Source of the DNA: Acinetobacter sp.
GTDB taxonomy: Bacteria; Pseudomonadota; Gammaproteobacteria; Pseudomonadales; Moraxellaceae
Assembly: GCA_008017315.1 (NCBI GenBank)
Contig: SSHE01000006.1
Location: 1-49,264, forward strand
Direction: 5' to 3'
DNA: 49,264 nt
Shown here: positions 1 through 49,264 of the stretch, one piece after another
Position numbering within the stretch: position 1 is the stretch's first letter
Layout of the letters: each line of letters begins with the position of its first letter
Notes under the pieces: generated by a model
What the model was told of the DNA's origin: nothing
Database searches by the model: none
What the model saw: the letters and a program-made list of their open reading frames with translations, nothing else
Made by a program: the position numbers and the translations under genes

Positions 1-135
1 TGTTCGATTCGGCTTGTGGTTGCAGCAGAACATTTGGCGTATTACGTTGGTATCTTTGAACCAACATGGCTATGCACCGATACTGACACTGCTATTAAGG
101 AAATTCGGGAATTTATGGATATGTTTGTGCATTAA
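1..135 (+). CDS. C-terminal end of an unidentified protein (5' truncated)
   Basis: Frame 1 is open from the first base to a TAA at 133-135 and encodes 44 residues ending EFMDMFVH. The gene enters from outside the window, so its start and most of its domains are unseen. Nothing in the visible tail is diagnostic. It is followed after about 30 bases by the convergent GNAT toxin gene, with no obvious hairpin terminator between them. It could be chance coding in an intergenic stretch, but the composition is protein-like. Confidence 0.45.
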   Translation, partial: CSIRLVVAAEHLAYYVGIFEPTWLCTDTDTAIKEIREFMDMFVH

Positions 136-166
136 CTTAAAATTCATATCAAGATAATTGTTCTTT

Positions 167-682
167 CTATACAGACATATACAATAACATTGGATTCTCT
201 GGTGATGATTCAAAACCATAACTTAAATAAAATGCTCTTGCGGATTCACTCAAAGCATCAACAACAATAAAGACACAACCAGCATTTGCTTTGGACAATA
301 AAGCTCTTTGATAAATTTCTGCAATCAATAATCGTCCATAACCTTTAGATTGATATTTTAAATCAATCGCCAAACGACTTAATCGCAGTGCAGGCACATC
401 AAATTTTGCATTTTTTAATTTTAAATTTTTCAACACATCAAGGGAAACTTGCCCTAAATTAAACGAACAATGCGTTAATGAATAATATCCTACAAAATGG
501 CTTTGGATTTCATCTAATAAAATAAATGATTTGGTAATACCTTTACTGTCATGCCCACGCATCACATTCTGTAAATAATGATTTAGTGACAATTCACCGC
601 AATCAAAAAATTGACGACCTTGCACAATTTGCTGTTCGGTTAAATCGCTAAAAGCTGTGGTTAAAAATTCTACTTTTTGCAT
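167..682 (-). CDS. GNAT-family acetyltransferase toxin (TacT/AtaT-like) of a type II TA pair
   Basis: This 171-aa protein has a GNAT fold: an LRLSRLAID strand near residues 99-107, the acetyl-CoA pyrophosphate loop QSKGYGR, and a C-terminal FYLSYGF whose tyrosine matches the catalytic Tyr of the TacT/AtaT/ItaT toxins. That family stops translation by acetylating the amino group of aminoacyl-tRNA. The start overlaps the 3' end of the upstream DUF1778 antitoxin gene by 13 bases, the usual antitoxin-then-toxin order with translational coupling. The gene is more A+T-rich than the metabolic genes around it, which suggests acquisition. Which tRNA is modified cannot be read from sequence. A non-toxin GNAT is unlikely given the partner. 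Confidence 0.9.
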   Translation of the reverse strand: MQKVEFLTTAFSDLTEQQIVQGRQFFDCGELSLNHYLQNVMRGHDSKGITKSFILLDEIQSHFVGYYSLTHCSFNLGQVSLDVLKNLKLKNAKFDVPALRLSRLAIDLKYQSKGYGRLLIAEIYQRALLSKANAGCVFIVVDALSESARAFYLSYGFESSPENPMLLYMSV

Positions 683-984
683 TTTTGTTGTAGAACCTGT
701 TGATATTGGGCGAGTGCAGCTTCTAATTTTGCATTGATAGGGGTCGATTGTTGCATTTTTTCAGCAAGCCATAACGCCTCATTATCATTTGCAACGGTAA
801 TCCATTGTAATTGCTGACGTTGTAGAATATCTTGTGCCTGTGACAAAGCCGCTTGTATCACAAAATCGTTAATACTTTGACTATTACTTTCTGCTGCTTT
901 TACAATCGTTTGATAAATATCATGATTAACTCTAGCAGAAATTCTGTCTTTACTAGCTATTTTATGAACACTTAAAGTACCCAT
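670..984 (-). CDS. DUF1778 ribbon-helix-helix antitoxin (TacA/AtaR-like)
   Basis: This 104-aa protein has an N-terminal ribbon-helix-helix segment (about residues 10-50, with RISARVNHDIYQTIVKAAE and SINDFVIQAAL). This is the DUF1778 signature of antitoxins paired with GNAT toxins. The C-terminal half is helical and Gln-rich and in this family wraps the toxin. The ATG at 984 is preceded by a purine-rich Shine-Dalgarno (AGGTGG, 6 bases away). Upstream lie a consensus sigma70 promoter (1021-1049) and a perfect palindrome covering its -35 box, the layout expected for autorepression by the TA complex. The pair sits downstream of fpr but has its own promoter. Confidence 0.9.
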   Translation of the reverse strand: MGTLSVHKIASKDRISARVNHDIYQTIVKAAESNSQSINDFVIQAALSQAQDILQRQQLQWITVANDNEALWLAEKMQQSTPINAKLEAALAQYQQVLQQKCKK

Positions 985-1020
985 TCCTACCCACCTTTAT
1001 AGATACACTTCTTCATATTC

Positions 1021-1049
1021 ATAATACAGCTAAAAACCAATGGTGTCAA
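1021..1049 (-). promoter_or_regulatory. Sigma70 promoter of the DUF1778/GNAT operon
   Basis: Read on the minus strand there is a perfect -35 TTGACA (1049-1044), a 17-base spacer and -10 TATTAT (1026-1021), placed 37 bases before the antitoxin ATG. It is one of the best sigma70 matches in the window. Its -35 hexamer lies inside the palindrome at 1042-1058. Confidence 0.75.
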
Positions 1050-1058
1050 TTTGACACC
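1042..1058. promoter_or_regulatory. Perfect palindrome over the -35 box: probable TA operator
   Basis: GGTGTCAATTTGACACC is a perfect inverted repeat of 8-base arms around one central base. It overlaps the -35 hexamer of the TA promoter and lies 2 bases from the fpr stop codon. Ribbon-helix-helix antitoxins bind such short palindromes, so autorepression is the natural reading. No T-run follows on the fpr side, which argues against an fpr terminator. Confidence 0.6.
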
Positions 1059-1060
1059 CC

Positions 1061-1822
1061 CTACCAATAATTTTCCACCGCAATATTTCCCACACCTCTA
1101 CGATTCATCACTAAACCACGAGATTTTAAGGCTTCTTTGGTGTCCTCAACCATTTGTGGATTACCACACAACATGACATGACTGCTATCGACATTGAGTT
1201 TTAAATTGACACTTTCTTCTAATCTTCCCAATTCAATTAATTTGGGTAAACGCTGATTTAACCGTGCCAGTGGGTCACGCGTGATAATCGGTAAAAAGTA
1301 AAATTCTGCCCCACCCTCACCAAAGGTCTGTTGAATCTCATTCATTTTATCAATATACGCCAGTTCTTGCTGCGTTCTAACACTATATGCCAACACAATC
1401 GTTTGGTATTTTTGCCAAGTATCAAAGTCTTGTAAAATTGAAATAAACGGTGCTAAACCTGTACCCGTTGCCAATAACCATAAATCATGCGGTGCAGGTT
1501 GTTGATAACGTGCCAAAGTTAAAAAACCATACGGAATTTTTTCTAAATATAATGGGTCACCGACTTTAAGATGTTGTAAACGTGAAGTAAATGCCCCATC
1601 AGGCACAACAATGGAAAAAAATTCTAATGTTTCATCAAATGGTGAGGATACCACCGAATAGGCTCGAAAAATCAATTCACCATCAGCCAAAATGCCGATA
1701 CGGGCAAACTGTCCTGCGGTAAAGCGAAAATGCGTAGGACGAGTAATCGTAAAACTAAATAAATTACTTGCCCAGCGTTTGACTGAACGTACGGTTTCTA
1801 AAGTATATTTTTCTTCAGACAT
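1061..1822 (-). CDS. fpr: Ferredoxin/flavodoxin-NADP+ reductase
   Basis: This 253-aa FAD enzyme transfers electrons between NADPH and ferredoxin or flavodoxin, feeding Fe-S assembly and the oxidative-stress response. The FAD-binding RAYS motif is near residue 53, the NADP-binding TGTGLAPF near 118, a C(G)NPQMVEDT segment follows, and the chain ends in the class-typical VENYW. Length fits bacterial plant-type FNRs of subclass I/II (about 250-260 aa). The gene is divergent from a LysR regulator across a 79-base gap. In pseudomonads fpr is divergent from, and activated by, the LysR protein FinR under oxidative stress, so the same control is likely here. Confidence 0.93.
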   Translation of the reverse strand: MSEEKYTLETVRSVKRWASNLFSFTITRPTHFRFTAGQFARIGILADGELIFRAYSVVSSPFDETLEFFSIVVPDGAFTSRLQHLKVGDPLYLEKIPYGFLTLARYQQPAPHDLWLLATGTGLAPFISILQDFDTWQKYQTIVLAYSVRTQQELAYIDKMNEIQQTFGEGGAEFYFLPIITRDPLARLNQRLPKLIELGRLEESVNLKLNVDSSHVMLCGNPQMVEDTKEALKSRGLVMNRRGVGNIAVENYW

Positions 1823-1901
1823 GGTCGCTTTATAGTATCGGATAAAGTATTTATGTTAGCATGAGTTATCATTTTAGTGTTCTACATTTAAGGGCGTGTT
1901 T

Positions 1902-2798
1902 ATGCGTATGACGCTTCGCCAACTGGCTGTATTTGTTGCAGTGGCACAAGAAGGCACAGTCACTCGTGCCAGTGATGCGGTTCGCCTTACCCAAAGCGCT
2001 GCCAGTATGGCATTGTCCGATTTGGAAGATGGTTTAGGTTCACCACTATTTGACCGCCAAGGAAAACGCTTACAACTTAATGATTTAGGTCGTTATTTGC
2101 TACCGCAAGCCTTAGAAATTTTAGGACGTTGTGAAGCCTTTGAACAAGCGGCAAAAGGTGAATTACAAGGCATAGATTTACGTTTAGGGGCAACCTTAAC
2201 CATTAGTGATTATCTTGTGCCTGATTTAATGGCAAATTTTTTATTACAGCAACCACAAGCCCATTTACAACTACAAGTCGGTAATACTCGGCAAATTATT
2301 GAAGCGGTGAGTCAATTTCAGTTAGATTTAGCTTTGATTGAGGGGTCATGTCATTTGCCACAACTCCAATGTATTCATTGGCAAGATGATGAACTGGCGG
2401 TGTGTTGTTCCCCCTCACACCCTTTGGCACAATTGCAACGTGAAGTAACCCTTGCGGATTTTGCCGATGTGGAATGGATTTTGCGAGAAGAAGGTTCGGG
2501 TACTCGGGAAGTGTTTGACCATAGTATTTTGCAAGATTTACCCAATGCCAATATTCGCCTGACGCTTGGACATAATGAAGCGATTTTAAAAATTGTTTCG
2601 GGCGGCATCGGGCTAGCTTGTATTTCTAAGTTAGCGATTGAACCTTTACAGGAAAAAGGCAAACTGGTGATTCTGGATACACCATTCTGGCAACTGACCC
2701 GACCTTTATTTATGCTGCTCCATCGGCAGAAATATCAAGGACCAGGATTAAAAGCTTTTATGCAGTTTTGTGAAGGTCAGACAAAAGAAACTGAATAA
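1902..2798 (+). CDS. LysR-type regulator divergent from fpr (FinR-like)
   Basis: This is a LysR-type transcriptional regulator: winged HTH at residues 1-62 (MTLRQLAVFVAVAQ, LTQSAASMALSDLE, LFDRQGKRLQL) and a periplasmic-binding-protein-like effector domain from about 90. I take the ATG at 1902 because AAGGG sits 7 bases upstream. A GTG at 1896 and an ATG at 1908 are alternatives. The divergent position next to fpr matches the finR-fpr arrangement of Pseudomonas, whose FinR activates fpr on exposure to superoxide generators. The effector domain also resembles CysB/YeiE-type regulators, so the FinR assignment rests mainly on context. Confidence 0.85.
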   Translation: MRMTLRQLAVFVAVAQEGTVTRASDAVRLTQSAASMALSDLEDGLGSPLFDRQGKRLQLNDLGRYLLPQALEILGRCEAFEQAAKGELQGIDLRLGATLTISDYLVPDLMANFLLQQPQAHLQLQVGNTRQIIEAVSQFQLDLALIEGSCHLPQLQCIHWQDDELAVCCSPSHPLAQLQREVTLADFADVEWILREEGSGTREVFDHSILQDLPNANIRLTLGHNEAILKIVSGGIGLACISKLAIEPLQEKGKLVILDTPFWQLTRPLFMLLHRQKYQGPGLKAFMQFCEGQTKETE

Positions 2799-2816
2799 AC
2801 AGTCTCTTTTGTTTTA
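2781..2816 (+). terminator. Hairpin terminator overlapping the LysR gene stop
   Basis: ACAAAAGA and TCTTTTGT pair, and an inner ACTG/CAGT extends the stem past one mismatch to a 6-base loop that holds the TAA stop. TTTTA follows. The U-tract is short, so this is a modest intrinsic terminator between convergent genes. Confidence 0.55.
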
Positions 2817-2823
2817 TGTAAAA

Positions 2824-3420
2824 CTACCAACGACTATCACTCTCGCAAGCATCACCATCGCCATCACCGTCCATTCTAGTTCCTGGGCAGTTTTGTGCAA
2901 ACCAATCTGCCTCATCTTTAGAATTCATTTGTGAACAGTGAATCCGACCATCACATTTAAAATGATTTGGATTACTCTTCACTTGTTGGTTAGCAATCTG
3001 TAATGTTTCTGTTGTGACTGGTTGATTCGCCAGTTCACTTCGATGCAAAAAATCTTGAATAAAACCATACACAAAATATCCTATGACACCCACAATAATA
3101 ACGACCAATACCGTTCCAAACAAACCACCTGATTCATGAGCTTGTTTACTCGTTCTTTTTGACCTCGATACAATTCGCTCGGGTATGGCATGATTTTTTT
3201 CAGGCTGATTTGGGAACTCTAAACGAACAATATTGATTGCTTTAATTTTTTGTCCATCTTGCCCAATGCTAAAGGTTAATTTCTCCCCAATTTTTGGCAA
3301 TATCGTTTTGTTTGGGAAATCTTTAATATGAAAGAATACATCTTTGCCACCATCTTCAGGCTGAATAAAGCCAAAACCTCGTTCTTCTTGATATTTTTTA
3401 ACTGTTCCAGTTTTAAACAT
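2824..3420 (-). CDS. Cold-shock-domain membrane protein with C-terminal Excalibur calcium-binding domain
   Basis: The 198-aa chain has three parts. Residues 1-65 form a cold-shock OB fold with RNP1-like GFGFIQ and RNP2-like VFFHI. About 100-122 is a single hydrophobic segment (LFGTVLVVIIVGVIGYFVY). Residues 150-198 are a Cys-containing Excalibur domain with DGDGDGDACE, a calcium-loop-like motif usually found outside the membrane. A good GAGGG Shine-Dalgarno precedes the ATG. The topology puts a nucleic-acid-binding fold in the cytoplasm and an extracytoplasmic Ca2+ motif on one chain, so it could be a membrane-anchored sensor or RNA-binding protein. The function is unknown. The gene lies just past the nuo terminator and is a separate unit. 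Confidence 0.85.
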   Translation of the reverse strand: MFKTGTVKKYQEERGFGFIQPEDGGKDVFFHIKDFPNKTILPKIGEKLTFSIGQDGQKIKAINIVRLEFPNQPEKNHAIPERIVSRSKRTSKQAHESGGLFGTVLVVIIVGVIGYFVYGFIQDFLHRSELANQPVTTETLQIANQQVKSNPNHFKCDGRIHCSQMNSKDEADWFAQNCPGTRMDGDGDGDACESDSRW

Positions 3421-3435
3421 TTCAATCCCTCATAC

Positions 3436-3469
3436 CAAAAAATAAAGCCCACAAACGTATTTATGGGCT
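3436..3469 (-). terminator. Intrinsic terminator of the nuo operon
   Basis: On the minus strand, 21 bases after the nuoN stop, AGCCCA pairs with TGGGCT. Three further A-T pairs follow one mismatch, giving a 4-base loop. TTTATTTTTT comes after the stem. The position and U-rich tail fit Rho-independent termination of the 15-kb nuo transcript. Confidence 0.75.
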
Positions 3470-3489
3470 CTTACACTATTTAAACGTGC

Positions 3490-4959
3490 TTAGTGTGGTA
3501 CAGCAATCTTCGCCAGCTCTGCAAAGTTGAGTAATGCTTCTGGATAGATACCCAAGAACAACACCAATAATGCCGCACCAAGTACCATGGCTCCGCCTGC
3601 AGTTTTACCCCAGTTGCCTTGTGCATCAATACGTGGAACATCTGGTGCGGTCATATACATCACCACCATCACACGCAAGTAATAATACAAACCGATACCA
3701 CTACCGATAATAATCATCGCTGCCAAGAACCAATTGGTTGCAGCAACTGCAGAGAGTACCACCACAAATTTAGCAATAAAACCTGCTGTCAGTGGAATAC
3801 CTGCCAACGATAACATCATCACCGTTAAAGTTGCGGTTAAAACAGGACGACGCCAAAACAAACCACGATAATCCGCTAGACTTTCCGCTTCATCCAAATT
3901 GTTATATGGGCTAGACATCAATGAGACTGCACCAAATGCACCAATCGTGGTGAGTGTATAAGTCGCGATATAGACCGTAATGGTTTGCACACTGGATACA
4001 TCTGTACTAATCAATGCCACCAACAAATAACCAAAATGTGCAATCGAAGAATATGCCAAGATACGTTTGATATTAACCTGTGTGACAGCAAGCAAGTTAC
4101 CTACAACAATAGACATCACTGCAATGATTGTAAGTACCGTCATCATACCATCGAGTACCAGTGTACCTGAAGTCAAGATATAGCGTAGAACCAAACCCAA
4201 CATTGCCACTTTTGCCACTGTTGCAAGGAAGGTTGCCATCGGTGTTGGTGCACCTTGATAGACATCAGGTGTCCATTTATGAAATGGTGCTAGCGATAAT
4301 TTAAATGCACAAGCAAATAAGACCAAACCTAAACCGATCACCACCAATGGCTCATTCAAATGCTCAATGATTTTTAAAGCAGAATTGGTAAAGCCCATCT
4401 CACCCGTATAAGCATAGACATAAGCAAAGCCCATTAACAACATCGCCGATGCTGTTGCAGACAATACCAAATATTTAATGCCTGCTTCGAGTGAATTTCT
4501 ACGCTGATAGGTATACGCCAACATCCCATAGACTGGAATCGACATGGTTTCCAAGCTAATAAAGAACGACGCATAATGGGTACTCGCCACCATCAACATC
4601 GCACCAAATACAGAAACCAGTACCAAAAGATACAATTCTTCTTTTTGGTCTTGGTAACTATCAATATACGCATGAGACAGGGTACAACATGCTAATGCTG
4701 CCACCAAAATCATCAACATATACACATGTGCAAATGGGTCAATCACAAATAAACCCATAATATTAACAGGCTCTACACCAAGCCATAAGTCACGAATAAT
4801 CAACAAGGCTGCAAGGTTTAACCCTACCACCGTTGCAGTTGCAACGATGGTATGATGACGTTTAAGTGCAACCAAAAGCATGGTGATCACGGCTGTCAGT
4901 GCCACGATCATCACAGGTGCTAACGCATATAGCTCCGAAAACGAAATAGAGAAGTTCAT
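3490..4959 (-). CDS. nuoN: NADH-quinone oxidoreductase subunit N
   Basis: At 489 aa this is the last gene of the nuo operon and one of the three antiporter-like subunits of the complex I membrane arm that move protons. It is almost entirely transmembrane helix (about 14). It has the family's KLSLAPFHKWTPDVYQGAPTP-type stretch in the middle, the conserved Glu in the SLETMSIPVYGML helix, and the internal Lys residues typical of the proton channel. It starts 3 bases after nuoM ends and is followed by the operon terminator. Length matches E. coli NuoN (485 aa). Confidence 0.97.
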   Translation of the reverse strand: MNFSISFSELYALAPVMIVALTAVITMLLVALKRHHTIVATATVVGLNLAALLIIRDLWLGVEPVNIMGLFVIDPFAHVYMLMILVAALACCTLSHAYIDSYQDQKEELYLLVLVSVFGAMLMVASTHYASFFISLETMSIPVYGMLAYTYQRRNSLEAGIKYLVLSATASAMLLMGFAYVYAYTGEMGFTNSALKIIEHLNEPLVVIGLGLVLFACAFKLSLAPFHKWTPDVYQGAPTPMATFLATVAKVAMLGLVLRYILTSGTLVLDGMMTVLTIIAVMSIVVGNLLAVTQVNIKRILAYSSIAHFGYLLVALISTDVSSVQTITVYIATYTLTTIGAFGAVSLMSSPYNNLDEAESLADYRGLFWRRPVLTATLTVMMLSLAGIPLTAGFIAKFVVVLSAVAATNWFLAAMIIIGSGIGLYYYLRVMVVMYMTAPDVPRIDAQGNWGKTAGGAMVLGAALLVLFLGIYPEALLNFAELAKIAVPH

Positions 4960-4962
4960 GGC

Positions 4963-6579
4963 TTACTGTATCTCCGTTGGGTTAAGGTGAGCTACTGGCT
5001 CTGCCACAGTCTGAGCATGTGACACATAGCTATTTACAATCCATTCCATGCTTGAATTTGAGACATCAAGAATCGTTTGTGGATACAATCCCAACCACAC
5101 CAAGCCGATGACCGCAATCATTAAAATACTGACTTCACGTGCAGATAAATCTTTCAATGGCTGTGTGTAGTGCTTTGCTTGCTCAGGATTCGGTGTACCA
5201 AATAACGCCTTATGAATCAAAATCAGACCATACAAACCAGCAAAGACCAAACTCACCGCCGCAATAATCGTAAAGACTGGATAAACATTAAATGAACCCA
5301 TCAAAATCAGAAATTCACCAATAAAGTTACCCAAACCAGGAATACCGACCAACGCAGCAACAAAGAACATCAAAAAGAATGGCAAATATTGCAGCTGACC
5401 ACGCAAACCACCCATTAAACGCAAATCACGTGTATGCAAACGTTCATAAATCTGACCAGACATGATAAACAACGCCGCAGAAGACAGACCATGTGCCAGC
5501 ATCATAATCATCAAGCCCTGATAGCTAATGATATTGCCTGCATAAATCGCCAATAGAATAAAGCCCATGTGTGAAATCGAGGTATATGCCAGCAAACGCT
5601 TCATATCTGTTTGTTGATACGCAAGGAATGCACCGTAGAAAATTCCAATCATTCCCAGTGTAATCGCAATATTGGCAAACTCTGCCGATGCTTCTGGGAA
5701 AAATGGAATGGTAAAACGAATCAAACCATAAGCTGCTGTTTTAATCAAAATACCCGCCAAATCCACAGAACCAGCCGTTGGTGCTTGTGCATGTGCATCA
5801 GGCAACCAACCATGCAATGGGAATACTGGCAATTTCACTGCAAAACCAATGAAGAAACACAACATCAAGGCATAATCCAGACCTTGTGGTAATGTCGTAC
5901 CCAGCAACTGCATATAGTCAAAGGTAATACGAGCCTGTTCAGGATTAATTTGTAATTGTTGCGTATAGTTAATCAAAACGAGGGCAAGAATCCCGACCAG
6001 CATGATTAAACCTGATACTTGGGTATAGATAAAAAACTTGGTTGCTGCATACACACGTGAACGACCATTTGAGCCTTTATGCCCCCAAAGTGCAATCAGG
6101 AAGTAAATCGGTACCAGCATCATCTCCCAAAAGAAGAAGAACAGGAACATATCAATGGCAAGGAATACCCCGATAACGCCGCCCAAACTCCACAATAAGT
6201 TTAGGAAGAAAAAGCCCTCATTCTTCTGGATTTCTGACCACGAACAGCCAACCGCCATCACACCGAGCAATGCCGTCAAGGCGACCATTAACATGGATAA
6301 ACCATCAGCTGCCAAATGAATACTAATCCCAAACGTTGGAATCCATTGCATCTGGAACTGTGCTGCCCATTCAGGTACAGCCGCTTGCGGAGAAAATTGG
6401 TAAGTCCCAGTTTGCCATAACGCAATCGACAAACCCAGCGTAATAAGCATCCCAATCAAACCAATCCACTTCGGCAAGGTTGAGTGTTCTTTCACTTGAA
6501 CTTTATCTGTAATCCAGCACAGGAAGCCTGCAATAAACGGAACCAGAATCAGTGCGGGAAGAAGTAAATTATTTTCCAT
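4963..6579 (-). CDS. nuoM: NADH-quinone oxidoreductase subunit M
   Basis: This antiporter-like, proton-pumping subunit of complex I has about 14 transmembrane helices. It carries the family segments FFFFWEMMLVPIYFL (conserved Glu), KLPVFPLHGWLPDAHAQAP and LLAYTSISHMGF. The ATG at 6579 is chosen, giving 538 aa: it lies 1 base after the nuoL stop with GGGGG upstream. An in-frame TTG at 6603 would add eight residues but lies inside nuoL. Expression is translationally linked to nuoL and nuoN. Confidence 0.96.
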   Translation of the reverse strand: MENNLLLPALILVPFIAGFLCWITDKVQVKEHSTLPKWIGLIGMLITLGLSIALWQTGTYQFSPQAAVPEWAAQFQMQWIPTFGISIHLAADGLSMLMVALTALLGVMAVGCSWSEIQKNEGFFFLNLLWSLGGVIGVFLAIDMFLFFFFWEMMLVPIYFLIALWGHKGSNGRSRVYAATKFFIYTQVSGLIMLVGILALVLINYTQQLQINPEQARITFDYMQLLGTTLPQGLDYALMLCFFIGFAVKLPVFPLHGWLPDAHAQAPTAGSVDLAGILIKTAAYGLIRFTIPFFPEASAEFANIAITLGMIGIFYGAFLAYQQTDMKRLLAYTSISHMGFILLAIYAGNIISYQGLMIMMLAHGLSSAALFIMSGQIYERLHTRDLRLMGGLRGQLQYLPFFLMFFVAALVGIPGLGNFIGEFLILMGSFNVYPVFTIIAAVSLVFAGLYGLILIHKALFGTPNPEQAKHYTQPLKDLSAREVSILMIAVIGLVWLGLYPQTILDVSNSSMEWIVNSYVSHAQTVAEPVAHLNPTEIQ

Positions 6580-6580
6580 C

Positions 6581-8485
6581 TTATACCCCCACTTGCGTAA
6601 CAATCAGGATGATTAATAACACCACAATACCCAAGCCTATACTCGCAGCATATTCACGTAATACGCCTGTTTGTCGCCAACTGGTGAACTTATGTCCACC
6701 TTTGACCAATGCAGGCAAAACCAGCCATACACCATCAATTGGATCACGACCCAATAAACGCGTAATCAATAAATATGGTTTAACAAAAACAAGGTCATAT
6801 AACGCATCAAAACCGAATGCACTACGCCAGATATGTGTCACGCCTACCCCAAATGAGGTATTTGCCAACTGCTTGACTTTGTCATAAGCAAACACAAATA
6901 ACACCACACCCAGCACTAGACCCACCAATGCAATCGCAACGGCTGTATGTTCTGCACCATGTACCGCAGCTTCAAGCTGTTCTGGAATCACGAATGATGG
7001 AATTTTTGCCGAATTTAACAAGTGCTCCACAGGTGCCTTTAAAGTTGCACCAACAAAAGTGGATAACACGGCCAAAATCGAAAGCGGCAGCCAATAGGTT
7101 GCACCTTTGATGGGATGATAAGCAGTTTTTTCTGTACCAAAAAACACCACCCAAATCAGACGGAAGGTATAAATTGAAGTGAGGAATGCACCTGCCACAC
7201 CCACCCAGTACAAACTGTTATATACAGGTAAATTGGCAATCGTAGCTTGTGCATAGACTGCACCCAAAATCGCATCTTTGGAAAAATAACCCACGGTAAT
7301 AAACGGTAATGCTGCCAATGCACCACCACCAATGGCAAAACACGCAAATAAGAATTTATTATGCTTAAACAAACCACCCATCTTAAAGATATTCTGTTCA
7401 TGATGATAAGCAAGAATCACCGCACCTGAAGACAAGAATAATAAGGCTTTAAAGAATGCGTGCGTCAGCATGTGGAACAAACCCGCCTGATAGGCTTCCG
7501 CCCCCACTGCCATAAACATATAACCCAACTGGCTCATAGTTGAATACGCCAGAATACGTTTGATGTCGGTTTGTACCAAAGCAGCAAAGCCAGCAACCAA
7601 CAAGGTCACTGCACCCACAATCGAAATAAACACCAAAATTTCAGGTGCCATTTCAAACACGCTAAATAAGCGACTGGTTAAATACACCCCTGCCGTGACC
7701 ATCGTTGCAGCGTGAATCAACGCTGAAACAGGCGTAGGACCTGCCATTGCATCCGCCAACCACGTTTGTAATGGAATCTGTGCCGATTTACCTGCTGCAC
7801 CAAGGAACAACATTAATGCAGTCCAGAATGCAATATTACTATCGGTCAAAACCGTATGTGCATGGTCGATAATGGTACGTGTATCTAAAGTACCAAACTG
7901 TTGATACAACAAGAATAATGCAATCAATAAGAAGACATCACCAACACGAGTCACGGTAAAAGCTTTAATCGCAGCCCAACCATTGGCAGGATTGGCATAA
8001 TAAAAACCAATCAATAGGTAAGAACACAGTCCTACACCTTCCCAGCCCAAGAACAATAAGGTAAGGTTATCACCCAACACCAATATCATCATACTGGCAA
8101 CAAACAGGTTGAAATAGGAGAAGAAACGAGCATAGCCCTCTTCGCCACGCATATACCAAGAAGCAAAGACGTGAATTAAAAAGCCAACACCTGTAATCAT
8201 GCCTGTCATCAGTAATGACAAACCATCCAGATACAATCCAAAGCTAACTTCAAAACTGCCGACATGAAACCATGTCCAGAGTTGTTGATGAAAACCTATT
8301 GCCGTTGCATCCGCCGCTTGTGCCTGATAAAAATCAAACCCTGCATATAATGCAGTTAAAGCTGCCAACCCCACAGAGCCGACACCAATTATCGCTGCTA
8401 CCGTCTCAGAGAGTTTGTCACGCCCTGCCGCTAACAGGATAAACCCGATGAGCGGAAATAGAATTGTTAAATATAAATAACTCAT
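6581..8485 (-). CDS. nuoL: NADH-quinone oxidoreductase subunit L
   Basis: At 634 aa this is the largest antiporter-like subunit at the distal end of the complex I membrane arm, with the long lateral helix near the C-terminus. Recognisable segments are [18 protein letters not shown] (conserved Glu), [33 protein letters not shown]-type core and [15 protein letters not shown]. The final helix ([15 protein letters not shown]) is the anchor of the lateral helix. It overlaps nuoK by 4 bases, a stop-start coupling. Slightly longer than the E. coli protein (613 aa). Confidence 0.97.
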
Positions 8486-8790
8486 CCGTGCATCTCTCTT
8501 GCTGCATCAATATCCAAGTGATGGAAACGATGATAAAACTGAAGCACAATCGCCAGACCTATACAAGCTTCTGCTGCTGCTAGCGTCAAAATCAGGATAA
8601 ACATGACTTGACCATCAGGTTGCAGCCATGCACTACCTGCCAATACAAATGCCAAAGCTGCAGCATTCATCATGACTTCCAGACTCATCAATATAAACAA
8701 TATATTCCGACGTACCATGACACCGCAGAATCCTAAAGCGAATAAAATCGTCGCAAGGATTAAACCGTGCTCTAAAGGAATATGTCCCAT
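8482..8790 (-). CDS. nuoK: NADH-quinone oxidoreductase subunit K
   Basis: This 102-aa protein has three transmembrane helices and is homologous to mitochondrial ND4L. It has the expected buried Glu residues in helices 2 and 3 ([15 protein letters not shown] and [14 protein letters not shown]), which lie in the proton path next to the quinone site. It starts in a 1-base overlap with nuoJ and ends in a 4-base overlap with nuoL. Standard length for the family. Confidence 0.97.
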
Positions 8791-9308
8791 TAGCCCTGCT
8801 CCTTCTCATCTTCGCCCAAACCACGTTTACCCAAGTGATAGGCAGAAACTAATGCACCTAGCAATAGCATGGCAGCAACTTCAACGATTAATAGATATTT
8901 GGTAAATAAGCTCGTACCAACAGCTTTTGCCCCAATCACTTGCTGTCCCATCACCGCTTCATGCTGTGTTTGGCTCAGTGTCCACACCAACACCACAGCC
9001 AAAATGAAACTCAGTGCCGCAGGCCATGCCCATGTTTCTGAGGTGAGCCATGATTTTTCCTGTAAAACAGTATGTGAACCCAAATTGAGCATCATCACCA
9101 CGAACACGAACAACACCATGATTGCCCCTGCATAAACGATGATTTCCAATGCTCCTGCAAATGGTGCACCAACGATAAAGAAGATTCCTGCCACGGCAAG
9201 CAATGACACAATCAGGCTTAATAACGCATGTACAGGATTCGAGTTGGTAATCACTCGAATCGTAGAAATAATGGCGACCAGAGCCATTAAGTAAAATGGC
9301 CACATCAT
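8790..9308 (-). CDS. nuoJ: NADH-quinone oxidoreductase subunit J
   Basis: This 172-aa protein has five predicted transmembrane helices and is homologous to mitochondrial ND6. It shows the conserved [21 protein letters not shown] and [18 protein letters not shown] stretches; the second includes the pi-bulge helix implicated in coupling. The start overlaps the nuoI stop by 4 bases (ATGA), and the end touches nuoK. The C-terminal tail is short and charged. Confidence 0.97.
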
Positions 9309-9868
9309 GGTAATAAACTCCGTGTATCAATCGGTGCAGACTCTTTTTGTGCCTGACCTTTGTCTTTACCTGTCACCGCCATACCTGTTACACGGTAGAA
9401 ATTATAATCAGGATATTTACCTACGCCTGAAATGAGCAGGTTTTCTTTCTCATACACCAAATCCTGACGTACATATTCACCGAGTTCAAAGTCTGGAGTC
9501 ATCTGAATGGCTGTGGTTGGACAGGCCTCTTCACACATACCGCAAAAGATACAGCGTGAAAAATTAATACGGAAAAACTCAGGATACCAACGCCCATCTT
9601 CTTTTTCGGCTTTTTGTAGTGAAATACAACCGACAGGACATGCGACCGCACAGAGGTTACAGGCGACGCAGCGTTCTTCACCATCAGGGTCACGTGTCAG
9701 AACAATCCGCCCACGAAACCGTGGTGGTACAATATCTTCACCCTTAACCTCAGGATACATAATGGTGTCACGAGGACGTGTGGCATGGCTAAACACCATA
9801 AACAGCGAACGTACAATCGTGCCTGCACCAATTACAACTTTCCCTAAGGAAGCTAACATTTTCATCAT
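9305..9868 (-). CDS. nuoI: NADH-quinone oxidoreductase subunit I (two 4Fe-4S clusters)
   Basis: This 187-aa ferredoxin-like subunit carries clusters N6a and N6b between the peripheral arm and the quinone site. Two complete CxxCxxCxxxCP motifs are visible, [12 protein letters not shown] (about residues 67-78) and [12 protein letters not shown] (about 106-117). A hydrophobic N-terminal stretch probably lies on the membrane. The first of two tandem ATGs is preferred because AGGAGG is 9 bases upstream. It follows nuoH by 18 bases and overlaps nuoJ by 4. Confidence 0.97.
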
Positions 9869-9886
9869 TTTATTTCGCCTCCTGAA

Positions 9887-10891
9887 TTACCATAAAATCA
9901 CTGCACCAGTCACCAACAGATTGACCAGTGATAATGGTAAACAGATTTTCCAGCCAAAATTCATCACTTGGTCATAACGAGGGCGAATCAACGAACCACG
10001 TGCCAAGATAAACATCATCATAAAGAATAATGTTTTAATCACGAACCAAAAAATTGGCGGAACAAACGGAATTTCAAGGTTAAATGGTGCAAGCCAGCCA
10101 CCAAAAAATAGCGTTGTCATCAATGCCGAAATTAGAATGATATTGACGTATTCAGCGACGAAGAACATCCCCCATTTCATACCACCATATTCAACATGAT
10201 AACCTTCCGCCAGTTCTTGCTCGGCTTCTGGTTGGTCAAATGGGTGACGGTGAGTAACGGCAACACCTGCAACCACAAAAATCAAAAAGCCTAAAAATTG
10301 CGGTACGATAAACCAAACTTCACGTTGTGCTTCGACAATTTCACGCAAGTTAAATGAGCCAGCAATCGCCACTACGCCCATCAAGGAAATGCCTAAGAAC
10401 ACTTCATAAGAAATAGTTTGAGCAGCCGAACGTAAGCCACCCAGCAAGGCGTATTTGTTATTGGATGACCAACCACCAAACAGCACCGCATAGACTGCAA
10501 TCCCTGCCATTGCCATAAAGAATAATAGCCCGATACTCATATCGGCTACGCCCAATGATGGACTGACTGGAATCACCAAAAAGGATAAAACAGCCGTTGC
10601 CATCGCCACTGCAGGGGCTAAACGGAACGTGAGTTTATCCACGAATTTTGGTGTCCAGTCTTCTTTAAACATGATTTTTAGCATGTCGGCAACAATCTGG
10701 AAAATACCAAAAGGTCCTACACGGTTTGGACCATAGCGGTCTTGCCATAAACCCAGTAAACGACGTTCAATAAACGACATAAATGCAGCAACCAGCACCA
10801 CCACCAAAAGGATGGCGATGGCTTGTACCACTAAAAATGCAGTTTCATACCCTGCAACCCATGTCGGTAGAATGCGTAAAGATTCATTCAT
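9887..10891 (-). CDS. nuoH: NADH-quinone oxidoreductase subunit H
   Basis: This 334-aa protein has eight transmembrane helices and is the ND1 homologue that forms the quinone entry channel with NuoB and NuoD. Key segments are [20 protein letters not shown] near residue 45-65, the acidic matrix loop [20 protein letters not shown] (E-channel glutamates), and [13 protein letters not shown] near the end. Four-base-scale spacing to nuoG shows tight co-translation. Confidence 0.97.
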
Positions 10892-10894
10892 GAT

Positions 10895-13594
10895 TTACAC
10901 TCCTACCGCTTGGGCTTCAACCGAAATTGCCACAGGTTCAGCCAGTGATACCGTTGGGGCTAATCCGACTGGATAACCAATATAACCTGCTGGTAAATAT
11001 TCAATCACTTGTACAGGTAGATTGACCATGCTATCGCCTGCTTGGATGGTGATGCGTTGTCCATCTTTTAGATTTAAACGTACTGCATCTTGTTCCCCAA
11101 CTGCAAATGCTGCTTCGGGAATCCGTGACTGCATGGCAGGGGTTTTAACGGTAAATTCACCTGACGCAAAAATATGGTGCATCGGTACAAGATGGAACAC
11201 GTCAGGATTTTCGGCCACTGGATTTGGGGCAACAAAACTACGACTTGGGCGTTTACTTAAACGATCAAATAAACGCACACCCGAATCCCCACCTTTGAGA
11301 TGTCCGCCAACTTTATCCTGAAACTTATTCCATGATTGTGGCGAGTTCCAGCCTGCCGACCATGCAAATGGTACCAGTGCCGATGGGGTTTGTGTGCCGA
11401 CATAACCTTCCATTGAGAATGTTAATGCCGAATCGACATCTGTCGGTTGTTTTGGTTCATGAATCGAGATGGGTGCACGCATTGCCGTACGACCTGAATA
11501 GCGTCTTGGTTCACGAGCAATTTTTAAGCCGTGTACACGATAACCTGCATCAGGAGCAACATCGACAATGTCTTGGAGTTGCGGTACATGACGCACCACT
11601 TCATCAATCACATCATCCAATACCGTCCAAGCAATGGCTTGACCTTTTACACCTGTTGCAATCGCATGTAACCAACGCCAAGATTCTTTAATCACATACT
11701 CAGGTTTGTAGTAACTTGGGTCATACACTTGATAGGAGCGTTGTGCACGTCCCTCTTGACTGACCACCGTACCATCACCCTCGGCAAAACTTGCCGCTGA
11801 CAATACATAATCCGCCGCTTGCACCGTTGCGGTTTCGGAATGGTCAAGCACAATCACAGTTTGGGCTTTATTTAGTGCAGCATTGGCTTGTGCATGAGGT
11901 AATCTACGGAAAATATCATTTTCCATGATGAGCACTGTGTCGTAATCCTGTGCAAAGGCTTGTTCTAGGCTTAATCCACCAAACAACGCCAAGCCCATAG
12001 AATTGACTTCGGGTACAGTTAAAGTTAAACCTGCATGTTCACCCAATGCCTGTGTCACAGCCGCAGCCGCTTGCATAATCGCTGGGTCTTGCAAACTTGT
12101 GCCTGCAATGACGAGCGGTTTTTTCGCAGCTTTCAGCGTATTTGCCATGGTTTCAGCAAAGGCTTTTGCGTCATCGGCTAAACCTGTCATGCTGTCACCT
12201 TTGAGTGCAGCCGCCACCGCAAAACCTAAACGGGCAATATCATTTGGTGAAGCGACAACTTCGGCTTCAGCCACATCAGACAAGCGGGTTTGGGTTGCTG
12301 CCAAAATATAAATCGGTGATTTGGCATGTTGGGCGATACGCTGTACAGGTTCGGCTAACCAGTCCTGTGTGCGTTTATCTGCCGCCATTTGTTTGGCTTT
12401 ATTTTTTGCAGCCTGACGTACAGATAATGCCATACGAGGGGCAGTTTGGGTTAAATCTTCACCTAAAATCAGCACCGCATCATAGCTTTCGATTTCACGC
12501 ATACTTGGGTTATAAATCCCATCCATCTGCATAATATCGGCAGCCAATTCTACTAGCGATTGCTCTTTTTGATTGATACCTGTGGAATAATGCTCTTTAC
12601 CGACCAATTCACGCAGGGCAAAATTCGATTCCAGACTGGCACGAGGCGAACCAATTCCCAAGACTTTTTTACCTTGAATTTGGCGAATCACTTGATCAAG
12701 TGCATCATCAGTGCTTAACGTGATGATGTTAGCATTTTGACGTAACTGTGGTTGGCGTGGACGGTCAGCACGATTGACATAACCTGTTCCAAAACGCCCT
12801 TTATCACACAGGAAATATTGGTTTACATCACCATTAAAACGGTTTTCCACTCGGCGTAATTCGCCATAGCGTTCCCCCGGTGAAATGTTACAACCGCTTG
12901 AACAGCCTTGGCAAACGCTTGGTGCGTATTGCATATCCCATTTACGGTTATAGCGCTGCGAATGGGTTTTGTCGGTAAATACACCTGTCGGACAAACTTC
13001 GGTTAAATTACCTGAAAATTCGCTTTCCAGTGTGCCTGATTCTGGGCGACCAAAATACACACGAGATGCACTGGCATATACGCCAAAATCCGTACCGCCT
13101 GCATAATCTTTATAGTAACGCACGCAACGATAGCAAGCGATACAACGGTTCATTTCATGGGCGATAAACGAACCTAACTCTTGGTTATGATGGGTGCGTT
13201 TGGTAAAGCGATAACGGCGGCGGTCGTGCTGCGTCATCACAGTCATATCTTGCAAATGACAATGACCACCTTCTTCACAGACTGGGCAGTCGTGTGGGTG
13301 ATTGGTCATTAATAATTCGACGATAGACGCACGGAAATCGACCGCTTCTTTATCCTCAATCGAGATATAGGTATTGTCGGCAGCTGGGGTCATACAGGAC
13401 ATCACCAAACGCCCACGAGTATCCTCTGGATTGGCGTATTGCGTTACCGCACATTGGCGACATGAACCCACTGAACCTAAAGACGGATGCCAACAAAAAT
13501 AAGGAATATCAATCCCTAGAGATAAACAGGCTTGTAGCAGATTTTCCGAGCCATTGACCTCATAAGATTTTCCATCAACATGAATTGTAGCCAT
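10895..13594 (-). CDS. nuoG: NADH-quinone oxidoreductase subunit G
   Basis: This 899-aa peripheral-arm subunit starts with a 2Fe-2S ferredoxin domain (CFWHPSLGSVGSCRQC). Next comes the HxxxCxxCx5C ligand set (HDCPVCEEGGHC), then a 4Fe-4S site (CIACYRC) and a molybdopterin-oxidoreductase-like domain. CQGCSSGC plus a later FLCDKG supply the extra N7 4Fe-4S cluster, present in E. coli and Thermus but missing in many complex I enzymes. The molybdopterin domain is a structural relic with no metal cofactor expected. It overlaps nuoF by 1 base. Length is close to E. coli NuoG (908 aa). Confidence 0.96.
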   Translation of the reverse strand: MATIHVDGKSYEVNGSENLLQACLSLGIDIPYFCWHPSLGSVGSCRQCAVTQYANPEDTRGRLVMSCMTPAADNTYISIEDKEAVDFRASIVELLMTNHPHDCPVCEEGGHCHLQDMTVMTQHDRRRYRFTKRTHHNQELGSFIAHEMNRCIACYRCVRYYKDYAGGTDFGVYASASRVYFGRPESGTLESEFSGNLTEVCPTGVFTDKTHSQRYNRKWDMQYAPSVCQGCSSGCNISPGERYGELRRVENRFNGDVNQYFLCDKGRFGTGYVNRADRPRQPQLRQNANIITLSTDDALDQVIRQIQGKKVLGIGSPRASLESNFALRELVGKEHYSTGINQKEQSLVELAADIMQMDGIYNPSMREIESYDAVLILGEDLTQTAPRMALSVRQAAKNKAKQMAADKRTQDWLAEPVQRIAQHAKSPIYILAATQTRLSDVAEAEVVASPNDIARLGFAVAAALKGDSMTGLADDAKAFAETMANTLKAAKKPLVIAGTSLQDPAIMQAAAAVTQALGEHAGLTLTVPEVNSMGLALFGGLSLEQAFAQDYDTVLIMENDIFRRLPHAQANAALNKAQTVIVLDHSETATVQAADYVLSAASFAEGDGTVVSQEGRAQRSYQVYDPSYYKPEYVIKESWRWLHAIATGVKGQAIAWTVLDDVIDEVVRHVPQLQDIVDVAPDAGYRVHGLKIAREPRRYSGRTAMRAPISIHEPKQPTDVDSALTFSMEGYVGTQTPSALVPFAWSAGWNSPQSWNKFQDKVGGHLKGGDSGVRLFDRLSKRPSRSFVAPNPVAENPDVFHLVPMHHIFASGEFTVKTPAMQSRIPEAAFAVGEQDAVRLNLKDGQRITIQAGDSMVNLPVQVIEYLPAGYIGYPVGLAPTVSLAEPVAISVEAQAVGV

Positions 13595-14916
13595 TATGCT
13601 GTCACCTCTGCCATTTCCGTTTTGACCACTTTCGCTTCAAACTCATGACGGAAATATTTTAATGCTCCCATTAATGGTTCCATTGCCCCTGGTGCGTGTG
13701 CACAAAAGGTTTTACCAATCCATAATTTTTTGGTGAGTTCGGTTAAATGTTCAATATCTTCCATTTTGCCCTCACCATTTTCTAGGGCTTTGAGGGCTTT
13801 GACCGCCCACGGTAAACCGTCACGACATGGAGTACAGAAACCGCACGATTCACGAGCGAAAAATTCTTCGAGATTACGCACCGCAGATACCATACACTGG
13901 GTTTCATCAACCACCATCAAAAGACATGTTCCCAAACGTGAACCTGCTTTCATGATGCTTTCACCGTCCATTGGCAAATCAATATGTTGTGCTGCTAGAA
14001 AATCGGTTGATGCTCCACCTGGTAGCCATGCTTTGAGTGTTAAACCATCACGCATACCGCCTGCATGTTCTTCAATCACTTCACGAGCAGTTGTACCAAA
14101 TGGCAATTCCCATAATCCTGGGAATTTCACTTTACCCGAAGCACCGTAGATTTTTGTGCCTGGGTCTTTGGATTTATGAGCGGATAAATTGATATACCAC
14201 TCTGCACCACGCAACAAAATCGCAGGCAAGTTATTAAAGGTTTCCACATTATTGACAATGGTCGGACGACCCCAAGCCCCTGCAACCTGTGGGAATGGTG
14301 GTTTAGTCCGAGGATTGGCACGACGACCCTCAAGCGAGTTAATTAATGCGGTTTCTTCACCACAGATATAACGCCCTGCCCCTGTATGCACATGCAGTTC
14401 AAAATTCCAGTTTGTACCGAGAATATTATCGCCCAAATAACCTTTGGCTTTGGCTTGCTCAATCGCTTCATTGAGCCATGCTGCCGCCTCGATATATTCA
14501 CCACGGATAAAAATATAACCGTGGGTTGCTTCAAGGGTATAAGCTGCAATCAACATGCCTTCAATCAGTTGATGCGGTAATTTTTCATTAAGTAAACGGT
14601 CTTTAAATGTCCCAGGTTCCATCTCATCCGAGTTACAGATTAAATATCTTGCACCACTATTGTCATTCGGTGCCATCAATGACCATTTAATCCCTGCAGG
14701 GAAACCTGCACCGCCACGACCTTTTACTGTTGCTGCTTTAATCAGGTCTAATACTTCGGCAGGAGTATTTTCAATGGCTTTTTTAAAACCTGCATAACCA
14801 TCCAGTTCTTCGTAATCATTAATATCACGCAGATGCTCTTTACGGCTTAAACGCCACGTTAATGGGTGGGTTTCGGGATTGCCATCGCCATAAATTGGTT
14901 TTGGTTCAGTATTCAT
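13594..14916 (-). CDS. nuoF: NADH-quinone oxidoreductase subunit F (NADH/FMN site)
   Basis: This 440-aa subunit oxidises NADH through FMN. It has the glycine-rich NADH/FMN motif [10 protein letters not shown] near residue 68, a second flavin contact [19 protein letters not shown] near 180, and the 4Fe-4S N3 ligands [10 protein letters not shown] with a later Cys (TFCAHAPGA). The start overlaps nuoE by 4 bases. Length and motif order match E. coli NuoF (445 aa). Confidence 0.97.
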
Positions 14917-15422
14917 ACATACTTCTCCAATAACTGTTTGACCGAAGATACTTCAACCAAACCGTGGGTATTTTCATCAATCATTAAAGTCGGGCCTTTA
15001 TCGCAGTTGCCTAAACAGCAAATCGGCAATAAGGTAAAACGTCCATCTTGGGTGGTTTGACCGTATTGAATCCCTAGCTCACGTTGGAATGCTTCGGCTA
15101 AAGTTTCCGCCCCCATCAAGAAACAGGCAATCGAATCGCACAGTAAAATCACATGGCGACCGACTGGACGGCGATAAATACGGTTATAAAAGGTTGCCAC
15201 ACCCTCAAGGTCAGCAGCACTCATGCTCAGCATTTGTGCAATGGCGTTGAGCTGTGCATCATCAATCCAACCATTACGGCGTTGTACACATTTTAATGCG
15301 TCCAGTGATGCCGCTCTTGGGTCTGGGTAATGTTCAATGTGGTGTTGAATCTCATGAATTTCATCATGAGTTAAAATCCCTTCCACATTTACCCGAGGTT
15401 TTTTATCAGTCAAAATCATCAT
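14913..15422 (-). CDS. nuoE: NADH-quinone oxidoreductase subunit E (2Fe-2S)
   Basis: This 169-aa thioredoxin-fold subunit of the NADH module holds cluster N1a. The Cx4C pair ([10 protein letters not shown]) and the later Cx3C pair ([11 protein letters not shown]) are all present. An N-terminal helical bundle typical of the family precedes them. It begins 12 bases after nuoCD ends, with tandem ATG codons and a weak Shine-Dalgarno, and overlaps nuoF by 4 bases. Confidence 0.96.
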
Positions 15423-15434
15423 AATATCTTAGCC

Positions 15435-17219
15435 CTAGCGATCCACATCTGCCATTACCACGTCAATGGTCGCCAAATAAATGATTAAGTCTGAAACCAG
15501 ACTACCGTTAATCACCGATGGCATTTGCTGTAAGTGGGTAAAAGTCGGCGTACGAATACGTGTACGATAACTCATGGTCGATTTATCCGAAGTCAGATAA
15601 TAGGTACTCGCCCCTTTCACCACCTCTGCCATAAAGGATGACTCACCTGCTGGCATCACAGGTCCCCACGATACACTCAAGAAGTGGGTAATCAGGGTTT
15701 CAATATCCTGTAAAGTCTTATCTTTTGGCGGTGGTACAGCCAGTGGATGGTCAGCTTTATATGCACCTGATGGCATATTGTCCAGACATTGCTTGATAAT
15801 CTTCAAGGATTCACGAATTTCATGGAAATGCACCATCACACGAGCAAAGGCATCTCCCTCATACTCGACAGGCACTTCAAAATCATAATTTTCATAACCA
15901 CTATATGGACGATATTTACGCACATCAAAATCAATACCCGTTGCACGCAAACCTGTACCCGTCACCCCCCAAGCCAATGCGGATTTGGCATCGTATTGTG
16001 CAACATTCTTGGTACGACCTTGGAAAACAGAGTTTTTCAGTGCGGCTTTATGATATTCATCCAGACGTTTTGGCATCCAATCCAATAACTCTTTGACCAG
16101 TTTTTGCCAACCATTAGGTAAGTCATGAGCCGTACCACCAATCCTAAACCATGCTGGATGCATCCGATAACCTGTAATCGCTTCCACAATATCATAGACT
16201 TTTTGGCGGTCAGCAAACATATAAAATACAGGGGTCATACCGCCCGTATCCTGAATTGCTGTACCAATAAACAGCAAGTGATTATTGATCCGAAATAATT
16301 CAGACAACATGACACGAATACATTGTGCTCGATCTGGAACGGTAATCCCTGCCAGTTGCTCAACTGCCATCACATACGGCATATTTTGTGCACAACCACC
16401 AAGATAATCCACACGGTCAGTATAAGGAATAAACGAATGCCATGTCTGACGTTCCGCCATTTTCTCTACACCACGATGGTGATAGCCAATATCAGGCACA
16501 CAGTCTAAAACTTCTTCACCATCCAATTGCAACACCACACGGAATGCACCATGAGCTGATGGATGGTTTGGACCGATATTGAGGAACATATAGTCTTCAT
16601 CAGCAGTACCACGTTTTAAGCCCCAATCTTCAGGCACAAAACGTAAATGCTCTTGTTCAAAATCTTGTTTGGCTTGGTCTTGCATATAAGGGGTATATTC
16701 TGTCGCACGGGCAGAATACTCCTTACGCAAAGGATGACCTTCCCAATAGGTTGGTAGCAAAATACGACGCAGCATTGGATGCCCATCAAATTTGATACCA
16801 AACATATCGTAGGCTTCACGTTCGTACCAATTGGCGTTTGGCCAAATGTTACTGGCAGTCGGAATGTTTAAATCGCTATCACTTAATGCGACTTTAACCC
16901 GAATATCACTATTGCGTTCCAGTGAAAGCAAATGATAGAACACGGTAAAATCTGATGCTGGCAAGCCGTCACGGTGTTGTCGCAAACGCTCATCCGTTGC
17001 AGATAAGTCAAACAACATCACATAAGGACGTGACACCTTGCGTAAAAACATTAACACTTCTTGAACGCTTGCACGCTCAACCCAGATGGTTGGAAAGTTA
17101 TCAAACGTTGCTTGCACATAGAAGTTATCACCAAATTTGGATTTTAACTCGGCTATGATGGCAAACGCTGGACGTGTATCCACTTCCGTTTCTGGCATCG
17201 TCATTTCAGTTTCAGCCAT
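15435..17219 (-). CDS. nuoC: Fused NADH-quinone oxidoreductase subunit C/D
   Basis: This 594-aa fusion has a NuoC (30-kDa) domain in residues 1 to about 185 (with [19 protein letters not shown] and [19 protein letters not shown]) joined to a NuoD (49-kDa) domain ([13 protein letters not shown]... to [12 protein letters not shown]). NuoD supplies the quinone headgroup site, including the His in the HPSAHG loop. The fusion is normal in gammaproteobacteria such as E. coli, so nuoCD is the usual symbol. A 132-base gap containing a dispersed palindrome separates it from nuoB, whereas every other nuo junction is 18 bases or less. Confidence 0.97.
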
Positions 17220-17301
17220 TGGCTTGGCTTCCTATTTTTAAAAAAATTCGGTTCGCTAAACTGGTTGTATCATATTGGGATAAATGTCGTTTTAGTTTTA
17301 A

Positions 17302-17324
17302 GGCGAACGCAGTTCGCCCCTACA
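17302..17324. repeat. Dispersed REP-like palindrome inside the nuo operon
   Basis: GGCGAACGCAGTTCGCC is a perfect palindrome of 7-base arms around GCA, followed by CCTACA. It lies in the nuoB-nuoCD gap. From memory, this GGGGCGAA...TTCGCC unit is scattered through intergenic DNA of Acinetobacter and other bacteria. Only one copy is seen in this window. Confidence 0.55.
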
Positions 17325-17351
17325 TCAATCCCACAACAACAATCAGCCCTA

Positions 17352-18029
17352 TTACTTAATCTCGTCCATAGAACGCAAATTGGTCACGGCAATACGCTCG
17401 GCATTTTTGCGGTCACGTTCAGGCATCATTTTTGGCTTATAAATTGGCTGTAAATCCTCACCAATAAATGCCGACAACGGACGACGCTCCAACTGGATTT
17501 GGTCTTGCAATAGCATCAATGCTTGAATCAAAGCTTCGGGGCGTGGCGGGCAACCTGGGATATACACATCCACAGGAATAATTTTATCAACGCCCTGCAC
17601 CACAGAATAAATATCATACATACCACCCGAATTGGCACATGCCCCCATGGAAATCACCCACTTAGGCTCAAGCATCTGCTCGTATAGTCGTTGAATCACG
17701 GGTGCCATTTTGACAAAACACGTCCCTGCCACAATCATCAAATCCGCCTGACGTGGCGACGCACGAATCACTTCCGCACCAAAACGAGACAAATCATGCA
17801 CACCTGTTAAAGTTGTAGCATATTCCACATAGCAACATGATGTACCAAAGTTAAATGGCCAAACGGAGTTTTTACGCCCCCAGTTTACTGCGGTATGTAA
17901 TACATCTTCCAAACGTGTCATGAACACGTTTTTGTTCACTTCCTCTTCAAGAGGATCATTAACCACTTGACGCTCTTGAAGAGGATATTGTTCCGCATCA
18001 GGATTGGCACGAGTAAGGGTATATTTCAT
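17352..18029 (-). CDS. nuoB: NADH-quinone oxidoreductase subunit B (4Fe-4S N2)
   Basis: This 225-aa subunit carries the terminal cluster N2 that reduces quinone. The ligand segments are present: [10 protein letters not shown] (tandem Cys), GTCFVKMAP and [11 protein letters not shown], with the GACANSGG loop between. It follows nuoA by 17 bases. A longer than usual gap with a palindromic repeat follows before nuoCD. The C-terminal tail is rich in basic residues. Length agrees with E. coli NuoB (220 aa). Confidence 0.97.
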
Positions 18030-18046
18030 CTCGTATTTCTTCCTTA

Positions 18047-18589
18047 TTAAGATTGAGAGCTTGGGAATTGGGGCTGCGATGTTTTGATTGCCGATTGTGC
18101 AGGAATTTTACCCGTAGGGTCTTGCACCAACTCTTCAATGGAGTTAAATCGTGTAATATCAGCAATATTCATGTTTGGTGAGCCAATTTTTGGCTGAATA
18201 CCTGCTGTTTTACGACGGTCTGATGGCGACCAGTCCAATGCACCCACAGCAATGGCATAAATCAAACCAATCAATAAATCTATAATGAATATGGCTGCCG
18301 TCACAAAACCTAGCCAGCCCGCTTCACGTAACGAAGCTGACCATGCGTAAAGATATAATGCTTCGATATCAAACACGACGAAAAAGATCGCCACAAGGTA
18401 GAATTTAGCTGATAGTCGGATACGTGCACCACCAGCACTCACCACACCTGATTCAAATTGTTCTTGTTTGGCACGCCCCCAGGATTTTCCACCCAGCAGT
18501 AACGGCACAGTAAGCATAAAGGCACACAAAAATGTGACACCTATTACAAAAGCGATAATCGCCCAATCATAGGGAGTAATGGCACTCAT
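18047..18589 (-). CDS. nuoA: NADH-quinone oxidoreductase subunit A
   Basis: This 180-aa protein has three transmembrane helices, is the ND3 homologue and is the first gene of the operon. It has the family segments [39 protein letters not shown] split across helix 2. The mobile loop near FESG contacts the quinone cavity. A C-terminal extension of about 50 residues ([14 protein letters not shown]... to PSSQS) is polar and longer than in the E. coli protein (147 aa). An AGGAG lies about 10 bases before the ATG. The 9-base inverted repeat at 18631-18655 lies in its leader or promoter. Confidence 0.95.
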
Positions 18590-18630
18590 GCGGGGATAAC
18601 TCCTGGCAGGCCTATTTCATTGAAGAAGTA

Positions 18631-18655
18631 GGTGTATTTGGCCTCAAAATACACC
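18631..18655. promoter_or_regulatory. Perfect 9-bp inverted repeat upstream of nuoA
   Basis: GGTGTATTT and AAATACACC pair perfectly around a 7-base loop, 41 bases upstream of the nuoA ATG. No T-run follows on either strand, so a terminator is unlikely. It could be an operator for a dimeric regulator or a hairpin in the nuo mRNA leader. No regulator can be named from the sequence. Confidence 0.45.
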
Positions 18656-19003
18656 AAACACAGAATAAAATCTGACTTATTGTACTGATTTTAAGTCTAT
18701 GTTGCTAGATATAAGTCTTATACTTTGGCAGCAATTTATACGTTCATCTATTTAAAATTTTGAGAAAATTTCTCATTTTCATCTACACACCATCTAAACG
18801 ATGCTTGTTTTTTATACGCACATCATCAACAAAGTGCATAAAATCAAACCTCAATAGCAGTACATTTATTTTTATATCAACGCCAACGCACTGTAAAAAT
18901 AGAAAAATGCTCCATATTTGTGCATAGCTCCACACACAAGGTCTATTTTTTTTATTAACCCCTATACAAGGGCGATTTTTGTAAACAGTTTAAGTTGTAG
19001 GAC
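18656..19003. other. A+T-rich intergenic region between nuoA and bfmS
   Basis: This stretch of about 350 bases holds no convincing gene. It must contain the nuo promoter on the minus strand. A TTGCTG-17-TATCTA pair near 18690-18735 is a weak candidate. A short CCCT/AGGG hairpin near 18960 follows bfmS but lacks a U-tract on the minus strand, so bfmS termination is unclear. No tRNA-like fold was seen. Confidence 0.5.
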
Positions 19004-20647
19004 TTAGTTTTTGCGTAATTTTTTACGATGCGTTCTGGTCGCTGGCCATTGCATCATAAACCTCGCCCCTCCCAATGTCGGGCTCGCATCCACCACAGCA
19101 TGACCACCGAACCAATACGCGATACGGCTCACAATCGACAATCCCAAACCATAACCACCTGAAGCACGAGTTCGACTATCATCTAATCGAGTAAATGCGT
19201 CAAACACTTTTTCCCGATCTTTTTCGGCAATACCTACCCCATCATCTTCTACACAAACAAACGCTATCCCATTTTCCACGCCACCACTGATATGTACACG
19301 CTGCTGACCATAACGTAGTGCATTGCCCACAAAATTTTGAATCACTCGGTGCAAATAACGATATTCAGCTTCAACGATGATACTTTCATCAGGTAACGTA
19401 CTACTAATGATTTTATCTTTTTTAATCACATCACTTTCTTTCAAAATTTGAGTAAAGACATCTTTTAAAACCATCTGCTCAAAATTTAAATTTGGTGTAC
19501 CCTGCTCCAACGTGGCATAGGTTAGGATTTCATCAATCAGACTATTTAAGGATTCAATATCCTTGTCAATCATCTCTTGTTGTTGCAGACGGCTTTCATA
19601 ATCATCGGTATCCGTCAGCATTTCCATACCAAAACGTATGCGTGCCACAGGCGTACGCAGTTCATGCGATACCGCACGAGTCAATTCACGCTGGGCTTCA
19701 ATCAAACGTTGAATATGCTCGGTCATCATATTAAAACTCAGACCAAGAGTCGCCATCTCATCACTACCTATCACTTCAACACGGGTATTCAATTCCCCCT
19801 TACGCACCTGATTGAGTGCTAGACGCACCTTACCAATCTTGCGTTGCAGTGGACGCATGAGAAAATACACACCCAAGCTCAATATCAATAGGCTAAATAG
19901 TGTAATCCCTGCAAAAATACGAAATGGAAACCAGTTGAATACTGGCACAGGCCCGAGTAGCAAAACTTTGTTTGGCACATTGGTATAGGCGGAAATGGCG
20001 GAAATCGTTGTTCCTTGCGCTGTACCACTATCTTCATACAACAAAATCGTCTGAGCTTTATCCAAACGTAATCGACTGAGCTGATCCATATCCAACTGTA
20101 AATCAGACAAACTACGAAAGGCCAATTTATAAGGAAAATAAGGCTGTAATTGTTCTAAACGATTTTCTTCACTACCCGAATAATAGACCAAATCCTCCAA
20201 AATCAAGATTGGAATCATCTTGATTTGCACTTCGGACAATTTATCCACTCGAATATGCAGATAGACATTCGACATGCCCTCTATACGAGCATAAATATCC
20301 CCTATAGCGGTTTTATCATCATAACGCACAATGGCATGATGGTTTTCCAAACGACGGTGTTCACTGCGAGAGAGCTCTAATGTATTCGTAGCCACCAAAT
20401 CCAATGGCAATTCCAACACACGAGATACATCCTTCATCCAATCGACTTGACTTGAAGGCGTCGGCTGCTTGGCAATCACCTGTGCAATCACATAGGCAAC
20501 CCCATCCGCCATAGATTCCCGATAATCTTGTGCACGATGGTCATTCACCACTTGCACAATCACGTACGACAATAGGGCGACCAATGCCACCAAACACACC
20601 AATCCTGCATATATTCTGACAAAAATGCTATGTTTGAATAATGACAC
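19004..20647 (-). CDS. bfmS: Sensor histidine kinase BfmS
   Basis: This 547-aa membrane kinase partners BfmR. Helix 1 spans about residues 8-32, a periplasmic sensor region of about 200 residues follows, then helix 2 (about 240-262), a HAMP linker, the HisKA box with the phospho-acceptor His in SHELRTPVARIRF, and an HATPase domain (NALRYG N-box, DDGVGI, GYGLGLSI). In Acinetobacter baumannii BfmRS controls biofilm pili, capsule, envelope stress and virulence, and BfmS largely restrains BfmR. It starts 39 bases after bfmR, so the two are co-transcribed. Length agrees with A. baumannii BfmS (549 aa). Confidence 0.93.
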   Translation of the reverse strand: MSLFKHSIFVRIYAGLVCLVALVALLSYVIVQVVNDHRAQDYRESMADGVAYVIAQVIAKQPTPSSQVDWMKDVSRVLELPLDLVATNTLELSRSEHRRLENHHAIVRYDDKTAIGDIYARIEGMSNVYLHIRVDKLSEVQIKMIPILILEDLVYYSGSEENRLEQLQPYFPYKLAFRSLSDLQLDMDQLSRLRLDKAQTILLYEDSGTAQGTTISAISAYTNVPNKVLLLGPVPVFNWFPFRIFAGITLFSLLILSLGVYFLMRPLQRKIGKVRLALNQVRKGELNTRVEVIGSDEMATLGLSFNMMTEHIQRLIEAQRELTRAVSHELRTPVARIRFGMEMLTDTDDYESRLQQQEMIDKDIESLNSLIDEILTYATLEQGTPNLNFEQMVLKDVFTQILKESDVIKKDKIISSTLPDESIIVEAEYRYLHRVIQNFVGNALRYGQQRVHISGGVENGIAFVCVEDDGVGIAEKDREKVFDAFTRLDDSRTRASGGYGLGLSIVSRIAYWFGGHAVVDASPTLGGARFMMQWPATRTHRKKLRKN

Positions 20648-20686
20648 TGTTCACCCTATCCACACTATTGCGAATGTTTCGCCATG

Positions 20687-21394
20687 TTATGATTCTTTCA
20701 CAAACAAATAACCCTTGCTACGTACGGTTTTAATGCGTTTTGGATTTTCTGGGTCATCACCAATCTTCGGACGGATACGAGAAATCCGCACATCAATCGA
20801 GCGATCTTGACCATCATATTCAATACCACGCAGACGCTCAAAAATATCTTCACGTGACAAGATACGCCCTGCATTGGATGCCAACAACCACAACAGATCA
20901 TATTCGGCACTGGTAAAGTCCACCAACTCGCCAGCCAATGTCACCGAACGACCACCATTATCAATCACTAAGTCATCAAATTCGATACGCTGTAGAACTT
21001 CTTCATCAGCGACTTTATCGGTACGGCGTAATAAAGCACGGATACGTGCCAACAAAACTCTTGGCTGTACAGGTTTGGCCACATAATCATCCGCTCCCAT
21101 CTCCAAACCCAGCACCTGATCCATATCCTCAGTACGTGCTGTCAGCATCAAAATTGGATGATGATATTGTGAACGCACTTCACGACAAACCGTCAAACCA
21201 TCTGCACCAGGCAACATCACATCCAGCACGACCAAATCAGGCTGTTCGCTAATAATGCGACGAATAGCACGATGACCATCCGTTTCCACACCAACTTCCA
21301 GCCCATTGCGAATAAGATATTCTTGCGTCAAAGATGCAAGACGTTCATCATCTTCAACAATCAGAATCTTTGGTAATTTTTCTTCTTGAGTCAT
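20687..21394 (-). CDS. bfmR: Response regulator BfmR (OmpR/PhoB family)
   Basis: This 235-aa regulator has a receiver domain with the acidic pocket EDDE (14-17), the phospho-acceptor Asp58 in VVLDVMLPG, the TARTEDMDQ switch and the MGADDYVAKP loop. An OmpR-type winged helix ends in RTVRSKGYLFVKE-like sequence (here KTVRSKGYLFVKES). From memory it is nearly identical to A. baumannii BfmR, the master biofilm/capsule regulator. GAGG lies 8 bases before the ATG. Upstream are a promoter-like pair with a palindromic spacer and a cluster of TTACA half-sites that could serve autoregulation. Confidence 0.95.
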   Translation of the reverse strand: MTQEEKLPKILIVEDDERLASLTQEYLIRNGLEVGVETDGHRAIRRIISEQPDLVVLDVMLPGADGLTVCREVRSQYHHPILMLTARTEDMDQVLGLEMGADDYVAKPVQPRVLLARIRALLRRTDKVADEEVLQRIEFDDLVIDNGGRSVTLAGELVDFTSAEYDLLWLLASNAGRILSREDIFERLRGIEYDGQDRSIDVRISRIRPKIGDDPENPKRIKTVRSKGYLFVKES

Positions 21395-21465
21395 AGTCCT
21401 AGCCTCATGTTTAAATTGCTTTATCTAATTAAAAATTAAATAAATACACTGGTTTTGATGCCTCC

Positions 21466-21493
21466 AATATACACGCGTTTACATTGTAAACAA
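21466..21493 (-). promoter_or_regulatory. Candidate bfmR promoter with a palindromic spacer
   Basis: On the minus strand TTGTTT (21493-21488), 16 bases, then TATATT (21471-21466), about 70 bases before the bfmR ATG. The spacer and -35 are covered by GTTTACATTGTAAAC (21477-21491), a perfect palindrome with 7-base arms. It shares the TTTACA/TGTAAA core with the half-sites further upstream, so it may be a repression site. Confidence 0.45.
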
Positions 21494-21547
21494 GCCCCCT
21501 TTCACCAAAAAAATACACGGTTCCCTGTTTTGTATCCATTATACCAG

Positions 21548-21614
21548 TTACAAAGTAATGTTATGTAATCAACCCCACATGGAATTACATGGGAGTTACA
21601 TTTTTCTGTGTAAT
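21548..21614. promoter_or_regulatory. Cluster of TTACA/TGTAA half-sites (candidate BfmR sites)
   Basis: Within 67 bases there are five copies in both directions: GTTACAAA, ATGTAATC, the direct repeat TTACAT-GGGAG-TTACAT (21585-21601), and TGTAAT (21609-21614). The direct repeat has an 11-base period, the spacing at which OmpR/PhoB-family dimers bind head to tail. It lies 150-220 bases upstream of bfmR. Assignment to BfmR is inference. Confidence 0.4.
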
Positions 21615-21651
21615 TTTTTGCCATGCAAATTGTAAAAAAATATATTTCGAC

Positions 21652-21672
21652 TTATCCACAAAGTTATCTATA
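21652..21672 (+). promoter_or_regulatory. DnaA box pair upstream of nrdA
   Basis: TTATCCACA (21652-21660) is a perfect DnaA box. TTATCTATA (21664-21672), 12 bases on in the same orientation, is a 7/9 match. E. coli nrdAB is controlled by DnaA through two boxes upstream of its promoter, so the same role is plausible here. Nothing else resembles a replication origin. Confidence 0.5.
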
Positions 21673-21825
21673 AGCAATTTCTCTATTTTTTGTTAGGCTA
21701 TTTTTCGGCAAAATGCACATACCAAAATGCAAAAAAAAATTCCCACTGCTAAGTGTCGGAATATACATCATTTGCCAAAGCAGGAATCAAAGATTCAAAA
21801 AGTCAAGATTGATTCCCTAGAAAAA

Positions 21826-21873
21826 ATCCCTTATCTTGTGCTTCAATCCAAAATCAAACACAATTTATAGTAT
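21826..21873 (+). promoter_or_regulatory. Two NrdR boxes in front of nrdA
   Basis: ACACAATTTATAGTAT (21858-21873) matches the 16-base NrdR box ACACWATATATWGTGT at 14 positions. A second, weaker box (21826-21841, good right half TATCTTGTG) lies with its centre 32 bases upstream. Tandem NrdR boxes about three helical turns apart are typical in front of ribonucleotide reductase genes. A promoter-like TTGATT-16-TTATCT pair (21809-21836) overlaps the upstream box. Confidence 0.6.
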
Positions 21874-21929
21874 TTTATAGCTTTTCATTGCGCTATAAAC
21901 ATCCTACACAAACATGGAGTCATGTGCTT

Positions 21930-24737
21930 ATGAACGTCCTCAACACAACCCCTGGTGCAATACGTGTCATCAAACGCACAGGCGATGTTGCCGAATTTAA
22001 TGCAGAAAAAATTTCTGTTGCCATCGGCAAAGCATTCCTCGCTGTTGAAGGTGGGCAAAGTCATGATTCCAGCCGTATTCATGATCGCATCGCCGAATTG
22101 ACTGAAATGGTACTCAATACCTTTACACGACGTTTGCCTTCAGGTGGTACCATCCATATCGAAGAAATTCAAGATCAAGTTGAGCTGGCACTGATGCGTA
22201 CAGGTGAGCAAAAAGTCGCCCGTGCTTATGTGATTTATCGGGAAAAACGGGCAGCCGAACGTGAAGCCAACAACGAACATCACCACCCAACATTACAAAT
22301 TACCGATACACAGGGTAAACTCAAGCCACTAGATTTAACGGCATTACGCCAAAAAATCAGCAATGCCAGTAAAAATCTGGATAATATTGATATTGAAGCC
22401 ATTTTAGATGAAACCGTCAAAAACCTTTATAATGGCGTAAAAGAATCTGATATTGCCACCACCATGATGATGGCAACGCGTACACGCATCGAACATGAAC
22501 CCAACTATAGCTACGTCACCGCACGCCTATTGTGTGATGAACTGGTGGCAGACGGTCTCAACTTCCTCGGTTTGGCAAGTGATACTTTGGAAAATACCGC
22601 ATTGGCAACTTTTTTACACAAAGGCGTTGAATGCGATTTATTAGACCCAGAGTTGTTAAAATTTGATTTGGTGAAACTTGCTGCTGCCATTCAACCTGAA
22701 CGCTCCAATCAATTCACTTATTTAGGCTTACAGACATTATTTGACCGCTATTTCATTCATAAAGATGGGGTACGCTTTGAATTACCACAATTATTCTTTA
22801 TGCGTGTTGCCATGGGGCTGGCGGTGCAGGAAGAACATCGTGAAGAGCGTGCGATTGAGTTTTATAACTTATTATCCAGTTTTGATTATATGGCTTCTAC
22901 GCCAACCTTGTTCAACGCAGGTACGTTACGCCCACAACTTTCAAGCTGCTATTTAACCACTGTACCTGATGATTTATTTGGCATTTATGGGGCAATCCGT
23001 GACAATGCCATGTTATCGAAATGGGCTGGCGGTTTAGGCAATGACTGGACTCCTGTACGTGCCTTAAATTCCTATATCAAAGGTACAAACGGCAAATCGC
23101 AAGGCGTTGTCCCTTTCCTTAAAGTGGTGAATGATACGGCTGTGGCAGTCAATCAAGGCGGTAAGCGTAAAGGTGCAGTCTGTGCCTACTTGGAAACTTG
23201 GCATTTAGATGTCGAGGAATTTTTAGAATTACGTAAAAATACAGGCGATGACCGTCGCCGTACCCATGACATGAATACCGCCAACTGGGTGCCTGATTTA
23301 TTTATGCAACGGGTACTAGAAAATGCCGACTGGACATTATTTAGTCCATCAGATGCTCCAGATTTGCATGATTTAACGGGCTTAGCTTTTGCTGAGCGTT
23401 ATACCCATTACGAAGCACTCGCAGCCAAAAAAGAAATCTTGCATAAAACGGTAAAAGCACAAGACTTGTGGCGTAAAATGCTTTCTATGCTGTTTGAAAC
23501 AGGTCATCCATGGATTACCTTTAAAGATGTGTGTAATTTACGTTCACCACAACAACATGTCGGCGTGGTGCATTCTTCCAATTTATGTACCGAAATTACT
23601 TTAAATACCAGTGCCGATGAAATTGCGGTCTGTAACTTAGGTTCAATCAACCTGGTACAACATATTCGCAATGGCAAACTAGATGATAAAAAGCTACAAC
23701 GTACCATTAAAACAGCGGTACGTATGCTCGATAACGTCATTGATATCAACTATTATGCCGTACCACAAGCACGCAATTCCAACCTAAGACACCGCCCTGT
23801 CGGTATGGGAATTATGGGCTTCCAAGATGCGTTATATGAATTGAATATCGCTTATGGCTCACAACAAGCCGTTGATTTTGCCGACAACTCCATGGAAATC
23901 ATTAGCTATTATGCCATTCAGACTTCAAGTGACTTAGCGGTGGAACGTGGTAGCTATGATACCTTCAAAGGTTCACTCTGGGATCAGGGAATTTTACCTA
24001 TTGATTCACTGGAAAATGTCGCCAAAACTCGTCCTCAAGGCATGTTTGACGTTGATCGTTCGACCACACTGGATTGGGACAGCTTACGTGCCAAAGTGCA
24101 ACAAGATGGGATGCGTAATTCCAATGTGATGGCGATTGCACCAACAGCTACTATTTCTAATATTTGTGGTGTATCACAATCTATTGAGCCAACTTTCCAA
24201 AATTTATATGTAAAATCAAATCTTTCTGGTGAATTTACCGTGATTAACCCATACCTTGTACGTGCCTTAAAAGCACGTGGTTTATGGGATGTGGTGATGG
24301 TCAATGATCTCAAACACTACGAAGGTTCGGTACAAAAAATTGCTCGTATTCCAGACGAATTAAAAGCGATTTTTGCCACAGCCTTTGAAGTTGAACCTCG
24401 TTGGATTGTGGATGCAGCCAGCCGCCGTCAAAAATGGATCGATCAAGCCCAATCCCTCAATCTGTATATTGCAGGGGCAAACGGCAAAAAACTGGATATT
24501 ACCTATAAAATGGCGTGGTTACGTGGACTCAAAACCACCTACTATCTGCGTGCTTTGGGTGCAACTTCGGCGGAAAAATCTACCATTAATACAGGTGCAT
24601 TAAATGCAGTAAAACCTGTTGCAGTCGCAGCCGCTGAAATACAAACCGAAATGGCAAAAGATGATGGTTTCCAAAATGCTGCCCCTGTCCCACAGGCATG
24701 TAGCATCGACAATCCCGATTGTGAAGCGTGTCAATAA
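21930..24737 (+). CDS. nrdA: Class Ia ribonucleoside-diphosphate reductase, large subunit
   Basis: This 935-aa catalytic subunit reduces NDPs to dNDPs. Two ATP-cone domains are visible at the N-terminus: about 8-100 (IRVIKRTGDVAEFNAEKI) and about 125-215 (TLQITDTQGKLKPLDLTAL). They account for the extra length over E. coli NrdA (761 aa) and resemble the duplicated cones of Pseudomonas NrdA. The barrel has SSCYLTTVPDD, NLCTEITLNTS (radical-site Asn, Cys, Glu), CNLGSINL and TTYYLRAL. The C-terminal CSIDNPDCEACQ gives the shuttle cysteines. I choose the ATG at 21930, with GGAG about 11 bases upstream, over an upstream TTG at 21888. nrdB follows after 32 bases. Confidence 0.96.
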   Translation: MNVLNTTPGAIRVIKRTGDVAEFNAEKISVAIGKAFLAVEGGQSHDSSRIHDRIAELTEMVLNTFTRRLPSGGTIHIEEIQDQVELALMRTGEQKVARAYVIYREKRAAEREANNEHHHPTLQITDTQGKLKPLDLTALRQKISNASKNLDNIDIEAILDETVKNLYNGVKESDIATTMMMATRTRIEHEPNYSYVTARLLCDELVADGLNFLGLASDTLENTALATFLHKGVECDLLDPELLKFDLVKLAAAIQPERSNQFTYLGLQTLFDRYFIHKDGVRFELPQLFFMRVAMGLAVQEEHREERAIEFYNLLSSFDYMASTPTLFNAGTLRPQLSSCYLTTVPDDLFGIYGAIRDNAMLSKWAGGLGNDWTPVRALNSYIKGTNGKSQGVVPFLKVVNDTAVAVNQGGKRKGAVCAYLETWHLDVEEFLELRKNTGDDRRRTHDMNTANWVPDLFMQRVLENADWTLFSPSDAPDLHDLTGLAFAERYTHYEALAAKKEILHKTVKAQDLWRKMLSMLFETGHPWITFKDVCNLRSPQQHVGVVHSSNLCTEITLNTSADEIAVCNLGSINLVQHIRNGKLDDKKLQRTIKTAVRMLDNVIDINYYAVPQARNSNLRHRPVGMGIMGFQDALYELNIAYGSQQAVDFADNSMEIISYYAIQTSSDLAVERGSYDTFKGSLWDQGILPIDSLENVAKTRPQGMFDVDRSTTLDWDSLRAKVQQDGMRNSNVMAIAPTATISNICGVSQSIEPTFQNLYVKSNLSGEFTVINPYLVRALKARGLWDVVMVNDLKHYEGSVQKIARIPDELKAIFATAFEVEPRWIVDAASRRQKWIDQAQSLNLYIAGANGKKLDITYKMAWLRGLKTTYYLRALGATSAEKSTINTGALNAVKPVAVAAAEIQTEMAKDDGFQNAAPVPQACSIDNPDCEACQ

Positions 24738-24769
24738 CCACACAAATGAAAAAATAGCGAGTAATATAT

Positions 24770-26056
24770 ATGACGATTTTAAGCTGGGACGATTTAGAAG
24801 ATGAACCGCAAGAATCCCCTACACAAACACCGCAGTCTAACACCATCGACACGACGCAAACGACTACTACACAAGTGGTATCTGATTCACAACCAGCAGC
24901 GTCGAGCATGGTTACTGCTACACCCCATTCACCAGCAACAACTGGAAATGCAACTGATTCCACCAATCCGTTGGCTAGAGCCTCAGAATCCCTAAAACAG
25001 CTAGATATCAAAGCAGGCTTAGAAGAGCTAGAAATGGGAGCTGGACGGGTTGAAGTGGACGATAAAGCCATGATTAATTGCCGTGCTGACCTCAATCAGC
25101 TTGTACCATTCAAATATGAATGGGCATGGCAAAAATACCTTGACGGATGTGCCAATCACTGGATGCCACAAGAAGTTAATATGAATGCCGATATTGCACT
25201 GTGGAAATCCGAAGATGGTTTGACCGATGATGAACGCATCATCATCAAACGCTCATTGGGTTTCTTCTCTACTGCCGATTCCTTGGTCGCAAACAATTTA
25301 GTTTTGGCTATCTATCGCTTGATTACCAATCCTGAATGCCGTCAATATATCTTGCGTCAAGCCTTTGAAGAAGCCATTCATACCCATGCCTATCAATATT
25401 GTATTGAATCATTAAGCATGGATGAGGGTGAAATCTTTAATATGTATCGTGAAATCCCATCGGTTGCTCGCAAAGCTACTTGGGGCTTAAAATATACCCA
25501 ATCTTTAAGTGACCCGAAATTCACCACAGGGACAACCGAAACTGACCAACAACTTTTGCGTAACCTGATTGCATTCTACTGTGTGCTTGAGGGTATTTTC
25601 TTCTATTGTGGCTTTACCCAAATTCTCAGCATGGGTCGTCGTAATAAAATGAATGGCGTTGCAGAGCAATTCCAGTACATCCTGCGTGATGAATCTATGC
25701 ACGTCAATTTTGGGATTGATATGATTAATCAAATCAAAATTGAAAATCCACACCTTTGGGATAAAGCATTTCAAGATGAAGTGATTCAAATGATTCTTGA
25801 GGGTACGATGCTCGAAATTGAATACGCACGAGATACCATGCCACGTGGGGTACTGGGGATGAATGCAGCGATGATGGAAGAGTATTTAAAATTCATCGCC
25901 AACCGTCGCTTGGCTCAACTTGGCTTACCTGAGCAATATAAAGGCGTGAATAATCCATTCCAGTGGATGTCGGAAATGATGGATTTGCGTAAAGAAAAGA
26001 ACTTCTTTGAAACACGAGTGACGGATTATCAGACTGGTGGGGCATTAAGCTGGTAA
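24770..26056 (+). CDS. nrdB: Class Ia ribonucleoside-diphosphate reductase, small subunit
   Basis: This 428-aa ferritin-like radical subunit is NrdA's partner. Metal ligands are visible in the [20 protein letters not shown] and DESMHVNFG helices, with an Asp in MNADIALWK. The radical Tyr is probably in AYQYCIESL. The first 90 or so residues are an unstructured Thr/Gln/Pro-rich extension ([18 protein letters not shown] and on) absent from E. coli NrdB (376 aa). The Shine-Dalgarno is weak. It sits 32 bases after nrdA, and the chain ends GGALSW. Confidence 0.96.
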
Positions 26057-26242
26057 GATCATTCATCATAAAATGATACATTCGTTATCTTGAACCATCA
26101 TCACCATTGACTTGATAAGTACGTGGTGATTTGGGCTTGATGACAAGATTTAATGGATTAGACCTCTTGCAAAACCCCATTGTTATTGCATACGTCCACA
26201 CAACTTTATACACGTTTATCCACCTTACAATACCCTTGCATT

Positions 26243-27031
26243 ATGACTAAACAATTCGCTGTTGTTGGCAATCCGATTGCCCATTCTCGTTCGCCCGAAC
26301 TGCATCATGCCTTTGCCAAAAAAACAGGGATAGATTTAAACTATACAAAAATCCTCGCCCCCTTAGATGACTTCAAGCAAACCGTTCAAGATTTTTTTGC
26401 AGCTGGCGGTAGCGGTCTAAATATTACCGTACCGTTTAAAGAACAGGCTTTTGCAATGTGTGACCAACTCACCGAACGTGCCACAATCGCCAAAGCCGTC
26501 AATACCTTATGGATGCAAGATGGTCAATTGTATGGTGATAATACCGATGGTCAGGGTTTGGTCGCTGCTATTCAAGCCTTGGATTGGCATCTACAAGACA
26601 GCCGCATTTTAATTTTGGGGGCTGGTGGGGCAACTCGTGGGGTCATCTATCCACTGGTACAGGCAGGAGCGAAACACATCACCATTGCCAATCGCACATA
26701 CAGTAAAGCCGAACAATTGATTCAGGATCTACAATCCTCTACCCCATCGTGCCAATTAACAGCAATTTCACTTGAACAGCTTGCAGGTGAGTTTGACATC
26801 ATGATCAATGCCACTTCCGCCAGCTTATCAGGAGATGCTGTAATTTTACCTCCAACTTTGACCTTTAAATATGCTTATGAAATGGCGTATGGCAAGCCCT
26901 CTCATTTTTTAGATGAAGCAAAACAACGCAATGTCGCCTATAGCGATGGTTATGGCATGTTGGTTGGACAGGCAATAGAGGCATTTTATCTATGGAATGG
27001 CAAACGTCCAGCACTCAAAGATTTTCTATAA
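26243..27031 (+). CDS. aroE: Shikimate dehydrogenase
   Basis: This 262-aa enzyme reduces 3-dehydroshikimate with NADPH in aromatic amino acid synthesis. Substrate-binding NPIAHSRSP is near residue 10, the catalytic Lys is in NITVPFKEQAF (about 66), and NADP-binding GAGGATRG is near 126. The ATG at 26243 (MTKQFAV) matches the family's usual start. The in-frame TTG at 26180 would add an implausible 21 residues. A strong hairpin terminator follows 5 bases after the stop. Confidence 0.95.
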   Translation: MTKQFAVVGNPIAHSRSPELHHAFAKKTGIDLNYTKILAPLDDFKQTVQDFFAAGGSGLNITVPFKEQAFAMCDQLTERATIAKAVNTLWMQDGQLYGDNTDGQGLVAAIQALDWHLQDSRILILGAGGATRGVIYPLVQAGAKHITIANRTYSKAEQLIQDLQSSTPSCQLTAISLEQLAGEFDIMINATSASLSGDAVILPPTLTFKYAYEMAYGKPSHFLDEAKQRNVAYSDGYGMLVGQAIEAFYLWNGKRPALKDFL

Positions 27032-27035
27032 AAAA

Positions 27036-27066
27036 ATCGCCCATTCTTCTATATGGGCGATGTTTT
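27036..27066 (+). terminator. Bidirectional terminator after aroE
   Basis: ATCGCCCAT and ATGGGCGAT form a perfect 9-bp stem with an 8-base loop. GTTTTT follows on the plus strand and a run of six T on the minus strand. It sits between convergent aroE and the split lipoprotein gene and can serve both. Confidence 0.85.
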
Positions 27067-27088
27067 TACTGCAATCCTGCGGTACGAT

Positions 27089-28132
27089 TTATTGAATAAA
27101 CAATTGATACACTTGTGTATAACTCGTTTCATTAAACCAGTATCTCTCCTCTGTATCGAATCGCTTCAATTTGTCCGTATTGATCTTTTGCGTTTTCAGA
27201 TCATCAATTGCAAGGTCAGCTAATACTTTGACATACTCCAGAAAACGCTGGTCAAATTTGACATTTTTCTGCCCTGTTTCACGTTTTTCATTTTCTGTTT
27301 CCAGATACAGGTACAATGCCGCAAAAATTTGTGCATCCGTTTTGCCTTGTTTGCGTAATTGCTGAAATTGCTGTGCCAATTTTTTATGCGTTTGCTGTGT
27401 CGATAAAATATCCCAAACACTGTCGGCAATACTTTCATCATAGTAATACCATTCATCAGGTGATTGATCATATTCTGCTTTTTCTTTGGCAGTCAGTGGT
27501 AACCCATGTTCATCTGCATAATAAATCGCTGTCCAGCGTGCTGTATCGTTTAAATCCTTCAAATCAAATTCGCTTTCTTCAACATCTTCACCCTCAAGTA
27601 AATACGCATAACGATACAAAGTGGCATACGCATCGAGGAATTTGACATTTTGCTGCGTCAAGCTTTCAGCAATTTTTTCATAACGCTGGGTTTTGCTCCA
27701 CGATTGACTCTCTGTTTTGCTGCTCACGTCTGGCTCATCACGGGTGAGTTCATCCCATGCGTTACCAAGGCTCAAAATCGCATTTTCATTGGACGCTTGC
27801 TTAAAAGATACCGCATTTTTCAATTGCTGCTGGTCGATTTTTGCCGAACCATAACTATGAAAATTCACTGTGCCTAGCACTGTCATATTTTTAATGCCCA
27901 AGTCAGCAAAATCACCGATTTTAAAATTCATTTCCGAACGTACCAAACGTCCTTTAGCATCGAGTACAAGGTCGTTATAAAATGAACTCTGCTCAAAAAG
28001 TGCAATATCTTTAAAGGATTCGCTTGCAGCTTTTACCAGTTGTGCATACGCCTCAGGCTGCTGGGCAACAATTTTTTGCATCTGTTCAGCCATCACCAAT
28101 CGGTCGGTTTGATAGGCTGCAAATTTATTCAA
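27089..28132 (-). CDS. Hypothetical protein; probable C-terminal part of a frameshifted lipoprotein
   Basis: The open frame gives 347 aa (NKFAAYQTDRLVMAEQ... to QVYQLFIQ), soluble, charged and helical, with no family I recognise. Its only upstream start is a TTG at 28132 without a Shine-Dalgarno. The same frame stays open further upstream to a stop at 28265-28267, and that extra stretch reads as natural acidic protein (EEQDAESGDVETADYLKEIEDNL). This overlaps the end of the gene at 28210-29295 in another frame. The simplest reading is one gene of about 735 codons broken by a single-base change between 28210 and 28264. Confidence 0.6.
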   Translation of the reverse strand: MNKFAAYQTDRLVMAEQMQKIVAQQPEAYAQLVKAASESFKDIALFEQSSFYNDLVLDAKGRLVRSEMNFKIGDFADLGIKNMTVLGTVNFHSYGSAKIDQQQLKNAVSFKQASNENAILSLGNAWDELTRDEPDVSSKTESQSWSKTQRYEKIAESLTQQNVKFLDAYATLYRYAYLLEGEDVEESEFDLKDLNDTARWTAIYYADEHGLPLTAKEKAEYDQSPDEWYYYDESIADSVWDILSTQQTHKKLAQQFQQLRKQGKTDAQIFAALYLYLETENEKRETGQKNVKFDQRFLEYVKVLADLAIDDLKTQKINTDKLKRFDTEERYWFNETSYTQVYQLFIQ

Positions 28133-28209
28133 AATTTCATCTTGCTGTTTTTGTAATGCTTGACTTGCAATAAGGTTGTCTTCTATCTCTTTTAGATAAT
28201 CTGCTGTTT

Positions 28210-29295
28210 CTACATCACCAGATTCCGCATCCTGTTCTTCTGTGCATAAGCATCTGTTTCGTCTTCAGAATAGGCTGGTTCAAAGGCTTTCATCGCTGTG
28301 TAATAACGTTCAAGTGCAGCATCCATTTTTTCTGCTGGCTGTGCCATTGTCGCATCCGCTTTTCCTGACACGCCTTCTGCTGTAAACATTTTACCCAATT
28401 GGCTCACATCACCAGCCGCCAATTGTTCCGCTTGTGGCAACACAGTTTTCAGATATTTTTTATTCACGTACAAAAACAACGATGATTGTGCCATGATTTC
28501 GCTATAATTCGCCACATACCGAATACGCTGCACACCACCTATTTGTTTGTCCTGTGCGGTCAATGACAATACCTGATACGCCTTTTCAGGGGCTAATGCG
28601 GAGTTCACCAGCATAAACTCACGAATGACTTCAAGCAAAGGTTTACTATTAAAGTTAGATTTTTTGAGCAATTCAGTATAATCAAAAACCACATATTGCC
28701 CATCATATTTCGGATCTGTCAGTAATGGTGAAATTGCCGAAATATCCGCATAGGCTTTGTTATTCCCCAAATCCAGTGCCAACGGAACAGCAATCCACCC
28801 TTGTACATTTTTGGCATGATAACCCAGTTTTGGATTTAGGCTAATTTGCCCATGTTTCAAATCCACCACCCCATCGACAGCAATATAATAACGCTCCAGA
28901 AATGCCTTAATCAGGCTATTTATTTTATCGCTTGTTGGTTTACTCCAAATACTATCGGTCTTTTTCTTGGTCGCTTCCGCAATACCTTCTTGCAACCATT
29001 GCTGCTGTATAGCTGTAAGTTGGTGTGGCTGTGCAAGCAATTGATTTAATACTTGCTGACGTTGTTGGATTTCTTGTGGTGCAATCGAGGTGTGTTGTGA
29101 TTTTTTTGCCTCATCCATTTCCATTTTAAAGGTCATTCTGCCCTCAAAGGCATAACTCTGTTTAGACATTAATTTTTCATAACCTTGATAAACCTGCTGG
29201 TTTAAAGGTAAATGCTTTGCACTTTGCATTGGGTGGCTCGCACAGCCCAACATCGCAGATGTTAAAATAGATAAAGCGAACAGTTTATATTTCAT
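28210..29295 (-). CDS. Lipoprotein of unknown function (N-terminal part)
   Basis: This 361-aa protein has a lipoprotein signal peptide: MKYKLFALSILTSAMLGCAS, with lipobox AMLGC and a Cys near residue 18. There is no Asp right after the Cys, so outer-membrane sorting is expected. The mature part has a helical Gln-rich segment, then a beta-rich domain (VDLKHGQISLNPKLGYHAKN, KYDGQYVVFDYTELL). I do not recognise the family. It probably continues into the frame at 27089-28132 (see the pseudogene entry). It is divergent from the acyl-CoA dehydrogenase across 206 bases. Confidence 0.75.
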   Translation of the reverse strand: MKYKLFALSILTSAMLGCASHPMQSAKHLPLNQQVYQGYEKLMSKQSYAFEGRMTFKMEMDEAKKSQHTSIAPQEIQQRQQVLNQLLAQPHQLTAIQQQWLQEGIAEATKKKTDSIWSKPTSDKINSLIKAFLERYYIAVDGVVDLKHGQISLNPKLGYHAKNVQGWIAVPLALDLGNNKAYADISAISPLLTDPKYDGQYVVFDYTELLKKSNFNSKPLLEVIREFMLVNSALAPEKAYQVLSLTAQDKQIGGVQRIRYVANYSEIMAQSSLFLYVNKKYLKTVLPQAEQLAAGDVSQLGKMFTAEGVSGKADATMAQPAEKMDAALERYYTAMKAFEPAYSEDETDAYAQKNRMRNLVM

Positions 29296-29501
29296 TGTGA
29301 TTACTCTAATTCAAAAATTATCCGTGCTCAAATGAGCAAAAGCGTGCTTAGTGTACTCGAATTTATCTACTTTTCTAGCATCCAATTCGCCTTTCTGACA
29401 TTTTTTTAGTTACAAGTTATCAATGTCATTTTACGCCAAATATGAATAATAAAATGGTAAATTCTTCTATTGAATATTGACCTAAAATACTGGAAATCAC
29501 T

Positions 29502-31322
29502 ATGCCAACTTATAAAGCCCCCTTACGTGATGTTCGCTTCTTGATGAATGAAGTGTTTGACTATCCTGCCCACTTTAAAACACTGTCAAATGGCGAACTT
29601 GCCGACCCTGATACTGTCGATATGATTCTTGACGGTGCTGCAGATTTTTGTGAAAATGTCCTTGCACCGCTGAACCAATCTGGTGATGACGAAGGCTGTA
29701 CTTTTGACAATGGTGATGTCAAAACACCAAAAGGCTTTAAAGAAGCATATGACCAATTTATTCAAGGTGGCTGGCAAGGTCTGTCATATCCTGAAGAGTT
29801 TGGTGGTCAAAACTTACCGCAATCGTTGAACTTGATCAAAGCTGAGATGATGGGTACAGCAAACTGGTCATTCCAAATGTATCCAGGTTTAAGTATTGGC
29901 TGTATGAATACCATTTTGCAGTTCGGTACTGAAGAGCAAAAGAATACCTATATGCCACACCTCGTTGCAGGAACGTGGTCAGGTACAATGTGCTTAACTG
30001 AGCCACAATGTGGTACAGACTTAGGTCAAGTCAAAACTAAAGCTGAACCAAATGCTGACGGTAGTTACAACATTTCAGGCACAAAGATCTTCATCTCTGC
30101 GGGTGAACATGATCTAACTGAAAACATTATCCATATCGTACTTGCGCGTCTACCTGATGCACCTGCGGGTACACGTGGTATTTCATTATTTATCGTTCCA
30201 AAATTCATGCCGACTGCTGACGGCGGTATTGGTGAGCGTAATCCTGTGACTTGTGGTTCGATTGAGCACAAGATGGGGATTCGTGCTTCTGCAACTGCGG
30301 TGCTTAACTTTGAAGAAGCAACAGGTTATTTAATTGGTGAAGTAAACAAAGGCTTACATGCCATGTTTACCTTCATGAACACTGCTCGTATTGGCACAGC
30401 GATTCAAGGTGTTTCTCACGCGGAACTTTCATTCCAAGGTGCATTACCGTATGCCAAAGACCGTATGTCTATGCGTGCTTTGTCTGGTAAAAAAGAGCCT
30501 GAAAAAGTTGCAGATGCAATCATTCACCATGCCGATGTTCGTCGTATGCTTTTAACCCAAAAAGCAATCGCCGAAGGCGGTCGTTCTATGATTTATTATG
30601 CGGCACAACTTGCTGATAAAATGACCGATGCGTTAATGGCAGGTGATGACGCAAAATATGAAGAATATGACGACAAACTTGGCTTCTACACGCCGATTTT
30701 GAAAGGCTTCTTAACCGAAATGGGTCTTGAAGCAGCCAATCATGGTATGCAAGTGTACGGTGGTCACGGTTATATCAAAGAATGGGGCATGGAACAAATC
30801 GTTCGTGATGCTCGCATCTCTACCTTATACGAAGGTACAACTGGAATTCAAGCCCTTGACTTGTTAGGTCGTAAAGTTCTACTGTCTTCTAAAGGTAAAG
30901 TGGTTGCTAGCTACACGACGGAAATTTTGAAATTCTGTGGACAACATGCACGTAACAAATACATGCGTCGTTTCATCTGGGATTTAACCAAAGTCTGCAC
31001 ACAATGGGGTATCCTCACCACACGTATCATGCTCACCGCTCGTAAAGACCGTGACATCGTTTCAAGTGCTGCAGTAGATTACTTGATGTTCTCAGGCTAT
31101 GCGATGATGGCATACTTCTGGGCACAACAAGCCGCAGTTGCTTCTGAAAAACTTGAAAAAGGCGGTAAAGAAGAAGCTGATTTCTATAAAGCCAAAATCA
31201 AAGTGGCTGATTTCTACTTCGACCGTTTATTACCACGTGCACAAGGTCATGCCGAAGCAATGGTGAATCCATCTCGTGGCTTAACCAGCTTAAAAGCAGA
31301 ACACTTTAGCTTTGATTACTAA
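29502..31322 (+). CDS. Acyl-CoA dehydrogenase (C-terminal-domain type)
   Basis: This 606-aa FAD-dependent dehydrogenase has the N-terminal acyl-CoA dehydrogenase domains (CLTEPQCGTDLGQV, GTKIFISAGEHD), the FAD/substrate domain (MGIRASATAVLNFEEA) and the catalytic-Glu region YEGTTGIQALDLLGRK. An extra C-terminal domain of about 130 residues is characteristic of the FadE/DmdC-like subgroup with phenylacyl- or methylmercaptopropionyl-CoA-type members. The chain-length preference cannot be read, though beta-oxidation is the likely role. Single-gene unit with its own terminator. Confidence 0.9.
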   Translation: MPTYKAPLRDVRFLMNEVFDYPAHFKTLSNGELADPDTVDMILDGAADFCENVLAPLNQSGDDEGCTFDNGDVKTPKGFKEAYDQFIQGGWQGLSYPEEFGGQNLPQSLNLIKAEMMGTANWSFQMYPGLSIGCMNTILQFGTEEQKNTYMPHLVAGTWSGTMCLTEPQCGTDLGQVKTKAEPNADGSYNISGTKIFISAGEHDLTENIIHIVLARLPDAPAGTRGISLFIVPKFMPTADGGIGERNPVTCGSIEHKMGIRASATAVLNFEEATGYLIGEVNKGLHAMFTFMNTARIGTAIQGVSHAELSFQGALPYAKDRMSMRALSGKKEPEKVADAIIHHADVRRMLLTQKAIAEGGRSMIYYAAQLADKMTDALMAGDDAKYEEYDDKLGFYTPILKGFLTEMGLEAANHGMQVYGGHGYIKEWGMEQIVRDARISTLYEGTTGIQALDLLGRKVLLSSKGKVVASYTTEILKFCGQHARNKYMRRFIWDLTKVCTQWGILTTRIMLTARKDRDIVSSAAVDYLMFSGYAMMAYFWAQQAAVASEKLEKGGKEEADFYKAKIKVADFYFDRLLPRAQGHAEAMVNPSRGLTSLKAEHFSFDY

Positions 31323-31345
31323 TCACTAAAGTTGTCCCAAAATCA

Positions 31346-31379
31346 AAAACCTCTATTGTTTCGGCAATAGAGGTTTTTT
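31346..31379 (+). terminator. Bidirectional terminator after the acyl-CoA dehydrogenase
   Basis: AAAACCTCTATTG pairs perfectly with CAATAGAGGTTTT around a TTTCGG loop. Six T follow on the plus strand and TTTTTGATTTT on the other. It separates the gene from convergent leuB. Confidence 0.85.
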
Positions 31380-31409
31380 AACAACGCAATACCATCCATC
31401 TTTTGGACA

Positions 31410-31428
31410 CTCCCCCTGACAAGGGGAG
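31410..31428. repeat. CTCCCC/GGGGAG dispersed palindrome
   Basis: CTCCCC and GGGGAG pair around CTGACAA, followed by TTGGCAAGGG. From memory, this CCCCTTGTCAAGGGG-type unit recurs between genes in Moraxellaceae genomes. A single copy is seen here. Confidence 0.4.
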
Positions 31429-31476
31429 GTTGGCAAGGGTATTTTGAAACAGCGGCTTTTTATCGCACGATACAGA

Positions 31477-32556
31477 TTAAGCCAATGCAGCAACCACCGC
31501 TTGCCCCATTTCGACTGTACCTACTTTGGTCATGCCTTCCGACATAATATCACCTGTACGCAGTCCATTATCCAGCACTTGACCGACAGCATCTTCAATC
31601 GCTTTGGCAGCAGCTTCTTCACGGAACGTATAGCGTAACATCATCGCTACTGATAAAATCGTCGCCAGTGGATTGGCAATATTTTGCCCTGCAATATCGG
31701 GAGCAGAACCATGACACGGTTCGTACATGCCTTTACCATTTTCATCTAATGATGCGGACGGCAACATGCCAATTGAACCTGTCAGCATGGCGGCTTCATC
31801 CGACAAAATGTCACCAAATAAATTCCCAGTCACGATCACATCAAATTGCTTTGGATTTCTGACCAGTTGCATCGCAGCATTATCCACATACATGTGCGAC
31901 AATTGAATATTTGGATATTGTGCTTGCTGTAAATCAGTCACAGTTTGCTTCCAAAGTTCGGTGACTTCTAATACATTGGCTTTATCCACGGAACAGACTT
32001 TGCCACCACGTAAGCCAGCCATTTCAAAAGCGACTTTGGCAATACGCTTAATTTCACTTTCTGCATAAACGTCGGTGTTATAACCCTGCTTTTCGCCATT
32101 CTCCAGTTCACGAATGCCACGTGGCTGACCGAAATAAATCCCGCCTGTCAGTTCACGTACAATCAGAATATCCAAACCTGCAACAATTTCAGGTTTTAAA
32201 CTCGACGCATCGGCAAGTTGTGGGTAGAGAATCGCAGGGCGTAAATTGGCAAATAAATTCAGTTCACTACGAATTTTTAATAAACCACGTTCGGGGCGAA
32301 TCGAACGTTCGATATTATCCCATTTGTAGCCACCAACAGCTCCAAGCAAAATCGCATCGGCTTTGTTGGCTTGTTCGCTGGTCACTGCTGGATACGGTTC
32401 GCCATACACGTCAATCGCCGCACCACCAAGTAAACCCTGTTCCCATGTCAGTCCTAACTGGAATTTATCATTGACCTTAGTCAGTACTTGTTCTGCTGCA
32501 CCAACAATTTCAGGGCCAATGCCATCACCTGCCAAAATTAAAATATGTTTCGTCAT
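31477..32556 (-). CDS. leuB: 3-isopropylmalate dehydrogenase
   Basis: This 359-aa NAD-dependent enzyme oxidises and decarboxylates 3-isopropylmalate to 2-ketoisocaproate in leucine synthesis. It has GDGIGPEIV at the N-terminus, substrate-binding [21 protein letters not shown], the metal site around [15 protein letters not shown], and the NAD loop [15 protein letters not shown]. It is the last gene of leuC-leuD-lipoprotein-leuB. The Shine-Dalgarno is weak. Length agrees with E. coli LeuB (363 aa). Confidence 0.96.
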
Positions 32557-32619
32557 GTTAAAATCCGATCATACAGCCTTTCGCACCTTCCATGCTCAGG
32601 CTTCAAGGTTTAGTTTAAA

Positions 32620-33192
32620 TTAAATCTTTTGTTCAACAAATTCGCCCAATCCTGTCATCACATCAAAAGGACGACAAAAACGGCGTAGGGCAATATCATC
32701 TTGCAATAAATCCACACATAATGACCCCGGCATTGCCACATTAAGCAAAGAACCGTTACTGGCTGTTTTTTGCCGATACATCACCACGTGATAATGATGT
32801 CCTGCCAGAAACTTGTGAATCAAATGAAATTTTTCCACACGCTCACTAGACACAGGATAAAAGTGCATCGCGACTTCGTGCGTTCCTGGGACAAGCGATA
32901 CTGCATATTGATGCTGTTTTGAAAACACCGTCCCTTCCAGACGAATCATGCCACGCTCGATCGCCTGTCGGGTTAAACGCTGTGTGGTGGCATCAATAAT
33001 ATTCACATCATCCACTCGGACAAAATCACACCCCTGTCCTGCACTACAAGACATATAGATGGTATTGGATGTTGTATCGGGTTGCTGTAAGACTCTATAC
33101 GCATCATAGGCATAACTAACGGTCTTTGCCCCCTGACATCCCGCAATTGTCATTACAGTGAAAAACCACACAAAAAAATATGCGACACGCAT
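32620..33192 (-). CDS. Small lipoprotein encoded between leuD and leuB
   Basis: I take the ATG at 33192 (MRVAYFFVWFFTVMTIAGCQG), preceded by AGG, which gives a 190-aa lipoprotein with lipobox TIAGC (Cys at 19). A GTG/TTG-type start at 33249 would hide the signal peptide. The mature protein shows two further Cys close together (SCSAGQGCDF, possibly a disulphide), a beta-rich middle and no domain I recognise. Its place inside the leucine operon is probably positional rather than functional. A role in leucine synthesis is not supported. Confidence 0.75.
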   Translation of the reverse strand: MRVAYFFVWFFTVMTIAGCQGAKTVSYAYDAYRVLQQPDTTSNTIYMSCSAGQGCDFVRVDDVNIIDATTQRLTRQAIERGMIRLEGTVFSKQHQYAVSLVPGTHEVAMHFYPVSSERVEKFHLIHKFLAGHHYHVVMYRQKTASNGSLLNVAMPGSLCVDLLQDDIALRRFCRPFDVMTGLGEFVEQKI

Positions 33193-33295
33193 GTAGAACA
33201 ACCTATGTGCAGGAATGAATGGGCTTTTGATGAAAGCCCATCTTAGCAAGATGTATCATAGATAGCTATGCCTGCCGCTGTGCATTTACAATTTT

Positions 33296-33946
33296 TTAGC
33301 CCTGAATATCCTGAAACACCCAAGGACGAGATTGTCTGGTTTTTTCTTCAAAAGCACGAATGTCATCGGCTGCTTGTAAGGTCAAACCAATATCATCCAA
33401 ACCATTTAATAAACAATGTTTACGGAATGAATCGACTTCAAATTTAAACACTTGTCCTGATGGTGTGCGTACTTCTTGAGCCTGCAAATCTACGGTCAGT
33501 TGATAACCTTCAGTCGCTTCACATTCTTTAAACAACAAATCGACTTCTGCCTCTGTTAAAATCACAGGTAACATGCCGTTTTTAAAGCTATTATTAAAGA
33601 AAATATCCGCATAACTTGGTGCAATCACCGTACGAAAACCGTATTCTTCCAACGCCCAAGGTGCATGTTCACGGCTTGAACCACAGCCAAAATTGCTACG
33701 CGCCAAAAGAATGGTCGAACCTTGATAACGTGGTTGATTTAACACAAAATCAGGATTTTTCGGGCGTTTGGCAATATCCTGCCCTAAATAGCCCTCATCC
33801 AAATAACGCAATTCATCGAATAAATTATCCCCAAAACCCGTGCGTTTAATCGACTTCAAAAATTGTTTTGGGATAATTAAATCGGTATCGACATTGGCAC
33901 GGTCTAATGGTGCAACAATACCTTGTTCAACTGTATATGCTTTCAT
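33296..33946 (-). CDS. leuD: 3-isopropylmalate dehydratase small subunit
   Basis: This 216-aa swivelling-domain subunit works with LeuC to isomerise 2-isopropylmalate to 3-isopropylmalate. It has [13 protein letters not shown] near residue 20, [14 protein letters not shown] near 75, and [18 protein letters not shown] near 100. It is 12 bases downstream of leuC, consistent with one transcript. Length is standard. Confidence 0.96.
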
Positions 33947-33958
33947 GGTTTTGTTCCT

Positions 33959-35377
33959 TTAGAATGTCCGAACATCAACAAAATGCCCTGCTATTGCAGC
34001 CGCAGCCGCCATTGCTGGACTGACCAAATGTGTACGTCCGCCATTACCCTGACGACCCTCAAAATTACGATTCGAGGTAGAAGCACAATGTTCACCTGCT
34101 TGTAATTTATCGGCATTCATCGCCAAACACATCGAACAACCAGGTTCACGCCATTCAAAACCAGCTGCCAAAAAGACTTGATCCAAGCCCTCTTGCTCTG
34201 CTTGTGCTTTCACCAAACCAGAACCTGGGACAATCATGGCTTGTTTAATGCTTGATGCCACTTGACGACCTTTCACCACTTCGGCAGCCGCACGAATATC
34301 CTCAATCCGTGAATTGGTACATGACCCAATAAATACACGGTCAAGTTGAATATCTGCCAATGCTTGCCCTGCGGTTAAGCCCATATATTGATAGGCACGT
34401 GTCCAATCATTACGCTGTACATCGTCTTTGGCTTGCTCTAAAGTTGGTACAGCTTGCGTCACAGGAATCACCATTTCAGGTGAAGTTCCCCAAGACACTT
34501 GTGGTTCAATCTCTTCGCCCTGCAATACTACAACTGTATCAAAAACCGCATCATCATCCGAATGTAAAGTATTCCAATATGCCACCGCCTTATCCCAATC
34601 CTCGCCTTTTGGTGCATAAGGACGGTCTTTGACATAATCCATGGTTTTGTCATCGACAGCAACCAAGCCTACTCTTGCCCCTGCTTCGATTGCCATGTTA
34701 CACACCGTCATGCGTCCCTCGATGGACATATCACGGAATACTTGACCACCAAATTCAATGGCATGACCTGTACCGCCTGCCGTACCGATTTTTCCGATAA
34801 TGGCTAATACCACATCTTTTGATGTGACACCTTTGCCCAACACACCATCGACACGTACCAGCATGTTTTTCATTTTCTTTTGCACTAAACATTGGGTCGC
34901 CAACACATGTTCGACTTCAGATGTGCCAATCCCATGGGCTAAACAACCAAATGCCCCATGCGTTGCAGTATGCGAATCACCACATACTACCGTCATCCCT
35001 GGTAAAGTTAAACCTTGCTCAGGGCCAACCACATGTACAATCCCTTGACGTATGTCATTAATACCAAACTCGACGATGTTAAAGGCTTTACAGTTATCAT
35101 CCAAGGTTTGGACTTGAATCCGTGAAGTATCATCTTCAATCCCTGCGATGCCTTGCTCACGCTCTTTTTTTGAGGTTGGCACGTTATGATCTGGGGTTGC
35201 GACATTGGCACTTAAACGCCACGGCTGACGACCTGCAAGCTGCAATCCTTCAAAGGCTTGTGGGGAAGTGACTTCGTGTAATAATTGGCGGTCAATGTAG
35301 ATTAAACTTGAACCATCATCACGTTGTTTGACTAAATGGTCATCCCATAATTTGTCATAAAGGGTTTTGCCTGCCAT
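33959..35377 (-). CDS. leuC: 3-isopropylmalate dehydratase large subunit
   Basis: This 472-aa aconitase-family subunit contains the 4Fe-4S cluster, with ligands in [12 protein letters not shown] (about residue 350) and [10 protein letters not shown] (about 410-420). Substrate segments [30 protein letters not shown] fit LeuC. The ATG at 35377 (MAGKTLYDK) is used, with GGAG 9 bases upstream. An ATG at 35392 lacks a Shine-Dalgarno. It is the promoter-proximal gene of the leu operon. Length compares with 466 aa in E. coli. Confidence 0.96.
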
Positions 35378-35420
35378 CTCGGAAATCTCCATAGGACTGG
35401 GTATAAAAGGTAATAGATGT

Positions 35421-35471
35421 AGTATAGGTAACTTTTCTACATAAAACTAATTTATCATTTTTATCAATTAG
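35421..35471 (-). promoter_or_regulatory. Candidate leuC promoter and upstream dyad
   Basis: On the minus strand TAGTTT, 17 bases, then TATACT (35426-35421), about 44 bases before leuC. Overlapping its -35 is a CTAATT/AATTAG dyad (35447-35471) with a 13-base centre. That size suits a LysR-type regulator, but none is encoded nearby. Confidence 0.35.
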
Positions 35472-35494
35472 AAAACTTTTTGGAATGATTATGG

Positions 35495-36229
<735 letters not shown>

Positions 36230-36330
36230 TTACGCTACCTCCAATTGCTTATTACATGCAACATGACGAACAAAAACCAAAAATCGCCAACCGCTGCCAC
36301 TACAAACAGCTTTTAAGGGACTACCACGGT

Positions 36331-36359
36331 TTGACAGGTATGGTTATTGCCCTTATATA
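36331..36359 (+). promoter_or_regulatory. Sigma70 promoter of the HigB/HigA-like pair
   Basis: TTGACA (36331-36336), 17 bases, then TATATA (36354-36359), about 43 bases before the toxin start. The -35 is a perfect consensus, so the module has its own strong promoter. Confidence 0.65.
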
Positions 36360-36401
36360 ACACTTAGGCTACAATAAAAACAAGTGATTAGAGTACATCA
36401 C

Positions 36402-36701
36402 GTGAAGCTTGAAATTGTCACTTTACCCGAGTTTGAAGAATGGCTTACCAACATTAAAGATGGCGTAACACGTCGTCGTTTAGGTCGTCGTCTTGAACGT
36501 GCTGAAAACGGCAATCTTGGAGATGTTGAGCCAGTTGGTGAGGGTGTTAGCGAAATGCGTGAACACTTTGGACAAGGTTGGCGTATGTATTTTGTACGGC
36601 ATGGTCAGACCATCATCATCATGCTCGGCGGTGGAGACAAATCCACACAGCAACGTGATATTACCAAGGCAATTGCATTATCTAAAACTCTTGAGGATTA
36701 A
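36402..36701 (+). CDS. HigB/RelE-family toxin (addiction module killer protein)
   Basis: This is a 99-aa protein of the RelE/ParE superfamily, Gp49/HigB group. It has RRRLGRRLERAENGNLGDVEPVGEGVSEMREHFGQGWRMYFV-like sequence (split here into RLERAENGNLGDVEPVGEG and MREHFGQGWRMYFVRHGQ) and a GGGDKSTQQRDI tail. Such toxins cleave mRNA at the ribosome. I prefer the GTG at 36402 (AGAG 8 bases upstream) because the family usually starts just before the first beta strand. A GTG at 36384 would add six residues. The antitoxin follows after 3 bases, giving the toxin-first order typical of HigBA. Confidence 0.88.
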   Translation: MKLEIVTLPEFEEWLTNIKDGVTRRRLGRRLERAENGNLGDVEPVGEGVSEMREHFGQGWRMYFVRHGQTIIIMLGGGDKSTQQRDITKAIALSKTLED

Positions 36702-36704
36702 GCC

Positions 36705-37001
36705 ATGGTTAAAATTTCCGAACTCAAACGCTTCGATATGGCTGAATACTTAGAAGATGAGCAAGCCATTACCGAATACTTAACTATTGTGCTTGGGGAA
36801 AACGACCCTGTTGCGTTCATTGCTGCATTAAATACCGTTGCTCGTGCTAGAGGTATGAGCCAAATTGCCAAAGATGCAGGGGTCAATCGTGAATCGTTGT
36901 ATCGTTATTTGAATGGCAGTGCAAGCCCACACTTTGACACCATTAGCCGTGTACTCAATGCCTTAGGCGTGCAGTTGGCCATTGTACCTAAGACTGGGTA
37001 A
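36705..37001 (+). CDS. HigA-like HTH antitoxin (addiction module antidote protein)
   Basis: This 98-aa protein has a lambda-repressor-type HTH in its second half (MSQIAKDAGVNRESLYRYLNGSASPHFDTISRVLNALGVQL) and an N-terminal FDMAEYLEDEQAITEYL segment that is characteristic of the antidote family paired with Gp49-like toxins. It lies 3 bases after the toxin gene and presumably represses the shared promoter at 36331-36359 together with the toxin. The chain stops cleanly at PKTG. Confidence 0.9.
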   Translation: MVKISELKRFDMAEYLEDEQAITEYLTIVLGENDPVAFIAALNTVARARGMSQIAKDAGVNRESLYRYLNGSASPHFDTISRVLNALGVQLAIVPKTG

Positions 37002-37087
37002 TCGTGATCTTCGCAATGATTATCCCATATTTGGTGCTCAACAAAAGTACAGTATGACATCGTTCGTATGATATGCCCAAGATGAAT

Positions 37088-37124
37088 GAGTCCGAAAGGA
37101 CTTCCCTGTGATAAAGGGTTAGGA
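37088..37124 (+). promoter_or_regulatory. Two tandem hairpins leading into the 65-aa ORF
   Basis: AGTCC-GAAA-GGACT (37089-37102) is a 5-bp stem, 6 with a G-U pair, capped by a GNRA tetraloop. CCCT/AGGG (104-107 and 115-118) forms a second small stem. An AGGA Shine-Dalgarno follows at 37121-37124, 4 bases before the ATG. This could be a structured translation leader. No riboswitch class fits. Confidence 0.35.
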
Positions 37125-37128
37125 CAAA

Positions 37129-37326
37129 ATGACAGAACACAAATTAACGATGGCGGAATACATCAACAAGATGGAAGCGGAAACACCTCCGAGAGTGGAC
37201 AGACCGTTGACAATGCAAGAGCAGACGTTAGTGGACAAGATGAAATACAGCAAGCATCCCGAGGAGTTAATGCAGATCATTTACCAACTACAAGCACTAC
37301 AAGACAACGACAACGAACTACAGTAA
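37129..37326 (+). CDS. Small hypothetical protein (65 aa)
   Basis: This ORF starts at an ATG preceded by AGGA and encodes a charged, mostly helical, Cys-free peptide (MTEHKLTMAEYINKMEAE to QALQDNDNELQ). It has no transmembrane segment and no family I recognise. The composition looks real. An overlapping frame at 37086-37337 reads as low-complexity Gln/Asp/Gly and is probably a shadow. It sits between the HigA-like gene and a dispersed hairpin, so it may be a third component of the module or a relic of the same insertion. Confidence 0.5.
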   Translation: MTEHKLTMAEYINKMEAETPPRVDRPLTMQEQTLVDKMKYSKHPEELMQIIYQLQALQDNDNELQ

Positions 37327-37358
37327 GTTGGGCGTAAAAATAAAACATGCAATACGTT

Positions 37359-37405
37359 GGTTTCGACAGGCTCAATCCACTCTGCTGGCTGAGCTTGTCG
37401 AAGCC
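37359..37405. repeat. Dispersed hairpin GGTTTCGACAGGCTCA / TGAGCTTGTCGAAGCC
   Basis: The two 16-base arms pair at 14 positions, with the other two as G-U, around a 15-base loop. From memory, GGCTTCGACAAGCTCAGCC is a very common intergenic repeat in Acinetobacter, Pseudomonas and Xanthomonas. GTTTTATG follows, so it could also act as a terminator. The copy closes the TA island just before the lactone-oxidase gene. Confidence 0.6.
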
Positions 37406-37427
37406 GTTTTATGACATGGTTACTTTT

Positions 37428-38693
37428 TCACCCCAACAATAAACGCTGCATATACGGACTCAACCATTTTTGTTGTGGATCAAGCTGCTGACGAAGCTGC
37501 ATAAAGTCATCCCATTTTGGATATAGCTCGCACAATTGCTGCTGGGTCATACTATGCAATTTGCCCCAGTGTGGTCGCCCCTGATATTTTTGAAAAATCG
37601 GCTCAAGTAAATTAAAAATCTGCCAACAATCCTGTTTATGATACTGATGAGCAGAAATCGAAATGGCATCTCGCTGATAAAATGGGCTAAGTGCAATATC
37701 ATCGGCTTTGACATAGCGAAATTCAAATGGAAAAAATATCGGTGCTTTATGCTGACGTAAGGTCCAAAGCATTTCTTCCAAACATGCCATGCCCTGTTCA
37801 ACAGGTAATTGATATTCCATTTCGTTAAATCGGGTATTGCGTGGTGTTGGGAAAATTCGATTTGACCAATCGACATAAGTCGTCGGTTTTACAAAGACCT
37901 TGAGTAGTTTTTGCAAATAGGGGTTGAGTGCTGGCAGATGACGAGTCAATTCACAACACAAGGTGAGTATTGCATCTTCTGATGGAAATTCAGCCTGACG
38001 TGGTGCAATCTCTGCATCTGTTTCATCAAGGGTTTTGAGCATCACTTGATCGCTATATAGAAAACCAAAAAATTCGATATGGCGATGCTGATTTTTCCAT
38101 GTATCCAGATTTTTTTTGATGTCATCAAATGCACATAAACGCAACTGTTCTTTGAGTGTGTAACGTGGGCGATTTTGCATGGTGATTTGCGTTAAAATCC
38201 CAAGACTACCGAGTGCCACACGCCCCAATTGAAAAATGTCATGATTTTCTTCACGGTTACACGTGAGGCGTTCACCTTCTGCCGTCATCAACTCAAAGCC
38301 TTCCACCAAAGCCGACAAGCACGGTAAACCTGCACCTGTGCCATGTGTACCCGTAGAGATTGCCCCTGCTAGGCTTTGTTGGTCAATATCACCCTGATTG
38401 ATTAAGGCCTGATTGATGGGGGTGAGCACATCATCCAATTGATATAACCGTGTTCCAGCCCACAATGTACTTTGATTTTTTTCCGCCGAATAACTTGCCA
38501 GTCCTTGCAATCCATCCAAAGAAATGAGGACATCATCGGTTTTTGCTAAGGCACTAAAGGAATGCCCTGCCCCCACTACTCGGATTTTGTGATGTTGTTG
38601 AACAATCTGTTGTAAGTCTTCAATCGAGTTTGGTTTAAGGATGTGTTGCGGTGCAGATTGTTGATATCCAGACCAATTTTTCCATGTATTCAT
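37428..38693 (-). CDS. D-arabinono-1,4-lactone oxidase family FAD oxidoreductase
   Basis: This 421-aa protein is of the vanillyl-alcohol-oxidase type. It has RVVGAGHSFSALAKTDDVLISL near residue 38 (the His is the usual covalent FAD site in GULO/ALO enzymes), SLAGAISTGTHGTG near 107, and an ALO C-terminal domain ending with RPHWGKLHSM and the expected HWxK-like motif. It would oxidise a sugar-1,4-lactone at the expense of O2. The natural substrate is not clear. It follows the ceramidase-like gene by 11 bases and is probably in one operon with it. Confidence 0.88.
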   Translation of the reverse strand: MNTWKNWSGYQQSAPQHILKPNSIEDLQQIVQQHHKIRVVGAGHSFSALAKTDDVLISLDGLQGLASYSAEKNQSTLWAGTRLYQLDDVLTPINQALINQGDIDQQSLAGAISTGTHGTGAGLPCLSALVEGFELMTAEGERLTCNREENHDIFQLGRVALGSLGILTQITMQNRPRYTLKEQLRLCAFDDIKKNLDTWKNQHRHIEFFGFLYSDQVMLKTLDETDAEIAPRQAEFPSEDAILTLCCELTRHLPALNPYLQKLLKVFVKPTTYVDWSNRIFPTPRNTRFNEMEYQLPVEQGMACLEEMLWTLRQHKAPIFFPFEFRYVKADDIALSPFYQRDAISISAHQYHKQDCWQIFNLLEPIFQKYQGRPHWGKLHSMTQQQLCELYPKWDDFMQLRQQLDPQQKWLSPYMQRLLLG

Positions 38694-38704
38694 ATTTATA
38701 CTCC

Positions 38705-40405
38705 TTATCGTACTGCGGTTTTGGTACTACCATAATGGGTACGTTTGTCTAATTCGTGTTGTGGCGGAATTTTGGGTCGTAAGCTTTGCTCATATTGACG
38801 TTGTTCAGGGGGCAATGCAAATTGCTGTGCCAATGCTTTGAATGTTGTTTGAAATGCTGCCAAAGTCCATTGACCAAATAAAGTATGTCCACCTTCGTAT
38901 GCCTGTTGCTGATATTCTTCATAGGTCGTGATATAGCCCATATAATCATTGCAATAGGATGCCAATAGCACTTTTGATGGTGCTGCAAGTTGCTGGCTCA
39001 CAGTTGCGACTAAACGCTTTCCTGCGGTCGTGGTAATTTCTCCTGCACAACACAGCAAAGCAATCTCGCCAATACGTAACAGTTGAATCGGGACAATATG
39101 TGCCACCATCTCACTCTCCTGAATTGCTCCTGCCTTATATTGACGGTTCATTTCACCGATCAATGGATCAAGAATACTGGGCATAATGTCCAGCTTTTGC
39201 CCCAACAAGCATTTATCACCAGCTTCTAATACAATCGGCTTTACCCCTTGCGAAGCATACAATGCTTGATAATATTGGTACTGTGGATGTTGTGGATTTA
39301 AACGCTGTTTCCGCACACGATCCGATAACAGTTGCATCGCCAAAGTAATCGGTTTCGCTGCACCCACTCCATCAACAGGTGTCCCTGCAAAAAATGCTGC
39401 CCCATGACACGCCCGACTGGTTCTCGCTGCCTGACCATTTGAAAATTCTGGATCAATATCAATATTACTTAAATCAATATATTGGCAAATGGCATCCAGT
39501 TGTTCAGCATGGATATTTTTGGATTGATATAACGCGGTAAAGGCCAAATCGCTTTGATAGCATCCATTTTGCTGGGCATATTGATATTCGGCTTCACCCG
39601 TGATTTTTTGGCGTTTTTTCAGTTGATTTTTACCATGAAAATGCGGTGATACATCACCAGCAGTCGATTGTGCAAAAATCGCCACAGGCTGAACAATCCC
39701 TTGCTCACGCAACTGTTGTTCCGAAAAAGCCGCCGCATAGCCTTTATTGTCACCATCGTACTGATGGAGTTGATTGCCCAAACAGGTTGCATGTACACCA
39801 AATAAGGACATGAACGCATGTAATTTGCCATCACGATAAAATCCCAATACGTTCATTTGTCTATCGAGAGCAAGATGCGTTTCGTGTTCACTTCTTGGCT
39901 GTACATCTGGATTACGATTATAGGATTTTAGCGAGCGATTCCATGCCACTGGGATCTGTGCATCAAAATGTGCTGCACCCAAGCGGATTTCCGTCGGTTG
40001 TGCCGAGTCATGAGCATGTAAAATACTGTGTACAATCGCCTTCACAATCGCTTCGACGTGTTCAGGGACAAAACCAGGGGTTGGCATATTGTATAAGGCT
40101 TCATAGCTGCACCCTCCCAAAGATGAATGGGTATGGGTTGCCATCAATACCAATTTTTCAGGGTGAAACCATGTATATTGACTTAAGCGTTGAATCGTGC
40201 GTTCACGCATGGCATAGGTGATACATCCCAAATCCAGACAACACAGTATTAAATCCTGCTGCTCACCTTTTTGAATCACAATACTACGTGCATAAAGTGA
40301 TGTACGAAATGATTTGGCACGGTGCGACCACTGCCCATAACCAAACATGGCTAAATTTTTTGCCTGTATTTCAATAGGTTGTTTATCCCAACCAATATTT
40401 AGCAT
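38705..40405 (-). CDS. Neutral/alkaline ceramidase-like hydrolase, apparently not secreted
   Basis: The 566-aa chain matches neutral ceramidases over the N-terminal catalytic domain. HTHSSLGG provides zinc ligands, GVHATCLGN another His, and STAGDVSPHFHG corresponds to the catalytic Ser-containing GDxSPN motif. The start MLNIGWDKQPIEIQ has no signal peptide, and the chain is shorter than secreted P. aeruginosa ceramidase (about 670 aa), lacking most of the C-terminal Ig-like part. It may act on an acyl-amide in the cytoplasm. A GGAG precedes the ATG. It is divergent from the AraC regulator. Confidence 0.82.
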   Translation of the reverse strand: MLNIGWDKQPIEIQAKNLAMFGYGQWSHRAKSFRTSLYARSIVIQKGEQQDLILCCLDLGCITYAMRERTIQRLSQYTWFHPEKLVLMATHTHSSLGGCSYEALYNMPTPGFVPEHVEAIVKAIVHSILHAHDSAQPTEIRLGAAHFDAQIPVAWNRSLKSYNRNPDVQPRSEHETHLALDRQMNVLGFYRDGKLHAFMSLFGVHATCLGNQLHQYDGDNKGYAAAFSEQQLREQGIVQPVAIFAQSTAGDVSPHFHGKNQLKKRQKITGEAEYQYAQQNGCYQSDLAFTALYQSKNIHAEQLDAICQYIDLSNIDIDPEFSNGQAARTSRACHGAAFFAGTPVDGVGAAKPITLAMQLLSDRVRKQRLNPQHPQYQYYQALYASQGVKPIVLEAGDKCLLGQKLDIMPSILDPLIGEMNRQYKAGAIQESEMVAHIVPIQLLRIGEIALLCCAGEITTTAGKRLVATVSQQLAAPSKVLLASYCNDYMGYITTYEEYQQQAYEGGHTLFGQWTLAAFQTTFKALAQQFALPPEQRQYEQSLRPKIPPQHELDKRTHYGSTKTAVR

Positions 40406-40518
40406 CGCTATCTCCTTTTCACCATGTATCGCTGATTTTCTGCTTGCAAGTTAAACAGATTTTGGCAAGATATCAAAAGGGGATTTTTTGCCTTTTATGG
40501 GGGGCAATTCGGACATTT

Positions 40519-41586
40519 ATGCTTAATCAATTCGAAGATTTCACTGCTGATGATGCAGTTATTCCATGTATATTGCTCAATAGTTTGATTCAGTATGCCA
40601 GTAGTCAGCATTTACCTTATCCAGCATGGTTTGCTCATACTGGCTTAAATATTGACGATATTATCCAAGGTAATATCTTGGTTTCATTCCAAACGATTCA
40701 TGATGTTTTTCTTCGTGCACAGCCTTATTTTGATCGGCAGGCATTAGGCATTCAGTTGGTCAAAGCCTCTGGTTTAGGTTCAATGGGTTTACTTGGCTTT
40801 GTCATGCAATCGAGTAAAGATATTGCCCAAGCATTCGAAGCTGGTTTACGTTTTCATCCCATTTCGGGCAGTGTCAGCAATCTACAGGTGATTTTACAAC
40901 CAGAACAGGTGATTTTAGAGATACAACCAAGATATTGCATGACGCTCACAACGGTCTTTATTGAAGAAGTCGTTGCCAGTATTATCAACTGTTTAAAGTC
41001 TTTACTGGGACAACATTATGCCCCATTACGCATTGAGTTTTCCTATACAGAACCTAACGCAATCGAGCAGTACCAGACATTTTTCCAATGTCCTTTGTAT
41101 TTTGATGCAGCAAGAACGCGCATTTATTTTTCTCGCACCTTGTTAGAGCAGACCATCCCCAGTGCCAATACTGCAAACTATCTTCAGGCCATCCAAATTT
41201 GTGAGCAACATTTAATCAACCTCACGCAACATCATTCGATACCATTTAGCCAACATATTCGCCATTATTTGGTACAACACTTGCCACGCAAAGTCACGCT
41301 ACATGAACTCACCGAACAATTCTCCCTCTCCGAACGCCAACTACGCCGCAAGTTGGCACAAGAACAAACATCCTTTCAAGCATTACGCCAAGCTGTATTA
41401 TTACAACAAGCAAAAAAATTACTTGAAAAAAATCAATCTATTGAATCTATTGGTTTGGCATTGGGGTTTAGTGATGCACGAGAATTTCGACGAGCTTTCA
41501 AACGTTGGACGAATCTTGCACCGTCACAATTCAAGCCATCATCACACATCATTCCGAAATCAACGCAACCTGCTGGACATAATTGA
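40519..41586 (+). CDS. AraC-family regulator with N-terminal arabinose-binding-like domain
   Basis: The 355-aa form from the ATG at 40519 (MLNQFEDFTADD) is preferred to a TTG at 40444. Residues 10-200 look like the PF12625-type ligand domain of OruR/ArgR-like activators. Residues 250-345 carry the two HTH motifs of AraC proteins (HELTEQFSLSERQLRRKLAQE and IESIGLALGFSDAREFRRAFKRW). It is divergent from the ceramidase/lactone-oxidase pair and is their likely regulator. Its 3' end overlaps the convergent darP gene by 38 bases. Confidence 0.88.
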   Translation: MLNQFEDFTADDAVIPCILLNSLIQYASSQHLPYPAWFAHTGLNIDDIIQGNILVSFQTIHDVFLRAQPYFDRQALGIQLVKASGLGSMGLLGFVMQSSKDIAQAFEAGLRFHPISGSVSNLQVILQPEQVILEIQPRYCMTLTTVFIEEVVASIINCLKSLLGQHYAPLRIEFSYTEPNAIEQYQTFFQCPLYFDAARTRIYFSRTLLEQTIPSANTANYLQAIQICEQHLINLTQHHSIPFSQHIRHYLVQHLPRKVTLHELTEQFSLSERQLRRKLAQEQTSFQALRQAVLLQQAKKLLEKNQSIESIGLALGFSDAREFRRAFKRWTNLAPSQFKPSSHIIPKSTQPAGHN

Positions 41587-42085
41587 TAATATTCTGCCGT
41601 AAAGCGGTTAAAGTCTCTTCATCCACTTGGTTTTGTTTATCTCGTTGATAACGTAACACATGCTGTCTGAGGGTATGCCGTTCTGCCGCTTTAAATTGCT
41701 TACAAAATTCATGAATAGCACTATCGCCCTGTTCAATCACCCGATCAACCCAACGCAATAACTGAGCATTCTTTTTAATCCCCTGTTTGGGCACAAGAAA
41801 ACTTAATAATACAGTTTCATCTTCATTGCGTAAAAATTTACCAATTCTCTGAAACTGACGACGGCGAGCTTCAAACGAAGTAATACTATCCAGCTCCAAA
41901 AAAGCATCCATCAAACGCTCATCGACAGGTAACTTCTGAATTTGTTTTTTCGGTAATGCTGCCAGCTGTTCGGCTAATGCGGCCATACGCTGGATGTGAC
42001 GTTTTTGCTCTGCTTTACTGATACGACCATCATCATGTAAATCTGCGAAATCATCTTCATTAAAAGGACGTGAACGACGTACCAT
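41549..42085 (-). CDS. darP: Ribosome-associated protein DarP (YjgA), 50S assembly factor
   Basis: This 178-aa, highly basic helical protein ([59 protein letters not shown]) matches the YjgA/DarP family. E. coli DarP binds late 50S intermediates and aids maturation of the peptidyl-transferase centre. The ATG shares one base with the ptsO stop (TAATG), showing coupling. The last 38 bases run through the 3' end of the convergent AraC gene. Confidence 0.92.
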   Translation of the reverse strand: MVRRSRPFNEDDFADLHDDGRISKAEQKRHIQRMAALAEQLAALPKKQIQKLPVDERLMDAFLELDSITSFEARRRQFQRIGKFLRNEDETVLLSFLVPKQGIKKNAQLLRWVDRVIEQGDSAIHEFCKQFKAAERHTLRQHVLRYQRDKQNQVDEETLTALRQNIINYVQQVALISE

Positions 42086-42354
42086 TACTCAGCCTCATTA
42101 AAACGTGCAGCAAACAATGCTAAAATTTCATCACAAGCGTCCTGCTCATCAGCACCATCTATCAACAAACGTAAAGTTGTCCCCTTACCTGCTCCAAGCA
42201 TTAGTAAGGAAATAATATTTTTGGCATCCACCAAAGCATTCGCTTTGCCAATTTGGATACTGGCAGTATATTTACTGGTCACACCGATGAGTTTCTCTGA
42301 AGCTCTGGCATGTAAACCCAACTTATTCACTATTTCTACGCTTGTATCAATCAT
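42085..42354 (-). CDS. ptsO: HPr-family phosphocarrier NPr of the nitrogen PTS
   Basis: This 89-aa phosphocarrier begins at 42354 ([21 protein letters not shown]), with the phosphorylatable His in GLHARA and the regulatory-Ser region KNIISLLML. The start overlaps the rapZ stop by 4 bases (ATGA), which decides it against an upstream start at 42396. Adjacent rapZ matches the E. coli rapZ-npr order. Its partners ptsN and ptsP, and rpoN, are not in the window. Confidence 0.92.
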
Positions 42355-43202
42355 GCCCAGTGCTTCATTTCTCGATGTAAAACCTGTACCGACCATTGTG
42401 CCCGAAGTGCTTGTGCAAGTCTATCGACAAAATATACCGAACGATGCTGCCCCCCAGTACACCCTAATGCAATGGTTAAAAAATGACGATGCCCTTGTGC
42501 AAAAACAGGCAACCATTTTTCAATAAACTGTGTGATATCGGCATACATCTCATTTACCATAGTATCCGCAGCCAAAAACTGCTGTACAGGTGCATCCAGA
42601 CCTGTAAAATTACGCAGTTCGGGTACCCAATGTGGATTGGCTAAATGCCGTAAATCAAAGACATAATCCGCATCTAGTGGAATACCGTGCTTAAAACCAA
42701 ATGACTGTAAAATCACTACCAATCCATCACCTTGCCCCAGTTTAATGGATAGTGTGTGTTTCAGTTCATGGACTGTTTTATTACTGGTATCAATGGTTAA
42801 GGTCGCACGGCGATAAATCGGATACAGTAACTGCTTTTCAACCCGAATACATTCGGTCAGGCTATCATACTGGTTGGCAAGCGGATGAGGGCGGCGTGAG
42901 GAAGAATAACGGGACACCAGCACTTCTTCACGTGCGGTGAGATAAATCACTTCTACCGTGCCATATTTGCCTAGTGCTTCCAGCACATCTTCAATGATGA
43001 CATGTTCACCCTTAAAGCTCCGAACATCCACACCCAATGCCAGCATGTCCATGACATTATCTTGATTGAGTTTGGCAACGATTTCTGCAATCAGTGCTAG
43101 GGGCAAATTATCAATAATATAATAGCCCAAGTCCTCAAGCACCTGTAATGCAGAGGTTTTTCCAGAACCAGAACGACCTGCAACCACCAAAATCTTTTTC
43201 AT
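42351..43202 (-). CDS. rapZ: RNase adapter protein RapZ
   Basis: This 283-aa P-loop protein has Walker A GRSGSGKT near residue 8, a Walker B-like hydrophobic strand, and the C-terminal [20 protein letters not shown] of the RapZ/YvcJ family. In E. coli RapZ binds the GlmZ sRNA and presents it to RNase E, tuning glucosamine-6-phosphate synthesis. It lies 15 bases after panC and overlaps ptsO. Confidence 0.95.
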
Positions 43203-43217
43203 TGTGCTATCGCCAGA

Positions 43218-44066
43218 TTAAGAACCATGACATTTAACATATACATTATCAATGAGTCTTGTTGTTCCCAATTTTGCCGCTACAAACAGCACCACGTCTT
43301 GTTGAAAGGTTGTGATCGACAACAAATCGGGCGTATAAGCCTCGACATAATCCACCACGAAACCCTTTTGTGCCAATTGTTGGCGTGCTTGTATCAATAC
43401 CTGTGCTAAATCTGTACCTTGTTGTAATGCCTGTTGTGCTTGCAACAAGGTTTGATAAATTGTCGGCGCAAGCTGTCTTTCATCAGCGGTTAAATAGCCA
43501 TTACGTGAGCTTAACGCCAAACCATCACTCGCTCGGGCAATCGGTACGCCAACAATATCGATCGGTAAATTTAAATCTTGGGTCATGATACGAATCACAG
43601 CCAGTTGCTGCCAATCCTTTTGACCAAAAAATGCCGTATCTGGCTGTACAATATTGAAAAGCTTGGTGACCACGGTCGCCACACCGTCAAAATGCCCTAT
43701 ACGAGATTTACCACATAAAATATCGGTAATCCCTCGCACCACAACGGTGGTTTTACGCTCATGTTCACCGTACATCTGCATAACAGTCGGAGCAAACAGT
43801 ACATCACAGCCTACATCTGCCAGTAAATGACTATCCGCTTCCAATGTACGAGGGTAACTCCCAAAGTCTTCATTTTCCCCAAACTGTATCGGATTGACAA
43901 AAATACTCACCACTACCACATCACAGATTTTTTTGGCTTCTCGTACCAAATTTAAGTGTCCCTGATGTAGATTACCCATCGTCGGTACAAAACCAATGGT
44001 TTTACGTGCCAAACGTGCAGGCGAAAGTGCTGCACTCAAACCTTGTATCGTTGTTTCTGTCTTCAT
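43218..44066 (-). CDS. panC: Pantothenate synthetase
   Basis: This 282-aa ligase joins pantoate and beta-alanine with ATP, releasing AMP. It has the nucleotidyl-transfer motif [16 protein letters not shown] (HxGH) near residue 30, GQKDWQQL near 152, and ALSSRNGYL near 185. The ATG directly follows the panB stop with no intervening base, so translation is coupled. Standard length. Confidence 0.96.
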
Positions 44067-44876
44067 TTAAGATAACTCTATCTGAAAGCTATGTTCCTGT
44101 GCAGGAAATTCCTGATTCAATACTGCATGATGATAAGCTTGAATCGCATCCACAATCGCATGTTCACCCGATTGCTCCTGCATAAAATTACGCACAAAAC
44201 GTGCCACCTTACCAAAGGTCAATCCTAACATATCCTGTATGACAAGCACTTGACCATCGGTATCTACACCAGCTCCAATACCAATCACAGGCACAGCAAA
44301 TCGTTCACTCACTTCTTTTGCCAAAACAGCAGGCACACATTCCAAGAGTAACATCGCTGCTCCTGCATCCACCACCGCTTGGCAATCTGCCAGTAATTGC
44401 TCGGCTGCACTTTTGGTTTTGGCTTGCAGTTTATATCCCCCAAAAACATGCACCGATTGCGGTGTTAAGCCCAAATGTACACACACGGGTACACCATGAC
44501 GTGTCAATGCCTGTACCGTATCCGCCAGCCATGCACCACCTTCAATTTTGACCATATGTGCCCCTGCCTGCATCACCTGACGAGAATGTTTCAAGGCATC
44601 TTCTAATGTGGCATAGCTCATAAAAGGTAAATCCGTCATCAGCAGTGCATGGCGATTACTTCGTGCCACTGCCTGCGTATGATAGACCATATCCGCCACG
44701 CTCACAGGCAAGGTTGAGTCATGCCCTTGAATGGTCATCCCCAATGAATCACCGATAAGAATAGTATCAATTTCAGCCTGTTGCATCGCTTTTGCAAAAC
44801 TTGCATCATAGCAAGTTAGACAAGAAAATTTACGTCCTTCCGCTTTAAAACGTCTTAAATCTGTTAGGCTCGTCAT
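44067..44876 (-). CDS. panB: 3-methyl-2-oxobutanoate hydroxymethyltransferase
   Basis: This 269-aa folate-dependent enzyme makes ketopantoate in coenzyme A synthesis. Motifs are LTCYDASFAK near residue 20, ILIGDSLGMTIQGHDSTLPV near 40, KIEGGAWL, GLTPQSVHVFGGYK and GIGAGVDTDGQVLV. AGAGG lies about 7 bases before the ATG. It is 78 bases from folK, a gap that could hold a promoter. Confidence 0.96.
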   Translation of the reverse strand: MTSLTDLRRFKAEGRKFSCLTCYDASFAKAMQQAEIDTILIGDSLGMTIQGHDSTLPVSVADMVYHTQAVARSNRHALLMTDLPFMSYATLEDALKHSRQVMQAGAHMVKIEGGAWLADTVQALTRHGVPVCVHLGLTPQSVHVFGGYKLQAKTKSAAEQLLADCQAVVDAGAAMLLLECVPAVLAKEVSERFAVPVIGIGAGVDTDGQVLVIQDMLGLTFGKVARFVRNFMQEQSGEHAIVDAIQAYHHAVLNQEFPAQEHSFQIELS

Positions 44877-44954
44877 TCGGCTTTCCTCTCATCACGATGA
44901 ACAATTACCACCAAGTTCCATATTGAGGTCATCTCTCCCTTTTTAAAAGCAGAT

Positions 44955-45446
44955 TTAAACAACCTCATACCAAGATACATCCGCAACCACTGTTGCAGTT
45001 GCCTTTTGCACACATTGCAGTCCGCTTAAATCGATACCTGCAATTTGTAGATCAGGCACTAAATCCAGCAAGGGTAAAATCACAAAATCTCGTTGCATGA
45101 TGCCTACATGTGGCACAGTTAAACGTGGGTGCTGAATTTGGGCATCATCATATAATAATAAATCTAAATCCAGCGTACGCTCCCCCCAATGCCTTAAACG
45201 TACTCGACCAGATTGTTGCTCGATATGCTGCAATTGATCCAACAATGCCAAAGGCTCAAGTGTCGTCGCCAACGCTACCACTGCATTTAAATAATCAGGC
45301 TGATCCTGTGGCCCCATCGGTGGACTCGCATACAAACGAGAACCTCTTACCGTTCCTAGCTTTGCCAAGTGTTGTACCGCTTCCCGTAAGATACTGCGAC
45401 TATCACCTAGATTACTGCCAAGCCCAATATAGCTGATATGACTCAT
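44955..45446 (-). CDS. folK: 6-hydroxymethyl-7,8-dihydropterin pyrophosphokinase
   Basis: This 163-aa enzyme transfers pyrophosphate from ATP to hydroxymethyldihydropterin in folate synthesis. It has IGLGSNLGDS at the start, RLYASPPMGPQDQPDYLNAV, and the ATP/Mg site RHWGERTLDLDLLLYDD. It starts in a 4-base ATGA overlap with pcnB, which is common in gammaproteobacteria. Confidence 0.95.
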   Translation of the reverse strand: MSHISYIGLGSNLGDSRSILREAVQHLAKLGTVRGSRLYASPPMGPQDQPDYLNAVVALATTLEPLALLDQLQHIEQQSGRVRLRHWGERTLDLDLLLYDDAQIQHPRLTVPHVGIMQRDFVILPLLDLVPDLQIAGIDLSGLQCVQKATATVVADVSWYEVV

Positions 45447-46885
45447 TGTGTTGGTCCAAAAATCACCGTTGCTAAATCACGTTGTACCCGACGACGTTTT
45501 AAAATCGGATGACTGCTACTCATCGCCATATCCACGGATGGATGCTGCACCACAACATCTCTTGCCTGTTTGGTTTCGGCTTTTTGCTTGGCACGACGTG
45601 CTGCTCGGCTATTGACCTGTGTTTCCACCACCAAAGGCGTAAACACTTCCTGCTCGTTGGTTTTTTTACGTGAACGTTGATATTGACGCTGATACTCTGC
45701 AATATGTTTTTCTTTTGCATCATTATTTAAGGTTTGAAACGATTCCCACCATTGCCCCATCGCTTGTGTGCCTTCATCCCCTGATTGCTCACGCAGCATC
45801 AGGAAGTCAAAACCAGCCCGAAAGCGTGCATGTCCTGCCAATTGCATAATATGTTGCGGTTTTGGGGTTATCAATCGTGCCTGCATTTCCCATGTTTCAC
45901 GGATAAACATTTCAGAAAAACGAGGAATAATGGTGCGTGTTGCCTGACGTTTCAGCACATCAATACTGGCCTGTGAACGGGCTTCGGCATCAACAACACC
46001 TTTAGCACGATAAAACGCCACACGCTCCAAATACGGCTGCCACAACAACACCGCATAAAAAAATGCGGGATTGATACTTTTACCCTGTGCAATCCGTAAG
46101 TCAGTATTCCGTGCTGCTTTCTGCATTAATGAAGTAATTTCAGGCTGTACTTCAGCAAACATTTCTTGCCAAATACCAAACTGAATCAGCATCGGCAATA
46201 GTGCTGCCAGCTTGCCCATAGAAAACATTTTTTGTGATTCATCATACAAGCGATGCGGCGAAACTTCTCGTAACTGTGCCACACATGCCGCATCAAAAAT
46301 TTTGATAATACTTTGTTCGATTTTAAAATCCAGTTTTGCGGCAAAACGTAAGGTACGCAACATCCGCACTGGATCTTCTTCAAAACGCTGTCTCGCATCA
46401 CCCAGCAAACGTAATGTGCGATTTTGCATATCTTTATAGGCATGGCAAAAATCCAGCACAATACCTTTACGTGGCTGATAATATAGCGTATTGACTGAAA
46501 AATCCCGACGTGCAAAATCTTGCTCAATCGTACCCCAGTTATTATCACGCAAAATCATGCCTGTGGCACTGGTCACGGCTTTTTTCGGCGGTGCACGAAA
46601 AGTGGCGACTTCGATGAGTTCACGTCCACAATGCACGTGTGCCAATTCAAAACGTCGTCCAATAATACGGCAACGTCGTCCAAAGACCTGTTTGATTTGT
46701 GCAGGTGTGGCATTGGTGACGGCATCGAAATCCTTAGGGCTTTCCCCTAAAATTAAATCTCGAACACTCCCACCGACAATATAAGCGTCGTAGCCTGCTT
46801 TTGACAGATGATCGATGACATCAAGAATGGCAGGAGAAAGTAATGTTGTGGATAACCCACATTTTGAGGCTCGCAAAGTTTGCAA
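45443..46885 (-). CDS. pcnB: Poly(A) polymerase I, TTG start
   Basis: This 480-aa class II nucleotidyltransferase adds poly(A) tails that speed RNA decay. It shows YIVGGSVRDLILGESPKDFDAVTNATP (GGxxR and DxD), the RRDFSVNTLYY block, an RNA-binding middle and a very basic tail (NSRAARRAKQKAETKQAR, LKRRRVQRDLATV) typical of PcnB versus CCA-adding enzymes. No ATG lies near the conserved start. TTG at 46885 with GGAG 10 bases upstream is the best candidate, and a second TTG lies three codons later. E. coli pcnB also uses a non-AUG (AUU) start. Confidence 0.92.
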   Translation of the reverse strand: MQTLRASKCGLSTTLLSPAILDVIDHLSKAGYDAYIVGGSVRDLILGESPKDFDAVTNATPAQIKQVFGRRCRIIGRRFELAHVHCGRELIEVATFRAPPKKAVTSATGMILRDNNWGTIEQDFARRDFSVNTLYYQPRKGIVLDFCHAYKDMQNRTLRLLGDARQRFEEDPVRMLRTLRFAAKLDFKIEQSIIKIFDAACVAQLREVSPHRLYDESQKMFSMGKLAALLPMLIQFGIWQEMFAEVQPEITSLMQKAARNTDLRIAQGKSINPAFFYAVLLWQPYLERVAFYRAKGVVDAEARSQASIDVLKRQATRTIIPRFSEMFIRETWEMQARLITPKPQHIMQLAGHARFRAGFDFLMLREQSGDEGTQAMGQWWESFQTLNNDAKEKHIAEYQRQYQRSRKKTNEQEVFTPLVVETQVNSRAARRAKQKAETKQARDVVVQHPSVDMAMSSSHPILKRRRVQRDLATVIFGPTQ

Positions 46886-46970
46886 AAGAAGCTAGCTCCA
46901 GATTGGGATTGAGCGAAAATAGGCTCATCATAATCTTATCTGAACACAAGGGCAATCCGTTTATACATTT

Positions 46971-47420
46971 TTAAGGATTGATTTGAATTTTATCACGATT
47001 TTTATCCAGTGTTTTTTGTCCAATTCCTTTGACCTGCAATAAATCATCCACACGTTTAAAATGCCCATGCTGCTGGCGATAATCAATCACTGCCTGTGCT
47101 TTTTTGCGTCCAATCCCTTCCAGTTTGGCGACAATTTCATCCTGCGATGCCGTATTGATATTAAGTTTAATCTGTTCACCCAATATTTGTGGGGTGTGGG
47201 TTGCGACATAGCTCACAGGTTGAGTGGGCTGTACTTGCACGACACGTTGCTGTAATTGTACGGTATGTTTGGGTTGCTGTTTTAAACGCTGATCATGTTG
47301 CTGCTGTTTCGCTTTCCATTGCTCAAAACTCAACTGCTGGCTTTGGCAAAATACCGATTCAACACTGCATAAACACAACAGCCCAAAGAGAACACGCAAA
47401 CTAAATCGGCTGTTTTTCAT
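46971..47420 (-). CDS. ComEA-type helix-hairpin-helix DNA-binding protein
   Basis: This 149-aa exported protein has a signal peptide (MKNSRFSLRVLFGLLCLCSVESVFC), a Gln/Lys/Val-rich linker, and a C-terminal double helix-hairpin-helix (KLNINTASQDEIVAKLEGIGRKKAQAVIDYR and DDLLQVKGIGQKTLDKN). This is the ComEA periplasmic DNA receptor of natural transformation. The ATG at 47420 lies inside the end of mazG (20-base overlap). An in-frame ATG at 47435 is an alternative. Acinetobacter are naturally competent, which supports a DNA-uptake role. Confidence 0.88.
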   Translation of the reverse strand: MKNSRFSLRVLFGLLCLCSVESVFCQSQQLSFEQWKAKQQQHDQRLKQQPKHTVQLQQRVVQVQPTQPVSYVATHTPQILGEQIKLNINTASQDEIVAKLEGIGRKKAQAVIDYRQQHGHFKRVDDLLQVKGIGQKTLDKNRDKIQINP

Positions 47421-48177
47421 CTGCTTTTGCCGCATCCCACAATTGATCTAATTGCACCAAACTACATTGTTCTGGGCGAAGTTTCTGCGTCGCAAGTACC
47501 TGTTCGATATAAGCAAAACGACGGCGAAATTTATGAATAGTACCCAGTAACGCCTGTTCACACTCTTGATTCAATTTACGCCCAACATTCACCAAAGAAA
47601 AGAGACAATCTCCAAGCTCTTCTTCGATATTCACAGTATCTTGATTGACCATCGCTGTTTTTAATTCTGCCAATTCCTCTTGTAACTTTTGCCATGCACC
47701 TTCGACATCCGCCCAGTCAAAATTAAGTTTTGCCGCATACGCCTGTAGTTTTTGTGCCTGCACCAAGCTCGCACCAACTTTAACCTGTTCTAGCTGACTG
47801 ACAAATTGCTGTCCCTTGGCATGTTTTTCCTGTGTTTTAATTTGCTGCCACAAGGCACTCACTTGCTGCTCGGTTAAATCCTTAAAATGTTCATCATAAA
47901 CATGCGGATGACGACGAATCAGCTTTTCCTTTAACCCCTCAACCACATCCTGAAAATCAAATGCACCTTGTTCGCTATACATCTGTGACTGAAAAATCAC
48001 TTGTAACAACACATCACCTAATTCTTCTTTGATGTGTTGTAGATCACCCGAACGTACCGCAGCCTCAACCTCGTATGCTTCTTCAATCGCATATCGGGTC
48101 AGACTTTCTGGGGTTTGTGCCTTGTCCCACGGACATTCTGCCCGTAGTTTTTGCATAATTTCAAGCAACTGTTGCAT
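47401..48177 (-). CDS. mazG: Nucleoside triphosphate pyrophosphohydrolase MazG
   Basis: This 258-aa all-alpha NTP pyrophosphatase has two tandem MazG domains: the first with ECPWDKAQTPESL and EELGDVLLQVIFQSQMYSEQ, the second with EELAELK and IEEELGDCLFSLVNVGRKL. It removes aberrant NTPs and, in E. coli, lowers ppGpp during starvation. relA lies nearby across a short-chain dehydrogenase, echoing the relA-mazG linkage of enterobacteria. The C-terminal end overlaps comEA. Confidence 0.94.
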   Translation of the reverse strand: MQQLLEIMQKLRAECPWDKAQTPESLTRYAIEEAYEVEAAVRSGDLQHIKEELGDVLLQVIFQSQMYSEQGAFDFQDVVEGLKEKLIRRHPHVYDEHFKDLTEQQVSALWQQIKTQEKHAKGQQFVSQLEQVKVGASLVQAQKLQAYAAKLNFDWADVEGAWQKLQEELAELKTAMVNQDTVNIEEELGDCLFSLVNVGRKLNQECEQALLGTIHKFRRRFAYIEQVLATQKLRPEQCSLVQLDQLWDAAKADEKQPI

Positions 48178-48254
48178 TTACATCCCACCTATAATCATGC
48201 TATATCACTATGCTAAAGCGTTAAACTACATGAGTGCAAGGACAAACAACAATT

Positions 48255-49025
48255 ATGGCAAAACGGATTTTTATTACAGGCGCAGCTCAAGGTATCGGCG
48301 AAGCAATCGCACGACTATTTTATCAACACGGCTATCATGTCGGGATCTATGACTTAAACGGCGAAAAAGCACAAGCCTTAGCAGAGCAGCTGGGTAGCCG
48401 TGCCAAATCAGGTTATCTTGATGTCAGCAACTACCGCCAGTGGCAAATAGCACTTAAGGATTATAATAATTGGGCAGGTGGTTTAGATATATTGGTCAAT
48501 AATGCTGGCATTTTATTTTCTGGCGCTTTTGAAAATACCCCGATTGAACAACATCACCTGACCATGGATGTCAATGTCAAAGGTGTGCTCAATGGTTGCC
48601 ATGCAGCTTTAGCTTTTTTAAAACAGCAAAAGCATGCCCGTATCATCAACTTATCTTCTGCATCAGCTATATACGGTCAGGCAGATTTGACCTCTTATTC
48701 CGCCAGTAAATTTGCAGTTCGTGGTATTACTGAGGCCTTGGATATTGAATGGGAAAAATACGGCATTCGTGTATTGGACATCATGCCTTTATTTGTGAAT
48801 ACAGCCATGGTAACCAATATGGATGCTGGTTCAATTCAAAATATCGGGGTAAATTTACAAGCCTCTGACGTTGCAGAAGCTGTATTCAAAGCAGCCACCA
48901 ATAATCAGCCCATGCTGGCCACCCACCATCCAGTCGGCTTTTCAACCAAATTATTCTACCATTTGAGTGGCTTCAGCCCACAATTTGTCAATCGCTGGGC
49001 AAACCGTTTTTTAACTCGTCGATAA
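48255..49025 (+). CDS. Short-chain dehydrogenase/reductase
   Basis: This 256-aa classical SDR has the Rossmann motif TGAAQGIGEA near residue 9, NNAG near 85, catalytic Ser in NLSSASAIYG and Tyr-x3-Lys in YSASKFAVRG. The substrate cannot be inferred. Start ATG at 48255 (MAKRIFITG) fits the usual SDR beginning, with AAGGA 12 bases upstream. It is divergent from mazG and convergent with relA. Confidence 0.88.
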   Translation: MAKRIFITGAAQGIGEAIARLFYQHGYHVGIYDLNGEKAQALAEQLGSRAKSGYLDVSNYRQWQIALKDYNNWAGGLDILVNNAGILFSGAFENTPIEQHHLTMDVNVKGVLNGCHAALAFLKQQKHARIINLSSASAIYGQADLTSYSASKFAVRGITEALDIEWEKYGIRVLDIMPLFVNTAMVTNMDAGSIQNIGVNLQASDVAEAVFKAATNNQPMLATHHPVGFSTKLFYHLSGFSPQFVNRWANRFLTRR

Positions 49026-49042
49026 GTTTAGGCTTTATACTT

Positions 49043-49086
49043 TAAAAAAGGAAGTTACCATATCTATTCATATGCTTAACTTCCTT
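49043..49086 (-). terminator. relA terminator overlapping its stop codon
   Basis: On the minus strand AAGGAAGTTA (containing the relA TAA) pairs with TAACTTCCTT across a 19-base loop and is followed by TTTTTT. The stem begins inside the last relA codons, so translation to the end may compete with hairpin formation. The plus side has no T-run. Confidence 0.7.
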
Positions 49087-49264
49087 GTACAAGTCGACGG
49101 GCACTAATAATTCCAGGTTGTTGCTCGAGCCTTGCAAGAAGGCGAGATAATTGCGCCAAACCTTTCACTTCAATCAGCAACTTCATATTGGCAATACCAT
49201 CCTGATCAGACAAGGTATTGACCTGACGAATATTGACCTGATCCGCAAAAATCACCTGTGTTAA
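49076..49264 (-). CDS. relA: RelA (p)ppGpp synthetase, C-terminal ACT domain (5' truncated)
   Basis: The minus strand is open from the window edge to TAA at 49078-49076, giving 62 residues (LTQVIFADQVNIRQVNTLSDQ... to ARRLVQGS). The pattern GIANMKLLIEVKGLAQLSRLLARLEQQPGIISARRL is the C-terminal ACT/RRM domain of RelA, which senses ribosome stalling. The rest of the gene lies outside. SpoT has a similar ACT domain, but proximity to mazG favours RelA. Confidence 0.85.
   Translation of the reverse strand, partial: LTQVIFADQVNIRQVNTLSDQDGIANMKLLIEVKGLAQLSRLLARLEQQPGIISARRLVQGS

Follow-up and report, generated by a model that had tools for sequence, protein, structure and literature searches.

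The window analyzed here, a 49,264-nucleotide stretch of DNA, is part of a 2.05-Mb Acinetobacter assembly, which was 91% complete. A response regulator of the OmpR/PhoB family with an RstA-like DNA-binding domain, BfmR, was encoded on the minus strand (20687–21394; structures of A. baumannii BfmR and of RstA were matched by the open reading frame), and the bfmS gene (19004–20647) was located on the same strand and in the same direction. BfmRS is a central regulator of envelope stress, capsule, and biofilm in Acinetobacter. The nrdA gene, followed by nrdB, is divergent from bfmR and bfmS and starts near position 21930 on the plus strand. The spacer between bfmR and nrdA was 535 bp in length and contained the motifs at issue. 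Upstream regions of bfmR were gathered from Acinetobacter (82 in total), and 56 dereplicated spacers were aligned.

The best-conserved stretch of the spacer was the block CAATATACACGCGTTTACATTGTAAACAA on the minus strand (21466–21494), a putative core promoter/operator block, with a conservation of 0.956 versus 0.50 for the spacer overall among the 56 aligned sequences; 26 of its 29 columns had at least 95% identity. The palindrome claimed by the first-pass annotation for the bfmR promoter spacer was confirmed within this block: GTTTACATTGTAAAC (GTTTACA-T-TGTAAAC, 21478–21492), with a mean identity of 0.994. Across the genus, it reads GTTTACA-W-TGTAAAC, the central base being T or A, and is 99% conserved in the 56 dereplicated spacers. 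The left arm of the palindrome also supplies one half-site of a second element, absent from the first-pass annotation: the plus-strand tandem TACA-N6-TACA (21470–21483), which has the geometry of the RstA box (PMC4117788) and was present in all 82 spacers with varying inner bases. Free variation within the core was confined to the middle position of the palindrome and to two or three inner bases of the tandem. The exact palindrome core was not found by pattern search in one of the 79 genomes (G031). The species with no nrdA found next to bfmR (L018, L133, L142, and the divergent L158) also retained the palindrome and TACA. Thus, the core block belongs to bfmR, and its interpretation as an nrdA signal was rejected.

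The core block overlaps a probable −10 element of bfmR, the hexamer TATATT (21467–21472, minus strand), which was read from the sequence and was conserved in all aligned rows except that of L158; TTGTTT was located 16 bp upstream of it. A consensus promoter scan did not list TATATT at this position. Transcription of bfmR is predicted to begin near 21460. The TACA tandem falls partly on the −10 element, and its invariance could be due in some measure to this overlap. Promoters of SigAb, an ECF sigma factor of Acinetobacter, have GTCAAC at −35 and CGTT at −10, 16–18 bp apart (PMC12153292); since neither GTCAAC nor its complement was present in the conserved block, a SigAb promoter was rejected. 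Upstream of the bfmR promoter, one more genus-conserved block was found, TTCACCAAA...ATACA (21501–21517, 13 of 17 columns with at least 95% identity), the full sequence of which was TTCACCAAANNNATACA. TTTGT at 21529–21533 was likewise conserved in the genus.

TTACA or its inverted form TGTAA started at seven positions within 21466–21614 (21479, 21485, 21548, 21564, 21585, 21596, and 21609) and at one further position outside it (21631). The claim of several copies, including inverted ones, held: when the spacer was shuffled 5000 times with dinucleotides preserved, the richest 149-bp stretch never contained as many as seven half-sites (mean maximum of 1.7). TTACA-N6-TTACA on either strand was found in 0.5% of the shuffled spacers. 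Generic arrangements are weaker evidence, as a 7-1-7 palindrome of any sequence occurred in 9.6% of the shuffles and a 6-mer repeat of any sequence with a period of 11 in 22%.

The direct repeat TTACAT-N5-TTACAT was indeed present with its 11-base period as TTACATGGGAGTTACAT on the plus strand (21585–21601). The first-pass annotation had merged it with the palindrome into one group sharing a core; the comparison across the genus instead separates a genus-conserved core from a clade-specific repeat, a putative accessory site whose identity averages 0.30 when all Acinetobacter are compared. Among the nearest relatives (L009 and L210–L214), the half-sites of the repeat were retained at 11-bp spacing, and the five inner bases were freely changed. 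The clade-specific half-sites GTTACAWWGTAA...TTANGTAA (21547–21568) were kept in the window and in the same relatives. A second group (L123, L146, L148, and L149) had a comparable tandem, but at another position. Retained half-sites, free inner bases, and a shifted position elsewhere are what genuine accessory sites that move in the course of evolution look like. The exact repeat recurred perfectly once more in the 2.05-Mb assembly; with at most one mismatch, 9 copies were found in the whole assembly versus 23 for the reversed control pattern, so TTACAT-N5-TTACAT is no common genomic motif. The other perfect copy (L002, 1500–1518) was located some 20–40 bp upstream of an open reading frame, which is followed by a GGDEF-type (diguanylate cyclase-like) one.

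The nrdA side of the spacer carried genus-conserved signals of its own. Two NrdR-box-like 16-mers, 32 bp apart (21826–21841 and 21858–21873), were located just upstream of nrdA. Two tandem DnaA boxes, TTATCCACA and TTATCTATA, were found 3 bp apart upstream of nrdA (21652–21672); in E. coli, nrdA is known to be controlled by DnaA (PMC12176259).

Regarding sites beyond the bfmR promoter, the first-pass annotation had proposed to look for the motif upstream of csu. The seven csu upstream regions yielded one tandem match and no conservation. A csu-type gene (spore coat U, PF05229) was not found in the assembly of the window; genes of PF05229 were absent from 54 of the 79 genomes of the genus. The 15-mer palindrome was seen at bfmR and nowhere else among the matches read. 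Other copies of TTTACAWTGTAAA were sporadic or coding-looking, except for a clade-limited one upstream of a lipoprotein-like gene, and the palindrome was rejected as a genus-wide regulon motif. The lack of a conserved tandem at csu and the restriction of the 15-mer to bfmR favor a local autoregulatory operator over a regulon-wide motif. No TACA tandem with N6 or N7 was present upstream of bfmR orthologues of other genera. An apparent enrichment of TTAC spacing in these genera was discarded, as it came mostly from one Psychrobacter group. Two Psychrobacter (L021 and L022) had TTACAATGTAAACAA or CTACAATGTAAACAA upstream of bfmR, possibly a remnant of the Acinetobacter palindrome. A literature text search for the palindrome sequence returned unrelated papers only.

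The DNA-binding domain of BfmR aligned with that of Klebsiella RstA, in the DNA-bound crystal structure of which Arg199, Val203, and Arg207 touch bases (PMC4117788). Located in BfmR through their i, i+4, i+8 spacing, all three residues were identical (DRSIDVRISR in BfmR versus DRSVDVAISR in RstA). The box consensus of E. coli and Klebsiella RstA is TACATNTNGTTACA (PMC4117788), and its pair of tandem TACA half-sites recurs in the bfmR promoter with an identical six-base separation (21470–21483). The bases between the half-sites depart from this consensus: TACACGCGTTTACA agrees with it at both TACA and at the T preceding the second TACA but is mismatched at the T after the first TACA, the inner T, and the G. 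In further contrast to the RstA box, the bfmR tandem covers the probable −10 region of its own regulator and has one half-site in common with a palindrome.

Binding of BfmR to the A. baumannii bfmRS promoter was reportedly described by Draughn et al. in 2018. That case, as cited in two later sources (PMC6363711, PMC9814549), involves the same regulator and the same promoter region; genomes of the A. baumannii type differ from the window in having no TTACAT repeat. According to a review, BfmR binds its own promoter, and the unphosphorylated form is the tighter binder (PMC6363711). Higher bfmS in a bfmR deletion was read as repression (PMC9814549), while an earlier proposal, as cited in the same paper, was activation instead. 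That paper also cites the HnoC operator of Shewanella oneidensis, an inverted repeat over a promoter that the unphosphorylated regulator binds more tightly, as is reported for BfmR (PMC9814549); this likeness concerns behavior alone, not sequence or family.

We interpret 21466–21494, with moderate confidence and on the basis of sequence comparison, as the bfmR core promoter fused with a BfmR operator, probably repressive, and complemented by clade-specific accessory sites. BfmR, as an RstA-type regulator, would bind TACA half-sites, namely the tandem at 21470–21483 and the inverted half-site that ends the palindrome at 21492. These sites would extend over the −10 element and the bases directly upstream of it, and BfmR occupancy would block RNA polymerase and thereby limit bfmRS expression; coverage of the probable −10 element by the predicted site fits repression. 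TTACAT-N5-TTACAT and the neighboring half-sites (21547–21601) may be accessory sites of the same kind, in the clade of the window only. As for the OmpR-family autoregulation that the first-pass annotation had proposed for bfmR, the bfmR-linked conserved tandem, the RstA residues, and the reported promoter binding speak for it, but the TTACAT repeat named first there is clade-specific and not the core site. The annotation had assumed both positive and negative autoregulation; both are claimed in the literature, and the position of the core element favors repression without deciding the matter.

Because the palindrome is symmetric, another regulator is conceivable. Sites of the OmpR family are not usually laid out as perfect palindromes, and perfect 7-1-7 symmetry with a free center is typical of symmetric dimers. 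The palindrome might then be the operator of a different, symmetric regulator controlling bfmRS from outside, the TACA tandem being partly the −10 element and resembling the RstA box by coincidence; the single such site per genome and the lack of the tandem in other genera agree with this explanation. We consider it rather unlikely, as no candidate regulator emerged, the tandem of all 82 spacers varies in its inner bases like a two-half-site operator, and BfmR carries the TACA-reading residues and is reported, in the review cited above, to bind this promoter region. Conservation of the block purely as a promoter (−10, −35, and spacer), without operator function, appears improbable: TATATT inside the block, TTGTTT 16 bp upstream, and the densest conservation there are in line with it, but −10/−35 spacers normally vary, whereas no bases are more constant than those of the palindrome arms, and L158 retains the palindrome and TACA despite its changed −10 hexamer.

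The distal repeat could instead serve nrdA, with a response regulator activating a clade-specific plus-strand nrdA promoter from it. The half-sites of the repeat are on the plus strand, a promoter-like plus-strand TTGCCA-17-TATATT (10/12) lies 16 bp downstream, and L009 has TTGACG-17-TATATC at the corresponding place. However, such promoter-like matches were no commoner than in shuffles (3 versus 2.6), and the nrdA signals shared across the genus (DnaA-box and NrdR-box-like sites) are situated further downstream, the repeat being no part of them; this role is unlikely in our view. For the core, one might also imagine that unphosphorylated BfmR represses as a symmetric dimer on the palindrome and that phosphorylated, head-to-tail BfmR takes the tandem sites. 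Since TTTACA is common to the tandem (21470–21483) and the inverted pair (21478–21492), only one pair could be filled at once, and such a switch, if real, would explain the reported tighter promoter binding by unphosphorylated BfmR. We give it little credence.

Autoregulation of bfmRS and the binding of BfmR to its own promoter are already known; to this, a genus-invariant site is a useful addition unless the exact site was already mapped in earlier BfmR promoter work. The residue match with RstA provides a rational half-site for seeking direct BfmR targets. The overlapping tandem and inverted half-sites suggest a specific hypothesis on why BfmR behaves so unusually with respect to phosphorylation. 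The literature is divided between activation and repression of the bfmRS operon by BfmR, and a pinpointed, near-invariant element makes this question directly testable.
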